Of a DNA stretch of 64,000 nucleotides, positions 1 to 64,000 are shown one piece after another (the stretch's first letter is position 1; the number at the start of each line of letters is the position of its first letter). Made by a program: the position numbers and the translations under genes. Origin of the DNA: an uncultured Bacteroidales bacterium (GTDB taxonomy: Bacteria > Bacteroidota > Bacteroidia > Bacteroidales > Bacteroidaceae); NCBI GenBank assembly GCA_902779165.1, contig CACZAN010000016.1:62001-126000 (forward strand), given 5' to 3'. The notes below the pieces were generated by a model. The model was not told the DNA's origin. It worked only from the letters and a program-made list of their open reading frames with translations, and ran no database searches.

Positions 1-292
1 CTTCTTTTATCTTTTGACGCCGCAAAAATACTACTTTTTCTTCAATTCACATCTTCTATTGCATAAATTTTATACTATTTTATGCAGTACGAGTGCTTTT
101 ATGCACAAATACGAACTCGTTCCGCCACTTCGTGTGCGAGCATTTGTCATCAGTGGAAGCAAATAGAATTTACTCAAAACAGACTACTGACTACAGAAAT
201 CCGCCGCCAGAAGAATGGCTTCGCCAGTGAGGGATCCGCTCTGCACGAAGGGAATAGGGGTTGATTTTCATTGTTCAGAAAGGGACCGATAG
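1..292. other. Intergenic stretch at left edge, no gene seen
   Basis: This stretch lies downstream of the GH105 gene and runs to the window edge. The only open frame (82-264) has no recognisable domain and no supported start, so I do not call it. Three copies of the octamer tttatgca or its complement (60-67, 79-86, 98-105) form a short inverted and direct repeat. No clear intrinsic terminator for the minus-strand operon ending at 293 is visible. Confidence 0.6.
23..30 (-). promoter_or_regulatory. Possible Bacteroidetes -7 element reading out of the window
   Basis: On the minus strand these bases read TATTTTTG, fitting the TAnnTTTG -7 consensus of the Bacteroidetes sigma factor, in the usual setting just before a GC-rich start (gcggcgtc). 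No good TTTG -33 element is found about 20 nt upstream. The gene served would lie left of the window. Confidence 0.35.
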
Positions 293-2794
293 TCAATTAT
301 CCACGAGTTGCAAGCCTTGTTGGAGGAGGCTGGCCTCATGGCGCAGGGTGGCTTGCCAAATGGCATGGGTGGGAACGTCGTAGAGACTCCAGGCAGAACC
401 GGTGTAGTAGACGAAAGGCTGACCGGGGGTATAAGTGGTTTGGATGATGGCGTGGCCGATGCCTCCTGCGCGCTTCTCGGGCAGGGGGAGGTATTTCACC
501 TCATTCTTCACTTTTCCTTTCTTCTCTTTTGCTAACGGCAGGAAGATACCAAGATAGTGCTCACCATTCATGACATTGGGATGGTCCAGAGCTTCGGCGT
601 AGGTAATCCAACCTTCTTTGGGGTTGAGCGTGTAGGCGGTGGGTGCAGACTCATGGACGACGATGCCGGTGCAGACCTGGGTGGGGCGTGAGAGGCCTTC
701 ATAGGTGACTTCGACGCGGGCGAAATGGCTGCCGCAGTCCTGGGTGATGAGGCGGGTCTCGCGAACAGGAGTCCCATCTACGGTCCTCTCTGGCAGGGTC
801 ATCCGGACGGTGAATCGGAGTGGACCGTTGTCGAGAATTTCTGCTTTCTCATAATAAAGAGGATAGACGAGTGAACCGTCAGACGCTATCAGTGCTGCAG
901 CTCCGGCTCCAAGGGTGGCACCGACGGTGTATGCATCCATGCCGGCTCCGTGGTTGCGATGGTAGGTGTAGCCGCGGTGTACTTCGTTCCAGTCCAAGGG
1001 GCTCTGTTCGCGGCGAATGCGTTCGTTGACGCCGTAGGAGGTGAGTTCGTTGTGGTAGAGCTGGTCCTGAATGGGGTGGGGCGTGTTCTTGACGAATGTG
1101 TCGAAGCCGTAGGCGTTGTTATTCATATTCTTATGAGCACCTGGACCATAAAAACGCCAAGCACAGCGGTCGTTCTCCCAGACGAGGTCGTCCCAGCGGT
1201 TGGGGTAGATGCGGCCGTTGCAGGTGAGCTCATAGTCTTGCGGCTGACCTTTGATCATGCTGAGGTTGATGCTGCTCTCCGGACGCACGGAGCAGAAAAC
1301 GATGACTTTGCCGTCGTGAGTAATCTGATAGGGAACCTCGTTATAGTCGCCGTCCACGACAATGAATTCTCGGGCTACGGCGCAGTTGGCATTTTTAAGG
1401 ACGTCCATCGTGGTGAGCTCGATGACCTGTGAGATGTTCTCCTTGGTGGGATTGTGGATTTCGGAATACCAGAAACTCTCGTGACCCCTATCGATGGGAC
1501 GTGTGGCTCTGGCTCCACCAGTATAGGCGGAAGCACCGCCGTTAATGGGACCACTGACGGTGGGGGTGCCGGGGGTGTGGTGATAGATGCTGTTGGTGAT
1601 GGCATCTGGGTTCGGGCGATCGATGAGAGGATCTGCATCGATGTAGCGCACCATCTCGCAGGCTGCGAGAAGCCAGGCACCTGTGCCGAAGGGGGCCTGA
1701 GAGTGGGCATCGACCGTCTTGGTGGGGTCGGGCTTCTCGCCAATGGGTTGCACAAAGCCAATGCTTCCGTCGGGTTGCAAAGCCTTCTCAGAGAGGTACT
1801 TCCATGCTTTTTGGATGACGGGAGCATAGGTGTCCTTGTCGAGATAGCCGTTGTTGACACCCCAAAGCATACCGTAGGTGAAGAAGGCTGTGCCAGAGGT
1901 CTCTGGTCCAGGAGCGTCGTCCTCACAGAGCATACTGCGGCTCCAGTAGCCATCAGGGCGTTGGACTCGTGCAACGCCTTCAGCTAACTGGCGGAAACGC
2001 TGTACGAAGATGGGGCGGTTCTTGTAGTCCTGCGGCATATCGGCAAGGACTTTTGCCAGACCGGCAAGAACCCACCCGTCTCCGCGTGCCCAGAAGCTCT
2101 TGCCCTCGTTGCAGGCGGTCTTCACCTTCGGGTAGATGTATTTGGCGTCGCGGTAGTAGAGTTGTTCTTCATGATCGAACATCAGGCTATCGCTCCAGAG
2201 GAAGTTCTCAGTAAGCTTATCGAGATATTTTATTTCGCCAGTGAGTTTGTACATCTTAGTCATCACGGGCATGACCATATAGAGGGCGTCGGCCCACCAC
2301 CAGAAGTGCGTATCCTGCATAGAGCACTCATGGCTCATCACTTCGATGGCGCGGGCCACCTTATAGGGGGCAGGTACGAGGTTGTACATGTCGATATAGG
2401 TCTGGAAGCAAATCTGCCAGTCGCCGAAGAGGACAAAGTCCTGTCCTTCGCCGTAGGTGGCATACTTCCAGTTGCGGACGTCGTTGCTCTTGGCGCCTTT
2501 CCACTCGTTATGGCGGCACCACTTATCGGTGTAGGCATACCAGTCGGCACGGCCCGTGAGGCGGTAGGCCTCCATGTTGCCGGTGTGATAGGCAGCATGA
2601 TCCCAGAAGGAACGAACATAGGGAGTGTTGTTGGCTTGCCAGTAGTTGTTGACCTTGATTATCATGTCCAGGACTTTGCCCGAACGCTGAGTGGATTCGG
2701 TGAAGGGGCCGCCGTCGTAGGAGAGCTCGTCGGCAAGGAGGGGGAGGGGTAGCGACAAGGTCGCAACAAACAGGGCGAGGAGTAGTCTTTTCAT
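293..2794 (-). CDS. GH105 unsaturated glycuronyl hydrolase fused to DUF4861
   Basis: This is a predicted exported enzyme of 833 residues. I chose the start at 2794 because it opens a clean signal peptide (MKRLLLALFVATLSLPLPLLA) and lies 2 nt after the DHH stop; a start at 2875 would add an unlikely charged leader. Residues about 25-420 resemble the alpha/alpha-barrel of GH88/GH105 unsaturated glucuronyl or galacturonyl hydrolases, with the aromatic-Asp motif WWWADALYM near residue 165 and WARGDGW near 265. Residues about 440-833 resemble DUF4861, a beta-sandwich family found beside polysaccharide lyase products in Bacteroidetes. Such enzymes remove the unsaturated sugar left by lyases from pectin or arabinogalactan side chains. 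It is the last gene of the GH2-led operon. The exact substrate is not readable from sequence. Confidence 0.85.
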   Translation of the reverse strand: MKRLLLALFVATLSLPLPLLADELSYDGGPFTESTQRSGKVLDMIIKVNNYWQANNTPYVRSFWDHAAYHTGNMEAYRLTGRADWYAYTDKWCRHNEWKGAKSNDVRNWKYATYGEGQDFVLFGDWQICFQTYIDMYNLVPAPYKVARAIEVMSHECSMQDTHFWWWADALYMVMPVMTKMYKLTGEIKYLDKLTENFLWSDSLMFDHEEQLYYRDAKYIYPKVKTACNEGKSFWARGDGWVLAGLAKVLADMPQDYKNRPIFVQRFRQLAEGVARVQRPDGYWSRSMLCEDDAPGPETSGTAFFTYGMLWGVNNGYLDKDTYAPVIQKAWKYLSEKALQPDGSIGFVQPIGEKPDPTKTVDAHSQAPFGTGAWLLAACEMVRYIDADPLIDRPNPDAITNSIYHHTPGTPTVSGPINGGASAYTGGARATRPIDRGHESFWYSEIHNPTKENISQVIELTTMDVLKNANCAVAREFIVVDGDYNEVPYQITHDGKVIVFCSVRPESSINLSMIKGQPQDYELTCNGRIYPNRWDDLVWENDRCAWRFYGPGAHKNMNNNAYGFDTFVKNTPHPIQDQLYHNELTSYGVNERIRREQSPLDWNEVHRGYTYHRNHGAGMDAYTVGATLGAGAAALIASDGSLVYPLYYEKAEILDNGPLRFTVRMTLPERTVDGTPVRETRLITQDCGSHFARVEVTYEGLSRPTQVCTGIVVHESAPTAYTLNPKEGWITYAEALDHPNVMNGEHYLGIFLPLAKEKKGKVKNEVKYLPLPEKRAGGIGHAIIQTTYTPGQPFVYYTGSAWSLYDVPTHAIWQATLRHEASLLQQGLQLVDN

Positions 2795-2796
2795 TG

Positions 2797-4008
2797 TTAT
2801 TTGGCTTTTAGTTGTGGCATGAATTTTTGTACGGCTTTCTTGACGAGGGCGATGGCATCGTCCATCGTGCCCCAAACCTCTCCGCCCGCAGCATTTTTGT
2901 GGCCTCCACCGCCGAAGAACTCTGCGGCCATCTCGTTACATGGAAAATCGTCAACAGAACGGAGGGAGACTCGGATGCAGGGGTGCTCGGTGTCTTCGCG
3001 GAGGAAGACCGAGAGTTTCATTCCCAGGATTTGCAGGGGAAGGTTCACAAGCCCTTCGGTGTCGCCATTCAGGACGTTGAAACGGCGGCGTTCTGCGTTG
3101 GTGAGGGTCATGATGGAGGTATGGGCTTTCTTCCATACATCGAGTTTCACATAGAGCATATACCCCATGAGCTTCATGCGGTTGGGGCTGTAGGTGAAGA
3201 AGATGTTTCGGTAGATCTTGTCCTTGTCGATGCCGTACTGGAGGAGGATGCTGATGAGCTCGAAGATCTCGGGGCGCGAACTGGCGTAGGTGAATGCGCC
3301 AGTATCGGTCATCATGCCCGTATAGAGGGAGACCGCTTCATCGTGGGTGAGAAAGGAAGACTCTCCCCCCGCCCTCCCTGTTAGGGAGGGAGCTGAATCA
3401 TTTGAAGGAAGTAAACTTTTATCTTCGTTGGAAACCACTCCCTCCCTCACAGGGAGGGCGGGGGGTGGGTCTAATTCCAACATGATGCGCAATAGTACTT
3501 CGCAAGTGGAGGAGAGGTTGGGGTGCGAGACGATGAGAGCTGCAATCCCGGGTTCAGGGTTGAGATGATGATCAATTAGGATTCGAGGTGCGGGATGGTC
3601 GCGGACGACATCACCTAAAGTCCACATACGACTGAGTTCTCCGTGGTCGCAAAGTATAACAAGGTCTGCAGCTTCAACAATGGGGCGCACCTCATTCTCG
3701 TGGTTCTCATAGACGAGGATGTCGTCGGCTCCGGGAATCCACTTGAGAAAGTCGGGGAAGATGGTGGGGGCAATGATGCGGACATCTGTCTCAGGATAAC
3801 GACGACGCAGCCACGAGGCAAGAGCCGTCGTGGAACCTATGGCATCGCCATCGGGGCCGCGATGGCAGGTGAGGACAATATTGTGAGCGGCAGAGAGGAG
3901 TTGGTGCCAGAGTGATATTTGCTCTGGTGATAACAGAGAGACCCACCCCTCACCCTCCCTGTGAGGGAGGGGATGGTTACTGATGCTTTTGGATAATTCT
4001 GGATTCAT
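2797..4008 (-). CDS. DHH/DHHA1 phosphoesterase, NrnA-like, with repeat-derived insert
   Basis: This is a 403-residue cytoplasmic protein of the DHH family that includes NrnA oligoribonuclease/pAp phosphatases, which degrade short RNA or dinucleotides. Motifs seen are HRGPDGDAIGS near residue 49, LCDHGE near 120, the DHH signature LIDHH, LYTGMMTDTG, and the DHHA1 glycine motif GGGGHKNAAGG near the end. It is longer than the usual roughly 330-350 residues for two reasons. A stretch of about 37 residues (beginning PPPALPVREG, ending SLTGRAGG) comes from a palindromic element lying in frame at 3358-3472. The first 25 or so residues (with NHPLPHREGEGW) come from a second copy at 3940-4082. No ATG, GTG or TTG start is available between 4008 and the conserved domain. 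Loop position suggests the fold survives. Confidence 0.85.
   Translation of the reverse strand: MNPELSKSISNHPLPHREGEGWVSLLSPEQISLWHQLLSAAHNIVLTCHRGPDGDAIGSTTALASWLRRRYPETDVRIIAPTIFPDFLKWIPGADDILVYENHENEVRPIVEAADLVILCDHGELSRMWTLGDVVRDHPAPRILIDHHLNPEPGIAALIVSHPNLSSTCEVLLRIMLELDPPPALPVREGVVSNEDKSLLPSNDSAPSLTGRAGGESSFLTHDEAVSLYTGMMTDTGAFTYASSRPEIFELISILLQYGIDKDKIYRNIFFTYSPNRMKLMGYMLYVKLDVWKKAHTSIMTLTNAERRRFNVLNGDTEGLVNLPLQILGMKLSVFLREDTEHPCIRVSLRSVDDFPCNEMAAEFFGGGGHKNAAGGEVWGTMDDAIALVKKAVQKFMPQLKAK
3358..3472. repeat. Palindromic element copy 1, in frame inside the DHH gene
   Basis: The outer arms 3358-3379 and 3451-3472 are inverted repeats matching at 20 of 22 positions by my reading. Each end also carries a small hairpin, ccctccct-gtt-agggaggg (3372-3390) and ccctccct-cac-agggaggg (3440-3458). 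The element is translated as part of the DHH phosphoesterase without breaking the frame. It shares arms and terminal hairpins with the copies at 3940-4082 and 7969-8101. Confidence 0.85.
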
Positions 4009-4082
4009 GGAGCAGAATTTCTTTATTTCACTACTGGGGTGGTGACCACTCCCTCCCTCACAGGGAGGGTGAGGGGTGGGTC
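3940..4082. repeat. Palindromic element copy 2, covering the DHH start
   Basis: The arms 3940-3960 and 4062-4082 are perfect 21-bp inverted repeats. Terminal hairpins are at 3953-3971 and 4051-4069. The start codon of the DHH gene (4008) lies inside, 74 nt from the right boundary, so the element supplies the 5' leader and the first codons. It fills the gap between the S9 peptidase stop and the DHH domain. Confidence 0.9.
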
Positions 4083-4084
4083 TG

Positions 4085-6343
4085 TTATTTAGTTTTCACT
4101 TCGCTCCAGGCGGGCGGGTCGATGCCAAGGAGGTTCTTGACGAAAAAATCGTAGCGCTTGTGCTCGCCGTAGGCTTCACCAACGGTGTGGTGGGCTCCGG
4201 GAATGACAACGAGTTCGAAAGGCTTGTTGGCTTTGATGAGGGCGTTGGCGACCTGCATGGTGCTGGCGGGGTCCACATTGTCATCGAGTTCTCCGACGAC
4301 GAGCATCAGAGGACGTTCGAGGCGATAGGCATTTTCGACATTAGAACATTCGACGTAGGAAGAATCTATCGGGTAGGACATCCATTGTTCATTCCACCAG
4401 ATCTTATCCATCCGGTTGTCGTGGCAACCGCAGGCACTGTAGGCGGCCTTGTAGAAATCACCATGGAAAAGAACAGCAGCTGTGCTCTCCTGTCCACCAG
4501 CAGAACAGCCATAAATGCCCACTTTGTCAATGTCCATATAGGGATATTTGGCGGCAGCGGCCTTGATCCAGGCGATTCGGTCGGGGAATCCTGCATCTTT
4601 CAGGTTCTTATAGCAAATCTCTTCAAACTTCTTGCCTCGATTGCTGGTTCCCATGGCATCGAGCTGTACGACGATGAAGCCAAGTTCTGCGAGAGATGTG
4701 GTGTAGCCGTTGTATGGTTGGAAGGACTTGGGGACGTAGCTGTCGCCTGGGCCTGAATAGATGTACTCTATGACAGGATATTTCTTCGTGGGATCGAAGT
4801 TGGTGGGACGTTGGATAATACCCCACATGGGAGTAACGCCATCGCGACCAGGAGCTACGAAGATCTCAGGGGCAACCCATCCAGTGGCGGTGAGGGCAGA
4901 AATGTCGGCGGTAGCGAGGGCTTGAGCACGGACGGGGGTCTCGGCGGAAGAACCGCCGAGCACACGAACTACTGTCGTTGGAGGTGTGTCCTGAGTGGAG
5001 TAGGTGTCGATAAGAGCGGAGAAATCCTCATTGAAACGAGCATTATGGTTGGCTGGTTCGGGAGTGAGGTCAGTGAAGCCGGTGCCGTCGAGATTGACGC
5101 GGCAATAATGGATGTGGTAGGGGTCCTCATTGGGGTGTATGCCATTGGCGGTGAAATAGATGATGCCTCCCTCTTCATCGATATGAAGGACGCGGCGAAC
5201 ACACCAAGAGCCGGAGGTGAGTTGGCTGGAGGGGCACTCGTCTCTTGCGGCGGACATACTGCCGCGCACACTGCCCTTGGAAGACTTCTTGGATTTGGGG
5301 GCTGCGGTGGTGTCGAAGAGGTAAAGGTGGGGATAGCCATCGCGCTCTGAGAGCCATAGGATGAGGCTGTCGCCCTGTAGATCGCGGCGGAAGTTGTTGG
5401 AGTAGCGGACGTACTTTTCTTCTCGCTCTTCGATGAGGGTACGGACCTTGCCTTCCAGATTCATTTCATAGACACGATAGAGGTGGTGGCCGCGCTGGTT
5501 GTATTCGAAGCGGATGCCTTGAGAATCCTTCAGCCATTCGAGGCGGGAGAGATCATACTGGTTGGCGATGAGTTCTGGGGCCGGTGTGACTGACCGGCCA
5601 GTGGAAACCTCAAAGATATAAGGTGTCTTCTGTGCCAGTTCATCACCAGGCTTGGCGTATTCCTGTTTGTGGAGGATAGGTTGGAGCTGGTCGGCAGGGG
5701 AAGACTCAACGTAATAGACGTAGCGCTTCTCGATAGGGCGGATGCGGTTGACGGCTACGAAGCGGCTATCGGGACTCCATTGGATGTAGCTGCTGAAGTA
5801 ATGGCTGAGTGTGCCTTCCTCAGAGAGAGCACGGGCTTCGGAGCCATCAGGCTTGGCTACATAGACGTTGTCATTACGGATGAAGGCAACAAGCGATGAG
5901 TCAGGAGACGGCACGGGATCACCGCCGCGCTCATCGTCGGTCTCCATCCAGTGGCGTTCTTGACGGCGCTTGGAGGGGTTGGCGATGAAACGGGTGGTTG
6001 AACGTTGGTCGCGACGGGGGAAGCGCCAAGCACCTTGTCGAGAGCCTTGGGGGGCTTCGATGGGCCGTTCGGCAGTGGAGTCTGCGAGGACGATGGTGCC
6101 GTCTGCATTGACTTGTCCGAAGTGCCACGCGCCCTTACCGCCGTCGGTGAGGTGGTATTGAAAGCGGCCGTCAGGCAGCCAGCGGGCGTCATCGACGTGA
6201 TTGTGAATGAGGCTGGTCTTGAAGGTGCGCTGGAGCGCGTAGGCACGATTATAGTCTTCAAGAGTTCCTTGAGCATAGAGGGAGGACGAGAATTGTAGTT
6301 GTGATATGATCGCAACAAACAGGATGGAAATAGATCTTTTCAT
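4085..6343 (-). CDS. DPP-IV-like prolyl oligopeptidase family (S9) peptidase
   Basis: This 752-residue exported serine peptidase has a signal peptide (MKRSISILFVAIISQLQF, then a cut near LYAQG). Residues about 25-480 look like the DPP-IV N-terminal beta-propeller, with repeats such as VPSPDSSLVAFIRND and YIQWSPDSRFVAVNR. Residues about 500-752 are the alpha/beta-hydrolase domain. The catalytic serine is S614 in YGCSAGGQ, the acid is in VGELDDNVDP, and the histidine is H718 or H719 in PGAHHTVGE. The family removes N-terminal dipeptides, usually after Pro or Ala, in the periplasm or at the surface. The GCSAGG elbow differs from the common GxSYGG of DPP-IV, so strict Xaa-Pro specificity is not assured. 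The ATG overlaps the stop of the preceding PD40 gene by one base, indicating co-translation. Confidence 0.9.
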   Translation of the reverse strand: MKRSISILFVAIISQLQFSSSLYAQGTLEDYNRAYALQRTFKTSLIHNHVDDARWLPDGRFQYHLTDGGKGAWHFGQVNADGTIVLADSTAERPIEAPQGSRQGAWRFPRRDQRSTTRFIANPSKRRQERHWMETDDERGGDPVPSPDSSLVAFIRNDNVYVAKPDGSEARALSEEGTLSHYFSSYIQWSPDSRFVAVNRIRPIEKRYVYYVESSPADQLQPILHKQEYAKPGDELAQKTPYIFEVSTGRSVTPAPELIANQYDLSRLEWLKDSQGIRFEYNQRGHHLYRVYEMNLEGKVRTLIEEREEKYVRYSNNFRRDLQGDSLILWLSERDGYPHLYLFDTTAAPKSKKSSKGSVRGSMSAARDECPSSQLTSGSWCVRRVLHIDEEGGIIYFTANGIHPNEDPYHIHYCRVNLDGTGFTDLTPEPANHNARFNEDFSALIDTYSTQDTPPTTVVRVLGGSSAETPVRAQALATADISALTATGWVAPEIFVAPGRDGVTPMWGIIQRPTNFDPTKKYPVIEYIYSGPGDSYVPKSFQPYNGYTTSLAELGFIVVQLDAMGTSNRGKKFEEICYKNLKDAGFPDRIAWIKAAAAKYPYMDIDKVGIYGCSAGGQESTAAVLFHGDFYKAAYSACGCHDNRMDKIWWNEQWMSYPIDSSYVECSNVENAYRLERPLMLVVGELDDNVDPASTMQVANALIKANKPFELVVIPGAHHTVGEAYGEHKRYDFFVKNLLGIDPPAWSEVKTK

Positions 6344-8028
6344 TATTCTAATCTTAATTTGGCTGGAATGGCATCTTGCCGGACGATTCTTGCGAACTCC
6401 TGAGGGGCGATGGTAACGGGTCCCGAAAGGAATTCTGGAATATTGTAGCTGCGAAGGAACTGACGATGGAACTGTGGGTCGTCCTGTGGCAGTTCGAAGG
6501 GTTTACTGAAGTGGCCCTTGCCATCAAAGTGAGCGATGAAAGGACGTGTGAAATTGCCATCAACGCGGCGGGACGAGAAAACCACCCAGCACTGATTGCT
6601 GGACCAGCAGTGCCAACTCTCGACTTCGGGAGAGTTCAGTTCTGCGATGGGATAGATGCTCTCAGGAAAGGGAACCTGACGACCCTGTGCTTCTCGAATG
6701 CTATCAGCACGGTTGGCCAACTCAACATCAGAGACCTGTTCTTGTTGTGCTGCCGTGTGGGAGTGCTGGATGACACGACTTACAGCGGGCTCGGGTTCCG
6801 GAACGGCTTTTGTGAGATCCATCATGTAGAGATCTGCGTCGTTGTGCCAGATATGGAATATACCGAATCGGCCCTGGGTGAACATCAGCCACCGACCGTC
6901 GGGAGAGATACGTGGCAAAGTGACACTGCGGTTGCGTAAGGAGGCATCGTATATCAGTTCGCGCGGACCAAAGGTACGTGTCTGTTCGTCGAAGGGCATT
7001 CGATAGAGGTTGTACTGCATCTGGGTGTAGTACTTGATGAGTTCGAAGTCCGGCTTCGCTTCTCCAAGAGCGTCCCAGTGGCCGCTGACGTAGTAGATAT
7101 ACTGGCCATCGGGGCTCCAGAAGGGGAAGCAATCGAAGTCCGTGGTGTCGCGAGTAATGGGAAGTACCTCGTTACGCTCGAGGTCGTAGAAGATGAGATT
7201 AGATTTGGTGTCCTGTACTTCAATCTTCTGAATGTCACGTGTGTGGAAACTCTGACCGGTGTTGTTGGTGGAGTAAACGATCCAAGGCTTCGTGGGATGC
7301 CAAGAGGGATAAACGCCTGCGCTGATAGTGCTGTCGGTCTTCAGGTTTACTTTCTGAATATTTCCATCATAGGCAATAATCGTACCGCCGAGGTACTGGC
7401 GCACGTGGAACTGAATGCGATTCGGGTTGTACCACTGGGCGTGGTGACAGTTGATGCATTGCCCGTTCTCCTCGTCGCTGTTGATCATGTTGCCGTAGAT
7501 GAGACGCTCTTCAAAGTTTTCCAGACAGCGCTGGTTCAATGTCAAATCCTCATAGGTAACATAGGAAGGCGAGATGAGACGATAGGAGATGTAAGGGTCG
7601 ATGCTGTCGTTGGAAACGGTGATACTGAAAGGTCTGTGGCGGATCCAGCGGTCGGCTTGCAGCTCAAAGACTTCCACCGTGATTTGATTATTGGCAGCGA
7701 GGGCGGTAGCTTTCATCAGCTTCCAGTTCTTCAGGCCAGGACGAACATCTTCACCACCAAATGTCCATGCTTCGGAACCAGCCGTGAAGCGAGTGACAAA
7801 GTCGGTGGACGTGCTGTCGTGATCAATATGGAAATGCAGCGGAGCAATGTTCACGGGCACGGTGACATCGACATAGTCGGGATAGATGGTGGGCAGTTCA
7901 TCGCTTTCCGTAAATGAGGTGGGCACGGAAGGGGAGGAGCAGGCAAAAAGTATGAGTGAGAGAAGAACGGACACTCCCCCTTTCCTCTCTGAAATCTTTT
8001 GTACGAGATGGTTGATAAAACTCTTCAT
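6343..8028 (-). CDS. PD40/TolB-like beta-propeller lipoprotein with CxxCH motif
   Basis: This is a 561-residue predicted lipoprotein. I chose the start at 8028 because it gives a basic n-region and a lipobox (LLSLILFAC, then SSPSVPTS); the longer frame to 8208 runs through a repeat element and the neighbouring gene. PD40-type blades are seen as YPSWHPTKPWIVYSTN, FPFWSPDGQYIYYVSG and LPRISPDGRWLMFTQG. A single heme-type motif, C191-I-N-C194-H195, precedes the propeller. The residues after the cysteine lack the acidic export signal, so it probably faces the periplasm. Function is unknown. It lies between the DUF6057-like membrane protein and the S9 peptidase in one operon. Residues about 12-22 are encoded by a degraded arm of a palindromic element. 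Confidence 0.75.
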   Translation of the reverse strand: MKSFINHLVQKISERKGGVSVLLSLILFACSSPSVPTSFTESDELPTIYPDYVDVTVPVNIAPLHFHIDHDSTSTDFVTRFTAGSEAWTFGGEDVRPGLKNWKLMKATALAANNQITVEVFELQADRWIRHRPFSITVSNDSIDPYISYRLISPSYVTYEDLTLNQRCLENFEERLIYGNMINSDEENGQCINCHHAQWYNPNRIQFHVRQYLGGTIIAYDGNIQKVNLKTDSTISAGVYPSWHPTKPWIVYSTNNTGQSFHTRDIQKIEVQDTKSNLIFYDLERNEVLPITRDTTDFDCFPFWSPDGQYIYYVSGHWDALGEAKPDFELIKYYTQMQYNLYRMPFDEQTRTFGPRELIYDASLRNRSVTLPRISPDGRWLMFTQGRFGIFHIWHNDADLYMMDLTKAVPEPEPAVSRVIQHSHTAAQQEQVSDVELANRADSIREAQGRQVPFPESIYPIAELNSPEVESWHCWSSNQCWVVFSSRRVDGNFTRPFIAHFDGKGHFSKPFELPQDDPQFHRQFLRSYNIPEFLSGPVTIAPQEFARIVRQDAIPAKLRLE

Positions 8029-8101
8029 TGTTTTGCTTTGAAAAAACATGTCTTGAAAGGCGACCGCTCCCTCCCTAACAGGGAGGGCGGGGGGAGAGTC
8101 T
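7969..8101. repeat. Palindromic element copy 3, covering the PD40 gene start
   Basis: The right arm 8080-8101 and its hairpin ccctccct-aac-agggaggg (8069-8087) match the other two copies. The left arm 7969-7990 is degraded (16 of 22 complementary positions by my reading) and has lost its hairpin. The PD40 start codon (8028) lies 73 nt from the right boundary, almost the same as the 74 nt in copy 2. Confidence 0.7.
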
Positions 8102-8102
8102 G

Positions 8103-10067
8103 CTAATTGGTCTTTTGGTTCCTGATTAAGAAATAGAAGTAATAGAAGGTGCTGCCGAACTGGGGATAGAAAGCGATGGCTTTCTGCTCCTCGGTCATAG
8201 GCCCACACTGTTCGTTGAACTTCATGAATCGTTCGTAGCTGTCGCGCACTTCAGGGTCAAAGGGCATGCGTGAGATGTTGACCTTGTTCTCGAGATGACC
8301 ATAGAGGTAAGCGGCTTCTTGATAGTGACGGGGCATGTGAATTGTAGGATGCATTGTTGCAAACTTCATGAAACGAGGCCAAAAGAGGTCGATATCTTTC
8401 ATCTGCAGTGCACTGATGAGAGTCTGTTCCTGGAACAGCGGGTCGTCACCGTTTCCATGAGCGAAGGTCTGCATAAGGTACATTTCAACGAGGGTGTTGT
8501 CGCCATCCAATCGGTTGGGATAGGTCATCAGGTGCATGATGGGTGCGAATTCCTTCAGGTCGCGTTCACTCATGAGAGGTTTTCCTGCCTTCACAGAGGC
8601 CTCCAGTTTCTCCAAGTCAAATGCATCGGGCGACTTCAGCAGTAGCTCGTAGTGTTCTGCCCATTGGCGGTGGAAGCGTGTCTGCTTCAGATAGTTCAGG
8701 TACTTGCGGGCTACTTCCCATTCTTGGTTGAGGAGGCTGGTGCGGGCCATCAGCTTGAAGGTCTCTGCCTTCCATCCGAATTCCACGCCGTCTTCCATGC
8801 ACCAACGGTAACTGAAGTTCTCCTTGCCGTAGTGATAATACACGAGTTTGCCGCCAATCTGTGCCATGTGAACACGCCACGGGGCGTTTTGCAGGGTGGC
8901 CCCTTCGGGATAAGTAAACATCTCGTCGCCGGCACGCCCAAGGCGGAAGAGGGCGAGGTTCTTGAACATCACTATCTGGCGGGTGGGCTTCACGTCGCTG
9001 CTTCCGTCGCGAGCGATGCGGAGCACACGTTCCCAGTCGAGGTCTTCGATAGCGTGGTACATGGCCAGTTCCTTTTGGAAATTTGCATCGTGGTACCAAA
9101 CCTTGCTGACGCCGATGATTCCTAATCCAACCAGTACTACAGCAATAGTACTCTTCATCCACTGCTTCCATCGTTTGGCGAAGGGGAACCCGTCGCAGAC
9201 ACTGACAATTACGATGAGGGTAAACGCAAGGATAATGGCATAGTAGGGCAGCCGATAGACGGCAAAAATCTCCTTTCCGTAGCGCAAAGAGGGCATGGCG
9301 GCGACATATACCAGATTGCGCTGGGTCATCTCGAAGAGGCGTCCGTAGTAGATTTGCGGAACGGCAGCGATGAGCACCAGGGCGAAAATGAGGTAGAGCG
9401 TGAATCGCTTAAGGTTGAACGTGGAGTCTTCGGCCTTCGGGGGAAGAATTCCTAACAGTCCTGTTGCTCCGAGGGCCCAAGCACCGAAAAGAGGATAACC
9501 CACAATGCAAACGAGTGCCATCCAAATGAAGCGTGCCCAGAGGGCGGCCTTGTCGGAAAGGACGTTGTCGAGAAGACGCTGGACACTCAGGCAGAGAACA
9601 GCGAAGAGCACTCCGACAGTAGGCACAAGAAGATGACCCTGAAGCTTCTGATAGTAAACCCAGTAGCCTGTCTGCACAAAGCAGGCCATCAGAGCGAGGG
9701 GCACCAACACGGTCAGAAGTCTCCACGGGCCGCGAAGGCGATAGATCCAGATGAGCAGGGCACAGATGATGAGCCATAAGCCGCAGAGGATGCTGATGCC
9801 AAGCCAAGGATAATAGAAGTACTGGGTCAGATAGGTGGCGAACCACGAGGCCGTACCGCCCGGGTATTGCATCAGGGTTTTCCAGTATAATCCTGTGGGC
9901 AGCCAGAGGTTCAGCTCCTGTGCTCGCCAGAGTAGTTCATTTTCTTTGTGGACAAGTGAAAAACCTGCCACCACCACTACGCCGATAATGGATAAATACC
10001 ATAGGGAATCTGTCCATTTCGGATGAGTGGGGGTGACAGGTTGTTTTCTTGAAGAGCTCTCTTTCAT
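8103..10067 (-). CDS. DUF6057-like polytopic membrane protein
   Basis: This 654-residue inner-membrane protein has a short basic N-terminus, then about eight to nine hydrophobic segments over residues 20-345 (for example LWYLSIIGVVVVAGFSLV, LICALLIWIYRL, FALVLIAAVPQIYY, IAVVLVGLGIIGVSKVWY). A soluble helical C-terminal half of about 300 residues follows, perhaps repeat-like. The pattern fits the Bacteroidetes family I know as DUF6057, for which no function is established. It begins 7 nt after the beta-galactosidase stop and is followed by the PD40 lipoprotein, so the two are probably co-transcribed and may form an envelope unit. The family name is from memory and not checked. Confidence 0.65.
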   Translation of the reverse strand: MKESSSRKQPVTPTHPKWTDSLWYLSIIGVVVVAGFSLVHKENELLWRAQELNLWLPTGLYWKTLMQYPGGTASWFATYLTQYFYYPWLGISILCGLWLIICALLIWIYRLRGPWRLLTVLVPLALMACFVQTGYWVYYQKLQGHLLVPTVGVLFAVLCLSVQRLLDNVLSDKAALWARFIWMALVCIVGYPLFGAWALGATGLLGILPPKAEDSTFNLKRFTLYLIFALVLIAAVPQIYYGRLFEMTQRNLVYVAAMPSLRYGKEIFAVYRLPYYAIILAFTLIVIVSVCDGFPFAKRWKQWMKSTIAVVLVGLGIIGVSKVWYHDANFQKELAMYHAIEDLDWERVLRIARDGSSDVKPTRQIVMFKNLALFRLGRAGDEMFTYPEGATLQNAPWRVHMAQIGGKLVYYHYGKENFSYRWCMEDGVEFGWKAETFKLMARTSLLNQEWEVARKYLNYLKQTRFHRQWAEHYELLLKSPDAFDLEKLEASVKAGKPLMSERDLKEFAPIMHLMTYPNRLDGDNTLVEMYLMQTFAHGNGDDPLFQEQTLISALQMKDIDLFWPRFMKFATMHPTIHMPRHYQEAAYLYGHLENKVNISRMPFDPEVRDSYERFMKFNEQCGPMTEEQKAIAFYPQFGSTFYYFYFLIRNQKTN

Positions 10068-10074
10068 TTAATTG

Positions 10075-13245
<3,171 letters not shown>

Positions 13246-13265
13246 TTAAAAGGTGTTTTATGGCG

Positions 13266-13297
13266 CAAAGATAGTGAAAAAATAGACACGCGCCCAA
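13266..13297 (-). promoter_or_regulatory. Promoter of the beta-galactosidase operon
   Basis: On the minus strand, 13273-13266 reads TATCTTTG (-7 type TAnnTTTG) and 13297-13295 reads TTG (-33 type), with a 21-nt spacer. Transcription would begin near 13259, giving a leader of about 29 nt before the ATG at 13230. Confidence 0.7.
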
Positions 13298-13366
13298 CTT
13301 TTTGAAAGAAAAAGTGATTTGTGGTCTGTTTTTGTCTCCGCTTCGCTCGCAAGAGGCTCAAAACAA

Positions 13367-13402
13367 TGCCGCCAAAGGGTCGTTCAAAACCCTTTGGCGG
13401 CA
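13367..13402 (-). terminator. Perfect 13-bp hairpin, probable terminator of the SusCD/fasciclin operon
   Basis: Arms 13367-13379 (TGCCGCCAAAGGG) and 13390-13402 are perfectly complementary with a 10-nt loop. On the minus strand the stem is followed by ttgtttt, a weak T run. It lies between the stop of the second SusD gene and the promoter of the beta-galactosidase operon, where a terminator is expected. Confidence 0.65.
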
Positions 13403-13417
13403 AAAATGTACACATGA

Positions 13418-13614
13418 ATACGTCTTTGAAAGATTTTCCTGTCGTTGTCGGCAAGATGTCTTGTCGTTGTGGGCAGATCGTCTGTTCGTTATGGGCAAGT
13501 CGTCAGGTCGTCTTCCATCTTATGTATAGACGTAAACGACTTTATGTATATACGTCTTCGTCTTTACGTATATACGTCTTTGCCCCGACGTATATATGTC
13601 TTTTCAACGGTCTA
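13418..13614. repeat. Nine-unit degenerate 22-bp tandem array
   Basis: Units start at 13418, 13440, 13462, 13484, 13506, 13528, 13550, 13572 and 13594 with an exact 22-bp step. Nearly all carry a cgt core at unit positions 4-6 (atacgtcttt, tgtcgttgtc, atacgtcttc). The last units pair to give acgtatatacgt palindromes across their junctions. The array fills the interval between the terminator hairpin and the SusD stop, about 120-350 nt upstream of the beta-galactosidase promoter. The function is unknown. Confidence 0.7.
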
Positions 13615-16005
13615 CTACTTCTGCGGCAACTTGAAGTACCAGTTCTTCTCGTTCTGCAGGAAGGAGCGGAGCGAACCGTCGGTGTTGCCAGTACGGTTGG
13701 CTACACGCTTGGCCAGTTCGTCAGCACTGTTGCAGAAGCGGCTGTAGCAGACGAGGTCGTAGAAGCGGTTGCCCTCGAAAGCCGTCTCCAGTGCCAATTC
13801 ATCCAGGATGAGGTGAGCAATGGCTTTCTGTACCTTCGGGAGGTTGGCCTGGTCGTAAATCTCAGCCTTGGTCATGGTGGCCTCGTTGTCCTGAGTCAGC
13901 ATCTTATTGATCTGGTCGATGTAGTTGAAGGTGGTGTTCTGCTCGTTGAAGTAGATGTGGCCGCAACCACGGGTGTGGATGCCGGCGGTGACGGGTTCGC
14001 CGTTGAAGTTACCGTTGTTGTTGGGGTAAGCCACATAGGAACTCAGCTGGTACTGTGTCTCGCCACCGCGAGCGTAGTAGGTTACATCGCTCGCCTCGCC
14101 ACGCAGGTAGATTGTGGCGAAGTTGAGGTACGGAGCAGCCTTGGCAGCCTTCATCTCCCACTTGGAGATATGGTTGCAGACAACGTTCGTGTTGGATTCG
14201 CTCATCCAGTTTTCCCACTCGATAGCCTTCTGGTAGAGGTTGGCGCTGATGGCCTGGAGGTGAGCAGTGTAAGTCTCGTAGAAAGCATGTTCTGCGGGGT
14301 TAGTGTAGACCTTTTCTCCCTCAACTTCCTCATAATCCAAACCTTTAGCCAGAATCTCTATGAGTTCCTGGGCGTTGGCGGGCGAGAATGCGAAGACAGA
14401 GTCGGCTGCCACGGCGCTCTGATATACGTGGTACATCATAGCCTGGTTTGTGGTATAGAACGTGGTGTCGCCGGCAGCGGTGATTTCGCTCTTATCGTAG
14501 TAGACATACGACTTGGGCTCATACTGCTGCTCGCTGGTGGGCAACCAACTGCTGTTGCCGCAGAGACCGCTCTTCAGGATTGCGAAAGCATAACCCGGGA
14601 AGCCGGCACCATTCAGAGCTTGGGCAAAATGCAGCCACACATTACCCTTACGATAGATGATGGGGTAGGCGGTTGGGAAGGAAACTCCGTGGGTGACATA
14701 GGTTACTCTCCCTGAAGATATGGATGAAGTAGACATACACTGCTTCATCACGAAGTTCACTTCCTCTGTGCCGTCGCCATGAAGGTAATCCTGGAAGTTC
14801 TCTGTGGACATCTTAATACGGGCATCGCCAGCATCTTTGAGAACCATGCAACTGGCTACGCCACCACTGACGAGATAGGTTTCGTAGTCTTGGGCGGCGT
14901 TGAGGTTCTCGTAGGCTTTCGAACGGCTGAGCTGGTGCTCGAAGTTCGTAGAGAGGTTTACGCTGACTACGGTCAGGGTATCCTCAGAGGTGGAGTTTAC
15001 GGAAATCTCAGAATCGAAACCGAAGAGTTCCTGCACGCCACGCTGCACGCTACCCCAGAGTTTGCTCTGAGAACTCGGAATGACAGTGATGACTTCACGG
15101 GTACGGGTAGCTTCAGTGTTCTCTCCGAACATGAATTCCCAAGAGGAAGAGAACAACTGAACTGTCTCATCGCGTTGACTGCGGGAGAGTGTTCCATAAT
15201 AGTCATTTGCCGGCAACACGCCGCCATAAGAGGTGTTGAAGTAGTCGTAGTAGTAGCCTGCTGCCTTGGCATAATCTGCCTGCTGGCCCTGCTTGGCCTT
15301 GAGGAGATAGATATCACCGAGGACCAGGTTCTGCGGGAAGAGGCAGAGGGTGCTGTGGCACATGGATGAATAATTGCCATAGTTCACGCGGTCTACGTTG
15401 CGAACCTCCTCAAGCTGAGTGACTACCTTCGTGTTGGTGAAGTTATCAGCGTTGACGGTGGTAGCCGTGTTCTTCCAGAAGTCTTCCATCTGTGCGGTGG
15501 AGAGCATGGGAGTATCGAAGTAGGGCACTTCGCCGTAGGCCAGGATGAGTTGCATGTAGACCCATGCACGGATGCTGGCTACTTGCGCGTATTCCTTAAT
15601 CATGACGCTCTTGTTGGTGCCGGTCTTCTTCAGTGTGTCGCACTGTTGAATGTAGGCATTACAGGAGTTGATGATCTTGTAGAAGTCGCTGGCTTTCAGA
15701 TAACGGTTGGAACCGTCGGAAGCATCACCCGTGGAGCCGAAGTCAAGGATGGAATGGATAGAGTCACTGATGTACTCCGTGGGCTGAACTAAATCGCCAC
15801 GGCACTCGCCGAGGATGACGTAGCGCTCGGAAATCGCTTGCAGTTCCTTGAGGATGCCCCAGTAGGAATAGAGCGTATCGGAGGCGATGGCATCAACCTC
15901 GTTGTGACGGTCCATGTCCGGGGTGAGCATGTCCTCGCAGGAAGTAAAGCCAAAGCCTGTCGTGAGTGCGAGGAGAAGAATGGAAATGATATTCTTTTTC
16001 ATCAT
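13615..16005 (-). CDS. SusD/RagB-family surface glycan-binding lipoprotein, oversized
   Basis: This 796-residue lipoprotein has lipobox GFTSC followed by acidic residues (EDMLTPD), typical of surface export in Bacteroidetes. SusD partners cap the SusC channel and bind its ligand. SusD-like features include the N-terminal segment around YWGILKELQAISERY, the helical stretch ASIRAWVYMQLILAYGEVPY near 160, and a C-terminal LALETAFEGNRFYDLVCYSRF. The protein is roughly 200-250 residues longer than usual, the extra length lying mostly between residues 250 and 600. The start may be at 16005 or one codon in at 16002. It is the last gene of the eight-gene operon and begins 9 nt after the SusC stop. 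Confidence 0.88.
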   Translation of the reverse strand: MMKKNIISILLLALTTGFGFTSCEDMLTPDMDRHNEVDAIASDTLYSYWGILKELQAISERYVILGECRGDLVQPTEYISDSIHSILDFGSTGDASDGSNRYLKASDFYKIINSCNAYIQQCDTLKKTGTNKSVMIKEYAQVASIRAWVYMQLILAYGEVPYFDTPMLSTAQMEDFWKNTATTVNADNFTNTKVVTQLEEVRNVDRVNYGNYSSMCHSTLCLFPQNLVLGDIYLLKAKQGQQADYAKAAGYYYDYFNTSYGGVLPANDYYGTLSRSQRDETVQLFSSSWEFMFGENTEATRTREVITVIPSSQSKLWGSVQRGVQELFGFDSEISVNSTSEDTLTVVSVNLSTNFEHQLSRSKAYENLNAAQDYETYLVSGGVASCMVLKDAGDARIKMSTENFQDYLHGDGTEEVNFVMKQCMSTSSISSGRVTYVTHGVSFPTAYPIIYRKGNVWLHFAQALNGAGFPGYAFAILKSGLCGNSSWLPTSEQQYEPKSYVYYDKSEITAAGDTTFYTTNQAMMYHVYQSAVAADSVFAFSPANAQELIEILAKGLDYEEVEGEKVYTNPAEHAFYETYTAHLQAISANLYQKAIEWENWMSESNTNVVCNHISKWEMKAAKAAPYLNFATIYLRGEASDVTYYARGGETQYQLSSYVAYPNNNGNFNGEPVTAGIHTRGCGHIYFNEQNTTFNYIDQINKMLTQDNEATMTKAEIYDQANLPKVQKAIAHLILDELALETAFEGNRFYDLVCYSRFCNSADELAKRVANRTGNTDGSLRSFLQNEKNWYFKLPQK

Positions 16006-16014
16006 GTTGTCGTA

Positions 16015-19000
16015 TTAGAGGTTGATAGTTACACCGAGATTGAAGTTGCGACCCACGGAGAGAAGGCCTGTGTCAATACCTTGATAGAGGGTGCTGTTGC
16101 GGCTCGACATTTCGGGATCAACTCCGTGGTACTTGGTGACCGTGAAGACATTGTTGGCCTCACCCCAAATGCGCAGGCCCATCAGCCAGCTGCTCTTTAC
16201 GGGGAAGGTGTAGGTGAGTCGCACGTTCTTCAGCTTCAGGTAGCTGCCGTCGTCAATCCAGCGGTCAGACATTCTCTCGTTGTTGCGCCAGTCTTCGCTG
16301 TCCATGTAGCATACCTTGGGCACGTCGGTCTGCTGACCTTCATAGGTCCAACGGTTCTGCATAGCGGTCGTCTGGTTGTAGGTGGTGTTTCCGCCTTCGA
16401 GGATGGAACGCTGGTAGTTGTAGACGTCGTTGCCGAGGGAGTACTTGAAGTTCATATCCAATCGGAGGTTCTTCCAGTTGAGGGCTGTGAAGATGCTGCC
16501 GTAGATGTCGGGGTTCGGGTTGCCGATAACTACGCGGTCTGCATCGTCGATAACACCGTCGTTGTTCTGGTCCACGAAGCGGACGTCGCCAGCCTGGAAG
16601 TTACGATACTTCTGATTGGCATCCTTGAGACCGGTGGGGTACTTCAAATAGCCGAGGCTACCTGCCGAGCGGGCTGCGGCATCGTCGGCCAGCACGCCGT
16701 TTGTTTCCCAACCATAGAAGGAACCTGCGGCATAGCCTACAGCTGTGATAATGTTGTCGGTGCCGTAGATGCTGCTGGTGTAGCCATTAATGGTTTTCAC
16801 GATGTTGTTGTTGGAATCCTTAATATACATCGTGTTGGGCAACTTGGTAATCTCGTTGTTGTAGTGGCCGATACGTGCTCCTACTTCCCACTTCCAGTCC
16901 TTCTTGTTAAGAAGAGCTGCGTTGGCGTGGAATTCGAAACCGCGGTTCTTCATCTGGCCATCGTTGGTCCAGTACTGGCTGACGCCGGCGATGTAGTCCA
17001 GATCCTTCAGGGTGAGCAGGTTGTCGGTCTTGCTCCAGAAGAGGTCAATACCAGCGTTCAGACGGTTGTTGAAGAACGAACCTTCGAGGCCTACGTTCCA
17101 GCGTGTCGTCGTTTCCCACTGAATGCCGGTGTTCTCGATATTCTCGAGGACGAGACCTACGGTGTTGCGGCTGAACTGCTTGCTGGCCCAGTAAGTACGG
17201 GCGGCGTAGTAGTCGATGCCGTCGTTACCGCTCTGGTCCACACCAGCCGTGAGTTTCAGGTACTGCACTCCGCGACCCGTCTTGAACCAAGGTTCGCTGG
17301 AGATGAGCCATCCGAGTTGCAGACTTGGGAAGAAGCCCCAGCTGACGCCTGCCAGTTTGAAGCCACTCTTCGTTTCCTTACCGAAACGGCTGCTGGCCTG
17401 AGCAGAAGCTGTGAACTGTGCGAAGTAGCGGTTCATGAAGTTGTAGTCGGCGTTGACATAGTAGGCCATGTCTATCCAGTTGTCCTTTGTACCACCATAG
17501 TTGATGTAACCCATGTTCTTGGAAATGAATGGCAGCTTGTCGTTCTCATTGTTATAACCACGCATGTAGGTGTAGCTGTAGCTGTAGTTATTGTAGCGCC
17601 AGCCGCCGAAGGCATGGATGGTGTGAGCACCGTAAGTGTTGCCCCATTCGATGCGGAGGTCATTGTTGATGGTGGTTTCCTTTGTGAACTGAGTCTTCAG
17701 GACTGAGGTGATGTAACCCAGGTCGGTCAGTTGGTAAGGAGTGGTACCTGCGATAGGCAGGAAGTACTTCTCGTTGTTACGGTTCAAAGTGTAGTTGAAG
17801 CGGTCGCTGATGGCCAGATGATCGTTAATCTGATACTTCGGAGCGAAGTTGATTAGAATCTGTGTCAACTCAGCATAGTTCTTGTTCTTACCTTCACCGT
17901 TGGCGATGATCCAATAAGGATTACGCAGGCTCTCGTTGATACCGAGGGAACGGGGGAATACGAAGGGGTTCTGCACCCACTTACCAGAGAGGTTTGTGCT
18001 GGCATATTTACCTGCATAGTCATCGGAGAGCTCCAGCCTCTTGGTGTTCTCATCGTAATAATAGGCATAGGGCGAGATGAACGGAGCCTGAACGAGACCG
18101 AGGACGTTCGACGAACCGATATTCTGCATGTCATAGTTCTCGCTCCAACCGTTGTCGAGCACATTGTAGCTTGTCTGGTTGTAGGCAATATCCAAGGCTG
18201 CACTAACCCTCTCGAACATCTTAATGTCGGTGTTGAAGCGGAGATTCAGGCGGCTGAAGTCATTGCCCTTGAGGGTGGACTTACCGTTCGTGTAGCCCAG
18301 GGAGAGGGCATACATACCGATGTCATCACCACCTTCAACGCTCACCTTGTAGTTCTGTGTGAAGGCTGTGCGGTACATGTCCTTCTGCCAGTCGGTGTTG
18401 TTGTTGTAGACGGGAGCATAGTAGTTGCTCGGGCTGTCGGAAAGGAAGGCAAACTGCTCGAGGCCGGCGGACTTGCTTTCGCGGATGTCCTGAATGGTGT
18501 TGGCCAAGTCGCCGAGATAACGCTTGTAGGCGGTACCGTCCATCATACTGAACTTACTGGGAGCCAGTTCCACGCCGCCGTAGATGCGGACGTTAATCTT
18601 TGTGGCCTGGCTGCGGCCGCGCTTGGTGGTGATGATGACGACACCGTTAGCGCCCTTTGCGCCATAGAGTGCAGTTCCGTTTTTCAGCACCTGTACGCTC
18701 TCTATGTTCTCGGGGTCGAGACCGGAGAGGAGGTTGTTGAAGTAGCCTTCATGGAGGCTGGTGCGCTCCAACTCAAGGTCAACCATATTGCCGTCGATGA
18801 TGAACAGCGGTTGGGCGTTGGCGTTGATGGAGTTGACACCACGGATAGTGAAATATGCACCTTGGGCAGGCTGTCCGCTACGGTTGATGGAGCGGAGGTC
18901 ACCTTCGAGGAGGCGCTGCATATCGGATTCAACGCTCAGAGAACTGGTCTCACTGAGTTTGGCCGTACGTTGGGCGGTGATGGTGGTGCCATCAGTATAG

Positions 19001-19422
19001 AACCCTTCGAACTTGTTGGCCAGCAGTTGGGCGTTCTGGTTCTCGCTGCCTTTAATGGCCAGCTGGAGGAGGTTGTAGTCAGGAGCGTCAATAACCAGCG
19101 CATGGCAGAAGGTAGGGACATCTAACTTGTAGGTTCCGTCTTCTTCCGTCAGCGTGGAATACTGGGGCAACTGCAGAGCCTGAACGCGTACACCGCCCAT
19201 GGGTAGGCCCGTGGCACCATCGGTGATGACACCAGCAACAGACTGCATGGGGTATTGCTTCGCAGGCTTCTTTTTGACGATGCGTCGGGGAGCCTCCACA
19301 GAGTCGACTTCGACTTCGTCGTCCTGAGCCATGGCTGGAGTGGAACCCAATCCTGCCAGGAGTACCAGGTAAAGACCGGTGCGAGCGGCCTTATCTAAGA
19401 TGGAAATACTGAATCTTTTCAT
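16015..19422 (-). CDS. SusC/RagA-family TonB-dependent outer-membrane transporter (second pair)
   Basis: This 1135-residue protein has a signal peptide (MKRFSISILDKAARTGLYL, cut near AMAQ). I preferred the start at 19422 over 19449 because it opens the signal peptide. A carboxypeptidase-regulatory-like domain lies at about 65-150 (VAGVITDGATGLPMGGVRV, then TEEDGTYKLDV). The plug follows, with FTIRGVNSINANAQPLFIID and ENIESVQVLKNGTALYGAKG, then a beta-barrel of about 850 residues ending in NLGVTINL. It imports a SusD-delivered oligomer using TonB energy. It sits 9 nt before its SusD partner and 33 nt after a fasciclin lipoprotein gene. Confidence 0.95.
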   Translation of the reverse strand: MKRFSISILDKAARTGLYLVLLAGLGSTPAMAQDDEVEVDSVEAPRRIVKKKPAKQYPMQSVAGVITDGATGLPMGGVRVQALQLPQYSTLTEEDGTYKLDVPTFCHALVIDAPDYNLLQLAIKGSENQNAQLLANKFEGFYTDGTTITAQRTAKLSETSSLSVESDMQRLLEGDLRSINRSGQPAQGAYFTIRGVNSINANAQPLFIIDGNMVDLELERTSLHEGYFNNLLSGLDPENIESVQVLKNGTALYGAKGANGVVIITTKRGRSQATKINVRIYGGVELAPSKFSMMDGTAYKRYLGDLANTIQDIRESKSAGLEQFAFLSDSPSNYYAPVYNNNTDWQKDMYRTAFTQNYKVSVEGGDDIGMYALSLGYTNGKSTLKGNDFSRLNLRFNTDIKMFERVSAALDIAYNQTSYNVLDNGWSENYDMQNIGSSNVLGLVQAPFISPYAYYYDENTKRLELSDDYAGKYASTNLSGKWVQNPFVFPRSLGINESLRNPYWIIANGEGKNKNYAELTQILINFAPKYQINDHLAISDRFNYTLNRNNEKYFLPIAGTTPYQLTDLGYITSVLKTQFTKETTINNDLRIEWGNTYGAHTIHAFGGWRYNNYSYSYTYMRGYNNENDKLPFISKNMGYINYGGTKDNWIDMAYYVNADYNFMNRYFAQFTASAQASSRFGKETKSGFKLAGVSWGFFPSLQLGWLISSEPWFKTGRGVQYLKLTAGVDQSGNDGIDYYAARTYWASKQFSRNTVGLVLENIENTGIQWETTTRWNVGLEGSFFNNRLNAGIDLFWSKTDNLLTLKDLDYIAGVSQYWTNDGQMKNRGFEFHANAALLNKKDWKWEVGARIGHYNNEITKLPNTMYIKDSNNNIVKTINGYTSSIYGTDNIITAVGYAAGSFYGWETNGVLADDAAARSAGSLGYLKYPTGLKDANQKYRNFQAGDVRFVDQNNDGVIDDADRVVIGNPNPDIYGSIFTALNWKNLRLDMNFKYSLGNDVYNYQRSILEGGNTTYNQTTAMQNRWTYEGQQTDVPKVCYMDSEDWRNNERMSDRWIDDGSYLKLKNVRLTYTFPVKSSWLMGLRIWGEANNVFTVTKYHGVDPEMSSRNSTLYQGIDTGLLSVGRNFNLGVTINL

Positions 19423-19455
19423 GTTTTCAGATTTTTTTGAAGTCAACAATTGGGG

Positions 19456-21411
19456 TTATTCCTTAGCACGTAAAATGATGCGGTCGATAGAGAAGGTGTG
19501 CTGGTATTCTTTGCCAGCACCCACTTCGCTTCTCTTTGCTGCCGAGGTGATATTCATTGTCGGATAGGAATCATCAATGTTCTTGTAGGAAATGGGGAAG
19601 CGGAATGTGTAGTTGGAACCATCTTCTTTCTTAATCCAGATGGTATCAACACGCTCGCCGTTGTACTCGAACGTCAACTTGTCGGTCACCTTCTCCGTAG
19701 GCTTACCTTTGGATGACAGCTCACCGGAATTGTAAGTGATGCGAACCTGCATCTTGTTCTTCTTCACAGCAACTTCGTTGGGGGTTTCAGCCATGATGGA
19801 ATCGGTGTCCCAGCGATAGAAGTTAGGAACCATAACGATACCTATTTCATAGTCGAGATTGCTCACAATCTGATGGTCGTTCTCACGATCCCTGAGTTTG
19901 AGATCGATGACTGGGGAGTCATCACCATAGCTGAAGGTGAGGAAATAGTCTTTACTGACGGCGCCGAGGAGGCTGTCGTTGACCAGCTTACTCGTCTCGT
20001 TGTTGAAGGTGTTGTAATCGTAGTACGATTTCATTGTGGCCATCTTGAAGAGAGACTGGGTGCTGACCTTCACTTCCACATCCAATGCGCCATAAGCCTT
20101 GAAGAAGTTCCAACTGTTGATGGAATAGAGCAGACCATTGGAAATAGTGACAGGCGTTGAGTTGTTGGCAAAGATGAGGGGCTTGACATCAGTCACGGGT
20201 TTCTGTTCCACCTTGAAGGTATCCAAACGTGTGTTGAATATCTTAGGCATCGAAGTGCTCTGGAATTCTTCTGCGGTCCAGAATCCGAGGTGATTAGGAG
20301 TGCGTGGCTGCTGTCGTGCATTGAACAGCAACATCGAAGCGATGTCCATATTCATGGCCAGCTCCTTCAGAGAATCGGGATTGATGAGTCCTTCTTTCGG
20401 AAGCATGCGCTCCACCTCAATGTCCTCTTGCTCCTTATTAATATATAAGGTAGCGTAGTTGTAGTAGGGAGCATAGGTGTCGAGTGCCGTCTGCCAGGCG
20501 ATGTCGGTGGGGGCTGCCAGAACCCAAGTACTGTCTTCTTCTTCAAAGTCTCCATGGAATGACTTCAGAGGCATGATCCATTCTTCTCCGGGTTTGGTGT
20601 AATCGCCATAGCGGAATAAGGTATTGGTGCGGGTATAGACGCTATCTACGTAGATGGGGTTACCATTTGCGTCGGAACCGTTCTCCACACTGAGTGATTC
20701 GACAAAGTAGATGGTGTCGTGAGCGGTAATCCAATTCTTTAACATACTGAACTCGCTGCCGTGAGCCTTGATGTATTCATAGAGGTTGTAGGCGAAGTCG
20801 GACTGTTGGCCAATGAGGTGCAATGTGCCGTTGACAGCTGGGATGTTGTACTGCGGTTTATCACCCTCTGTGAGCAGGTCTATATCCTTGAACTTCTTCG
20901 TGGCACGGTTGAAGGTGGCCTTCTTTCCGTTAATCATGACCAGCTTTTCTTCACCTGTTCCTGTTGCTGTATAACGGTTACGGCAGATGTGGTTGCCCAC
21001 GAGTCTGAGGTAAACATCATACTGGTCTTCCATACTACCCTCCAACAGGGTGAGATACTCCTGGTACTCGGCATCCGTAAAGGCGTCGTCCGTGGGGGCG
21101 AAGACGGTCAGGATTTGAGTACCGCTGAGGACATCCTTGTAGGTGTAGGGCTGGGTCTTTGCAGCGTCCTTGAAGGCCTTGTGTGCCTCGTCCTTGAAAT
21201 AGGGCGTTTTCTCCACAATGGTGGCGAAGCGGCTTAGGTCTTTGTTGCGACGTGCCTCAATCTGCTCCCAAAGGGTCTTGGTAGCATTGGCATCCATTCC
21301 GTCGCCTTCTTTGACGTCGAAATGGTCATCAGTGCAGGCTGGCAATGTCATAGCGAGAACAACAGCCGCAAATCCTGCCTGAATGAGTCGGAAAATTTTC
21401 TTTTTTGCCAT
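19456..21411 (-). CDS. Fasciclin (FAS1) domain surface lipoprotein, 651 residues
   Basis: I chose the start at 21411 (MAKKKIFRLIQAGFAAVVLA) because it yields a proper lipoprotein signal with lipobox LPAC and following TDDHFD, an acidic surface-export signal. It also clears the stop of the upstream gene by 20 nt. The FAS1 H1 motif is seen as ILTVFAPTDDAFTDAEY near residue 88, with a second, weaker one at STWVLAAPTDIAW near 300. The last 150 residues are beta-rich with no recognised motif. FAS1 domains mediate adhesion or ligand contact. Here the protein probably serves as a surface binding partner of the neighbouring SusC/D. The ligand is unknown. Confidence 0.8.
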   Translation of the reverse strand: MAKKKIFRLIQAGFAAVVLAMTLPACTDDHFDVKEGDGMDANATKTLWEQIEARRNKDLSRFATIVEKTPYFKDEAHKAFKDAAKTQPYTYKDVLSGTQILTVFAPTDDAFTDAEYQEYLTLLEGSMEDQYDVYLRLVGNHICRNRYTATGTGEEKLVMINGKKATFNRATKKFKDIDLLTEGDKPQYNIPAVNGTLHLIGQQSDFAYNLYEYIKAHGSEFSMLKNWITAHDTIYFVESLSVENGSDANGNPIYVDSVYTRTNTLFRYGDYTKPGEEWIMPLKSFHGDFEEEDSTWVLAAPTDIAWQTALDTYAPYYNYATLYINKEQEDIEVERMLPKEGLINPDSLKELAMNMDIASMLLFNARQQPRTPNHLGFWTAEEFQSTSMPKIFNTRLDTFKVEQKPVTDVKPLIFANNSTPVTISNGLLYSINSWNFFKAYGALDVEVKVSTQSLFKMATMKSYYDYNTFNNETSKLVNDSLLGAVSKDYFLTFSYGDDSPVIDLKLRDRENDHQIVSNLDYEIGIVMVPNFYRWDTDSIMAETPNEVAVKKNKMQVRITYNSGELSSKGKPTEKVTDKLTFEYNGERVDTIWIKKEDGSNYTFRFPISYKNIDDSYPTMNITSAAKRSEVGAGKEYQHTFSIDRIILRAKE

Positions 21412-21431
21412 ATGGATAATTTTTAATTGAT

Positions 21432-23633
21432 TTACCAAATGTCTTCGCCTTCCTCGGGGTTGTCATAAACCTCCTTGGCGCAGTATTCGATGTAGTCCAT
21501 GTAGAACTGCTTGTTGTCTGCATCAAGCACGTTCTTGAAGCGGATGTAATAGGTCTTGTTGGGATCCATATCAGCGCTGACCATAATGCGGCGGAGCTTC
21601 ATCTCGTTGGTGCGTAGCGAGGTGGTGGAACCTGGATTTGCACTATAGTGGTTCGGTCCCTTCATGAAACCGTTGTTGCGCATCTTCTTGTCAATCTCAT
21701 CATTGGTTGCTGGGTCTGCCACATCAGGTTCCCATCCTACCGTATTGTCTTTTACAGTACCGGTAGCGAGGTGACGTTCAGTGCCTGCCAGTCGCATGTC
21801 GAAGGGAATGCCGGCAGCTGGCAAGTAATCTTTGTTGTCGCCCCAGTAAACCTGACACATACTGCGGTATTGCGAGTTACTCTGTACGGCCAGGCGCAGT
21901 TCATAGTGTCCTGCTGCGGGTACGGGAGGTAACTTGATGGTGAATTCATATCGGCCGGCGATATTGAATTCATCGCCCTGCCAGTTGAGCCAACCGCAGT
22001 TGAGACCATTCAGATAGTAGAAACGTGTGCCATCCTTGATTTCGCAGTCTGCAAAATACTGATAGTTTGTTGGGAAGCCTTTGTTTCGGGCATGACCATG
22101 GGTATAGGGTGTGCGGCGGCCGCGATGGTCGTTGTTCGACATTTCAGGGAAGATAGTGCTTACATCAAAACGGATGCGCTGTAACTTCAACTGTGCTGTC
22201 ACATTTTCCGTGTATACCAAAAGTTTTTCAATAGGATAGATGATACCATTGATCACATTCTCTACCGTATTGAGGGAGTCTGTTTCGCCGACGGCAATAC
22301 CGAGATTCTCATCGGGTGAGGTTGCTGCGCCGTAGATAGGCTTGAACTTCCCACTCTCATGGTAGTCATTGACGTCTAACTTTTCGGGAGCGTATTCACC
22401 ACGTCCGTTGCGGAGAACGGGGAAACGGTTGATATAGATACCGTTGCTTTCCAAACTCTCATAGAGCTTGATGAGACGGCGCTTTCCCATCGTGGTGTAG
22501 AACTCTTCAGTGGCAACCGTGAACGCCTTAGATGTCTGGTAGTTGTAGCCCAACTCGTTGTAATGGACAACAAGCTTGTCGCGTGTCAGTCTCATGGGAA
22601 GCATGTGGTAGGTGGTGAAGAGGTTGATGATGTTGTTCTCGTCTTCGAAGTTGTCATCAGTGGAGGCTGTGGGGAACAGACCTGTACCTATGAGGTAGTT
22701 CTTGATGTCTTGTACCGAAATCTGGTCAACGGTCTTACCCAGCTCTTTCTCCCAGAAGGCATCGGTCTCAGCAAAGATCGTGTAGCCATAATAACGGTGC
22801 TCAGGAATACATCCGGTTCCAACTCCTTCTGTTTCCAAATCTTTGATGTCTTTGATGGCCCCCGTCTGGTACTTTGTTTCCCATACTTCATCACGGCGCT
22901 TGTTGAGGGTGTCGCCCAGTCCGCAAGCGAGGATCAGACGTGCCATTGTGATATAGTTCGAGGTCCCGTTGTTGATCCATTCCATCAGCTTGTCTGCCAC
23001 AGAGTCGGCACTTGGTGCAATGACCTGGACCATCTCATGGATTCGTCCGTTGATGGCTTCGATGTCACGGTGCTGCATGTGGATGGGGTATTCTCCATTG
23101 ACGAGGATGCTGTCGGGGTTGATCTTGCTGCGAGTGACGCTGAGTTTGCGGTCATACATATTGGGGAGGTCGAACTCATCTCCGTCATTGGTGGGGAAGT
23201 TTCCGGTCTCATAATAACGGACGTTGCCACCATCAATGATGCTGTTATAGACAATCACTTTCTCAATGGAGTCCTTAACGTGTTCTGAGGGGAAACCATC
23301 CCAGTTAGCAGCACTGATGATGCCCTTACGCTGTAGGCTGTCCAAGTAATCTTGAATAGCTTCATTGTTAGGCGCAAAGCAAGTGATGTGACCACGTGCA
23401 GAGAGTAGCTGGGCAACTGTCGATTCAGAGTAATCGCTTATATGCACTTTATTAATGAGCTTGACGTACTCTGTGTAAGCAGAATCTTGCTCCAGATAAC
23501 TGAGGACGGTGTACTCTGTGAAGGTGTAGCGATTACTCATGTCCACATTCTCTGTGCAGGCTGTAAGGGCAAACACTGCAGAAAGGGCTATCAGCCCGTT
23601 TCGCAAGATATGCGTTAGTTTCATTTCTTTCAT
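21432..23633 (-). CDS. Fasciclin domain surface lipoprotein, paralog A, 733 residues
   Basis: This lipoprotein has lipobox LTAC followed by TENVD. FAS1-type motifs are HITCFAPNNEAIQDYL near residue 83 and YGYTIFAETDAFW near 280. The C-terminal third contains a beta-sandwich-like segment (YEFTIKLPPVPAAGHYELRL, then QVYWGDNKDYLP), followed by KKMRNNGFMKGP and a closing MDYIEYCAKEVYD. It aligns over its whole length with the next gene (23657-25861), so the two arose by tandem duplication. An ATG three codons in (23624) is an alternative start. A role as surface binding protein for the flanking SusC/D pairs is an inference. Confidence 0.8.
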   Translation of the reverse strand: MKEMKLTHILRNGLIALSAVFALTACTENVDMSNRYTFTEYTVLSYLEQDSAYTEYVKLINKVHISDYSESTVAQLLSARGHITCFAPNNEAIQDYLDSLQRKGIISAANWDGFPSEHVKDSIEKVIVYNSIIDGGNVRYYETGNFPTNDGDEFDLPNMYDRKLSVTRSKINPDSILVNGEYPIHMQHRDIEAINGRIHEMVQVIAPSADSVADKLMEWINNGTSNYITMARLILACGLGDTLNKRRDEVWETKYQTGAIKDIKDLETEGVGTGCIPEHRYYGYTIFAETDAFWEKELGKTVDQISVQDIKNYLIGTGLFPTASTDDNFEDENNIINLFTTYHMLPMRLTRDKLVVHYNELGYNYQTSKAFTVATEEFYTTMGKRRLIKLYESLESNGIYINRFPVLRNGRGEYAPEKLDVNDYHESGKFKPIYGAATSPDENLGIAVGETDSLNTVENVINGIIYPIEKLLVYTENVTAQLKLQRIRFDVSTIFPEMSNNDHRGRRTPYTHGHARNKGFPTNYQYFADCEIKDGTRFYYLNGLNCGWLNWQGDEFNIAGRYEFTIKLPPVPAAGHYELRLAVQSNSQYRSMCQVYWGDNKDYLPAAGIPFDMRLAGTERHLATGTVKDNTVGWEPDVADPATNDEIDKKMRNNGFMKGPNHYSANPGSTTSLRTNEMKLRRIMVSADMDPNKTYYIRFKNVLDADNKQFYMDYIEYCAKEVYDNPEEGEDIW

Positions 23634-23656
23634 GAGTGTATCTTTATTTTATTTGT

Positions 23657-25861
23657 TTACCATATATCTTCGCTTTCTTCAGGGTTGTCATAGACTTCTT
23701 TGGCCACATATTCTATGTAGTCCATAAAGAATTCTTTGTTCTCTGCGTCCAAAACGGACTTGAAGCGGATGTAATAATTCTGATTTGGAACCATATCTGC
23801 ACTGACCATGATTCGGCGAGTGATGTACTCGTAAGAACGTACGGTGGTACTGGAGCCAAGTACAGCCGTCCACGATTCGGGCCCTTTCATGAAGCCGTTG
23901 TTGCGCATCTTCTTGGTTACCTCATCGTTGTATTCCTCATCTTTGGTGTCTTCTTCCCAGCCAATGCTGGATTCTTGGTTACCAGAGGGGAGGTGACGGT
24001 AGAGACCGCTTTGTCGTAGATCCATAGGAATACCATAGGCGGGCATGTAGGACTTGTCCGGTCCCCAGTAAACCTGAGCCATGCTGCGTACTCTGGAACC
24101 CGTGGCTACGCCGAAACGCAGTTCATAATGACCGGCCTTAGGTACGGGTGGCAACTTCATGGTGAATTCATAACGTCCGATGACGTTGAACTCGTCGCAT
24201 TCCATATTGCACCATCCTTGGTTCAATCCAGGGAGGTAATAGAACATGGTGTTCTCCTTGACTTCCAGACCTGAAAGGTAGGGATAGTTCGATGGAATAC
24301 CTCGGCAATTAGAAGCTCCTTCTGTGTAGTATTCCTTGATACCGTGCAGATCATTGCTCAGCATCTCTGGGAACATGGTAGCCACGTCAATACGTATGCG
24401 CTGGTTCATCATTTGTGTGCGCACATTATCCGTACATACGAGTAACTTGTTGATAGGATAGATAATTCCGTTCAAGGCCGTTTCTCCAGTAACATTTACA
24501 TCGGTGGGGGAGAGAACCTCGATACCAACGTTCTCGTCGGGGGTCAATGCTTTACCACGAATGGGCTTGAACTTCCCGCTTTCGTGGTAGTCATTGACAT
24601 TCAACTTATCAGGGGCGTAATCACCGCGTCCGTTGCGAAGAACGGGGAAACGGTTGATATAAATGCCGTTACTCTCCAGACTCTCGTAGAGCTTGATGAG
24701 TCTCGGCTTGCCCAAGGTCGTGTAGAAGTCTGATATGGCAATCGTATAGTTCTTGCTGGAAGCATAGTTGTAACCCTTCTCGTTGTAGTGGAAGACGAGT
24801 TTGTCGCGGCTGATTCGCATGGGCAGAACATGATAGGTGACGAACTGGTTCAAGATGTTGTTCTCGTCCTCGTAGTTGTCATCTGTTGTTGTGCCCGCAT
24901 CTGTGAATACACCCGTGCCCTCGAGGTAAGCCTTGACGTCGGCCACGGTGATGTCCATGGCCTTCTTGCCTAAGAGCTGTTCCCAAACGTCATCGGTTTC
25001 GGCGAAGATGGTGAAACCAAACTTGCGATGGAGTGGCATGCTGCCAATCTGCCCGAAACTGGTATGCTGGGGCAGATCTTTAACCTCTCCGGATGCAACG
25101 AGTCTTTCCCACGTTTCATCGCGGTATGCCCTCATGGTATCACCAAGACCACAGGCCAGGAGCAGACGTGACATGACGGTATAGCCGCTACCGCCTTTCT
25201 CAGCCCATCGCATGATGACGTCTGTTACTCGGTCGCTGCTGGGAGCTACGACAAGTTCCATTTCATGGATGCATCCGTTGATGGCAACGATGTCCCTGTT
25301 CTTCAAGGAAATGGGGTATTCCCCATTGATGAAGATGCTGTCGGGGTTAATCTTGCTGCGGGTGACACTGAGTTTGCGGTCATTCATGTTTGCAACACCG
25401 AATTCGTCGTTGTTGTTTGTCGGGAAGTTGCCCGTTTCGTAAGTTACCCGATTGCCACCATCGATGATGCTGTTGTAGACTATCACCTTTTGGATGGAGT
25501 CGAGAGTCCTTTCGTCGGGGAAACCGTCCCAACTGGCCGTCTGGATTTCGCCCTTCCGCTGCAGACTATCCAGGTAGAGCTGAATAGCGTTATTGTTCGG
25601 CGCGAACACCGTATAGTGTCCGCGGGCCGACAATAACTGAGCAACGGTAGACTGAGAATGGTTACTTACAGGAACCGTATTAATCAGGTTCGTATACTCG
25701 CTGTATTCGCTATGCTTTTCCAGATAACTGAGCACGGTCTCGTCTGTGAAGGTGTAGCGGTTGGATGTGTCTACATCCTCTTTGCACGCCAACACCATTC
25801 CACTGACAATGGTTAGCAGAAGCAGACGGGAGATGTGCTTAAAGATATTTTGCTGTATCAT
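23657..25861 (-). CDS. Fasciclin domain surface lipoprotein, paralog B, 734 residues
   Basis: This lipoprotein has lipobox VLAC followed by KEDVDTSN. FAS1 motifs are HYTVFAPNNNAIQLYL near residue 85 and FGFTIFAETDDVWEQLLGK near 285. The C-terminal beta-rich part (YEFTMKLPPVPKAGHYELRF, then QVYWGPDKSYMP) and the ending MDYIEYVAKEVYDNPEESED match paralog A nearly residue for residue, while the mid-region differs. It starts 20 nt after the first SusD stop. Duplicated but diverged surface proteins suggest recognition of two related ligands or two parts of one ligand. Confidence 0.8.
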   Translation of the reverse strand: MIQQNIFKHISRLLLLTIVSGMVLACKEDVDTSNRYTFTDETVLSYLEKHSEYSEYTNLINTVPVSNHSQSTVAQLLSARGHYTVFAPNNNAIQLYLDSLQRKGEIQTASWDGFPDERTLDSIQKVIVYNSIIDGGNRVTYETGNFPTNNNDEFGVANMNDRKLSVTRSKINPDSIFINGEYPISLKNRDIVAINGCIHEMELVVAPSSDRVTDVIMRWAEKGGSGYTVMSRLLLACGLGDTMRAYRDETWERLVASGEVKDLPQHTSFGQIGSMPLHRKFGFTIFAETDDVWEQLLGKKAMDITVADVKAYLEGTGVFTDAGTTTDDNYEDENNILNQFVTYHVLPMRISRDKLVFHYNEKGYNYASSKNYTIAISDFYTTLGKPRLIKLYESLESNGIYINRFPVLRNGRGDYAPDKLNVNDYHESGKFKPIRGKALTPDENVGIEVLSPTDVNVTGETALNGIIYPINKLLVCTDNVRTQMMNQRIRIDVATMFPEMLSNDLHGIKEYYTEGASNCRGIPSNYPYLSGLEVKENTMFYYLPGLNQGWCNMECDEFNVIGRYEFTMKLPPVPKAGHYELRFGVATGSRVRSMAQVYWGPDKSYMPAYGIPMDLRQSGLYRHLPSGNQESSIGWEEDTKDEEYNDEVTKKMRNNGFMKGPESWTAVLGSSTTVRSYEYITRRIMVSADMVPNQNYYIRFKSVLDAENKEFFMDYIEYVAKEVYDNPEESEDIW

Positions 25862-25881
25862 AGCGGTAGGGGTGAAAGAAG

Positions 25882-27759
25882 TTATTTCTCGCGATCCCAG
25901 ACAGGATTCTGTTCTATAGTACCGTGGTTGGCCTTTTTCTCCATGTAGTAGATGGGGCTGTAGAGGCCATAACGGTTCTTAATGCGGTTTTTGAGGGTTT
26001 GTTCATCTTTGGGAAATGCTTTTCCTAAGAAGTCTGCTATCATCTTTCGGACACCGCGTGTGCCATCCCAATATTCAGGCTCGCGGGGGTCGGGGATGAG
26101 AGCGCCATTGGTGATATCCACAGAGTCATTTCCGTTGATATCTTGCAGCATGTCATATCGTGCATAGCGTTCTGCATAACGAACCAGGTCAAACCAGCGG
26201 CGACCTTCACCGAGAAGTTCCATCTGTCGCTCGTTCATGACGAGTTTCAGGTAAGCCTCCTTGAGGGCGCTGTTCTTGGTTCCTGTAGGAGTCTTCGGAA
26301 CGAGTTCGCCCACCGTGGAACGCTTGTGAATAGCATCCACAATGTTTTCTGCTGCAACGAAGTCGGCATCCTTGTTGCTTGCTCCTTTGGCTTTGCAAAC
26401 ATGAGCCTCAGCAATCATGAGCATGACATCAGTCAGACGGTAGATGATCCAGTTGTTATAGTCAGATTCTGAAGGGTATCCCATGACATCTTTGTCATCC
26501 TTCATCGTGAATTGACATTTGCTGTACTTCAAGATGAGAGGACGGGTTTCGGGTGTGGACCTGCCTTCGAGTAGGGTCTGGGCGCAGTACCACATACGGC
26601 TGTCGCGCTTCCCTTCCTTATTCGCATCATCGCTTTCGTTGGCATAAAGTGTGGCAATAAGGTTACCGTTGACAACGAAATGATGTCCATTACCATTACC
26701 GAAGAAGCTGTAGATAAATGTGCTCTTACGTTCATCGGCAGATGGGAACTGAAGTTCGAAAATGCTCTCATCGCTGTTGCCTTGTGAGAAGATGCTACTA
26801 TAGCTATCCACTACGGGAGAAGCTCCAACTCCGGCTTTGTATGCGGCAGCCATGTCTTCGTTTGTAATCAACAAAGCACCCGTCAGGCCGCTTCCGAAGT
26901 CTTCAGACTTGGAACGACTTGATCCATAGCTTGAATTTGCCATGTCGTTCTGTGCGTTGAGTGCAATGATGGATTGCTGGCCGAAATAGATGACGCTGTC
27001 GAGGTCCGCCTCCACTTTCATGGCGTCGAACCCGCGGCCTTCGCGGAGTGCACTGCGCCAAAGATACATATCAGCCAATAGGGCGTAGATAGCAGAGTTG
27101 GTCATCATGCCTTTGGTGTCGGATGTGCTCGTAAAGCGATTGCGGGCTTTGCCAGCCACAGGGCGCACGTCCATAATCAGTGTATCAAGAACGGCCAGTT
27201 GATTTACGAGCGGGAAGTTCATGGTTTCCTCGTCTGCATTAATGACCATCGTGCTGTAGGGGATGTCCTTGAAAGCGCGAATCAGGTAGAAGTAGTTGAG
27301 GGCACGGAGAGCCTTCATCTCAGCTTCCATCTCTTTCCATTCAGTGGCTGTGAACTGCGGGTCGCGCTCGAGTACCTCAGCACCATGGGAGAGCACCTTA
27401 TTGCAGAAGTTGATGGTTGTGTAGACTCCGCCCCAATCGTACTGGGACATGGTGGAGTCTAATTGTGCATTCTGAATCCTCTGGTAGATGTCATAGTTGC
27501 CCATCTGGTTGGTTCTCAGCGGGCTGAGCTCGTAGTTGTCTGAGCGGATGTCACCCCAGATAATGAGTTTCTCGAGGGTGCTTGCCATTTGCTGATAGGC
27601 CGCATAGCGGACGCCTTCGAGGTCGTTCTTATCCTCCCAGAAGTTCTCTTCTACGACGCGGTCCTGAGGATACAGGGTCAACCAGTCGGTGCAGGAGGTT
27701 GCACCGAGGGCCAGAAGGCCCATCAGTGCTATGTTGGATAATAATTTAGTCCTTTTCAT
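25882..27759 (-). CDS. SusD/RagB-family surface glycan-binding lipoprotein (first pair)
   Basis: This 625-residue lipoprotein has lipobox GATSC followed by TDWLTLYPQDRVVEENFW, a classic SusD opening. TPR-type helices follow (for example MKALRALNYFYLIRAFKDIPY near 150 and MMTNSAIYALLADMYLWRSAL near 222). The C-terminal NERQMELLGEGRRWFDLVRY is the conserved SusD ending. It is of usual length and pairs with the SusC at 27772-31338, 12 nt upstream. It would bind the substrate at the cell surface and cap the transporter. Confidence 0.95.
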   Translation of the reverse strand: MKRTKLLSNIALMGLLALGATSCTDWLTLYPQDRVVEENFWEDKNDLEGVRYAAYQQMASTLEKLIIWGDIRSDNYELSPLRTNQMGNYDIYQRIQNAQLDSTMSQYDWGGVYTTINFCNKVLSHGAEVLERDPQFTATEWKEMEAEMKALRALNYFYLIRAFKDIPYSTMVINADEETMNFPLVNQLAVLDTLIMDVRPVAGKARNRFTSTSDTKGMMTNSAIYALLADMYLWRSALREGRGFDAMKVEADLDSVIYFGQQSIIALNAQNDMANSSYGSSRSKSEDFGSGLTGALLITNEDMAAAYKAGVGASPVVDSYSSIFSQGNSDESIFELQFPSADERKSTFIYSFFGNGNGHHFVVNGNLIATLYANESDDANKEGKRDSRMWYCAQTLLEGRSTPETRPLILKYSKCQFTMKDDKDVMGYPSESDYNNWIIYRLTDVMLMIAEAHVCKAKGASNKDADFVAAENIVDAIHKRSTVGELVPKTPTGTKNSALKEAYLKLVMNERQMELLGEGRRWFDLVRYAERYARYDMLQDINGNDSVDITNGALIPDPREPEYWDGTRGVRKMIADFLGKAFPKDEQTLKNRIKNRYGLYSPIYYMEKKANHGTIEQNPVWDREK

Positions 27760-27771
27760 ATCAGTCTTGTT

Positions 27772-30700
27772 TTAGAAACCAAGGTTAATACTTGCTGTAA
27801 AGGAGCGAGTACGCGGTGTGCGGTTGTTATCGGAACTGACGGCATAGCCTCGCGGGCTGACATCAGGATCGACACCCGTGTACTTGGTCCAGCACCAGAG
27901 GTTGTTGACGGAAGCGAAGAGCTTCAGGTTACGGATACCGAACTTCTTCAGCTTCTTGGGGTCGAATTCGTAGCTTAACTGTACGTACTGCAGGCGGAGG
28001 TAATCGCCCTTCTCCACATAGCGGTCACTGGGAAGTGAGTTGTAGCTGTTGAAACTGGAATTGTTAAGAGCGCGAGGAATAGAAGTCTCGTCACCGTTCT
28101 TGCGCCAGCGCCAAGTGGTAGCATAGCTCTGGTTTACGTTGGTCAGCATGGATTCAGCATTCATGCGGGCAAGGTTCACAATGTCGTTGCCGATACGGAA
28201 GTTGAAGCCTGTGATGAGCTGGAAACGCTCATATTTCAGAGTGAAACCGAAGCCACCATTGCACTTCGGGTTGGAGTTGCCGAGGTAAACCATGTCGTAG
28301 CGGTCGATCTGCCCGTCGTGGTTGATATCCTCATAGATGGCATCACCACCATTGAAGGGATACTTGGCGTTGTTGTCGGTGTATGCGTAGTAGATGGGGA
28401 GCGGGTTGCCCTGCTTGTCGGTCAGCATGTTGCCTGCTGCATCGTAGGAGATGGGGCAGGTGGCGATATCGCCGCGGCGGCTGGCAGCAGCAGCTGTGTT
28501 GATCTGGTAGTCGTGAACCCACTGTCCGTTTTCCTGCTTCCAGTGCCATCCGTCGCCGGCGCTGGCAGCCTCTTGGAAAGAGGTGCTGTTGCGGTAGCCT
28601 CCGTTGCCGTCGGGAACACTCTCGGCGTAGCCGTAGGCACTCCATGAAGCGCGGGTGTATCCATTGTGATCGTAGTCGTACTTGTAAACACCTTTGTACT
28701 TCAGACCATAGATGGAACCGAGGGCGTTTCCAATCTGTACACGCTGGTTGTAGCCGAGGTTTGTGGGCTGGTATTTCTCGGAACCGTTCAGGTCTTCGAG
28801 GATAAGGGGATCCATCTCCTCTACCTCATTGAAGTTCTGGGCGATATTGGCACGAACCTTCATCTGGAACTTGCCGACCTTAGCGAACCATCCGGAGTGG
28901 AAGTTCAGGTCCCAACCCTTGTTGCGCATCACACCGGCATTGACCTTGTTCAGCTGGCTGAAGCCGTTGGCGGAGGAGATACGCATATTGTTCATGATGA
29001 GGTCGGTGGTCTTGTGGTTGTAGATGTCGAGCTCGAACTGGAGCAGGTCGTCGAACAAACCGAGGTTGAAACCCCAGTTGATCTTACGGGTCTTTTCCCA
29101 TTGGATGAGTCGCAGTGAGAGGTTCTCGGGCTTAACGACGGTGTGGCGGTTGTAGTAGCCGCTCTGATAGTATTTGTTGTACTGGTTGTAGCCGCCGCCA
29201 CCGGTGTTACCAGTGACACCCCATGTGGGACGGAATGCCAGCATGCTCAGCCACTTGCGCGACCAGTCCATGAACTTCTCGTCGATGATGTTCCAACGAG
29301 CACCGATGAAGGGGAAGTAACCGAACTTGTTGCCGGCACCAAAAGCCGTAGAGCCATCTGCACGCAATGAGGCGTCGATGTTGTACTTACTCTTATAAGA
29401 AAGGTGGACTTGTCCGAAGAAGCTGGTGTTGCGCCATTCATTGTTTGAGGCACCAGCAGCGTTCAGCAGAGCAACGACGGTGGGGTCGGTGATGTTGTTA
29501 GGCACGTTCCAGAGGCCCGTGTTCTGGTTGCTGGACTGTCCGGTGGCCATTTCCCAACGCAGCAGGGCGCTGACACTGAAGTCTTCGTTCTTGAACTTCG
29601 GATAGAACTGTAGGTCGTGGCGGGTGGTGAATTCCAAACTCTTGTATTCACTATTGCTTACTTCATTACGCTGGTTGGAGTGACCGGCGTTGTCCCAACG
29701 GAGGCCGTTGTCACCACCGAACTGCCAGTCCATGGTGCGGAGTTCTGCCGGCACGAACTGGTCGCTGGAGGTGTTGTAGATGTTGAGTTGGACGTCGCCC
29801 TTATAGTTCAACTGTGTATGATCGTCATCCTTACCGAGAAACTTGTACTCGATGTTGAACTGCGGTGTGAGGTTATACTGACGTTCCTTGTTCCAGGCGT
29901 TCATAGCGCGAGCCACAGGGTTGCCGTTCATGAACATATCGCGCAAATCCCAGCTGGTCTTTGTACCATCGTTGCGGATGCTGTTCGCACTGGTACCATT
30001 GATGGTTGCTGCCAGGGGGAGCATGTTGAAGTAGTTGCCAGTCGGATTGTTCTGTGCATCTACTTCCCACACAGCCATGTTTGGCATAGCATTACGCGCG
30101 CGATCATATATATCATTACCATAGTTCTTATGATTGGTGGTGAACGTCAGGTTGATGTTTGACTGGAACTTGATGCGGTCGCTGACCCAGTAGTCGAGGG
30201 CCGTTGCGGTGGTAAAGCGGTCGAGCTTCTGTCCGATGACAGTACCAGTGGATCTGTCGTAACCGGCTGATACGCGGAAGGTTGCTTTCTCGCCACCACC
30301 AGAGATGGTTACGTACCACTTGTGCTCCTTACCGAACTGACGAACTTCATCCAGCCAGTCGGTGTTCTTGTTGAAGTGGTTGTAGATGTAGGGATATTCC
30401 TGGTTGTAGTCCAGTTCCGGAAGAGCTGTTGCAATCTGTTTCGGGTTGTAGTAAGCTTCCTTCAACATCATGGTGTATCCGTCACCGTCGAGCATCTTGT
30501 AGCCGTCGGGCTGCCAGGTGCCGTTGAAACGATAGGAGAAGGTGACATTTGTGGGACCACGGTGACCACGGCGGAGCTTGATTTCGATGACACCGTTGGC
30601 ACCACGGCTACCCCACTTAGCAGTGGAGGCGTCCTTCAGTACTTCGATGCTCTCGATGTCTTCGGGGTTCACGTTTAGCAGCGTGGAGAACTGTTCTTCG

Positions 30701-31338
30701 TTGTCCATCTCCTCGAAGTTGATGGTTTGTGCATCTTCCGGGAGTTCGAAGATATGGTCGTTGACAACAATCAACGGCTGTGCGTTACCATTAATAGTAG
30801 AGGTACCGCGCAGGCGCATGGTAGTACCAGCACCAAGGTTACCAGAATTCTGCACGATGTCGAGACCTGCAATCTGTCCTTGCAGGGCCTGGTCCACGGA
30901 TTCGAAGGCCATACCTTCCATTTCGTCCATATTGAACGTCTGCGTGGCACCAGCCAACTCTCGAACGGGGATGCTCAAGCCACCGGATTGCTGTTTCTTC
31001 TTACCCTTAATGGTGACCTCGGTCATCTGCTTGGTGTTGTCGGCCAGTGTGACCTTGAAGACATTGCGTGAGCCGATTTTCTGTGACCAGGGCTTCAGTC
31101 CGATACAGGTGATATACAGGGTGTTCTCAGGATCCTTGATGGTAAGGGTGAAGTTACCGTTCATATCGGTCACGGTGTGACTGACGATACGGTTGTTCTT
31201 GTCTCGTTCTGCGACATTAGCACCTGGAATCACATCAACGTCATCCGATACGGTACCTGAAATGCGTCGCTGTGCGCTGACGTTGGTTGCCGTGAAGCAT
31301 ACTACCCACAGCAGTATCAGTTTGATAATCTTATTCAT
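27772..31338 (-). CDS. SusC/RagA-family TonB-dependent outer-membrane transporter (first pair)
   Basis: This 1188-residue protein has a signal peptide (MNKIIKLILLWVVCFTATNV, cut near VSAQ). A CarboxypepD_reg-like domain at about 24-105 (RRISGTVSDDVDVIPGANV, then VTDMNGNFTLTI) precedes the plug (TMRLRGTSTINGNAQPLIVV, then EDIESIEVLKDASTAKWGSR). The barrel ends RTRSFTASINLGF. It is clearly diverged from the second SusC in this operon, so the two pairs are not recent copies. It starts 12 nt after the stop of the large fasciclin protein. Confidence 0.95.
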   Translation of the reverse strand: MNKIIKLILLWVVCFTATNVSAQRRISGTVSDDVDVIPGANVAERDKNNRIVSHTVTDMNGNFTLTIKDPENTLYITCIGLKPWSQKIGSRNVFKVTLADNTKQMTEVTIKGKKKQQSGGLSIPVRELAGATQTFNMDEMEGMAFESVDQALQGQIAGLDIVQNSGNLGAGTTMRLRGTSTINGNAQPLIVVNDHIFELPEDAQTINFEEMDNEEQFSTLLNVNPEDIESIEVLKDASTAKWGSRGANGVIEIKLRRGHRGPTNVTFSYRFNGTWQPDGYKMLDGDGYTMMLKEAYYNPKQIATALPELDYNQEYPYIYNHFNKNTDWLDEVRQFGKEHKWYVTISGGGEKATFRVSAGYDRSTGTVIGQKLDRFTTATALDYWVSDRIKFQSNINLTFTTNHKNYGNDIYDRARNAMPNMAVWEVDAQNNPTGNYFNMLPLAATINGTSANSIRNDGTKTSWDLRDMFMNGNPVARAMNAWNKERQYNLTPQFNIEYKFLGKDDDHTQLNYKGDVQLNIYNTSSDQFVPAELRTMDWQFGGDNGLRWDNAGHSNQRNEVSNSEYKSLEFTTRHDLQFYPKFKNEDFSVSALLRWEMATGQSSNQNTGLWNVPNNITDPTVVALLNAAGASNNEWRNTSFFGQVHLSYKSKYNIDASLRADGSTAFGAGNKFGYFPFIGARWNIIDEKFMDWSRKWLSMLAFRPTWGVTGNTGGGGYNQYNKYYQSGYYNRHTVVKPENLSLRLIQWEKTRKINWGFNLGLFDDLLQFELDIYNHKTTDLIMNNMRISSANGFSQLNKVNAGVMRNKGWDLNFHSGWFAKVGKFQMKVRANIAQNFNEVEEMDPLILEDLNGSEKYQPTNLGYNQRVQIGNALGSIYGLKYKGVYKYDYDHNGYTRASWSAYGYAESVPDGNGGYRNSTSFQEAASAGDGWHWKQENGQWVHDYQINTAAAASRRGDIATCPISYDAAGNMLTDKQGNPLPIYYAYTDNNAKYPFNGGDAIYEDINHDGQIDRYDMVYLGNSNPKCNGGFGFTLKYERFQLITGFNFRIGNDIVNLARMNAESMLTNVNQSYATTWRWRKNGDETSIPRALNNSSFNSYNSLPSDRYVEKGDYLRLQYVQLSYEFDPKKLKKFGIRNLKLFASVNNLWCWTKYTGVDPDVSPRGYAVSSDNNRTPRTRSFTASINLGF

Positions 31339-31350
31339 AGTGTTGCTTAT

Positions 31351-34300
31351 TTATCGGATACGGAGGGCAATTTTCTTTCGTGATACTTCCTCTCCCTGAG
31401 CGGTCTGTACATCGTAGGAGGGCTCTATCAGAGGATGCTTGTCGAGATATGCCTTGCAGGCATTGGCATCGTTCCAGTTGATGTTGTACTTTCCATTGCT
31501 TCCCAGCGGTGTGTGGTTGAGCACGCCAGGAATCTGATGGATGACACAGAAGCTGGAGCCTTGGATGATGATGTTGTTCATCGTGGTCTGTCCGGTCGGG
31601 GTCTGATTCTTGTTGTTACGTGTGCAGATGACGTCGCGAGCCATGAAGTTCTTATTCTCGGTGACGGTCAGTGAAGAACCGCCGTTGTCATCACGCACGC
31701 GGAGGATGCCGTTTCCGTCGCGGGTCACATGAACCTTGACGAAGACACCGTACTCGCTGTTGTAGCTGGATGTGACGTACTCTGCTTCAGACCGCGGGGT
31801 CTTGTCGGCGAATACGCTGTTGTCAAGGAAGTGTCCGCGGATGAAGTTGTTCAGATAGGTAATCTTAGCCTGAATGCGGAGGCTATCGGAATGCAGGAAG
31901 CAGTGAGCGTCTTCATCGTTCCATTGCTTGTCGTCTACCCAGATGGTGTCCTTTGCAGCGTTGTCGTTGATGACATAGTACTTATTCTTCAACGCATGCA
32001 GCACGGCGGCCGTCTTGTAGTTGGGAATGCTCTCGTAGTCAGCTTCGATGGTCTCCCAGGTGGGCAGGCCGTTGGCTACAGCTGTCTGAATGGCTTCATT
32101 GGTGGGGACGAAGAGCGTGTAGCGGTAGTTGTTGAAGAACTGCACGTTCTGGTCGATACCACCGCCATTGCCTGTCGTGCTGGCCTTGTCGATGAAGGTG
32201 TGATACTTGTTGAGCAGGCGCTGCTTGTCCTGAGATCTTGTCGAAGAGGGAACGAGACCGCAATCTTCCACAATCTTATCCTTGCTGACGGTCAGTTCAT
32301 AGAACTGCTTGAACTTGTTGTTGGCAGAGGTGTCTTCGTTCAGGACACCATAGACGCTGACGCTGGCGGGGATGATAGGACTGTCGTCGAGAACGAAGGT
32401 CGTACCGTTGGCGAGGGTGCTCTTGTTTGCCAGAGGAACCTGGATGTTGGTGGTTCCAGATGCTCCTGCGGTGATGCCCCTGCGCTGATTCTCGAGCTGG
32501 AAACCACCTTGGACGCCGATGATCTCACCGCTTGCATCGCGGGTGACCTTGATTCCGGAACCGTTCTTGGCAATGTAGTATTCGTCTTCGCTGTCGATGG
32601 GGTTGGTGCCGTCGTGCACGATGGTGTGGCTTTCGAGCATGTCCTTCAGACGGTTAAGGATCTCGTCCTCAGAAATATTTTCTGTACGGGGATAGGCATC
32701 TCCCTGAGTACCGGTGGAGAGGTCGAACCGATACAGCTTCTTCTCAATGGGGAACTTACCTGAACCCGTGTAGGATAATTCGAGGATACGTGGCTTCTGG
32801 CTGGTGAAGCTGATGGGGTCGTAGTAGTGCTTCAGGGCTTCGTCACTCGGCAGGAAGAAGGTGAAGCGGGACTTCATAGCCATCAGGTAGGCGTAGTAGT
32901 TGATGTGCATCTTGTCGTCGGATTCGATGTTACCATTGTTGATGGCCCACTTCATGATGCGGTTCGACTTGCTGATGTTGGCAGGTGCAGCCACGGAGCT
33001 GAACTTCGCCGGGCCATACACCTTATTCATAATATATACGGCGCCGTTGTTAGCGAGCAGACACGTGTCGATGTATTCGATATCTTCTGGTGAGAAGAGG
33101 TCTTCGTTGGCGTCGTCGTTCAGCTTGGTCATCTTGCTGGGAACAGAACCTGTGAAGGTCTTCTGCATAATGACGTTGACGAGGTCTTGCAGTGTGGACA
33201 GGGGAATGTCGTCTATCTTGTCGTAAAGAGCTTGATAGTCACCTACATTTACGGGGGCGAAGGGATCCAGGGCATAGGTCTTCACGAGTTCCCATCCGCC
33301 GCCTCCTTCGCTGAAGTATGACCAGAGGATTGCATCGTCCGGTACGAACATGGCAGCCATGTCCTTGCGGGGGTCTGCGGAGGGCTCATCGCTGTAATAG
33401 GTGTTCCAGCCGGGGTTGAATTTCAATGCGATGGTACCGTCACTATCCTGGAATTTTGCTCCATCGGGGCCCACGATTTCGTCTTTCTTCTGGTTCATAC
33501 CAATCTTTGCGAAATACTTCTTCGTAAAGATGGAGTCGGTGAATTCAGGATGCAGGGTCTTGTAAGCCTCGGTGACTGCTGCGTTGTAGTAGGGGAACGA
33601 GAATCGGTCGAGGATGTGGCTGAAGATGTTGGTGCGGCCGTTGGTGCGGATGACTTCTGCCATGTTGGGCAGAGGAGCGATGACCTTCTCGGTCTGGTTG
33701 ATGTATCCGTTCTGTGCCACACTGTCCTGACTGATGAGCAGTGCATCATAGATGTGTACGTCGCCAGTCTTGCGTGGACGTCCCATGAAGATTTCGAAGT
33801 CTTTGTCGGTGACTCCCTGCTTGGACATGTGCTCTGTGGTGAAGTGCAGCATCATGTTGGCTGTGGAGTCTGAGACGATGTACACGCCCTTACCGCCAGC
33901 TTTGTCGCTGAAGCGCTTCCAGTAGTTGGTTTCGGGAACATACTGGTAGGCGATTTCTCCCTTTCCGTTGTATTCGATGGGGTAGGTTTTGTTGGCGTTG
34001 TGTGCCCAGGGTACTTCTTCCGGACGCAGGAACGTCACGGAGTCGGTGAGCATCACATCGGTGTAGCGGCGCATGTATTCTCCGCGTGTCGGCGATGCCT
34101 GGTTGCCGTCGGCATCAGTTCCGCCATCGCTGCTGGCGAGGTTTTCCATGACAATGGCATTGTTGAGCATACTGCTGTGGATGAGCAGTTTCTTCTGGGC
34201 TACTGTCAGGTTCTCATAGCTGGTAGCATTGTGCCAGGGGTTGGTTTCGGGAAGGGTGGCATTCTTCTTGTAGAAGGCTTCCCATGCGTCGTCTCTGGCG

Positions 34301-34590
34301 ACAAAGACCGTTTTCGAACCGGTACGGCTCAGAACTTCGGATAATGGGCGCTGGAGGTATTCACCAGTGACCGGGTCGGTGGGGTTGACAGCGTTGTCTT
34401 CCAGCAACCTCACATAGTTGGTGAAATGCCCATCGCCCTTCAGACCATCGTAGATGCTGGAGTTCAACCAGGTCGGCTTTTCGTCGTCCAGTTTGTAGTC
34501 ATCCGTGCACGCCCATGATAGTCCACAAACGGCGACCGCACACAACGCGCGCGTTGTATGCTTGCCAAATGTGCTTAATAGGTTTTCCAT
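31351..34590 (-). CDS. Very large multi-FAS1 surface lipoprotein, 1079 residues
   Basis: This is the first gene of the eight-gene operon. I chose the start at 34590 (MENLLSTFGKHTTRALCAVA), giving lipobox LSWAC followed by TDDYKLDDE; the frame to 34656 adds an unsupported leader. At least four FAS1-type H1 motifs are visible: KTVFVARDDAWEAF near 85, AAMFVPDDAILWSY near 405, FTFFLPSDEALKHY near 570 and YTLFVPTNEAIQTA near 835. It is larger than most bacterial fasciclin proteins. Its placement ahead of SusC is unusual, since SusC is normally first in such loci. It probably acts as an elongated surface receptor; the ligand is unknown. Confidence 0.82.
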   Translation of the reverse strand: MENLLSTFGKHTTRALCAVAVCGLSWACTDDYKLDDEKPTWLNSSIYDGLKGDGHFTNYVRLLEDNAVNPTDPVTGEYLQRPLSEVLSRTGSKTVFVARDDAWEAFYKKNATLPETNPWHNATSYENLTVAQKKLLIHSSMLNNAIVMENLASSDGGTDADGNQASPTRGEYMRRYTDVMLTDSVTFLRPEEVPWAHNANKTYPIEYNGKGEIAYQYVPETNYWKRFSDKAGGKGVYIVSDSTANMMLHFTTEHMSKQGVTDKDFEIFMGRPRKTGDVHIYDALLISQDSVAQNGYINQTEKVIAPLPNMAEVIRTNGRTNIFSHILDRFSFPYYNAAVTEAYKTLHPEFTDSIFTKKYFAKIGMNQKKDEIVGPDGAKFQDSDGTIALKFNPGWNTYYSDEPSADPRKDMAAMFVPDDAILWSYFSEGGGGWELVKTYALDPFAPVNVGDYQALYDKIDDIPLSTLQDLVNVIMQKTFTGSVPSKMTKLNDDANEDLFSPEDIEYIDTCLLANNGAVYIMNKVYGPAKFSSVAAPANISKSNRIMKWAINNGNIESDDKMHINYYAYLMAMKSRFTFFLPSDEALKHYYDPISFTSQKPRILELSYTGSGKFPIEKKLYRFDLSTGTQGDAYPRTENISEDEILNRLKDMLESHTIVHDGTNPIDSEDEYYIAKNGSGIKVTRDASGEIIGVQGGFQLENQRRGITAGASGTTNIQVPLANKSTLANGTTFVLDDSPIIPASVSVYGVLNEDTSANNKFKQFYELTVSKDKIVEDCGLVPSSTRSQDKQRLLNKYHTFIDKASTTGNGGGIDQNVQFFNNYRYTLFVPTNEAIQTAVANGLPTWETIEADYESIPNYKTAAVLHALKNKYYVINDNAAKDTIWVDDKQWNDEDAHCFLHSDSLRIQAKITYLNNFIRGHFLDNSVFADKTPRSEAEYVTSSYNSEYGVFVKVHVTRDGNGILRVRDDNGGSSLTVTENKNFMARDVICTRNNKNQTPTGQTTMNNIIIQGSSFCVIHQIPGVLNHTPLGSNGKYNINWNDANACKAYLDKHPLIEPSYDVQTAQGEEVSRKKIALRIR

Positions 34591-34695
34591 ACACATTGAA
34601 ATTGAGATTATTAAAAGATTTTTTGTAGTTGCATAAATTGGGTTTTTCTCGTCCAAAAAATGGCGTTTTGCCCTTATTTTTTATGAAAGATTGCT

Positions 34696-34703
34696 CAAAA
34701 TTA
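34696..34703 (-). promoter_or_regulatory. Possible -7 element for the fasciclin/SusCD operon
   Basis: On the minus strand this reads TAATTTTG, fitting TAnnTTTG, about 105 nt before the ATG at 34590. No convincing TTTG is found 20 nt upstream, as is common for SusCD loci driven by ECF or hybrid two-component regulators; none is encoded in this window. Confidence 0.35.
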
Positions 34704-34795
34704 AGGCTTTTTTTAATTCGTTGTACTCGTGGAGGGCGATAAAATCACTTTAGTTAAGATTATTTAACAAAAGGAATGTTTCAAACGTTAAATAG

Positions 34796-34827
34796 ACGAA
34801 GGCCGCCAACAATCTGGCAGCCTTCGT
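34796..34827 (-). terminator. Hairpin downstream of the GH128 gene
   Basis: Arms 34796-34808 and 34815-34827 pair over 13 positions with one mismatch, leaving a 6-nt loop. On the minus strand the stem runs into ctatttaac, a weak U-rich tail. It lies 64 nt past the GH128 stop. Confidence 0.55.
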
Positions 34828-34890
34828 TTCAAAGGGGTATTAAGTAGGTGTTCTGAATGTGTGGAAAACAGAAAACGATGTTGGAAAATG

Positions 34891-37686
34891 CTATCTTACG
34901 ACCACCTTGGTGCTGGCTTTTCCGTTGGTGACGATGTATATTCCAGGAGCTGTCCAGCTGCCGGCTTTGACCTGCATACCCGTGGTGGAATAGATGCGTG
35001 CAGTGGGGTCGGAGGGTACGATCTTTCGTCCCTTGACTTCCACAAGGAACTGCTCTTGCGGCTGATGCAGGGTGGCGATTCCTACGGCAGTGGGATCCTG
35101 GTCGATGACGATCCATCCCATGTAGTCGCCGCTTTTTTCTGCTGTATTCATGCCGGTGGGGATGGTGGCCGTTGCGTCCATTTGTCTGCGGATGCGCATT
35201 CCGTAGGTGAGGTTTACGCTCTGTTCTTCATCGACCTTTAACGTAGTGGTCATGTCTGAATATTTTCTAAAGGCGCTGGCGTAGTCCAGGTTGTTCGTCT
35301 GCGATGCGGCGATGATGTAGGGGCTGCGGAAATATAGGGTGTCGCCAGCCTCGTTGCGGAATACCGTTGGGACGTTGGTCGAGCCTCCGATGGGTTCTGT
35401 GCTGCGTCCTGCATAGATGCACATTCCTGTCGTTCCCAGCTTGTCGGAGCCTGGAGTGACGGCCATGTAGAAAGTTCCCTGTGAACGGGGCTTCTGTTTG
35501 GCGGCGGCCTGGTATATCAGCTTCATTTTGAATCCCTTGTTGGTGACTTCGAGGATTCTTGGATAGCAGGGTGTAGAAGCTGCGGAGACCACGTTCTGGA
35601 GCACTACAATGGGTACTGTGCCTTCGTCAAAGGGTTGTTTGAAGAACACTTCTATGGTGTCGCCCTGACTCATCCAGCTGTCTCTGGAACCGTTCCAATA
35701 ATAGCATGTGTCCACTTCTGCTCGCATGTTGCCCCACGTGTATGAGCCGGGTTGGAGAATGAAGTAGTCTGTGCTCTCGTTGTTCTTGAAATTCAGAATT
35801 GCGCCTTCTGCCCAGGGCTCGAAATTGAACTTGAAATTGTCTTTGGCAATCGTGGATACGTGGTTGAAGATTCCGTTGGCAGTGTTCTTCATCGTTGGCA
35901 GTCCTGTGACGACCAGCGGTGTCTGTTCCTGGGTGGCAAAGAAGATGGTTGAGGGTTCTGTGCTGTTCGACTCGATGTGGCCTACCATGACGTCGCCATA
36001 AGTCGTTGCGCCTCCGATGAATACGCTGGCGACATTGCTGTAGCGGGTCTTTCCGTCGGCATCCTGACAGGCGAGTCGGTATTCGTTCAGTCCGATGTTC
36101 TGTAGGGCATCCAACGTGTTAGAGAATGTGCGTGTCGCTGTCTCGGAGTAGGCCAGGGTGTCCTGTCCGCGCCAGATGCCGTTTTCCTTCTTCTGCAGGA
36201 TGGTGACATCCGTCAGGTCGCAGTTCCTGTTCGTCCACGTGAACTTGACATTGTTGTTCTTGGAGTTGAATTCCAGGGCAAGGTTGCTGACGGCATACAT
36301 ACGCGGCGTCTTGGGCACGTAGTTCTTGTAGTTCTTGTATCCTAATCCCGTGTTCATCGAGGCGTAGTATTCGCCGGCGGGTGTGAGGCTGCCGTTTTTA
36401 TAGATTTTCGACGGGTCTCGTTCGCTGTTCCAGTAGAAATAGCGCTCGATGCAGTCCCACTGGTTGAGGTTGTTGGTGATGCGCTTGATGGCATCGCGGT
36501 TCTGTGCTTCGGTGACTCCGCTTTTGAAGGCGCCGTTGCTGTTCCACGAGGCTCCCCACACCCATTCTGAAATCCAGATGGGACGGCCGTACCTGTTGGC
36601 CCACTGGTCATAGAAGCTCCAGGTGCTGAAGCTGCCTTCGTCCCAGTAGCAATGCAGGTCAATGATGTCGCATCGCCAGCCGCGTGCATCGATGGAGTCC
36701 AGGCAGGCACGCAGGTGGGAGAGGCTGCCGTCGTGCGAGGAGGGCGAGCAGAGGCGCATTCCCGTGCGCATCAGGTTTTCCCAGTTGTTGAGGATCTCGT
36801 CTACGGTTTGTGGGTGGTCATCTGCGCTGTTTCCGGGCTCGTTGTTGGTCTTCATGTGGGGAGAGTAGGTGCGCGATCCGCACTCTGAAGCCGAAGGCCA
36901 GTTCTCGTAGATGTGGTGGGGCACGCACTCTGCATCTGGCAGGCGCGATTCGCCGAGTCCGAAGCTGTAGCAGGAAGTGACATTCAGCGCCGCCACGGCC
37001 TCTGCCCTGGTGTCGTTGGCCAATGCGGCCTTGCTGGTATTGTACCAGCGGAACACGCGGTAGGAGGATATGCGCTGGTCCATTAGGCTTGGCAGGCTTT
37101 TCACCACGAGGTCCTCCTGATCGGCAATGAAGCATCGGCTGTAGCCGTAACCTCCGGAACGGAGCGAGAAGGTGACCATGTATCCGCGCTTGAGGGTGAA
37201 GCTGCGGATTTTGTTGTTCATCTTCGCCGCGGTAAGTGTGTTCATATAGCCGCTGTTGCTTTCCAGTCCGAAGAGTTCGCAGGAGTTGCCCTGGCAGTTC
37301 TTCTCATCGTAGACGACGAGGGGGTGGAACCCGCTGGCGGCGTTGCTTTCCTTGCCATAGGGGAAGAGGATGGCTCCGCGGTTGTAGAGGCGCACCTGGC
37401 AGTTCTTCTCGCTGACGGCCTTCTCGCCGTTGATTGTTATGTAGCCCAGCTGCCTCAGGGCCTGTGAGGGCTTCAGGTTGTCGAAGATGATGACCGCGTG
37501 GTCCACGTTGGTGATGTTGATGGAACCGGTCGATGTGAAGGGTGTGGCAGAAGTGATATGGTAATCCACGTCCGCAGAGAGTTCTACGGCTTCAGCCACC
37601 TGTTCAACGGTTGTTGAGGTGTTCGCTGCTCTGGCCGTCCAGCTGGCGGCGAGGGCAAGTAGGGTGATAAATAATGTTCGTTTCAT
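34891..37686 (-). CDS. GH128-like glycoside hydrolase with T9SS-type C-terminal tail
   Basis: This 931-residue secreted protein has a signal peptide (MKRTLFITLLALAASWTARA). Residues about 25-185 form a beta-rich domain of unknown type. Residues about 210-450 resemble the glycosyl hydrolase catalytic core (Glyco_hydro_cc, GH128): the acid/base is E283 in KTNNEPGN and the nucleophile is E374 in IWISEWVWG, with a terminal strand CIERYFYWNSE. GH128 members cleave beta-1,3-glucans; substrate here is unproven. Fibronectin-like and other beta domains follow (490-870). The last 50 residues, ending PGIYIVTNGKASTKVVVR, look like a type A sorting domain for type IX secretion. It starts 21 nt after the GH43-like stop and is probably in one operon with it. 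Confidence 0.75.
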   Translation of the reverse strand: MKRTLFITLLALAASWTARAANTSTTVEQVAEAVELSADVDYHITSATPFTSTGSINITNVDHAVIIFDNLKPSQALRQLGYITINGEKAVSEKNCQVRLYNRGAILFPYGKESNAASGFHPLVVYDEKNCQGNSCELFGLESNSGYMNTLTAAKMNNKIRSFTLKRGYMVTFSLRSGGYGYSRCFIADQEDLVVKSLPSLMDQRISSYRVFRWYNTSKAALANDTRAEAVAALNVTSCYSFGLGESRLPDAECVPHHIYENWPSASECGSRTYSPHMKTNNEPGNSADDHPQTVDEILNNWENLMRTGMRLCSPSSHDGSLSHLRACLDSIDARGWRCDIIDLHCYWDEGSFSTWSFYDQWANRYGRPIWISEWVWGASWNSNGAFKSGVTEAQNRDAIKRITNNLNQWDCIERYFYWNSERDPSKIYKNGSLTPAGEYYASMNTGLGYKNYKNYVPKTPRMYAVSNLALEFNSKNNNVKFTWTNRNCDLTDVTILQKKENGIWRGQDTLAYSETATRTFSNTLDALQNIGLNEYRLACQDADGKTRYSNVASVFIGGATTYGDVMVGHIESNSTEPSTIFFATQEQTPLVVTGLPTMKNTANGIFNHVSTIAKDNFKFNFEPWAEGAILNFKNNESTDYFILQPGSYTWGNMRAEVDTCYYWNGSRDSWMSQGDTIEVFFKQPFDEGTVPIVVLQNVVSAASTPCYPRILEVTNKGFKMKLIYQAAAKQKPRSQGTFYMAVTPGSDKLGTTGMCIYAGRSTEPIGGSTNVPTVFRNEAGDTLYFRSPYIIAASQTNNLDYASAFRKYSDMTTTLKVDEEQSVNLTYGMRIRRQMDATATIPTGMNTAEKSGDYMGWIVIDQDPTAVGIATLHQPQEQFLVEVKGRKIVPSDPTARIYSTTGMQVKAGSWTAPGIYIVTNGKASTKVVVR

Positions 37687-37707
37687 AAGGCTACATGACG
37701 TAAGGGG

Positions 37708-38697
37708 TTATTTTGTGTTCGGGAATGCCTTCTGAATGCGCTCCAGCTCTGATTTCGTGATGGCGATGACGGTGCCGTGGCGCGGAGTGAAGGCTCCTTC
37801 GGTCTTGGTGTCCTGCACCTGATGGAACGTCTTCAGGTTGTCGGTGCTCTTGCAGAACTGATAGTGGCCGCTGGTGTAGCAGTCATACATCAGCACCCAG
37901 GTTCCGTCGTGGAGGCGGAAGACGCCGGATCCCTCCACCGCCTTGTTCGTGTCCTGGCACCAGCCGTCCTGCAGCTGCCAGGTGCGGCCGTCATAGAAAT
38001 CGGTGGCGATGAACTGCTTGATGCCCTTCTCCCGCTGGCCTTCGGTCTTGAAGAAGATGTGGTACAAGCCGTCGTCGTCCTGCACGATGTCTGTGTCGAT
38101 GCTGGCCGAACGCATGTCGAAGAGCAGCTGCGGCTCGCCGATGAAGTCGCTGAAGTCCTTGTTCGCATACGCCCAGTACACGCGGTCGTAGGGGCAGGAA
38201 CCGTCGTCCGTCAGGATAGAGAAGTAAACGATGTATCTCTTCGTCTTCGGGTCGTAGATGGTTTGGGGGGCCCACACGCGCGTCACGTGCTCGAACATTG
38301 TTCCTTTATAGCGCTCAGGGAAGTGGATGGTGTGGTGCTGCCATTTCACGAGGTCCTTCGAGCGCATGAGCACCATACCGCGGTTGCTGCTCCAGCCCAG
38401 ACTGGACTTCATGTCTGTGACAACCATGTAGAACCATCCGTCCTCGCCGCGGAGGATATGCGGGTCGCGCACGCAACCCGTACGGGCGATGTCGGCCGAT
38501 GCGATGATTGGTTTGCCGTCGTTCAGCGGGGTGTAGTTCCATCCGTCTTCAGAGACGGCATAGCAAATCTGCTCCTGTTCGGGGGCATTGCCGGTGAAAT
38601 ACGTAAAGAGGTAAGCTGCCGTTTTCTTGGTTTTAGCGCTTACGCTGCCTGCCACGAGGAGGGCGAGGACAAGGGGTAGGGTTGTGCGAAATTTCAT
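37708..38697 (-). CDS. GH43-like five-bladed propeller glycosidase
   Basis: This 329-residue exported protein has signal peptide MKFRTTLPLVLALLVAGSVS. I preferred the start at 38697 because the -7 element at 38730-38737 would leave only a few bases ahead of the alternative ATG at 38721. The fold is a glycosidase beta-propeller of the GH43 type: GCVRDPHILRGEDGWFYMVV carries the blade-I/II acidic residue, RVWAPQTIYDPKTKRYIVYF is a typical blade, DTDIVQDDDGLYHIFFKTEG a later one, and AVEGSGVFRLHDGTWVLMYD supplies a glutamate in the acid position. GH43 enzymes are mostly arabinofuranosidases, xylosidases or galactosidases; specificity cannot be read here. Confidence 0.8.
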   Translation of the reverse strand: MKFRTTLPLVLALLVAGSVSAKTKKTAAYLFTYFTGNAPEQEQICYAVSEDGWNYTPLNDGKPIIASADIARTGCVRDPHILRGEDGWFYMVVTDMKSSLGWSSNRGMVLMRSKDLVKWQHHTIHFPERYKGTMFEHVTRVWAPQTIYDPKTKRYIVYFSILTDDGSCPYDRVYWAYANKDFSDFIGEPQLLFDMRSASIDTDIVQDDDGLYHIFFKTEGQREKGIKQFIATDFYDGRTWQLQDGWCQDTNKAVEGSGVFRLHDGTWVLMYDCYTSGHYQFCKSTDNLKTFHQVQDTKTEGAFTPRHGTVIAITKSELERIQKAFPNTK

Positions 38698-38729
38698 CAG
38701 TTTGTGCAGTTTTAAGTACATTTAGTGGC

Positions 38730-38737
38730 CAAAGATA
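38730..38737 (-). promoter_or_regulatory. -7 element for the GH43/GH128 operon
   Basis: On the minus strand this reads TATCTTTG, a good TAnnTTTG match, about 33 nt ahead of the ATG at 38697. No TTTG stands at the right distance upstream (the nearest is at 38773-38770, too far), so strength is uncertain. Confidence 0.5.
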
Positions 38738-39020
38738 CTGAAAAATTGCCAGCCACCCATTAGAAGCGGCAAATAATTAAGATTTTTTAAGGGTCGCTGC
38801 GTGCCAAATGGACGGGAACCGCTGATATTGTACGTTGCCATTATATAATGTCTCTTCAAAAATGGATGCATGGAATGCCGCCTGCCAATATCTTTCAATG
38901 TTCGTGCTTTTGTGCGAAAAGCAAAAGCTGTGCAGTTATTGTTTCTTTGGGCAGTGTGTTGTTGGTGCTGGTGGGATTTTTCTTAGGTTAATAAAGGGGT
39001 TAATGGTCGTCGGGCGCGGG

Positions 39021-39086
39021 AACTATAGTTTGTTGCACGAGTAACTATAGTTTGTCGTCGCAGAGACTACAGTTCATGGTTCATGG
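39021..39086. repeat. Three-unit 22-bp direct repeat
   Basis: Units begin at 39021 and 39043 (both aactatagtttgt) and 39065 (gactacagttcat), spaced exactly 22 bp. The step equals that of the array at 13418-13614, though the core sequence differs. Confidence 0.65.
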
Positions 39087-39253
39087 TCAATTGTTAATTG
39101 TAAAGAGCGCTTTGTCATCGGGCTGGTTTGCGGTTCGCTGTTCAACGCCGGCCGGAGGTTCGTTACGCTCGGCGCCATGCGACGCTTCACGCTTGAAGAA
39201 CTTTAAACCTTAAACCTTAAACACGACTTGGCCGTGTTCCCCTTTTGACGCTG

Positions 39254-39286
39254 CAAAGGTACGACATTTCCATTGCGGTTCACAAA
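39254..39286 (-). promoter_or_regulatory. Strong Bacteroidetes-type promoter with no obvious gene
   Basis: The minus strand carries TTTG at 39286-39283, a 21-nt spacer, then TACCTTTG at 39261-39254, the best kind of match to the vegetative consensus. Transcription would start near 39247 and run left through about 550 nt without a recognised coding region before the GH43-like gene. The transcript begins near a small hairpin (39220-39238). Confidence 0.65.
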
Positions 39287-39393
39287 TGTTTTGCAACTTT
39301 TTTTCAAAAAATGTGCTTAATTCCGTCATTTTCTTTTCTCTATATTCAACCTGAATCCCGACACGAGATGCAGTTTTAGTCATTAAGTCAATA

Positions 39394-39518
39394 GTCATTA
39401 GTCATTAAGCATTTCTTCACTCTCAAAAATGACCGCATAGAGTATATAATATATTTATATATTATATACTCTATGAAGTCAATAACGGGACATTTCCGAT
39501 TCCTTAATGACTAATGAC
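39394..39518. repeat. Nested inverted repeat with perfect 40-bp AT palindrome
   Basis: The outer arms 39394-39409 (gtcattagtcattaag) and 39503-39518 are exact complements of 16 bp. Inside, arms 39436-39454 and 39457-39475 form a perfect 19-bp inverted repeat around a 2-bp centre, built mostly of A and T. The outer arm sequence also recurs as direct repeats near 40222 and 40764. Confidence 0.85.
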
Positions 39519-39673
39519 TTAATAGCTGACGCTCTTCATCATCGCCCAGCACCCTCTCCTCTACCGTTAAATTATGTGTATTTTTCGGGGGAAAAGGGTG
39601 GAAATTCGGAGAAAAAAATGGTATTTTGCGGGCAGAAAACAACGAAAAGATCCTGCATCAGGCCAAAGATTTT

Positions 39674-40087
39674 ATGAATTCTTGAAGTTTTACAAGTGAT
39701 ATTTTCGGCGAGATTCGTACTTGCCAAGTTAATAACCAAATCATGTTCGTGGGCAAGGATGTGGCCAAGGCGCTGGGATACAGCAATGTCCGCGATGCTC
39801 TGAGCAAACATGTGGACTCCGAGGATAAGGGAGTCGCGAAACGCGACACCCTTGGCGGTGCCCAGAAAATAACACTCATCAACGAGTCCGGCCTGTACTC
39901 GCTGATACTCTCTTCGAAGCTGCCGCAGGCGAAGGCCTTCAAGCGCTGGGTGACCTCGGAGGTGCTGCCTCAGATTCGTATGACGGGCGGCTATATCCCG
40001 ACCAAGGATGCCGACGGAAACATGCTCTCGGAGGAGGAAATCGTGGAGCGCGCCAACGACATCGTTGGTCTCGAATTCATGATATAG
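39674..40087 (+). pseudogene. Broken BRO-N phage antirepressor-like gene
   Basis: From the in-frame ATG at 39674 the reading is M-N-S then a stop (TGA at 39683), then resumes SFTSDIFGEIRTCQVNNQIM and FVGKDVAKALGYSN, the characteristic BRO-N opening. The domain continues through INESGLYSLILSSKLPQAKA, FKRWVTSEVLPQIR and TGGYIPTKDADG. The typical C-terminal KilAC or antirepressor half is lost: the frame ends in EFMI at 40087. An internal ATG at 39743 could still give a 114-residue truncated product. BRO-N proteins bind DNA and act as phage antirepressors. It is probably a prophage remnant. Confidence 0.65.
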
Positions 40088-40221
40088 ATTCGTGTCTCGA
40101 ATTTGTGTGAAAAACTATGACACCTTCTCTTTTAACATGACTCATGTTTTGCACGTAGGCTCGCTCGACCTTGGTCGCTTCATACCTGAAGAACCATTGT
40201 CAGATGCCTATGGCATCACTT

Positions 40222-40240
40222 GCAAACTTGAATCATTAGT
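40222..40240. repeat. Solitary copy of the atcattagtcattaagg repeat
   Basis: This is a direct copy of the outer arm of the inverted repeat at 39394-39518, followed by gattaatttttt. It sits between the two antirepressor remnants. Confidence 0.55.
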
Positions 40241-40289
40241 CATTAAGGATTAATTTTTTCAAGAAAACAACCGAGAGAACAAACTATAG

Positions 40290-40624
40290 AACGTGCAGCG
40301 CATGACGTCGCTGGAGATTGCAGAGCTGACCGGAAAACAGCATAAGAACTTGATGCAGGCTATCCGAAACATGGAGCCAGCCTGGGAAAAAGTGCATGGG
40401 CTGAAATTTCAGCTGATGTTCCGGGAGGTGAGAATCGGCAACGGTGCCGTCCGCCGGCACTGGGGTACAGCAAGCCTCTCAATGCAATCTCGATGCATGT
40501 CGATGAGGACGACAAAACCACTACCCTGATTCAGGGGACTGGTTCGAACTACATGCTGCCGAAGTTAGAGGCCAAGGGGCGTGAGTGGGGAGGTTATTGG
40601 CTTGGAAATTATGAAAAATATTGA
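40290..40624 (+). pseudogene. Rha-type fragment joined out of frame to a BRO-N fragment
   Basis: The first part (about 40290-40455) reads RMTSLEIAELTGKQHKNLMQ and AIRNMEPAWEKVHGLKFQL, typical of Rha-family phage regulators. A shift then occurs: the other frame from about 40455 reads PALGYSKPLNAISMHVDEDD and KTTTLIQGTGSNYM, the core of a BRO-N domain, and ends at a TGA (40622-40624) after WLGNYEKY. Neither part is complete, so this is a mosaic scar. A 78-residue product from 40293 is formally possible but ends in unrelated sequence. Confidence 0.55.
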
Positions 40625-40763
40625 CAAGGTGCGTGCCCGTCAGCGCTTCCGCGTGTGTGTGACGGCCCAGCGCATGACCTGTTGTCTGATGCTCTGCAAG
40701 GTGTGCGAGGGACGAACTAATCGTCCAAACAGAGAAGGTTCGCTACAGGAAAGAGCCGAAAAT

Positions 40764-40791
40764 AGTCATTAGTCATTAGTCATTAGTCATT
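40764..40791. repeat. Four tandem agtcatt heptamers before the helicase stop
   Basis: Four exact agtcatt units run from 40764 to 40791 and are followed by aaggattta, which abuts the helicase stop codon. The unit is the same as in the repeats at 39394 and 40222. Confidence 0.75.
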
Positions 40792-40797
40792 AAGGAT

Positions 40798-42687
40798 TTA
40801 TTTTCTCTTCTTCCTTTTGCGCAGTTTGGCTGCAATGTTCCAGTGGCTTTGTGCTTCTTCGTGCCTTCCTTCGCGATCGAGGGCATCGCCGAGTCGTTGC
40901 TGTGCGGCTTCGAATTCGGGCCAGAGGGCTACGGCTTTCTCGTAGTTGCGGAGTGCGGCTGCGTTGTTCTGGAAGTCGGTGATGCAGTCGTTGCCCATGA
41001 GGTAGTATTCCTCTGCAAACTTATGCAGGGTCTTGTTTCGTTTCTTGAGTTGCTTCTGCAGACGTTGGTTTTCAGCTTCCAGACTGCCGAGGGCTGCGAG
41101 CTTGCGGCGGATAAGTCTCTTGGCAAGTGGCGTCTCGATGTCGTAGCGGGCGTGGATGGCGGTGAAGAAATGTTGGATGAAGTCGTCCCAGCGGCGCTCA
41201 TCGAAGGCCCGCACGGTCTCGCTGTATTCTATGTCGGCCTTGGCGGCCTGCATGGCGCGGTCGAGGGCTTGTGGGTTGTTGAAGTGGGTGGCGAAGTGAA
41301 CGATTTCGGATCGCACGAAGACGTCGGAGCGCGTGAGGGGGCGGCGCAGGGTCATGCCCTGAAGCGATGTGCAGCGGCTGAGGGCCACATAGGCCTGTCC
41401 GCCGGCGAAGGTGCCTGTGCCGAAGTCGATGTTGACATTCTGGAAGGTGAGGCCCTGGCTCTTGTGGATGGTGATGGCCCATGCCAGGCGGATGGGGAAC
41501 TGGGTGAAGGTGCCTAACTGTTCTTCTTCTATGCGTTTTTCGTTCTCGTTGTAGGTGTAGCGCATATTGGCCCATACGGCTTCTTCGACGATGACTTCGC
41601 GGCCTTCTTCTGTGACGATGATGAGTCCGTAGGGTTCTTCGCTGAAGCCTGTGATGATGCCGAGTGTGCCGTTGACCCACTGCTTGTCGGTATCGTTCTT
41701 GACGAAGATGACTTGTGCGCCCAGCTTCACTTCGAGTTCGAGCTGTGTGGGCAGGGAGGCGAGCGGAAAGTCGCCGCGGATGGTGCCTTGCAGGGTGATG
41801 GGCGATCCGTCGAGGCGGCTGAGCTCGGTGTCGTTGATGTGGTCCACGTCGTCGCGGCGGGTGCAGAGTGTGATGCCGAGGTGTGTGGGGAGGGAGGCGA
41901 GGCTGGGAGCGGCGGGGGAGGAGACGGGCGAACGGAATTCGCCCGCGCTGTCAGTGCTGGGAGCGGCGGGGGAGGCGAGGGGGGAGGAAGAGGTGGCTCG
42001 GGAGTTGATGAGCGCGAGGTCGGCGGGGGTGAAGCGGTTGGTGCGGATGCGGTCGAGGACGGCAACAAACTGCAGGTCTTGCTGGCGGTAGACCTTGGTG
42101 AGCTCGATGCTGACGAGTTCCATCTGGCGGAAGACGTGGGCAGAGAAGAAATAGGGCGAGGGGTAGAAACGGGAGAGGATATCGCGCTCGTCGGCCTTCA
42201 CTACAGGTTCTAATTGGAAGACGTCGCCAATCAGCAGCATCTGTTTGCCTCCGAAGGGTTGGCGGTGGTTGTGGGTGTAGGTTCGGAGAATGCGGTCGAT
42301 GAAGTCAATGATGTCTGCGCGCACCATGGATATCTCATCGATGATGATGAGGTCAAGGCTCTGCAGGAGTTGTATCTGTTCCTTGCTGTAGCGCAGGAAG
42401 TCGCGGATGCGGCGTCCGGCATAGCGGCTGTCGTCGGGGGCCAGGGGGTGGAAGGGCAGCTTGAAGAAGCTGTGAAGGGTGACGCCTCCCGCATTGATGG
42501 CAGCAATGCCCGTAGGTGCCAGCACAACGGCCTTCTTGCGTGTGTTCTCCTTGACGTATCGCAGGAAGGTGCTCTTCCCCGTTCCGGCCTTACCGGTGAG
42601 GAAGAGGGAGTGCTGTGTGTGGCGGATGATGTTCAGTGCCGCCTGGAACTCAGGGGTGCTGGTATCGATGGAGTCGGCGGTGGTCAT
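40798..42687 (-). CDS. Pif1-like AAA helicase with repeat-derived insert and TPR tail
   Basis: This 629-residue SF1 helicase has Walker A LTGKAGTGKSTFLRYV near residue 32, Walker B LIIIDEISMV near 115, the motif GDVFQLEPVV near 155 and the late motif ITIHKSQGLTFQNVNIDFG near 410, followed by AYVALSRC. These are typical of Pif1/RecD-like helicases. An unusual low-complexity segment of about 35 residues (SSPLASPAAPS ... RSPVSSPAAPS) lies near residue 230, encoded by direct repeats with a hairpin between (41902-41975). The C-terminus (FAEEYYLMGNDCITDFQNNA, then ALRNYEKAVALWPEFEAAQ) resembles TPR repeats and ends in a basic tail. It is the last gene of the lpx-miaA-PBP operon, overlapping the PBP stop by 4 bp. 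Confidence 0.88.
   Translation of the reverse strand: MTTADSIDTSTPEFQAALNIIRHTQHSLFLTGKAGTGKSTFLRYVKENTRKKAVVLAPTGIAAINAGGVTLHSFFKLPFHPLAPDDSRYAGRRIRDFLRYSKEQIQLLQSLDLIIIDEISMVRADIIDFIDRILRTYTHNHRQPFGGKQMLLIGDVFQLEPVVKADERDILSRFYPSPYFFSAHVFRQMELVSIELTKVYRQQDLQFVAVLDRIRTNRFTPADLALINSRATSSSPLASPAAPSTDSAGEFRSPVSSPAAPSLASLPTHLGITLCTRRDDVDHINDTELSRLDGSPITLQGTIRGDFPLASLPTQLELEVKLGAQVIFVKNDTDKQWVNGTLGIITGFSEEPYGLIIVTEEGREVIVEEAVWANMRYTYNENEKRIEEEQLGTFTQFPIRLAWAITIHKSQGLTFQNVNIDFGTGTFAGGQAYVALSRCTSLQGMTLRRPLTRSDVFVRSEIVHFATHFNNPQALDRAMQAAKADIEYSETVRAFDERRWDDFIQHFFTAIHARYDIETPLAKRLIRRKLAALGSLEAENQRLQKQLKKRNKTLHKFAEEYYLMGNDCITDFQNNAAALRNYEKAVALWPEFEAAQQRLGDALDREGRHEEAQSHWNIAAKLRKRKKRK
41902..41975. repeat. 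In-frame direct repeat with internal hairpin inside the helicase gene
   Basis: Two identical 20-bp copies of gctgggagcggcgggggagg occur at 41902-41921 and 41956-41975, 54 bp apart. Between them cgggcgaa (41925-41932) and ttcgcccg (41938-41945) form a perfect 8-bp stem with a 5-nt loop. The insert is a multiple of three and adds Pro/Ala/Ser-rich residues. Confidence 0.8.
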
Positions 42688-45137
42688 GGGAGGGAATCGG
42701 AGGGAGCGCGCGGGGTGCCCTCAGGAGCCTTGGGTGTCGTGGCTTCGCTCTGCGCGGGAGTCTGGGCATCTGTGAGCGAGGCGGGGAGCTCCTCGGAGTA
42801 GGCGTCTTCGGACGGGAAGCCTTCCACCACCGTGCTGTCGATGTCCATCGTGTCGGCAGGGAAGAAGGTGGAAGAACATTCATATTCAGCGGGAATGACG
42901 GTGGAGGGTGGAGGCGGGAACTTGGCGTAGTATCGGGAGAAACGTTTGTCCTGCAGCACTCTGGCAATGAACTTACCGAAGATGGGGAGAGCGGTGCGGC
43001 TGCCCTGTCCGAGCTGTCCGGTGCGGAAATGGATGCTGCGGTATTCTCCGCCGACCCATCCTCCGGCAACGAGTTTTGGGGTGACGCCCACGAACCAGGC
43101 GTCAGAGTGGTTGTTGCTGGTGCCGGTCTTGCCGCCGAATTCGGCTTTGTCGAGCACGGGATGGATGTATTGCCAGAGGGCTGCTGTGGTGCCTCCGGGC
43201 TGTGTCAGTCCTCCACGCAGCAGTTGCTGCATGAAGAAGGCGGAACGCTCGGAAAGAGCCCGCTGTTCGTTGAGTCGGGCATCGTAAAGGATGTGGCCGT
43301 CGCGGTCTTCAATGCGGGTGACGAGGATGGGGTCGTTGTAGAGGCCTTTGTTGATGACGGTGCAATAGCTGTTGACGAGTTCCAGCAGGTTGACATCGCT
43401 GGAACCGAGGCTGAGCGAGGGAACGGGATCGAGCTTGGAGTGTATGCCCATGCGGTGGGCTGTCTCTACGATGTTGTCTATGCCTACTTCGTATCCGAGC
43501 TTCACGGCGACGCTGTTGATGCTTTGGGCAAATGCCAGCTTTAGCGTCATGTTGGCACCAGAGAAGGTGCCGTTGGCATTGTGCGGAGCCCATCGTTGTG
43601 GCTTCCCGTTGATGGTGTCGGTGTAGGCCGCCCACGAATCGAGGCGGCGGTCGCAGGGATTGAGTCCCTGGTTCATGGCCTCAGCATAAACGAAGAGCTT
43701 GAAGGTGGATCCGGGCTGACGCATGGCTGTCACCTTATCATATTTCCATGAGTCGAAGTCGATGTCTCCGACCCAAGCTTTAACGTGGCGCGTGTCAGGC
43801 TCTATGGCCACGAATCCGCAATGCAGGAAACTGACCATGTAGCGGATGGAGTCCATCGTGGAGATTTCGCGCGATATCGGGCCGTTGTAGCTGAAGAGCT
43901 TCACCTGGTGGGGCTGGTTCATGTAGAAGTCCACGCTGTCGGGCTGGTCGGGGAAGCGCTTGGTCAGCAACTTGTAATAGGGGCTGCGCTTGGCGAGGTC
44001 TTCGATGAAATTGGGAATCTCGCGGTGGAACTGGTCCTGCCAGGGGTGTTGTCCTCTCCAGTGTTCGTCGAAGCGCTGCTGCAGGGTCCTCATCTGCTCG
44101 GTGGCGGCGTCTTCTGCATATTTCTGAAGGCGGCTGTCGAGGGTGGTGTAGATACGAAGTCCGTCGGCATAGAGGTCCAGGCGTTCATCACCGCTGACCA
44201 GCCCTTGGTCGCAGAGGTCGTTGATGTATTCCTGAAGGTTGGTGCGGAAGTAGGGGGCAAGGCCGTCGTAGCTGCTTTCTTCTACGTGGTCCACGCAGAC
44301 GGTGGGTAGTGCCTGCAGGCTGTCGAGCTGGCGGGCAGTGGCGGGCTTGCCGTCGAGGATGAGTCCTCCGTGGTTATAGAGGTTCTGCAGGACGACGTTG
44401 CGGCGCTGCTGCGAGGCTTTGGGGTGCAGACGCGGGTTGTAGCTGCTGGTGGCTTTCAGCAGTCCCACAAGGGTGGCCGCCTGCAGGTAGTCGAGGCTGT
44501 CGGGTTTCGTGCCGAAGTAGGTGCGCGACGCCGTCTTGATACCGAAGCTGTTGCTGCCGAAGTCCACCGTGTTGAGGTACATGGTCAGGATCTCTTCCTT
44601 CGAGAACTCCATCTCCAGCTTCGTGGCGACAATCCACTCCTTGGCTTTCATGACGAGGATCTTCACTCCCGGAATCTTACCCGTGAGGCCCGTGCTGTAC
44701 TGTGTGCGCACACGGAAGAGGTTCTTGGCCAGCTGCTGGGTGATGGTGCTTGCGCCACGGGCCCTGCCCTGTGTCATGTCCTTGAATGCGGCGAAGAGTC
44801 CCTTGACGTCTACGCCATGATGCTGGTAAAAGCGTTCGTCCTCGGTGGCAATGAGCGTGCGGATGACGAGTGGGTGGATTTCCTCGTATTTCACGGGTGT
44901 GCGGTTCTCGCTGAAGAACCGTCCGAGGAGGATGCTGTCGGCGCTGTAGATTTCGCTGGCTTCGTTGTTGACGGGATGCTTGATATCCTTGAAGCCGGGC
45001 GAACGTCCGAAGAGCCACAGGAAATTGACATCGACGGCCGCAAACAGCAGCAGAACCGCAAGGATGATGGTGAGTATCCATACGGCAATGCGTTTGTACC
45101 AAGGGCCGGAGTAGATGGTATGGAGAATTTTTTTCAT
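42684..45137 (-). CDS. mrcA: Class A penicillin-binding protein (PBP1A type)
   Basis: This 817-residue bifunctional peptidoglycan synthase is anchored by one N-terminal membrane segment ([20 protein letters not shown]). The GT51 glycosyltransferase domain (about 55-235) has the catalytic glutamate in [15 protein letters not shown] and the motif [15 protein letters not shown]. The transpeptidase domain (about 430-720) has the serine in PGSTFKLF, the SxN-type motif SINSVAV and the KTG motif [12 protein letters not shown]. The last 90 residues are Pro/Ser/Glu-rich and disordered. It polymerises and cross-links murein in the periplasm. It overlaps both neighbours (miaA upstream, helicase downstream) by 4 bp. 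The gene symbol rests on architecture, not on a database match. Confidence 0.93.
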
Positions 45138-45988
45138 AGGTCTATCCAGTTGATTTCGGGGTCATGGGCGAACCAGGTCATCTGCTTCTTCGCGTATACG
45201 CGCGTGTTCTTTTTTATTCTCTCCACAGCAAAAGGAAGGTCCCACGTACCGTCGAGCACCTGGAAGAGTTCCTTGTAGCCCACGGTGTTCAGGGCGTTCT
45301 CGTTGCGGAAGGGGAGGAGACGGCGGGCTTCGTCAAGGAAACCATCGGCCATCATCTGGTCCACTCGTCTGTTGATGCGGTCGAAGAGGTCTGCACGCTG
45401 GCGGCGGAGGCCAATCTTCTGAATGTCGAAAGAGCGCTGCTTGCGGGTGGAGGTGCGGAAGCTGGTGAAGGTCCGTCCTGTCTGGTAGCACACTTCGAGG
45501 GCATGGACAATGCGTTTGGTGTTCTTGAGATCTACCGTAGCATAGTATTCCGGATCCAGCAGTTTCAGCTCTGCTGCCAGTCGGGGCAGTCCTTCTTCGG
45601 CAAGACGCTGGCGCAGGATGCTACGCGTTTCCTCATGAATGGTGGGGATGTCGTCAATACCGTTGCAAACACCGTCGATGTACATCATCGAGCCTCCGCT
45701 GAGTAGGAGCCTGTCGTGCGTCTGGAAGAGCTCTTCGAGCAGCTGCAGTACATCGGCCTCATAGCGGGCGGCGCTGTAGTAATCGGTGATGCCAAGCGTG
45801 CCTACAAAGTAATGGCGCACGCGGGCTTGCTGTGCGGCAGTGGGGGCTGCGGTGCCTATGGGAAGGTCGCGATAAAGCTGGCGGCTGTCGGCGTTGATGA
45901 TGGGGCTGCCCATTTGTTCGGCAAGGTTCAGAGCGTAGTCCGTCTTGCCGACGGCAGTGGGTCCGAGGAGTACGATGAGGGTCTTCAT
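45134..45988 (-). CDS. miaA: tRNA dimethylallyltransferase
   Basis: This 284-residue enzyme transfers a dimethylallyl group to A37 of tRNAs reading UNN codons. The P-loop is [17 protein letters not shown], followed by [17 protein letters not shown] with the conserved Asp-Ser-Arg-Gln, then [18 protein letters not shown] and the RIVHALEV region. The C-terminal [17 protein letters not shown]-like segment ([20 protein letters not shown]) is also typical. The length is slightly short of the usual 300. It is translated through 4-bp overlaps with the PRiA4-like gene upstream and the PBP gene downstream. Confidence 0.95.
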
Positions 45989-46539
45989 CCTTCTCCTTCG
46001 TTGAAGTCGAAGCCTTCGAGGTCCAGTTCTTCGATATCGAAGAGTTCGTCGTCTGTGGGTTCAATGTCATCGTCATCATCAGCAATTGCTGCAGCATTGA
46101 GCTGTGCCAGCAGTTCCTCACGGCTGAGACCTGTAGGTGCCTCTTCCTTGATGAGCTCCAGGGCTGGAGGCGTGCCGTGACTGCGGCGGCAGCAGGGCTC
46201 GTCGATGTGGCGGCTAAAGGTGATGTGGGTGACTTCGAGCAGGAGTCCCCGGCTCGAATCAGGGTCGAAGAGATATTGCAGGCGCTGCCCTTCGTCCTCA
46301 AGGCAGTCGCCGAGTTCCACTTCGTCCATGGTGTCGTACTCGTAGCTTTTCTCGGGAATGGTCTTGCGACGGCGCCAACGGTCGTCGCAGACATAGAAGG
46401 TGGCAGGTTTGCCGTTTCCCCATCCGCAGGTCTGACGGATGAGGTTATGAAGGTCCAGGAAGGTGGCGTTGGACTCTATGAGCAGTTCGATGGCGAAGTC
46501 TTCTACTTCGGTGGATACGGCAGTAATGGTGAGGAGCAT
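45985..46539 (-). CDS. Plasmid pRiA4b ORF-3-like protein
   Basis: This 184-residue cytoplasmic protein matches the PRiA4_ORF3 fold in my reading: an N-terminal strand [20 protein letters not shown], then [18 protein letters not shown], then [17 protein letters not shown], and a strand LQYLFDP. The family is widespread and named after a plasmid gene; its function is not established. A C-terminal acidic tail ([16 protein letters not shown]) follows a short [10 protein letters not shown] motif that resembles the conserved Cys/His cluster of the family. It lies between lpxA and miaA and overlaps miaA by 4 bp, so it is a stable member of this essential operon. Confidence 0.75.
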
Positions 46540-46587
46540 AGTAATAGGACATTTAGCCTTCGGGGGGGGAGCCCTCGGGCAAGGTTA

Positions 46588-47358
46588 TTAGCGAACGAAT
46601 CCGCGTTGCTTTGTCTCTTCGATGAAGTTGAGGATGTAGTTGATTTCCGGAGTCTGAGTCAATTCGTTTTTGATGGTCTGAACGGCATCGGCCAGCGAGA
46701 GACCTCCCTGGAAGATGATGCGGTAGGCCTCGTGAATGGTATTGATGACCTCGCGCTCGAAACCACGACGGCGTAACCCCACGATGTTTAGTCCGCAGTA
46801 AGTAGCCGGCTCGCGGGCACAGATGCTGTAGGGCATGATGCTCTGCGAAGTGCGTGTGCCGCCTCCGACCATCGTATAGCCGCCTATGCGGCAGAACTGA
46901 TGAACGAGCACACAGGCCGAGAGGATGGCGTGGTCGTCGATAGTGACTTCGCCTGCCAACTTGGTGGTATTGCCGATGATGACATCGTCGCCGACAATAA
47001 CGTCATGGGCGATGTGGCAGCCTTCCATCAGGAGGTTGCCGCTGCCGACCACCGTCTTGCCCTTAGCGGCTGTTCCTCGGTTGATGGTGACGTTTTCGCG
47101 GATTTTATTGTTGTTGCCGATGATGGCCAGGCTTTCTTCGCCGCGGAACTTCAGGTCCTGGGGCACAGCTCCGATGACGGCACCCGGGAAGAATATGTTG
47201 CCAGAGCCGATACGCGAGCCCGAGAGTATGGTGACGCTGTTCATCAGCGTGTTGTTGTCGCCAATCTCTACTCCGCGGTCGACGTAGCAGAAGGGGCCTA
47301 TTTCCACGTTCTCGCCAATCTTGGCTTCGGGGTGGATGTATGCGAGGGGACTTATCAT
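46588..47358 (-). CDS. lpxA: Acyl-ACP--UDP-N-acetylglucosamine O-acyltransferase
   Basis: This 256-residue enzyme carries out the first step of lipid A synthesis, acylating UDP-GlcNAc at O-3. The protein is a left-handed beta-helix of hexapeptide repeats, starting ISPLAYIHPEAKIGENVEIG. The catalytic histidine is in LMEGCHIAHDVIVG and the downstream GLNIVGLRRRGF is the typical LpxA signature before the C-terminal helices. It acts in the cytoplasm as a trimer. It follows lpxC-fabZ after a 113-nt gap that contains short gttgaaa repeats. Confidence 0.96.
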   Translation of the reverse strand: MISPLAYIHPEAKIGENVEIGPFCYVDRGVEIGDNNTLMNSVTILSGSRIGSGNIFFPGAVIGAVPQDLKFRGEESLAIIGNNNKIRENVTINRGTAAKGKTVVGSGNLLMEGCHIAHDVIVGDDVIIGNTTKLAGEVTIDDHAILSACVLVHQFCRIGGYTMVGGGTRTSQSIMPYSICAREPATYCGLNIVGLRRRGFEREVINTIHEAYRIIFQGGLSLADAVQTIKNELTQTPEINYILNFIEETKQRGFVR

Positions 47359-47361
47359 TGA

Positions 47362-47412
47362 ATGTTGAAATGTTGAAAAGTTGAAACGTTGAAAAATTAA
47401 ACGTTGAAAAAG
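47362..47412. repeat. Short gttgaaa tandem repeats between lpxC-fabZ and lpxA
   Basis: Five near-identical units of the type a(n)gttgaaa lie in the 113-nt gap, followed by a degraded stretch with a T run. On the minus strand this is a pyrimidine-rich leader ahead of the lpxA ATG. Such strings are common between Bacteroidetes genes, in my recollection. No folding structure is seen. Confidence 0.6.
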
Positions 47413-47471
47413 TTTTTAGCGTCGCAAGGCGCAAGGAAGGGAATGTTGAACGGTGAATTGAAATCGAGAGA

Positions 47472-48860
47472 TCATTTTTGATTTGCAATCACCTGAGCCA
47501 CTAAGCTGGCCTCTGCAACGATGTTCTCGCCGACAAAGACATAGCCGTGCATCTGCGCAATGTTGTGGCGGAAAGGAGCCGTGAAGGCTGCTTTGAAGAG
47601 CAGGGTGTCGCCAGGCACCACCTTTTGGGTGAACTTGCAGTTGTCAATGCGCAGGAAATAGGTGCTGTAGTTCTCGGGGTGTTCCAGATTGCTGAGCACC
47701 AGGAGACCTCCTGTCTGGGCCAGAGCCTCGATGAGGAGTACTCCGGGAACTACAGGTTCGCCGGGGAAGTGCCCCTGGAAGAAAGGCTCGTTTCCTGTCA
47801 CGTTCTTGACGGCAACGATGCTGTTAGCATCCATCTCTATAGCCTTGTCCACGAAGAGCATCGGATAACGGTGCGGCAGCAACTCCTTAATGCGCTTGAT
47901 GTCCATGATAGGCGCTTTGTTGGGATCGTAGAACGGAGCCTGAATCTTATGAGCTCGGATTTCTTTGCGCATGAGTCGGGCAAACTTATTGTTCACGGTA
48001 TGGCCGGGACGGGTGGCGATGATGCGTCCTTTGATGGGCTTCCCGATAAGGGCCATGTCGCCGATGATATCAAGGAGCTTGTGGCGTGCAGGCTCGTTCT
48101 CCCAGAGCAGAGGCTTGGTCTGCAGGTAACCTAATTCGCTGGCATCGTGGTGCGGGGCTCCAATGCGGTCAGCCAGATGATCCAGTTCTTCCTGGCTCTT
48201 CTGATTCTCATAGATGACAATGGCATTGTCGAGGTCACCGCCCTTGATGAGGTCGGCTGCCAGCATCATTTCTACTTCGCGTACGAAGCAGAAGGTGCGG
48301 GCTGGGGCAATCTCTTTCTCGAATTTGTCCATACTGTCCAGTGTGGCGAACTGGCTGCTGAGGACTTTGGACTGGAAGGCGATCATAGCGGTGATGCTGA
48401 ACTGTTCGTCGGGAAGGATGGTGATGACGCTGCCAGTCTTTTCGTCGCGAACCTCTATTTTCTTGTGTACCACATAGTAGTCTTTAGGGGCGTTCTGCTC
48501 TTGGACTCCCACGCGGCGGATGTTCTCCACATAGATTTCTGCGGAACCGTCGAGGATGGGCACTTCCGGGCCGTTGACCTGTATGAGGCAGTTGTCTACG
48601 CCAAGTGCATAGAGGGCTGCAAGAGCATGTTCCACCGTGGAACAGCGCACATCGCCCTTTGCAAGTACGGTGCCACGGGTGGTATCAATGACATTCTCTG
48701 CTATAGCTTCGATGATGGGCTCATCGGGCAGGTCTATACGTTGGATTTTATAACCGAAGTTCTCTGGGGCAGGATTGAAGGTGACTACGAGGTTCAAACC
48801 CGTGTGGAGGCCTTTGCCATGCAGGGTGAAACTGCCACCTAAGGTATTTTGCTTTAACAC
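47472..48860 (-). CDS. lpxC-fabZ: Fused UDP-3-O-acyl-GlcNAc deacetylase / 3-hydroxyacyl-ACP dehydratase
   Basis: This 462-residue bifunctional protein has LpxC at residues 1-305: QNTLGGSFTLHGKGLHTG, the zinc-binding histidine in STVEHALAALYALG, and HKLLDIIGDMALIG with the second histidine site and catalytic aspartate. FabZ occupies about 315-462, with LLPHRYPMLFVDKAIEM and the active-site motif FFQGHFPGEPVVPGVLLIEA. LpxC commits UDP-GlcNAc to lipid A and FabZ dehydrates 3-hydroxyacyl-ACP, so the fusion balances lipid A and fatty acid synthesis at their shared acyl branch point. The fusion is characteristic of Bacteroidetes. It follows lpxD after 47 nt. Confidence 0.97.
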   Translation of the reverse strand: MLKQNTLGGSFTLHGKGLHTGLNLVVTFNPAPENFGYKIQRIDLPDEPIIEAIAENVIDTTRGTVLAKGDVRCSTVEHALAALYALGVDNCLIQVNGPEVPILDGSAEIYVENIRRVGVQEQNAPKDYYVVHKKIEVRDEKTGSVITILPDEQFSITAMIAFQSKVLSSQFATLDSMDKFEKEIAPARTFCFVREVEMMLAADLIKGGDLDNAIVIYENQKSQEELDHLADRIGAPHHDASELGYLQTKPLLWENEPARHKLLDIIGDMALIGKPIKGRIIATRPGHTVNNKFARLMRKEIRAHKIQAPFYDPNKAPIMDIKRIKELLPHRYPMLFVDKAIEMDANSIVAVKNVTGNEPFFQGHFPGEPVVPGVLLIEALAQTGGLLVLSNLEHPENYSTYFLRIDNCKFTQKVVPGDTLLFKAAFTAPFRHNIAQMHGYVFVGENIVAEASLVAQVIANQK

Positions 48861-48907
48861 GATACTATTATTTCAATTCTCGATTATTAATTTCCTGTTC
48901 TCAACTC

Positions 48908-49957
48908 TCAGTTCTCGTCTTTCCACTTTTTCAAAGCATCCACTTCCTTCTGCAGCTGTCTCACTTGAATGAGCAGTTCTGGCAGACTCTTGAAAGCGAT
49001 GTTTGCGCGAGAGCACTGCTTAGCATCGTAAGCGGGATAACCCATGATGGTCTGTCCCGGCTTGCGGATATGGGTGGCGATGCCTGCCTGGGAGGCGGCA
49101 ATGGTGTGATCGGCCACGGTGAGGTGGTCTGCCACACCTACTTGTCCTGTCATCACACACCATTCGCCCAACTTTGTGGAACCGGCAATGCCCACTTGTC
49201 CGCAGAGGATAGTGTTGGCGCCGATCTCGACGTTGTGACCGATTTGTACGAGGTTGTCGATTTTCACGCCCTTGCGGATAATCGTCTCTCCCATCATGGC
49301 CCGGTCGATGCAGGTGTTAGCTCCAATCTCCACGTCGTCTTCCAGCACAGTGATACCTATTTGTGGAATCTTATGGTAACCGTGCTCGTCGGGTTGGAAG
49401 CCGAAACCATCGGCACCGATTACACAGTTGGCGTGCAACGTACAATGATTGCCCACGATGCAGTCGTGGTAGATGGTGACGCTGGGGTACACCACACAGT
49501 CTTTACCAACCTTGGCGTCGGCACCAATGAAGACATGGGCATACAGTTGGGTACCGTCGCCGATTTCAGCACCGTCCTCGATAACGACGAATGGAGCGAT
49601 ATAGACGTCCTTGCCAAGCTTGGCGGTGGGAGAGATCGAAGCTTTCGGGTCGACGCCTGTACGTTTCGGTTTCGTCATTTCCTCGTATTTTCCCATCAGT
49701 AGGGCGATAGCCATACGTGGGTCTGCGACGCGAATCAGCGTTGCTTTTACGGGGTGTGTAGGCTCGAAGCTATTGGGAACCAGCAGTACGGACGAGTTGG
49801 TTTGATAGACGTAGCTCTCGAATTTGGGATCATAGTAGAAGGAAAGTGCACCTTCTACACCTTCCTCGATCTTGGCGAAGGTGTGGATGCTCACTTCGGG
49901 GTTCCCTTCTACAGTGCCGCTGATGAGGGCGGCTATTTGTTGGGCTTTGAATTCCAT
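48908..49957 (-). CDS. lpxD: UDP-3-O-(3-hydroxyacyl)glucosamine N-acyltransferase
   Basis: This 349-residue enzyme adds the N-linked acyl chain in lipid A synthesis. The N-terminal uridine-binding domain (MEFKAQQIAALISGTVEG to about residue 95, ending near TLIRVADPRMAIALL) is followed by hexapeptide-repeat coils. IGADGFGFQPDEHGYHKIPQ contains the conserved catalytic histidine region, and IDNLVQIGHNVEIG is the LpxD helix signature. The C-terminus (LPELLIQVRQLQKEVDALKK) forms a coiled coil. It is the first gene of the envelope operon and has its own promoter 32 nt upstream. Confidence 0.96.
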   Translation of the reverse strand: MEFKAQQIAALISGTVEGNPEVSIHTFAKIEEGVEGALSFYYDPKFESYVYQTNSSVLLVPNSFEPTHPVKATLIRVADPRMAIALLMGKYEEMTKPKRTGVDPKASISPTAKLGKDVYIAPFVVIEDGAEIGDGTQLYAHVFIGADAKVGKDCVVYPSVTIYHDCIVGNHCTLHANCVIGADGFGFQPDEHGYHKIPQIGITVLEDDVEIGANTCIDRAMMGETIIRKGVKIDNLVQIGHNVEIGANTILCGQVGIAGSTKLGEWCVMTGQVGVADHLTVADHTIAASQAGIATHIRKPGQTIMGYPAYDAKQCSRANIAFKSLPELLIQVRQLQKEVDALKKWKDEN

Positions 49958-49988
49958 TGTAATCTCTGCATTTTGTTTTTTTGCGGCG

Positions 49989-49996
49989 CAAAGGTA
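49989..49996 (-). promoter_or_regulatory. -7 element for the lpxD operon
   Basis: On the minus strand this reads TACCTTTG, the canonical TAnnTTTG, 32 nt before the lpxD ATG. A clear TTTG is not seen 20 nt upstream. The gap between this site and the VapE-like stop (50114) indicates that the envelope operon is not read from the VapE-like gene's promoter. Confidence 0.6.
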
Positions 49997-50113
49997 ATGC
50001 TTTTATCGCAGATAACCTAATTGCAGATGTTAAATATCGTTTGCAGAGCCCTTTCATGGGTGTATTGTCCCACTTTTTGGCCAAAAAACGGACAAAGAGG
50101 GTAGAAAGACACC

Positions 50114-52240
50114 TTATTTATTATGACGGTAGCGCAAAAGATACATCGGGCAACCGTTGGACATCGTCTTCCGAATGCGCAGCGCCTTCGCTTCGCTTGT
50201 CAGCCATCGGCCGAGATAGTTGAAGGATTTGTCGGAATAGAAATAACCCGTATGTTTCCTCACGGCATCTGCGATATCGGAGAGTTTTAACCTCACCGCC
50301 CCTTCTTTTACATCTGTCAAGGGTTCAAAGGTGTCAAGGAATCGCACAACTTCCATGCGGCTCTCGGTGTAACGGGCATTGTAGGCTTCGAGTGCTGCTA
50401 AACGTTCTGGAGTGAAATAGTGGAGACGGCCTGACGACAGCTCGGCCAAGGCTTGGGCGTAGAGCAGCGAGTAGGGCAGGGGGGTGGTTGTGTCGATGGA
50501 GGCGCCGTCGCGTATTTCCGCTATGAGAAAACGTCGCGAGCCGCTGGATCCGGCCAGCGCGTTGGCGTTCTTGGTGGTGGCAATGAATGAGGCAAAACGA
50601 GGCAGTTGTATTGTCTCGTTACTATACGGACGTCGTCCTTTGATGCCTGTTTTCTGAATAAGTTCCTTGAGAAAGTATTGTTGGAATTTTTCATTAAATT
50701 GGCTAAACTCGTTGAAGCTGATGAGTAGTGAGGTTGTCATCATTTGATCTACCTCTGACTTCGAGCGGATGTCCATGAGTTCTTGATATCCCACTTCGCA
50801 TAGTGCTGGTGGAAGTAGCAATTGGCCGAAGGCATCCTTGCCGCAGTCCTGGGTGGCTATCAGCATCGGAACAACAGCGTTGCCGTGCATCGGGTCCCAG
50901 CCTTCCCATTGTGCCACCATTCCCAGAAACCATGTGTGGAAACTCTCGCGCCAAAGAGGAGAGCTGGTGGGCACCCGGTCGGCCAGTGCTCCTATATAGT
51001 CGGTCCTGCCGTCCCACTTCTCATTGATACTGTGAAGGTAAGCCCGGGCGGCATTGTAGCTGCGAACGCGTGTTGAACCTAAATAACGTCGCATATCGCG
51101 GTCGTGGACCTCCAAGCCGAACTCATGAGCTTCCTGGATCATCGTGTTCGTCATGCGGCTGTCCAGCGGCTGGAAGTTTGGGGTGGCAGAATCGTTGCGG
51201 CGCCACTCTACGCCATTCGTCAGCTCGTTGAAACGGAGGTCGTATCGGATGCGAATGAATTCCTGTAAAGAGAAAGCTGCCTCTTGCATCCTATAGCTGC
51301 GATTGCGACCGGCCTTGGATGCGTTTTCGAGGTAGATGCTCTCAATGGTAGTTCGTGCCAGATGTCTGTCAATTTCATAAAATAGAGGATTCCTTATGGC
51401 CTGCCTCACAGCTTCTTCCTGAGGGATGTTCAGCCTTAAGGACTCTATGGCTGTAGCTTCCAGCAAAGGTAGTCCTTCTGCAGTTCCTTCCTCCTTCGCC
51501 TTGCTCACGGCCAACGCGAAGCGACGACGGTAGAGACAGTTCGTCTCTGGAGAGGGCAGGGCTGTGTTTGGTCCATATTCTAAAGTATCGGCACAGCCCT
51601 CGTTGCCAGCTACGCGTAATAGTTCTCGCCGCGGAATACGAATGGGTTGTGCCTGTGGGTTGATGAATGGGGTGGGGTCATAAGTCCAGCGAAACGTGTC
51701 TCGTACATGGGCATTCTTTGGCTTCAACGGGTGCCCGATGAGGCTCGCATAGGCTGCTGCACAGGTCTCATACAAGGCTTGATGGAAATGTTCTGCAACG
51801 TCGTTGGGCAGGGAGCCATCGTCCAATGTTCCACCTACGAGGATCTTTACACTCTGGCCACTGGCTCCCGTGAAGGCGGCCAAGGTCGTTGGCCACCCCG
51901 CCACCCTCATCTTCACACGTTCAATGTCAGCGGACCTTGTGAGGCCGCTGACTTCGAGAAGTACTACGCCGTTGTACGTCGTTTGCAGCTCGCCGTTGCG
52001 ACGAATCTTCTGGAGTAGGCCAGGACAAATCAGCGGCAGTTGGTGGATTCCCCTCCAATGCCAAGACGGCGGAAGCGTGGGCAACTCTGCCCTGAACGCT
52101 TCCACCGTCTTTCTCTTTCTCTCATCTGTCTGGAACAGAGTTGCTAACTCTTCCAGACCCAAAATGCTGGTCTTTTCTTTCTTACTCCTTATCGTCTTAC
52201 TGTATATCGTGCATAGCATATCTGGTATGTTTTGCTCCAA
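50114..52240 (-). CDS. BT4734-N/VapE-like DUF3874-type protein with degenerate Walker A
   Basis: This 708-residue protein fits the Bacteroidetes architecture of a BT4734-like N-terminal domain (about residues 85-220, IRRNGELQTTYNGVVLLEVS and VAGWPTTLAAFTGASGQSVK) followed by a VirE/VapE-like P-loop domain (about 340-600) and a DUF3874-like C-terminus with a winged-helix look (SDIADAVRKHTGYFYSDKSF). The family resembles primase-helicase-associated proteins of phages and islands. The P-loop is damaged: it reads MLIATQDCGKDAFG (residues 459-472), keeping K468 but with Asp in place of the Ser/Thr. Conserved LISFNEFSQF and SFIATTKNANALAGSSGSRR remain. It stands alone between the lpx and cobalamin operons under its own promoter. 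Confidence 0.7.
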   Translation of the reverse strand: MEQNIPDMLCTIYSKTIRSKKEKTSILGLEELATLFQTDERKRKTVEAFRAELPTLPPSWHWRGIHQLPLICPGLLQKIRRNGELQTTYNGVVLLEVSGLTRSADIERVKMRVAGWPTTLAAFTGASGQSVKILVGGTLDDGSLPNDVAEHFHQALYETCAAAYASLIGHPLKPKNAHVRDTFRWTYDPTPFINPQAQPIRIPRRELLRVAGNEGCADTLEYGPNTALPSPETNCLYRRRFALAVSKAKEEGTAEGLPLLEATAIESLRLNIPQEEAVRQAIRNPLFYEIDRHLARTTIESIYLENASKAGRNRSYRMQEAAFSLQEFIRIRYDLRFNELTNGVEWRRNDSATPNFQPLDSRMTNTMIQEAHEFGLEVHDRDMRRYLGSTRVRSYNAARAYLHSINEKWDGRTDYIGALADRVPTSSPLWRESFHTWFLGMVAQWEGWDPMHGNAVVPMLIATQDCGKDAFGQLLLPPALCEVGYQELMDIRSKSEVDQMMTTSLLISFNEFSQFNEKFQQYFLKELIQKTGIKGRRPYSNETIQLPRFASFIATTKNANALAGSSGSRRFLIAEIRDGASIDTTTPLPYSLLYAQALAELSSGRLHYFTPERLAALEAYNARYTESRMEVVRFLDTFEPLTDVKEGAVRLKLSDIADAVRKHTGYFYSDKSFNYLGRWLTSEAKALRIRKTMSNGCPMYLLRYRHNK

Positions 52241-52331
52241 ATCCGTGTTCGTGCATTTTTGTTCTGCACGGAAGGCTGAATATATGTTCCATAATCCTGC
52301 GGTGGAGGCTCATTCCTTTGTTTTGACGGCA

Positions 52332-52363
52332 CAAAAGTAGAGTATATTTTTGAATCCACCAAA
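52332..52363 (-). promoter_or_regulatory. Promoter of the VapE-like gene
   Basis: On the minus strand TTTG lies at 52363-52360, then a 20-nt spacer, then TACTTTTG at 52339-52332. This is a full match to the Bacteroidetes consensus. The leader before the ATG at 52240 would be about 85 nt. Confidence 0.7.
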
Positions 52364-52618
52364 TTTTTTTCATGAAAAAAGTCATAAATATTGCAAAAAT
52401 TGGCAATTTCTTTTCAAGAATTCTTTATTCATCTACTATTTCTAAATATGTATCTATCTAATATTACATTGATATTCACTTGATTATTTTATTTTAGTAG
52501 ATAAGTGACCTTTTTCTTTTTTTTATTTCAATTTTTCATCATTTTCTTCTATTTGCTCAGTGATGATTCATTATTTTGAAGAAGAAATCCCAGCAAGGAG
52601 AAAAAATAGTGATTTTTA
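52364..52618. other. AT-rich intergenic stretch between divergent promoters
   Basis: This stretch separates the VapE-like promoter (minus) from the cobalamin operon promoter (plus). It is markedly AT-rich compared with the flanking genes. A partial inverted pair atctact / agtagat flanks much of it. No open frame, hairpin terminator or RNA gene is seen. Confidence 0.55.
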
Positions 52619-52650
52619 TTTGTGTGGTTGGCAAAAATGCTGTACCTTTG
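52619..52650 (+). promoter_or_regulatory. Promoter of the cobalamin operon
   Basis: TTTG at 52619-52622, a 20-nt spacer and TACCTTTG at 52643-52650 match the Bacteroidetes vegetative consensus exactly. Transcription would start near 52657, just ahead of the cobalamin riboswitch. Confidence 0.8.
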
Positions 52651-52663
52651 CGGCCGAAATAAG

Positions 52664-52860
52664 GAAATCATGCGGTCGAAGTGCCACATGATGTAAGGGA
52701 ATCCGGTGAAAATCCGGGGCTGTACCTGCAGCTGTAATCCCCTTTGTATGTCTGTCCGTATAACGCCACTGACTGGAAGTTGACAAGTTGACGAAGTTAG
52801 CAAGTTGACTGGTTGGGAAGGTAGAACAGACGGGGAAAGCCAGAAGACCTGCCGACATTT
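52664..52860 (+). promoter_or_regulatory. Cobalamin (adenosylcobalamin) riboswitch
   Basis: The conserved core reads aagggaatccggtgaaaatc (from 52695) then cggggctgtacctgcagctg (52716 on), matching the cobalamin element, and the B12 box agccagaagacctgcc is at 52838-52853. The upstream stem pairs tcatg (52668-52672) with catga (52687-52691). Between the core and the B12 box, in the variable peripheral arm, lies an 8-bp tandem repeat (52777-52808). A small stem (gcgtc 52875-52879, gacgc 52888-52892) just before the ATG at 52904 may be the expression platform, so control is probably at translation; no terminator T run is seen. High corrinoid would lower expression of the operon. Confidence 0.92.
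52777..52808 (+). repeat. 8-bp tandem repeats in the riboswitch peripheral arm
   Basis: Four units (aagttgac, aagttgac, gaagttag, caagttga) follow each other without gaps in the variable region of the cobalamin riboswitch. They lie between the conserved core and the B12 box. Confidence 0.75.
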
Positions 52861-52903
52861 CGTCACTTAGCACGGCGTCCAGGATCAGACGCGCGGAACT
52901 TCA

Positions 52904-55096
52904 ATGAAAACAAACCTCTGCGTGGCACAGCGCACGATGGTAGTGTTCTTGGCATGTATGTGCCTCGTTCTTCCATCATCAGCACAAGACACTCTGCAGA
53001 CAAACCGTCTGGAAGAAGTGGTCGTTACCGGTACTGGCACCCAGCACCGACTGAAAGATGTGCCCGTACAGACAGAGGTAATCACGCGTCGCGAGCTGGA
53101 ACAATATGGTGGACGCAGCATTGAGGATATCCTGAGCGGACTGACGGCCAGTTTCGCCTTTAGTGAGGACGATATGGGTAGCCAGATGCAGATGAACGGG
53201 CTGGGGAATTCGTATATTCTGATTTTGATAGATGGCAAGCGCCTTCACGGCGACAACGGAGGACAGAACGACCTCGGACTTATTGACCCTGCCCGCATCG
53301 AACGAATTGAAATCGTGAAAGGTGCTGCTTCTGCGCTCTATGGATCGGATGCCATTGCGGGAGTCATAAATATTATTACGCGCAAGTATGACCGCGATGG
53401 GCTGCTCCTGGAGAATACCACACGTGGCGGCAGTTATGGTGATCTGCGTCAGCACAACAGCGTAGGTTTCGCTATTGGCAAGTTCAGCAGCCTCACCAAC
53501 TTCCAGCTGCAACATAGCAACGGTTGGCAGAATACTACCATCGAGGACCCACATCAGACAGAGTTCCTTATTACAGACTCGCGCAATATGACAGTCAACC
53601 GCTACACCAATTGGCAGGTGGCCGAGCGGCTGACCTACACGCCCGCTTCCAATTGGGAACTGTATGCTGAAGGCAGTATCTACCGCAAACGTATCTACCG
53701 TCCATCTGGAAAATATGCCGCTGTGGACGTGAAGACCTATGACTTGCAGTATCGCAATGCTTCTGTTTCAGCGGGTGCTAAGTGGCAGGCTTCGGACAAA
53801 GCCGTCGTGACCCTGGATATCGACTGGAACCGTCATGCCTACTATTATGTATTTACCGACACTACGCTTGTGGATGGCTATGATCCCTACGGCAACTTCA
53901 CTCATTACTTCCCTTATTTCCCAGGTCAATCGAACCTGCAGAGCGATCAACGCCGCACGATGGGTCACCTAAAAGGTATCTTCGACTTGCCTGCTAAAAA
54001 CCGTCTCAGTGCAGGACTGGAAGTGCGTCACGACTGGCTGAAAGCCCCCATGAGAGTGGATAACGGGGGGACGGTTACAGATGACACTGAGGCCTTGTAT
54101 GTGCAGGATGAGTGGATGCCGAATTGGACGAATTCACGAGCCCATGATAAGAATATTTTACAATTGACGGGTGGACTGCGACTGGACCGAAACCGGCAGT
54201 TTGGTCTTCACCTGACGCCCAAGCTCTCGGCTATGGTGAAACCCACGAGCTGGCTGAATCTGCGTGCTGCCTGGTCACAGGGTTTCAAGACTCCCACGCC
54301 CAAAGAGCAACACTACCGTTATGTCCGCGAAATGAGCGGCACATACCTCTACCTTGGTAATACAGATTTGCGTCCGCAGACCAGCAACTATGGTTCCGTA
54401 AGTGCGGAGGTGAACATTGGCGGTTTCTCGCTTTCCGTCACGGGATATATTAATAAGGTGAAAGACATGATTGCCCTCAACACCATTCCCAACTATCGTG
54501 CACCCGAAGAATACCAAACTCAGTATGAGCTGCATAAGACGCGGCAGTACCAGAACCTCGAGGATGCCCGCACCATCGGCGTTGACGTGAATGTGCGCTA
54601 TACTGTGAAGGATTTTGCCTTTGGTGGTAGCTACACTTATCTCGATACCGAAGCCCACCAGTATGATAGCGACCACGAGCGGATGACAGAGGTCGTTATC
54701 GACGGTATGGCGCATCATAAAGCTAACTGGTTTGCCACTTGGAATCACCGCTTCCGCTGTCCCTATCGCCTGGGCCTGGGCCTGTATGGTCGTGCCTCGT
54801 CGGAGAGATACTACCAAATCAACGGCAATGGCAAACCTTACCACCTTTGGCGCCTCTCCAGCACTCATGACATTTTGTGCCGTGCAATTCAATCGCACGG
54901 ACTGACACTCCGCGTTGAAGCTGGCGTGGATAATATTTTCAACTACGTAGACCGCACACCTCATGGGCTACACCTCGGCACCACATCGCCAGGCACCACC
55001 GTCTACGCCTCTCTCACTATCCGATTCAATCAAGGCAAAGCCCAATTTAAATCATTCAAAACCAATTCTAAAATTAACAGCAATGAAGAAGATTAA
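52904..55096 (+). CDS. btuB: TonB-dependent outer-membrane receptor, BtuB-like (first)
   Basis: This 730-residue protein has a signal peptide (MKTNLCVAQRTMVVFLACMC, cut near SSAQ). The plug (about 35-150) reads LEEVVVTGTGTQHRLKDVPV, then YILILIDGKRLHGDNGG and IEIVKGAASALYGSDAIAGV. The beta-barrel follows, ending TSPGTTVYASLTIRF with a short Lys/Asn-rich tail. No carboxypeptidase-like N-terminal domain is present, unlike SusC. It is placed directly under a cobalamin riboswitch, so corrinoid import is the best guess, although cobalt- or tetrapyrrole-carrying ligands are possible. Its 3' end overlaps the next gene by 14 nt. Confidence 0.9.
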   Translation: MKTNLCVAQRTMVVFLACMCLVLPSSAQDTLQTNRLEEVVVTGTGTQHRLKDVPVQTEVITRRELEQYGGRSIEDILSGLTASFAFSEDDMGSQMQMNGLGNSYILILIDGKRLHGDNGGQNDLGLIDPARIERIEIVKGAASALYGSDAIAGVINIITRKYDRDGLLLENTTRGGSYGDLRQHNSVGFAIGKFSSLTNFQLQHSNGWQNTTIEDPHQTEFLITDSRNMTVNRYTNWQVAERLTYTPASNWELYAEGSIYRKRIYRPSGKYAAVDVKTYDLQYRNASVSAGAKWQASDKAVVTLDIDWNRHAYYYVFTDTTLVDGYDPYGNFTHYFPYFPGQSNLQSDQRRTMGHLKGIFDLPAKNRLSAGLEVRHDWLKAPMRVDNGGTVTDDTEALYVQDEWMPNWTNSRAHDKNILQLTGGLRLDRNRQFGLHLTPKLSAMVKPTSWLNLRAAWSQGFKTPTPKEQHYRYVREMSGTYLYLGNTDLRPQTSNYGSVSAEVNIGGFSLSVTGYINKVKDMIALNTIPNYRAPEEYQTQYELHKTRQYQNLEDARTIGVDVNVRYTVKDFAFGGSYTYLDTEAHQYDSDHERMTEVVIDGMAHHKANWFATWNHRFRCPYRLGLGLYGRASSERYYQINGNGKPYHLWRLSSTHDILCRAIQSHGLTLRVEAGVDNIFNYVDRTPHGLHLGTTSPGTTVYASLTIRFNQGKAQFKSFKTNSKINSNEED

Positions 55097-56171
55097 ATTC
55101 TTTCTGATGGCTCTCGCAGCCATTTCGCTCTCAGCAGGCTTCATGGCCTGCTCAAATGATGACGATGTCAGCAACTGGCAGAAGTATCAAGATGCAGTGA
55201 CCCAGAACGTAAAGTCCAACAAGAAGCAGAACAAAGCAATCCTGCTTGTTGCTTTCGGAAGCACATGGCAGCAGGCTTACGATGCCTTCGACGGCACAGT
55301 CAGTGCCTACAAGCAGCAGTTCCCCGCCTATGATGTATTCCTCTCCTTCTCCTCTGCTATCTGCATCAACCGTGCTGCCGCTGGTGAGAACGTGGATCCT
55401 CGCAATTTCTATGCTCCCAACTTCTGGCTTAACGCTTTCGCTCAGGAAGGCGTGCGCTATGATGAGATTGTTGTGCAGTCTCTGCAGGTCATCCCTGGCG
55501 AAGAGTACACACGCGTCATCAACTACATCAAGGACTTCGCCAACAACAGCAATGGCGATCTTGATGACGAATATCTCTCCAAGGTGGTGCTGAAACTGGG
55601 TGTACCCCTCCTTCAGGATGCTGACAAGGATGTCCCCGAAGTTGCCAAGCAGCTCAACGCCCTCTACAAGACACAGGCTGCCGAAGGTGCAGTCGCCTTC
55701 ATGGGGCATGGCAACCCCGACAGCTACGACACCTACAAGGCTAACGTCCGCTACACCCAGCTTGAAGAGGCGCTGCAAACCTATAGCAAGAACTACTTTG
55801 TCGGTACCGTAGATATGATGGGCAACTTCAAGACCAACGTGCTCCAGCGTATGCAGGATGCCGGCGTCACCAGCGGCAAGGTCTACTGCCATCCGCTGAT
55901 GTCTATCGACGGTGACCACGGTCATAACGATATGGCTGGCGATGACGATGCTTGGGACAATGGTTATGAGCCCAACGAAGAAGGCGAAGTCGAGGAAACA
56001 AGTTGGAAGAAGTACTTCAGCCGCATGGGATATGTCTGTAACAATGAAACCATGATCGAGAAGGGCCTGCTGGAACTCCCCACTGTGCGCAACGTATGGA
56101 TGCAGCATACGAAGGACGCCATAGCTGGCGAAGCACTCGATTATTATCACTCCAAGAATCCTGAAGAATAA
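55083..56171 (+). CDS. cbiK: CbiK-type sirohydrochlorin cobaltochelatase as a lipoprotein
   Basis: This is a 362-residue protein. I chose the start at 55083 because it opens a lipoprotein signal (MKKIKFFLMALAAISLSAGF, then MAC with C23); the frame upstream belongs to the receptor gene. The family inserts Co2+ into sirohydrochlorin early in anaerobic B12 synthesis. Motifs seen are ILLVAFGSTWQQAYDAFDG, SLQVIPGEEYTRV, FMGHGNPDSY (H209) and SIDGDHGHNDMAGDDDAW (H279), so both catalytic histidines appear kept. The Cys is followed by SNDDD, matching the acidic surface-export signal of Bacteroidetes, so it may sit outside the cell. An acidic insert (YEPNEEGEVEETS) follows H279. It lies between two TonB receptors, which suggests a role in metal or tetrapyrrole handling at the envelope. 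Confidence 0.88.
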   Translation: MKKIKFFLMALAAISLSAGFMACSNDDDVSNWQKYQDAVTQNVKSNKKQNKAILLVAFGSTWQQAYDAFDGTVSAYKQQFPAYDVFLSFSSAICINRAAAGENVDPRNFYAPNFWLNAFAQEGVRYDEIVVQSLQVIPGEEYTRVINYIKDFANNSNGDLDDEYLSKVVLKLGVPLLQDADKDVPEVAKQLNALYKTQAAEGAVAFMGHGNPDSYDTYKANVRYTQLEEALQTYSKNYFVGTVDMMGNFKTNVLQRMQDAGVTSGKVYCHPLMSIDGDHGHNDMAGDDDAWDNGYEPNEEGEVEETSWKKYFSRMGYVCNNETMIEKGLLELPTVRNVWMQHTKDAIAGEALDYYHSKNPEE

Positions 56172-56180
56172 ATAGGATCC

Positions 56181-58283
56181 ATGAAACACTCCATAAATAC
56201 TATCTGCTTCACGGCGGTGCTCCTGCATTTGGGCGGGGGCACCGCTTTTGCTCAATCTGCCCACTCGACTACAGATCTTAACCCAGTGGTTGTCACAGGC
56301 ACAGGTACATATCACCGCTCTGATAATTCTCCTGTTGCCGTGAAGGTTATTACAGCCAAAGAGCTGAAAGACGCTCATGTGTTGACCTTGCAGGAAGCCC
56401 TAACACGGTTGACCACCCATATCACTACGCACACCAGTGGAATGGGAACCTTTGTGAACTTCAACGGCATTAGCGATGACTATATCGTTATTCTTGAGAA
56501 CGGAAAACGCGTCAGTGGTGATGACCGCTGGAGCCGTATCTCGCTGGCTAATGTACGCCGTATTGAAATCTTTAGCGGGGCGGCATCTGCACTCTACGGC
56601 AGCGATGCTATCGCGGGTGTCATCAACATCATTACAGACGACAGCAAGGAACCCGTTTCTGCATCGTCCACCACCAAGGTGATGAATCACGGCCGTCTGG
56701 ACGAAGATATCGCCGTGGACTTCACCGCCGGCAAATTTTCTTCCCACACCTCCTATACCTACCATCAGGCAGATAACTGGCAAGTGAACCGCTATCAGGC
56801 TTTCGATGAGGACGGCACTGAGGTGCTGAGGCTCACAGGGCGTCCGATGTCTACGGGTTTCCATAGCCACAATATCAGCGAGAAGTTGGATTTCCAACTC
56901 AATAATCAGTGGTCCTTCTACATTCGTGGCTCCTACTACGACAACCTCACCACTCGTCCCCAATCCGCGACCTACTTCACCCAGAAGAAAAATACGGCCC
57001 CTGCTGGAGATGCGGATGGTGGGACATCCGTTGCTACCTATTCCTACAATGCTAAGCAGGCCTATACCTACGACCTTCATCATAATTCTTACCTCTACGG
57101 CGGCGGTGCCCGCTGGACTCCCAACCCTCATATCCACCTCTACCTGGATGTTTATAGCGATAATTTCTCATCGATGTATGATTACTGGCAGACTGCCGAG
57201 AAAGAACCCTACGACGAGACACGCAAACGCACCCATTATGTCAATGAAACCTTACGTGGTATCTTCCGTTTGGCAGACTGGAACAAACTCTCGGCTGGTG
57301 CTGAGTTCGTGCAGGAGAGCCTAACGAGCCAAAGCGACAATATTGATTTTGAGAAAACCAATTCCTACAACCTCTTTGTACAGGATGAGTTGCGCATCGC
57401 CCGTTCGCTTGACGCTGTCGTCGGACTTCGTTACACCCAGAATGATCATTTCGGAGCTGCCCTGACCCCCAATGCAGGTCTTTTCTTCCATACGGGGGGC
57501 TTCCGCCTGCGTGCCAGCTATGCCGGAGGCTATCGCACCCCAACCCTATCGCAGCTCTATGCCACCGACCAAGCCAAGACAGCTGCTCGCTATACTCTCT
57601 ACAATAAGGACTTAAAACCTGAAAAAAACCATTTTGTCAACGTCAATGCCGAGTACAGCAATACTTGGATGAGTGTGAGTGTCAGTGCCTTTCTTAATAA
57701 AATTCGTGACATGATAAACTATCGCACCATGACCCAAGCCGAGATAGTCGCTGATGCTGATCTCACCGCCTTGCAGAATGAGGGGTGGGAGACCATTCGC
57801 CAGCGTGACAATATAGACCGTGCGACTCTTCGAGGAATCAGCACTTCGCTGAAGTTCCTCTTGCCTTATGGTTTCATCATAGGTGGCGGTTATAGCTTCA
57901 CGGATTCTGAGGCTGAGACTCAGAGTTTGGACAAGAAGACACAACAATACATCACCACCACATCACCCGTGGATAAAAGTGTGAAACACGTCGGTTGCGT
58001 GCTTGCTTCGTGGGACCATACATGGGGAGACTATCATCTGAATGTCAGCCTCAATGGCCACATTCAGGGACAACGTTACAGCAGTACCTATGGTTATGCA
58101 GAAGGATTCAGCCAATGGGACTTGACGACACGTCACACCATCGTACTCCGTAACTTTACTCTTGAACCGGGTTTAGGTATTGAAAACCTATTCAATCAGC
58201 GCGATACGTCCCCTTGGAACTCCAATTTTTCCACGATTAATCCAGGTCGTTCCTATATTTTCAGCCTGAGAATGAAATATTAG
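56181..58283 (+). CDS. TonB-dependent outer-membrane receptor, BtuB-like (second)
   Basis: This 700-residue protein has a signal peptide (MKHSINTICFTAVLLHLGGG, cut near AFAQ). The plug contains LNPVVVTGTGTYHRSDNSPV, then YIVILENGKRVSGDD and IEIFSGAASALYGSDAIAGV. The barrel ends GRSYIFSLRMKY, with the typical C-terminal aromatic residue. It resembles the first receptor in the plug but differs strongly in the barrel, suggesting a different ligand. It starts 9 nt after the CbiK stop, so the three genes form a receptor-chelatase-receptor unit. Confidence 0.9.
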   Translation: MKHSINTICFTAVLLHLGGGTAFAQSAHSTTDLNPVVVTGTGTYHRSDNSPVAVKVITAKELKDAHVLTLQEALTRLTTHITTHTSGMGTFVNFNGISDDYIVILENGKRVSGDDRWSRISLANVRRIEIFSGAASALYGSDAIAGVINIITDDSKEPVSASSTTKVMNHGRLDEDIAVDFTAGKFSSHTSYTYHQADNWQVNRYQAFDEDGTEVLRLTGRPMSTGFHSHNISEKLDFQLNNQWSFYIRGSYYDNLTTRPQSATYFTQKKNTAPAGDADGGTSVATYSYNAKQAYTYDLHHNSYLYGGGARWTPNPHIHLYLDVYSDNFSSMYDYWQTAEKEPYDETRKRTHYVNETLRGIFRLADWNKLSAGAEFVQESLTSQSDNIDFEKTNSYNLFVQDELRIARSLDAVVGLRYTQNDHFGAALTPNAGLFFHTGGFRLRASYAGGYRTPTLSQLYATDQAKTAARYTLYNKDLKPEKNHFVNVNAEYSNTWMSVSVSAFLNKIRDMINYRTMTQAEIVADADLTALQNEGWETIRQRDNIDRATLRGISTSLKFLLPYGFIIGGGYSFTDSEAETQSLDKKTQQYITTTSPVDKSVKHVGCVLASWDHTWGDYHLNVSLNGHIQGQRYSSTYGYAEGFSQWDLTTRHTIVLRNFTLEPGLGIENLFNQRDTSPWNSNFSTINPGRSYIFSLRMKY

Positions 58284-58295
58284 AGAAATTTTCTT

Positions 58296-58303
58296 TATCT
58301 TTG
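58296..58303 (+). promoter_or_regulatory. Possible internal -7 element before the CbiH-CbiC gene
   Basis: TATCTTTG matches TAnnTTTG 25 nt before the ATG at 58329, but no TTTG is found about 20 nt upstream. It could allow expression of the biosynthetic genes apart from the riboswitch. Confidence 0.4.
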
Positions 58304-58328
58304 CACCGCAAAGACATTATCACAGCCT

Positions 58329-59729
58329 ATGGGAAAAATTATTGTTGTGGGCTTAGGCCCAGGACGTCCAGAAAATATCACTCCTGCAGTTCAGACCGCA
58401 CTGAAGCAAGCTGATGTGGTTGTTGGCTATAGATACTATTTTCAGTTTGTGGAGTCTCTTCTCCGCGAAGGTTGCGAGTGTATTGATACAGGAATGAAAC
58501 ACGAACGCGAGCGGGCAGAGCAAGCTTTCGTGCAGGCCGAACAGGGAAAGATGGTTGTTGTCATCTCGTCTGGTGATGCCGGCATCTATGGGATGACTCC
58601 GCTCATTTATGAGATGGCCCGCGAACGATCCGCTGATATTGAGATCATATCCCTTCCGGGTATCAGTGCTTTCCAAGAGGCTGCAGCCTTGCTGGGGGCC
58701 CCTATAGGACATGATTTCTGTGTGATTTCGCTCTCAGACCTGATGACCCCATGGACGGTTATTGAGAAACGTATCAGGGCTGCTGTCGTCGGAGATTTTG
58801 TCACTGCCGTATATAACCCCAAGTCCCACGGTCGATACTGGCAACTCCATCGCCTTGTGGAACTCTTTCTACAAGGTCGATCCGCTGTAACTCCAATAGG
58901 CTATGTGCGTCAGGCCGGGCGCGAAGATGAGGAGGTGAAGATCACTACTCTGGGTGCTTTTAACCCCGAAGATGTAGATATGTTCACCGTCATCTTAATA
59001 GGTAATTCGCAGTCATACATTGCCGACAATAAGATGATTACTCCACGAGGATACTTTCACGAGGAACAGGTGGAGGGAACTAAAGTTGGTCAACAAATAA
59101 TGAATGCGTCTTTCCGTACCATCCTCTCTGAAATGAAGCATCCCGATGTGCCGCGCTGGCGTCTTTGGCCCTTGTTACATGCCATACATACTACGGTAGA
59201 TTTCGGTATGGAAGAATGCCTTTGGATGGACGAACGTGCTACAGAAATCCTATATAGCAAAGTATCAGAAGGCCATCTGCAACATATCGTAACAGATGTG
59301 ACAATGACAGCCAGTGGAATACGCAAGGGGGCTTTGGACAGACTGGGTATAGAAGTACACTGCTATATAAATGACCCGCGATCCCAACGAATGGCAGAGG
59401 AAAAAGGTGTCACGCGCAGTCAGGCGGCTATGCGACTGGCTGCCGAGGAATATCCTGAGGCGCTCTATGTGGTAGGTAATGCACCCACAGCCCTTTTTGA
59501 GATTTGTGATTTGGTGCACAAAGGAAAGCTATATCCTGTCGGAATCATTGCAGCACCCGTGGGCTTCGTTCATGTGTGCGAGAGCAAGCATGCAGTCAAG
59601 ACACTGACAGATATTCCCAAGATCATTGTTGAGGGACGCAAGGGTGGCAGTAATCTTGCAGCCACGCTTGTCAACGCCATCCTCACCTACGACGATGCAG
59701 CACAGCTCAAGCCTGGCCGCGATCTTTGA
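58329..59729 (+). CDS. cbiHC: Fused precorrin-3B C17-methyltransferase / precorrin-8 methylmutase
   Basis: This 466-residue bifunctional protein has CbiH/CobJ at about 1-245 (IIVVGLGPGRPENITPA, VISSGDAGIYGM, SLPGISAFQEAAALLGAPIG, a SAM-dependent ring-contraction methyltransferase). CbiC/CobH occupies about 260-466 (ASFRTILSEMKHPDVP, then LLHAIHTTVDFGMEE with the catalytic histidine, VGNAPTALFEI and GFVHVCESKH). CbiC moves the methyl from C-11 to C-12. The two steps are not consecutive, so the fusion is organisational. It starts 45 nt after the second receptor. Confidence 0.93.
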   Translation: MGKIIVVGLGPGRPENITPAVQTALKQADVVVGYRYYFQFVESLLREGCECIDTGMKHERERAEQAFVQAEQGKMVVVISSGDAGIYGMTPLIYEMARERSADIEIISLPGISAFQEAAALLGAPIGHDFCVISLSDLMTPWTVIEKRIRAAVVGDFVTAVYNPKSHGRYWQLHRLVELFLQGRSAVTPIGYVRQAGREDEEVKITTLGAFNPEDVDMFTVILIGNSQSYIADNKMITPRGYFHEEQVEGTKVGQQIMNASFRTILSEMKHPDVPRWRLWPLLHAIHTTVDFGMEECLWMDERATEILYSKVSEGHLQHIVTDVTMTASGIRKGALDRLGIEVHCYINDPRSQRMAEEKGVTRSQAAMRLAAEEYPEALYVVGNAPTALFEICDLVHKGKLYPVGIIAAPVGFVHVCESKHAVKTLTDIPKIIVEGRKGGSNLAATLVNAILTYDDAAQLKPGRDL

Positions 59730-59762
59730 TACAAAACTACAAATAACACTTTAGCTACTGTC

Positions 59763-60986
59763 ATGATACAATTCATTGTTATCGGCATTACAGACAATCC
59801 GAACCCTTGGTTTCCACAAGATGTGCTGGAGATAATCCGGCAGGGCAGGGTGTTCTCGGGAGGCAAGCGCCATCATGAGATCGTGGCTCCATTGTTGCCT
59901 GAATGTGCCGAATGGATAGACATTACAGTACCTCTTGAAGCCGTCTTTGAGAAGTATGAAAGTGTGAATTGCAAATCGTCTAATTGTAAATCAATAGTGG
60001 TCTTCGCTTCGGGCGACCCACTTTTCTTCGGCTTCGCAAATACCATTAAGCGTATGATGCCAAATGCGGAACTCCAACTGTACCCTACGTTCAATTCCCT
60101 TCAACAGTTGGCTCACCGCCTGTTGCTGCCTTACCAAGACATGAAGATCGTCTCGCTGACGGGACGTCCCTGGCAGGAATTTGACCGCGCTCTTATCGAA
60201 CGGACGGGGATGATAGGTGTACTCACAGATAAGGAACATAATCCAGCATCTATTGCGCGAAGAATGCTGGAGTACGGCTATACTTATTATATAATGTACG
60301 TGGGTGAGCATTTGGGGAATCCTGAAAACGAAAAGATATCAACACTCACCCTCGAAGAGGCCAGCCAATGCGACTTCGGTCATCCCAACTGTTTGATTAT
60401 TCAGAAGCAGATGACAGAAGATAGGAAGCCTTATGGCCTACCTGATTCAGAATTTGTATTGCTTGACGGCCGCGAGAAGATGATTACAAAGATGCCAATC
60501 AGGTTGTTGACATTGCAGGCTTTGAACCTGACACATCGACGTGTGTTCTGGGATATCGGAGCTTGCACGGGTAGTATCTCCATTGAAGCAAGGCTACTGT
60601 TCCCGCATCTGCATGTAGATGCCTTCGAGATACGGCCAACGTGCGAGGCGATAATTCACAAGAATGCTCGTAAGTTTAGGACTCCTGGAATCAATGTCCA
60701 TATGGGAGACTTCTTGGAAACAGACATCACAGTCTTGCCACACCCAGAAGCAGTCTTCATCGGTGGACACGGCGGACGACTAAAGGAGATCATGGCGAAG
60801 GTGTTGACGGTGCTGACAGATGACGGTATCATTGTGATGAACAGCGTCAAGGCGCCTAAGGTAGCAACTGACAGCCACCAGCTTTGGGACGAGGCCAGTC
60901 AAGAACTCGGCCTAAAGCAAGAACCACCAATGAGAATAATAATCGATGAACATCACCCCATAGAGATCTTAAAAGCTCACAAATGA
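59763..60986 (+). CDS. cbiET: Fused precorrin-6Y C5,15-methyltransferase and C12-decarboxylase
   Basis: This 407-residue CobL-type protein has CbiE at about 1-205 (VFSGGKRHHEIVAPLLPE, VVFASGDPLFFGFAN, LTDKEHNPASIARRML) and CbiT at about 215-407 (YGLPDSEFVLLDGREKMITK, then FWDIGACTGSISIEARLL, the SAM site). It methylates C-5 and C-15 and decarboxylates the C-12 acetate. A short duplicated stretch NCKSSNCKS (residues 69-77) interrupts CbiE just before the conserved FASGDP, encoded by an 11-bp near-direct repeat at 59967-59992. It overlaps the next gene by 4 bp (ATGA). Confidence 0.93.
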   Translation: MIQFIVIGITDNPNPWFPQDVLEIIRQGRVFSGGKRHHEIVAPLLPECAEWIDITVPLEAVFEKYESVNCKSSNCKSIVVFASGDPLFFGFANTIKRMMPNAELQLYPTFNSLQQLAHRLLLPYQDMKIVSLTGRPWQEFDRALIERTGMIGVLTDKEHNPASIARRMLEYGYTYYIMYVGEHLGNPENEKISTLTLEEASQCDFGHPNCLIIQKQMTEDRKPYGLPDSEFVLLDGREKMITKMPIRLLTLQALNLTHRRVFWDIGACTGSISIEARLLFPHLHVDAFEIRPTCEAIIHKNARKFRTPGINVHMGDFLETDITVLPHPEAVFIGGHGGRLKEIMAKVLTVLTDDGIIVMNSVKAPKVATDSHQLWDEASQELGLKQEPPMRIIIDEHHPIEILKAHK

Positions 60987-62752
60987 AGATCGCAATTGTA
61001 ATAATCAACGAGACGGGCAAGGATATCGCTCTTTCGCTCCAGCATGAACTTGACGCAACAATCATATCTCACAAGTTTGTGGGTGAACGATGGGATAAGT
61101 TCGATGCCTTCATTTTTATCGGAGCAATGGGCATCTGTGTACGCATCATTGCACCTTATATCAAAGATAAGCGCGAAGACCCTGCCGTGGTATGCGTGGA
61201 TAGTTTAGGATTGAATGCTATCGCCGTTCTTTCAGGACATATAGGAGGTGCCAACCGTCTGACACAGAATATTGCAACAATCTTGGGAGCTCGTGAGGTC
61301 ATCACCACCCAAAGCGACCTTTTAGGACTATGGGCACTTGATACTTTCAACCAGATTTACGGATGGGATGTAGAACTATGTGAAGGGCATGGTACGATGA
61401 ACGATGTGATAGCCACATTCGTACATAAGGAGCCGACCGCTTTGTTATTAGATATTCGCGATGAGGGTACGGACTACTTAGAAACACACCTGCCAAGTCA
61501 TGTTACCCTTGTCAGCGACATCAGCGATGTGAATCCCGAGCGTTTCCGTCTTCTGATAGTTGTCTCTCCCTTTTATCATTCTGTTCCTAAATGTATGCAG
61601 TTCGTTCAATATATTCCGCGTGTACTGGAATTTGGTATAGGACTTGCTCATCAGGCACCGTTACAGGAAGTGTTGAATGGATTGGATGCGCTTTACCATG
61701 AGCATGGTATTTACAGGGAGGCAGGTAATATTTGTACCATCGACATTAAGGCCGAAGAGCCCGTCATCCAACACCTGAAGTCCGAAGGCTATCCCGTCCG
61801 TTTCTTTACTGCCGACGAACTGGCCAAGGTAGATGTCCCCACACCCAGCGAGACAGTAGAAAAGCATGTTGGCACCCCGAGTGTCTGCGAGGCTGCAGCC
61901 TTGTTGGCTTCCAAACATGGAAAACTGCTATTTCCGAAAGTTAAGGGAAAGAATTTCACACTTGCTGTTGCCATCGATAAAAAGTTTTCGCGCGAAGGCC
62001 ATATCGAGATTGTTGGTGCAGGTCCTGGTGACCCAGACTTGGTCAGTGTTCGTGGTCGTAAGATGCTGGAGCGGGCTGACTTGATTCTCTATGCAGGTTC
62101 TTTAGTGCCTAAGGCCTTGACGGAATGCCATAAGCCTGGTGCGGTAGTGCGCTCTTCTGCAGACATGAATCTTGAAGAGCAATGTGCACTGATGAAGGAG
62201 CACTATGACAAAGGACATTTTATCGTGCGGTTGCACACCGGCGACCCCTGCATCTTTGGCGCCATTCAGGAGCAGATGGCATACTTCGATCAGAACCATA
62301 TGGACTATCACATCACGCCAGGTATCTCATCGTTCCTTGCCGCGGCAGCCGAGCTGCAGAGTCAGTTTACCATACCTGAGCGTTGCCAAAGCATTATCCT
62401 TACGCGTGGCGAAGGGCGTACCCCTATGCCCGAAAAAGAACAACTGCATCTGCTGGCAAAGAGCCAAAGCACGATGTGTATTTTCCTCTCGGCTTCGATC
62501 GTAGATGATGTACAAAAGGAACTTTTGATGGAATATCCAGAGAATACCCCTGTTGCTGCCTGTTATCATCTCACGTGGCCCGACCAGAAAATCTATCGCG
62601 GCCAACTCAAGGACCTTGCCAAGATAGTCCACGACAACCATCTTACCCTGACAACGATGCTCGTAGTCGGCGAAGCCATTGGCAACCGCGCCGGTCTTTC
62701 AGAGCTTTACAGCAAGAACTTTACCCACCTATTTAGAAAAGGCAAAGAATGA
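60983..62752 (+). CDS. cbiGF: Fused cobalt-precorrin 5A hydrolase / precorrin-4 C11-methyltransferase
   Basis: This 589-residue protein has CbiG at about 1-330: FIFIGAMGICVRIIAPYI, SLGLNAIAVLSGHIGGANRL, and the C-terminal GIGLAHQAPLQEVLNGLDAL and PSVCEAAALLAS. CbiG opens the lactone of cobalt-precorrin-5A. CbiF/CobM occupies about 335-589: EIVGAGPGDPDLVSVRGRKM, ILYAGSLVP, IVRLHTGDPCIFGAIQEQ, TPGISSFLAAAAELQSQFTI and ILTRGEGRTPMPE, adding methyl at C-11. CbiF makes the substrate of CbiG, so here the fused enzymes are consecutive. It overlaps both neighbours by 4 bp. Confidence 0.93.
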   Translation: MKIAIVIINETGKDIALSLQHELDATIISHKFVGERWDKFDAFIFIGAMGICVRIIAPYIKDKREDPAVVCVDSLGLNAIAVLSGHIGGANRLTQNIATILGAREVITTQSDLLGLWALDTFNQIYGWDVELCEGHGTMNDVIATFVHKEPTALLLDIRDEGTDYLETHLPSHVTLVSDISDVNPERFRLLIVVSPFYHSVPKCMQFVQYIPRVLEFGIGLAHQAPLQEVLNGLDALYHEHGIYREAGNICTIDIKAEEPVIQHLKSEGYPVRFFTADELAKVDVPTPSETVEKHVGTPSVCEAAALLASKHGKLLFPKVKGKNFTLAVAIDKKFSREGHIEIVGAGPGDPDLVSVRGRKMLERADLILYAGSLVPKALTECHKPGAVVRSSADMNLEEQCALMKEHYDKGHFIVRLHTGDPCIFGAIQEQMAYFDQNHMDYHITPGISSFLAAAAELQSQFTIPERCQSIILTRGEGRTPMPEKEQLHLLAKSQSTMCIFLSASIVDDVQKELLMEYPENTPVAACYHLTWPDQKIYRGQLKDLAKIVHDNHLTLTTMLVVGEAIGNRAGLSELYSKNFTHLFRKGKE

Positions 62753-63783
62753 AACATTCAGCATCTTTCATCCTGCTGACGCTGTTGATTGTCGTACTCT
62801 TCGTGCTTAACCTCCTTCTTGGCACGGTGAGCATTCCTGTGCGCGATGTGCTCTGCATCCTTTTCTCTCCCTCCGCCCTTAACCTTGATACCTCTACTCA
62901 GGCTGTTTGGTCCAATATTATCTGGAGCTCACGCGTTCCTCAAGCTCTGACCGCTCTAATGGCTGGTGCCGGTTTAGCGGTCAGTGGCCTGCAGATGCAG
63001 ACCGTTTTCCGCAATCCTTTGGCAGGTCCCTCGGTGCTCGGAATTTCCAATGGCGCATCTCTCGGTGTGGCTTTGGTGGTACTCATGAGTGGCTCTTTGG
63101 GAGGCATGGCCTTGAGTCGCTTGGGTTATCTCGGCGATGTGGCTATGAGTGTGGCCGCTATTGTTGGAGCTTTGGCGGTCATGGGACTTATTGTTTGGGT
63201 CGCCCAACGTGTACAAGGCAATGTGACTCTGCTCATCATCGGCGTACTCATCGGTTATATGGCCAATGCTATCATCGGTGTGTTGAAATTCTTCTCCAAC
63301 GAAGAAGATATCAAAGCTTATGTTGTCTGGGGGCTCGGTTCCTTTGCACGCGTATCTGGTGACCAGATGGTACTCTTCGTGGTGCTGATGGCTATCCTTC
63401 TACCACTGAGTATGCTGCTTGTCAAGACCATGAATCTGTTGCTCTTGGGTGATGCCTATGCCCAGAATCTCGGATTGAACCTCCAGCGCGCCCGCACTCT
63501 TGTCATCCTCTCTTCAGGAGTTCTTGTCGCCATTGTCACGGCCTACTGCGGCCCGATCATGTTCATAGGACTTGCTGTACCCCACCTGGCTCGCGCCATG
63601 TTCCGCACCAGCGACCATCGTATTCTGATGCCTGCCACTTTGCTTGCTGGTGGTGTTTTGGCCCTTCTCTGTAACCTCATCGCCCGTATGCCCGGCTTCG
63701 AAGGTGCCTTGCCTGTCAACTCCGTCACCGCCCTCGTCGGCGCTCCTGTCATTGCGACAGTGCTGTTCAAAAGAAAAGACTAA
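62749..63783 (+). CDS. btuC: FecCD-family ABC transporter permease, BtuC-like
   Basis: This 344-residue inner-membrane permease is of the FecCD/BtuC family for corrinoid, siderophore or heme uptake. Typical motifs are WSSRVPQALTALMAGAGLAV, SGLQMQTVFRNPLAGPSVLG, ISNGASLGVAL and YCGPIMFIGLAVPHLARAMF, with about nine to ten transmembrane helices. Its place after the cobalamin genes under the riboswitch points to corrinoid import from the periplasm. The start codon overlaps the cbiGF stop by 4 bp (ATGA). Confidence 0.92.
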   Translation: MKHSASFILLTLLIVVLFVLNLLLGTVSIPVRDVLCILFSPSALNLDTSTQAVWSNIIWSSRVPQALTALMAGAGLAVSGLQMQTVFRNPLAGPSVLGISNGASLGVALVVLMSGSLGGMALSRLGYLGDVAMSVAAIVGALAVMGLIVWVAQRVQGNVTLLIIGVLIGYMANAIIGVLKFFSNEEDIKAYVVWGLGSFARVSGDQMVLFVVLMAILLPLSMLLVKTMNLLLLGDAYAQNLGLNLQRARTLVILSSGVLVAIVTAYCGPIMFIGLAVPHLARAMFRTSDHRILMPATLLAGGVLALLCNLIARMPGFEGALPVNSVTALVGAPVIATVLFKRKD

Positions 63784-63817
63784 AAGTCCACGTCCTATTT
63801 CTGAAATAAGAAAAGAT

Positions 63818-64000
63818 ATGAAACACATCCACTTTATCATTTGTATTCTTTCTTGTGTTACTCTCATCGCTTGTAGCCCTCGTAGCTCCAAGACCTCAAG
63901 TTCCGCTTCTTCCACATTGGAGAGTAGGGAAGAGCCGATGTCCTATGCCAAAGGATTCTCTGTCAGCACGTTAAAGAATGGTATAAGGTTGGTGGATGTG
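63818..64000 (+). CDS. BtuF-like corrinoid-binding lipoprotein, N-terminal part only
   Basis: The 61 codons visible run to the window end. They read MKHIHFIICILSCVTLIAC followed by SPRSSKTSSSASST and FSVSTLKNGIRLVDV. This gives a lipoprotein signal with lipobox LIAC, a Ser-rich linker and the start of what should be a periplasmic binding domain. The absence of acidic residues after the cysteine suggests the periplasmic face. Position directly after a BtuC-type permease makes a BtuF-like substrate-binding partner likely; the rest lies beyond the window. Confidence 0.7.
   Translation, partial: MKHIHFIICILSCVTLIACSPRSSKTSSSASSTLESREEPMSYAKGFSVSTLKNGIRLVDV

Follow-up and report, generated by a model that had tools for sequence, protein, structure and literature searches.

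A CbiK-type chelatase with a lipoprotein export signal in a B12-riboswitch operon of an uncultured Bacteroidales bacterium

The operon and its genes

Why should an operon for corrin-ring synthesis encode, between two TonB-dependent receptors, a CbiK-type chelatase that appears to leave the cytoplasm? The locus lies in a window of 64,000 nucleotides (the whole stretch of DNA analysed) from an uncultured Bacteroidales bacterium of the rumen, with the following elements:

52656..52871, + strand: cobalamin riboswitch, heading the operon (Rfam RF00174, 70.1 bits)
52904..55096, + strand: TonB-dependent receptor R1, 730 residues (Pfam plug and barrel)
55083..56171, + strand: predicted CbiK-type chelatase lipoprotein, 362 residues (ATG 55083 to stop; Pfam, alignment, structure model)
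56181..58283, + strand: TonB-dependent receptor R2, 700 residues (Pfam plug and barrel)
58329..59729, + strand: CbiH-CbiC fusion (TIGR01466, 319.9 bits; Pfam CbiC)
59763..60986, + strand: CbiE-CbiT fusion (TIGR02467 and TIGR02469 above cut-off)
60983..62752, + strand: CbiG-CbiF fusion (Pfam CbiG domains; TIGR01465, 339.3 bits)
62749..63783, + strand: BtuC/FecCD-type permease (Pfam FecCD, 3e-72)
63818..64000, + strand: BtuF-like lipoprotein, cut by the window end (named by reading of the sequence; no NCBIfam match)

Past the window, CbiJ-CbiD, CobU and CobT follow, and the contig stops after CobT. The original prediction of a receptor-chelatase-receptor unit under a B12 riboswitch agrees with these matches, and the gene start, end and frame that it gave for the chelatase are those of the translation. 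By sequence, R1 and R2 each match Cir, BtuB and heme receptors alike, which points to no one substrate for either.

The chelatase

The chelatase gene overlaps the 3' end of R1 by 14 bases. A longer frame from 54963 was rejected as the true start, since it spans the 3' end of R1; the start codon (ATG) at 55083 and the signal peptide are kept across 41 relatives. Within the gene, the following features were located:

55083..55148, + strand: predicted signal peptide, residues 1-22 (translation; aligned in 28 relatives)
55149..55166, + strand: lipobox Cys23 and SNDDD, putative LES-like export signal (translation, genus comparison, published consensus)
55503..55505, + strand: codon of E141, aligned with Salmonella CbiK E89
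55707..55709, + strand: codon of H209, aligned with Salmonella CbiK H145
55917..55919, + strand: codon of H279, aligned with Salmonella CbiK H207

The protein belongs to the Pfam CbiK family (PF06180; 2.2e-42, 145.6 bits with a curated cut-off of 26.2). On the NCBIfam equivalog NF047852 (sirohydrochlorin cobaltochelatase CbiK) it scores 99.8 bits, below the cut-off of 400, and it is therefore not filed as a CbiK equivalog. Talin hits in the profile search, none better than E 0.026, were regarded as chance. All three residues of the triad E141/H209/H279, the residue set of class II chelatases (a glutamate plus two active-site histidines located C-terminally, in the second half), are invariant in the 74 aligned CbiKs; their correspondence with the Salmonella residues was counted by hand on the alignment, E89 presumably being the third member of the Salmonella triad. 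The predicted structure (pLDDT 87.4) has the bilobal chelatase fold, with TM-scores by target of 0.89-0.90 against 9b86, 2xvx and 1qgo. PMC7689651 gives H145 and H207 as the active-site pair of Salmonella CbiK, and the two catalytic histidines named in the original prediction are indeed kept. The dN/dS of the gene, calculated against four relatives, is 0.05-0.07, and a decaying gene was rejected on this value and on the retained triads. Together, these data suggest that the window protein is a lipid-anchored class II (CbiK-type) cobaltochelatase, catalysis being predicted from the conserved residues.

The export signal

Directly behind C23 the protein reads S24-N25-D26-D27-D28, that is, a polar residue followed by acidic residues after the +1 Cys, the pattern of the LES in Bacteroidota, for which PMC5080379 gives the consensus SDDDD in B. 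fragilis. This acidic signal, already pointed out in the original prediction, is not peculiar to the window protein. Among 41 distinct chelatases of the genus (window protein included), a lipobox Cys, picked by a script requiring two acidic residues in positions +2 to +7, was found in all (0/41 failed), and 38 have at least two Asp or Glu residues at +2 to +6. The 41 proteins stem from the fetched loci, not from all 65 matching genomes; 28 of them were aligned and 18 placed in the tree. The BtuF-like lipoprotein of the window was also correctly predicted to be devoid of an acidic stretch (C-SPRSS), and only one in 15 BtuF-like lipoproteins of the same genus loci has one. Since ten of 19 other lipobox proteins in these loci carry the acidic signal, it is a common lipoprotein trait, which marks export but nothing special to the chelatase. 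Judging from its N-terminus, the chelatase is most likely exposed on the outward side of the outer membrane.

Conservation within the genus

The survey of gene order that the original prediction called for covered 37 longer loci, i.e. the chelatase-holding ones among 40 fetched stretches of 20 kb (L050-L052 were fetched for CbiL). R1 lies directly upstream of the chelatase gene and a cobalamin riboswitch is found in all 37, and the overlap of the two genes is kept in 34. The receptor-chelatase-receptor neighbourhood under a B12 riboswitch is a conserved unit of the genus. Among 139 genus genomes, 61 have both CbiK and CbiG-F, four CbiK only, five CbiG-F only and 69 neither (raw counts, ignoring kinship); the 65 CbiK-bearing genomes include one below the cut-off (G100) and truncated genes, e.g. 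that of G070. Most of these genomes are incomplete metagenome-assembled genomes (MAGs), the source genome being 86% complete. In a scan of genome contigs, in which at least 549 of 595 candidate stretches were confirmed, the 80 loci listed were all from MAGs or uncultured Bacteroidales-type bacteria, so that the comparison is one without a cultured relative.

Missing steps of the B12 pathway

The front of the pathway appears to be missing in the genus. CobA was found above cut-off in none of the 139 genomes, HemB in one (with an internal stop) and CbiL-like proteins in three; among the 65 CbiK-bearing genomes, CbiL was not found in 63. In the source genome, an 86% MAG, the window CbiK was the sole one detected, and neither CbiX nor CobN was found. 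The one NAD_binding_7 match in that genome was rejected as another chelatase, as it is a glutamate dehydrogenase, and a hidden CbiL or CobA was rejected because its four TP_methylases are CbiF, CbiH, CbiE and a 16S rRNA methyltransferase. The cobalt importer CbiM occurs in one of the 139 genomes, as would be expected if cobalt enters inside a ring. CbiM is just one class of cobalt importer.

Set against the definition of tetrapyrrole precursor salvagers by Shelton et al. (PMC6461909), CobA and HemB are missing and most later genes present, but CbiL is missing too and the contig stops after CobT. The same authors describe P. gingivalis as being without the steps to precorrin-2, and such precursor salvagers as little explored since. 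In Porphyromonas, 13 of 17 species are reported to possess the complete gene set starting at uroporphyrinogen III (PMC4700951), and so the missing front is not alike there. According to a ruminant survey (PMC9306216), Prevotella is the genus with the most assignments among stomach B12 genes, and more than 90% of its genomes are short of cysG and cbiL.

CbiK proteins elsewhere in Bacteroidales

At the order level 25 genomes scored above cut-off, of which 23 were examined, leaving out the source genome and G270 (a 124-residue match). Export signals were found on 29 of their 32 CbiK proteins, counting the second CbiK of G415, which the script left unclassified, as exported from its N-terminus. 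A TonB receptor lies beside 27 of these 29, versus none of the three cytosolic ones. Plain signal peptides occur on 14 of the 29 (one more is unclassified), and 12 of these 14 adjoin TonB receptors; with about half of the exported proteins of this kind, the theme does not depend on display at the surface. A riboswitch scan covered 14 of 31 stretches outside the genus, and a cobalamin riboswitch was not seen in two of the 13 scanned stretches with an exported CbiK (L206 and L208).

One cytosolic CbiK, that of G225, is nested in the lipoprotein clade with support of 100/99, in a tree from which the CbiKs of G324 and G419 were absent. Its neighbours, CbiMN, a CbiQO-type transporter, HemA, HemC and CobA-HemD, form a cluster for de novo precorrin-2 synthesis that includes a cobalt importer. 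Here, in a genome that can make the ring, a member of the same enzyme lineage is cytosolic. Frames below 220 residues had been dropped, including 124-residue frames in G220, G324 and G413 and a 103-residue piece in G419; these may be small cytosolic CbiX-type chelatases.

Possible roles of the exported chelatase

The original prediction left several roles side by side: loading or stripping of metal, or capture of cobalt or corrinoid. Of these, the gene company of the chelatase favours cobalt loading for corrin synthesis. We propose, with moderate confidence, that scavenged rings receive their cobalt outside the cytoplasm, after which the corrin pathway completes the vitamin. When B12 is short, the riboswitch would permit expression of the operon. 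The surface chelatase, working with R1 encoded just upstream, would put cobalt into a metal-free isobacteriochlorin released by neighbours, possibly sirohydrochlorin or one of its relatives with more methyl groups, for instance factor III. The loaded ring could then be imported by R1 and/or R2 and carried inward by the BtuFC-type transporter, and CbiH, F, G, D, J, E, T and C would finish the corrin ring. The direction of the reaction (loading, not stripping), the substrate and the carrying receptor are what we infer here. In favour of cobalt loading we count the CbiK fold, the invariant triad and low dN/dS, the rarity of CbiM, the lack of another chelatase in the source genome and of CobA, HemB and mostly CbiL in the genus, the co-occurrence of CbiK with CbiG-F, the riboswitch in 37/37 loci, the exported CbiKs beside TonB receptors outside the genus and the cytosolic CbiK in ring-making G225. 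Against it we count the description of IhtB/FetB of P. gingivalis as a heme/iron protein, the plain signal peptides on about half of the exported CbiKs outside the genus, the fuller pathway reported for most Porphyromonas species and the two stretches in which no riboswitch was seen. The chief difficulty is the missing CbiL, which would leave cobalt-sirohydrochlorin with no onward route, unless the C20 methyl group is present in the scavenged ring from the start or an unknown enzyme adds it.

The protein could instead be a surface binder, its chelatase fold serving without catalysis as a lid on R1 that catches cobalamin, cobinamide or a different cobalt complex. In Bacteroides, XusAB and BtuBG are described as TonB receptors with such lipoprotein lids (PMC13142918), the overlap of R1 and chelatase genes resembles a tight receptor-lipoprotein pair, the constant B12 riboswitch fits, and the absent pathway front would be of no consequence. 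However, all three catalytic residues are invariant in the 74 aligned CbiKs, a capturer of cobalamin or cobinamide has no need of the corrin-ring genes that the chelatase gene tracks, and the cytosolic clade member of G225 sits in a de novo cluster, which together make a non-catalytic lid rather unlikely.

We consider it improbable that the protein strips iron from heme or siroheme outside the cell, the iron entering via R1. Such a role is proposed for P. gingivalis IhtB, which is thought to take iron out of heme (PMC10913741) and is termed a putative ferrochelatase/reverse ferrochelatase (PMC13227078), and with no HemB in 138 of the 139 genomes of the genus, heme would need an outside source. 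The operon is nevertheless headed by a B12 riboswitch in every genus locus, the chelatase gene tracks CbiG-F, and the remaining genes are corrin genes, with no known iron-uptake gene save the ambiguous receptors and BtuFC-type parts. Equally improbable is a lipidated chelatase on the periplasmic face, acting after import of a metal-free ring. In its favour, 14 of 32 non-genus CbiKs have plain signal peptides (12 of them beside TonB receptors) and D. vulgaris CbiK is periplasmic, but 38 of the 41 genus proteins keep the acidic stretch, which according to PMC5080379 sends Bacteroidota lipoproteins outward.

Extending cobalt loading beyond the genus, we tentatively suggest that many Bacteroidales without precorrin-2 synthesis start corrin synthesis outside the cytoplasm via an exported CbiK and a TonB receptor, and that P. 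gingivalis IhtB/FetB may function as a B12 protein in addition to, or in place of, its role as a heme protein. If true, isobacteriochlorins would be traded among gut and rumen microbes, a committed B12 step would take place on the cell surface using neighbours' rings, and 'cbiK present' in a genome annotation would not imply cobalt insertion inside the cell. For foreign rings, a cobaltochelatase exported in association with TonB receptors offers a concrete candidate point of entry.

Comparison with known systems

The closest solved structure is that of P. gingivalis FetB (PDB 9b86; 30% identity, TM-score by target 0.89), which we take to be the same protein as IhtB. PMC10913741 describes IhtB as a lipoprotein homologous to CbiK, next to the TonB receptor IhtA and ABC-transporter parts, and the window protein too is a CbiK-related lipoprotein adjoining a TonB receptor. 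IhtB/FetB has, however, been studied as a heme/iron protein (its context is taken from literature descriptions), whereas the window gene lies in a corrin-ring operon with a B12 riboswitch and a second receptor.

The precedent named in the original prediction, the Desulfovibrio enzyme, holds in that D. vulgaris CbiK (PDB 2xvx, 2xvz) is an exported class II chelatase of the same fold (26% identity, TM-score by target 0.89), but it is periplasmic and no surface-type lipoprotein, and IhtB/FetB is nearer. To our knowledge, D. vulgaris CbiK has no TonB receptor partner. Salmonella CbiK (PDB 1qgo) shares the fold and the aligned triad E89/H145/H207 (25% identity, TM-score by target 0.90), but is a cytosolic enzyme of the de novo pathway. 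XusAB and BtuBG have in common with the window pair an LES lipoprotein adjoining a TonB receptor, an arrangement that in XusAB and BtuBG captures a scarce nutrient (PMC13142918, PMC6143338); XusB, however, is described as a beta-propeller binder (PMC13142918), whereas the window protein has a predicted chelatase fold with catalytic residues kept. A CbiK-type lipoprotein with a TonB receptor is therefore known already from FetB/IhtB; what is new is the gene company of the chelatase, the corrin-ring genes, in a genus that appears to be without the front of the pathway.

Gene organization and conservation within the genus

The chelatase gene lies in an operon headed by a cobalamin riboswitch, with a TonB receptor gene on either side:

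52656-52871: cobalamin riboswitch
52904-55096: TonB receptor R1, the last 14 bases being overlapped by the chelatase gene from its ATG
55083-56171, plus strand: CbiK-family protein of 362 residues (Pfam 2.2e-42)
56181-58283: TonB receptor R2, 3' of the chelatase gene

R2 is followed by genes for CbiH-C, CbiE-T, CbiG-F, a BtuC-type permease and a BtuF-like lipoprotein and, past the window end, by CbiJ-D, CobU and CobT, reaching the contig end. All elements named in the original prediction were found, i.e. CbiK, the lipobox (C23-SNDDD), two TonB receptors, the B12 riboswitch and the catalytic histidines. The gene-order survey proposed at the time showed that the riboswitch and the R1-chelatase pair are kept in all 37 longer loci of the genus: the riboswitch heads the operon (40 matches in total) and R1 lies immediately 5' of the chelatase gene, the two genes overlapping in 34 loci. 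R2 is located after the chelatase gene in 29 loci and before R1 in seven, and is not seen in one, a short contig.

Directly upstream of the operon, a protein with BT4734-like and VapE-like domains is encoded on the minus strand (50114-52240). The minus-strand region 13615-38721, encoding SusC-size TonB plug proteins, a weak SusD match and glycosidase-type proteins (GH43/GH32-like, glycosyl hydrolase core), probably represents polysaccharide-use loci.

The CbiK-family protein and its export signal

The translated N-terminus consists of a signal peptide and the lipobox cysteine C23, followed by SNDDD. The AlphaFold model (mean pLDDT 87.4, pTM 0.85; pLDDT below 50 at residues 1-27 and 355-362) matches FetB of P. 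gingivalis (PDB 9b86) at 30% identity, with a TM-score of 0.89 normalized by target, and, in structure comparison, also the periplasmic CbiK of D. vulgaris (2xvx) and Salmonella CbiK (1qgo). In the alignment, E141, H209 and H279 stand opposite E89, H145 and H207 of Salmonella CbiK. H145 and H207 form the active-site pair (PMC7689651), and E89 is the glutamate of the triad. The triad is invariant in 74 of 74 aligned CbiK proteins. By NCBI standards the protein is a relative rather than a member of the strict CbiK equivalog, since it reaches 99.8 of the required 400 bits. The gene has a dN/dS of 0.05-0.07 relative to four relatives, a value that could not be given for several neighbouring genes because synonymous change was saturated. 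A non-catalytic role as a binder on R1, the constant neighbour, is a less likely alternative to an active enzyme with this triad.

The lipobox cysteine is present in all 41 distinct chelatases compared from the genus (own included), and 38 have at least two Asp/Glu residues at +2 to +6, with Ser most common at +2 (27/41) and Asp at +4 (35/41). These residues fit the SDDDD consensus of B. fragilis surface lipoproteins (PMC5080379). The acidic signal occurs in one of 15 BtuF-like lipoproteins versus ten of 19 other lipobox proteins of the same loci; the BtuF-like lipoprotein of the window operon lacks it, as had been claimed. The export signal predicts a surface location for the chelatase, and an enzyme facing the periplasm seems unlikely. 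A protein table of outer-membrane vesicles from Tannerella forsythia includes a CbiK, with a 'C' in what is presumed to be the predicted-location column (PMC4604654), and is therefore a weak hint for surface location.

The missing front of the corrin pathway

Among the 139 genus genomes, CbiK and CbiG-F occur together in 61, CbiK alone in four, CbiG-F alone in five and neither in 69 (Fisher 5e-28, a statistic that ignores shared ancestry). CbiG-F was scored from 66 sub-threshold matches to the CobA model, taken as the CbiF half since 61 of them lie in frames of 569-743 residues. No CobA/SUMT over the cut-off was found in the 139 genomes; HemB was found in one, interrupted by a stop, CbiM in one, and CobN in five and in none of the best 18. 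CbiL-like genes occur in three (G030, G094 and G097; 152-155 bits, all under the cut-off of 163), only two of which have CbiK. In G094, just a 179-residue start of R1 remains (L051:7638-8177), and CbiK was not found, but CbiL is present, as are corrin genes further along the pathway.

The genome from which the window comes has a single CbiK, and neither CbiX, searched in this genome, nor CobN, searched also in the 139, was found. Its four TP_methylases, considered as hidden CbiL or CobA, are CbiF, CbiH, CbiE and a 16S rRNA methyltransferase. As this genome is 86% complete, single absences are weak, and the genus-wide absences carry more weight. The fusions CbiE-T (59763-60986) and CbiJ-D (L031:3100-4851) may explain why cbiE, cbiT and cbiJ are among the genes missing in Prevotella in a rumen survey (PMC9306216), whose absence of cysG and cbiL agrees with our searches.

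Gene content, gene order, the riboswitch and the active-site residues are read directly from the sequence; location, activity, direction and substrate are inferred. The simplest account, with roughly even chances, is that the enzyme acts outside the cell where the ring must come from outside. Cobalt would be put into a scavenged isobacteriochlorin outside the cytoplasm, after which the ring would be imported via TonB and completed by the Cbi enzymes. The weak point of cobalt loading is CbiL, missing in 63 of the 65 CbiK-bearing genus genomes, so that the ring should already bear the C20 methyl group, as in factor III, or receive it from another enzyme. At L073:3335-8162 in G030, one of two divergent cobalamin riboswitches precedes R1-CbiK-R2 and the other a set of TonB receptor, acidic-signal lipoprotein and CbiL genes, tying CbiL to import as well.

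CbiK proteins beyond the genus

CbiK over the cut-off was found in 25 of 393 genomes sampled evenly from the order. The 32 genes of at least 220 residues, from 23 of these genomes, encode 12 lipoproteins with and two without the acidic signal, 14 proteins with a plain signal peptide, three cytosolic proteins and one left unclassified by the script (signal-peptide-like start), as assigned by a hydropathy and lipobox rule rather than a trained predictor. A same-strand TonB receptor lies within 1.5 kb of 27 of the 29 exported CbiKs, versus none of the three cytosolic ones. Cobalamin riboswitches were found in 11 of 14 scanned stretches, and not in L206, L208 and the cytosolic L210. The export form has thus switched repeatedly: the acidic-signal proteins do not form one clade, and the tree shows at least four changes.

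A second exported type, with a plain signal peptide and adjoining TonB receptors, is found at:

L072:6335-10658
L206:16636-19588 with L207:1-2848
L209:4430-9011
L213:5126-9881
L215:9169-15452
L216:12944-17778
L229:4075-14691

Several of these loci encode a lipoprotein of about 430 residues, one of which matches XusB weakly (E 7.5e-4), and PepSY_TM proteins; L207, L213, L215 and L216 also have cobalamin riboswitches. This type may combine a Xus-like capture module with CbiK and corrin genes. Elsewhere, two CbiK lipoproteins, one with the acidic signal, are in tandem after a single TonB receptor (L217:9237-11068). At L072:9837-14458 (G007), the gene after that of a signal-peptide CbiK encodes a CobN/HmuS-like protein with a membrane segment at its N-terminus; this operon appears to combine two unrelated chelatase types.

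The cytosolic CbiK of G225 has no signal, yet is nested inside the lipoprotein clade (support 100/99; 26 rows, of which 24 acidic-signal, one lipoprotein without it, and G225). Its gene cluster comprises:

L210:8136-15834: CbiK, CbiMN, CbiQ-ATPase fusion, HemA, HemC, CobA-HemD

The fusion ends in an NAD_binding_7 domain, which we read as precorrin-2 dehydrogenase. Judged from its genes, the cluster is a compact unit for making sirohydrochlorin de novo and supplying cobalt, and the Bacteroidales genome carrying it is predicted to be capable of ring synthesis and cobalt import. Nesting and cluster together imply that the lipoprotein lineage includes an enzyme positioned as a sirohydrochlorin cobaltochelatase. 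The cytosolic CbiK of G281 starts a cbiK-cbiL-cbiHC-ET-GF-JD run without a receptor, and that of G376 lies away from genes of this kind.

Comparison with known systems

Among the titles listed in open-access literature searches, several of which gave the best matches of longer lists (e.g. 15 of 399), none connects corrin synthesis in Bacteroidota with an exported CbiK. According to Shelton et al., the steps leading up to precorrin-2 are missing in P. gingivalis, with little further work since (PMC6461909). Another paper credits 13 of 17 Porphyromonas species with the full gene set for the steps starting at uroporphyrinogen III (PMC4700951), which makes the missing-front argument less clean for Porphyromonas. 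The kind of protein is already known: IhtB of P. gingivalis, accompanied by IhtA and IhtC-E, is, like the window protein, a CbiK-related lipoprotein, and is thought to take iron from heme (PMC10913741). A corresponding role as heme de-chelatase is improbable for the window protein. With extracellular cobalt loading as the preferred reading, there is a real chance that the role assigned to CbiK-type surface lipoproteins will shift.
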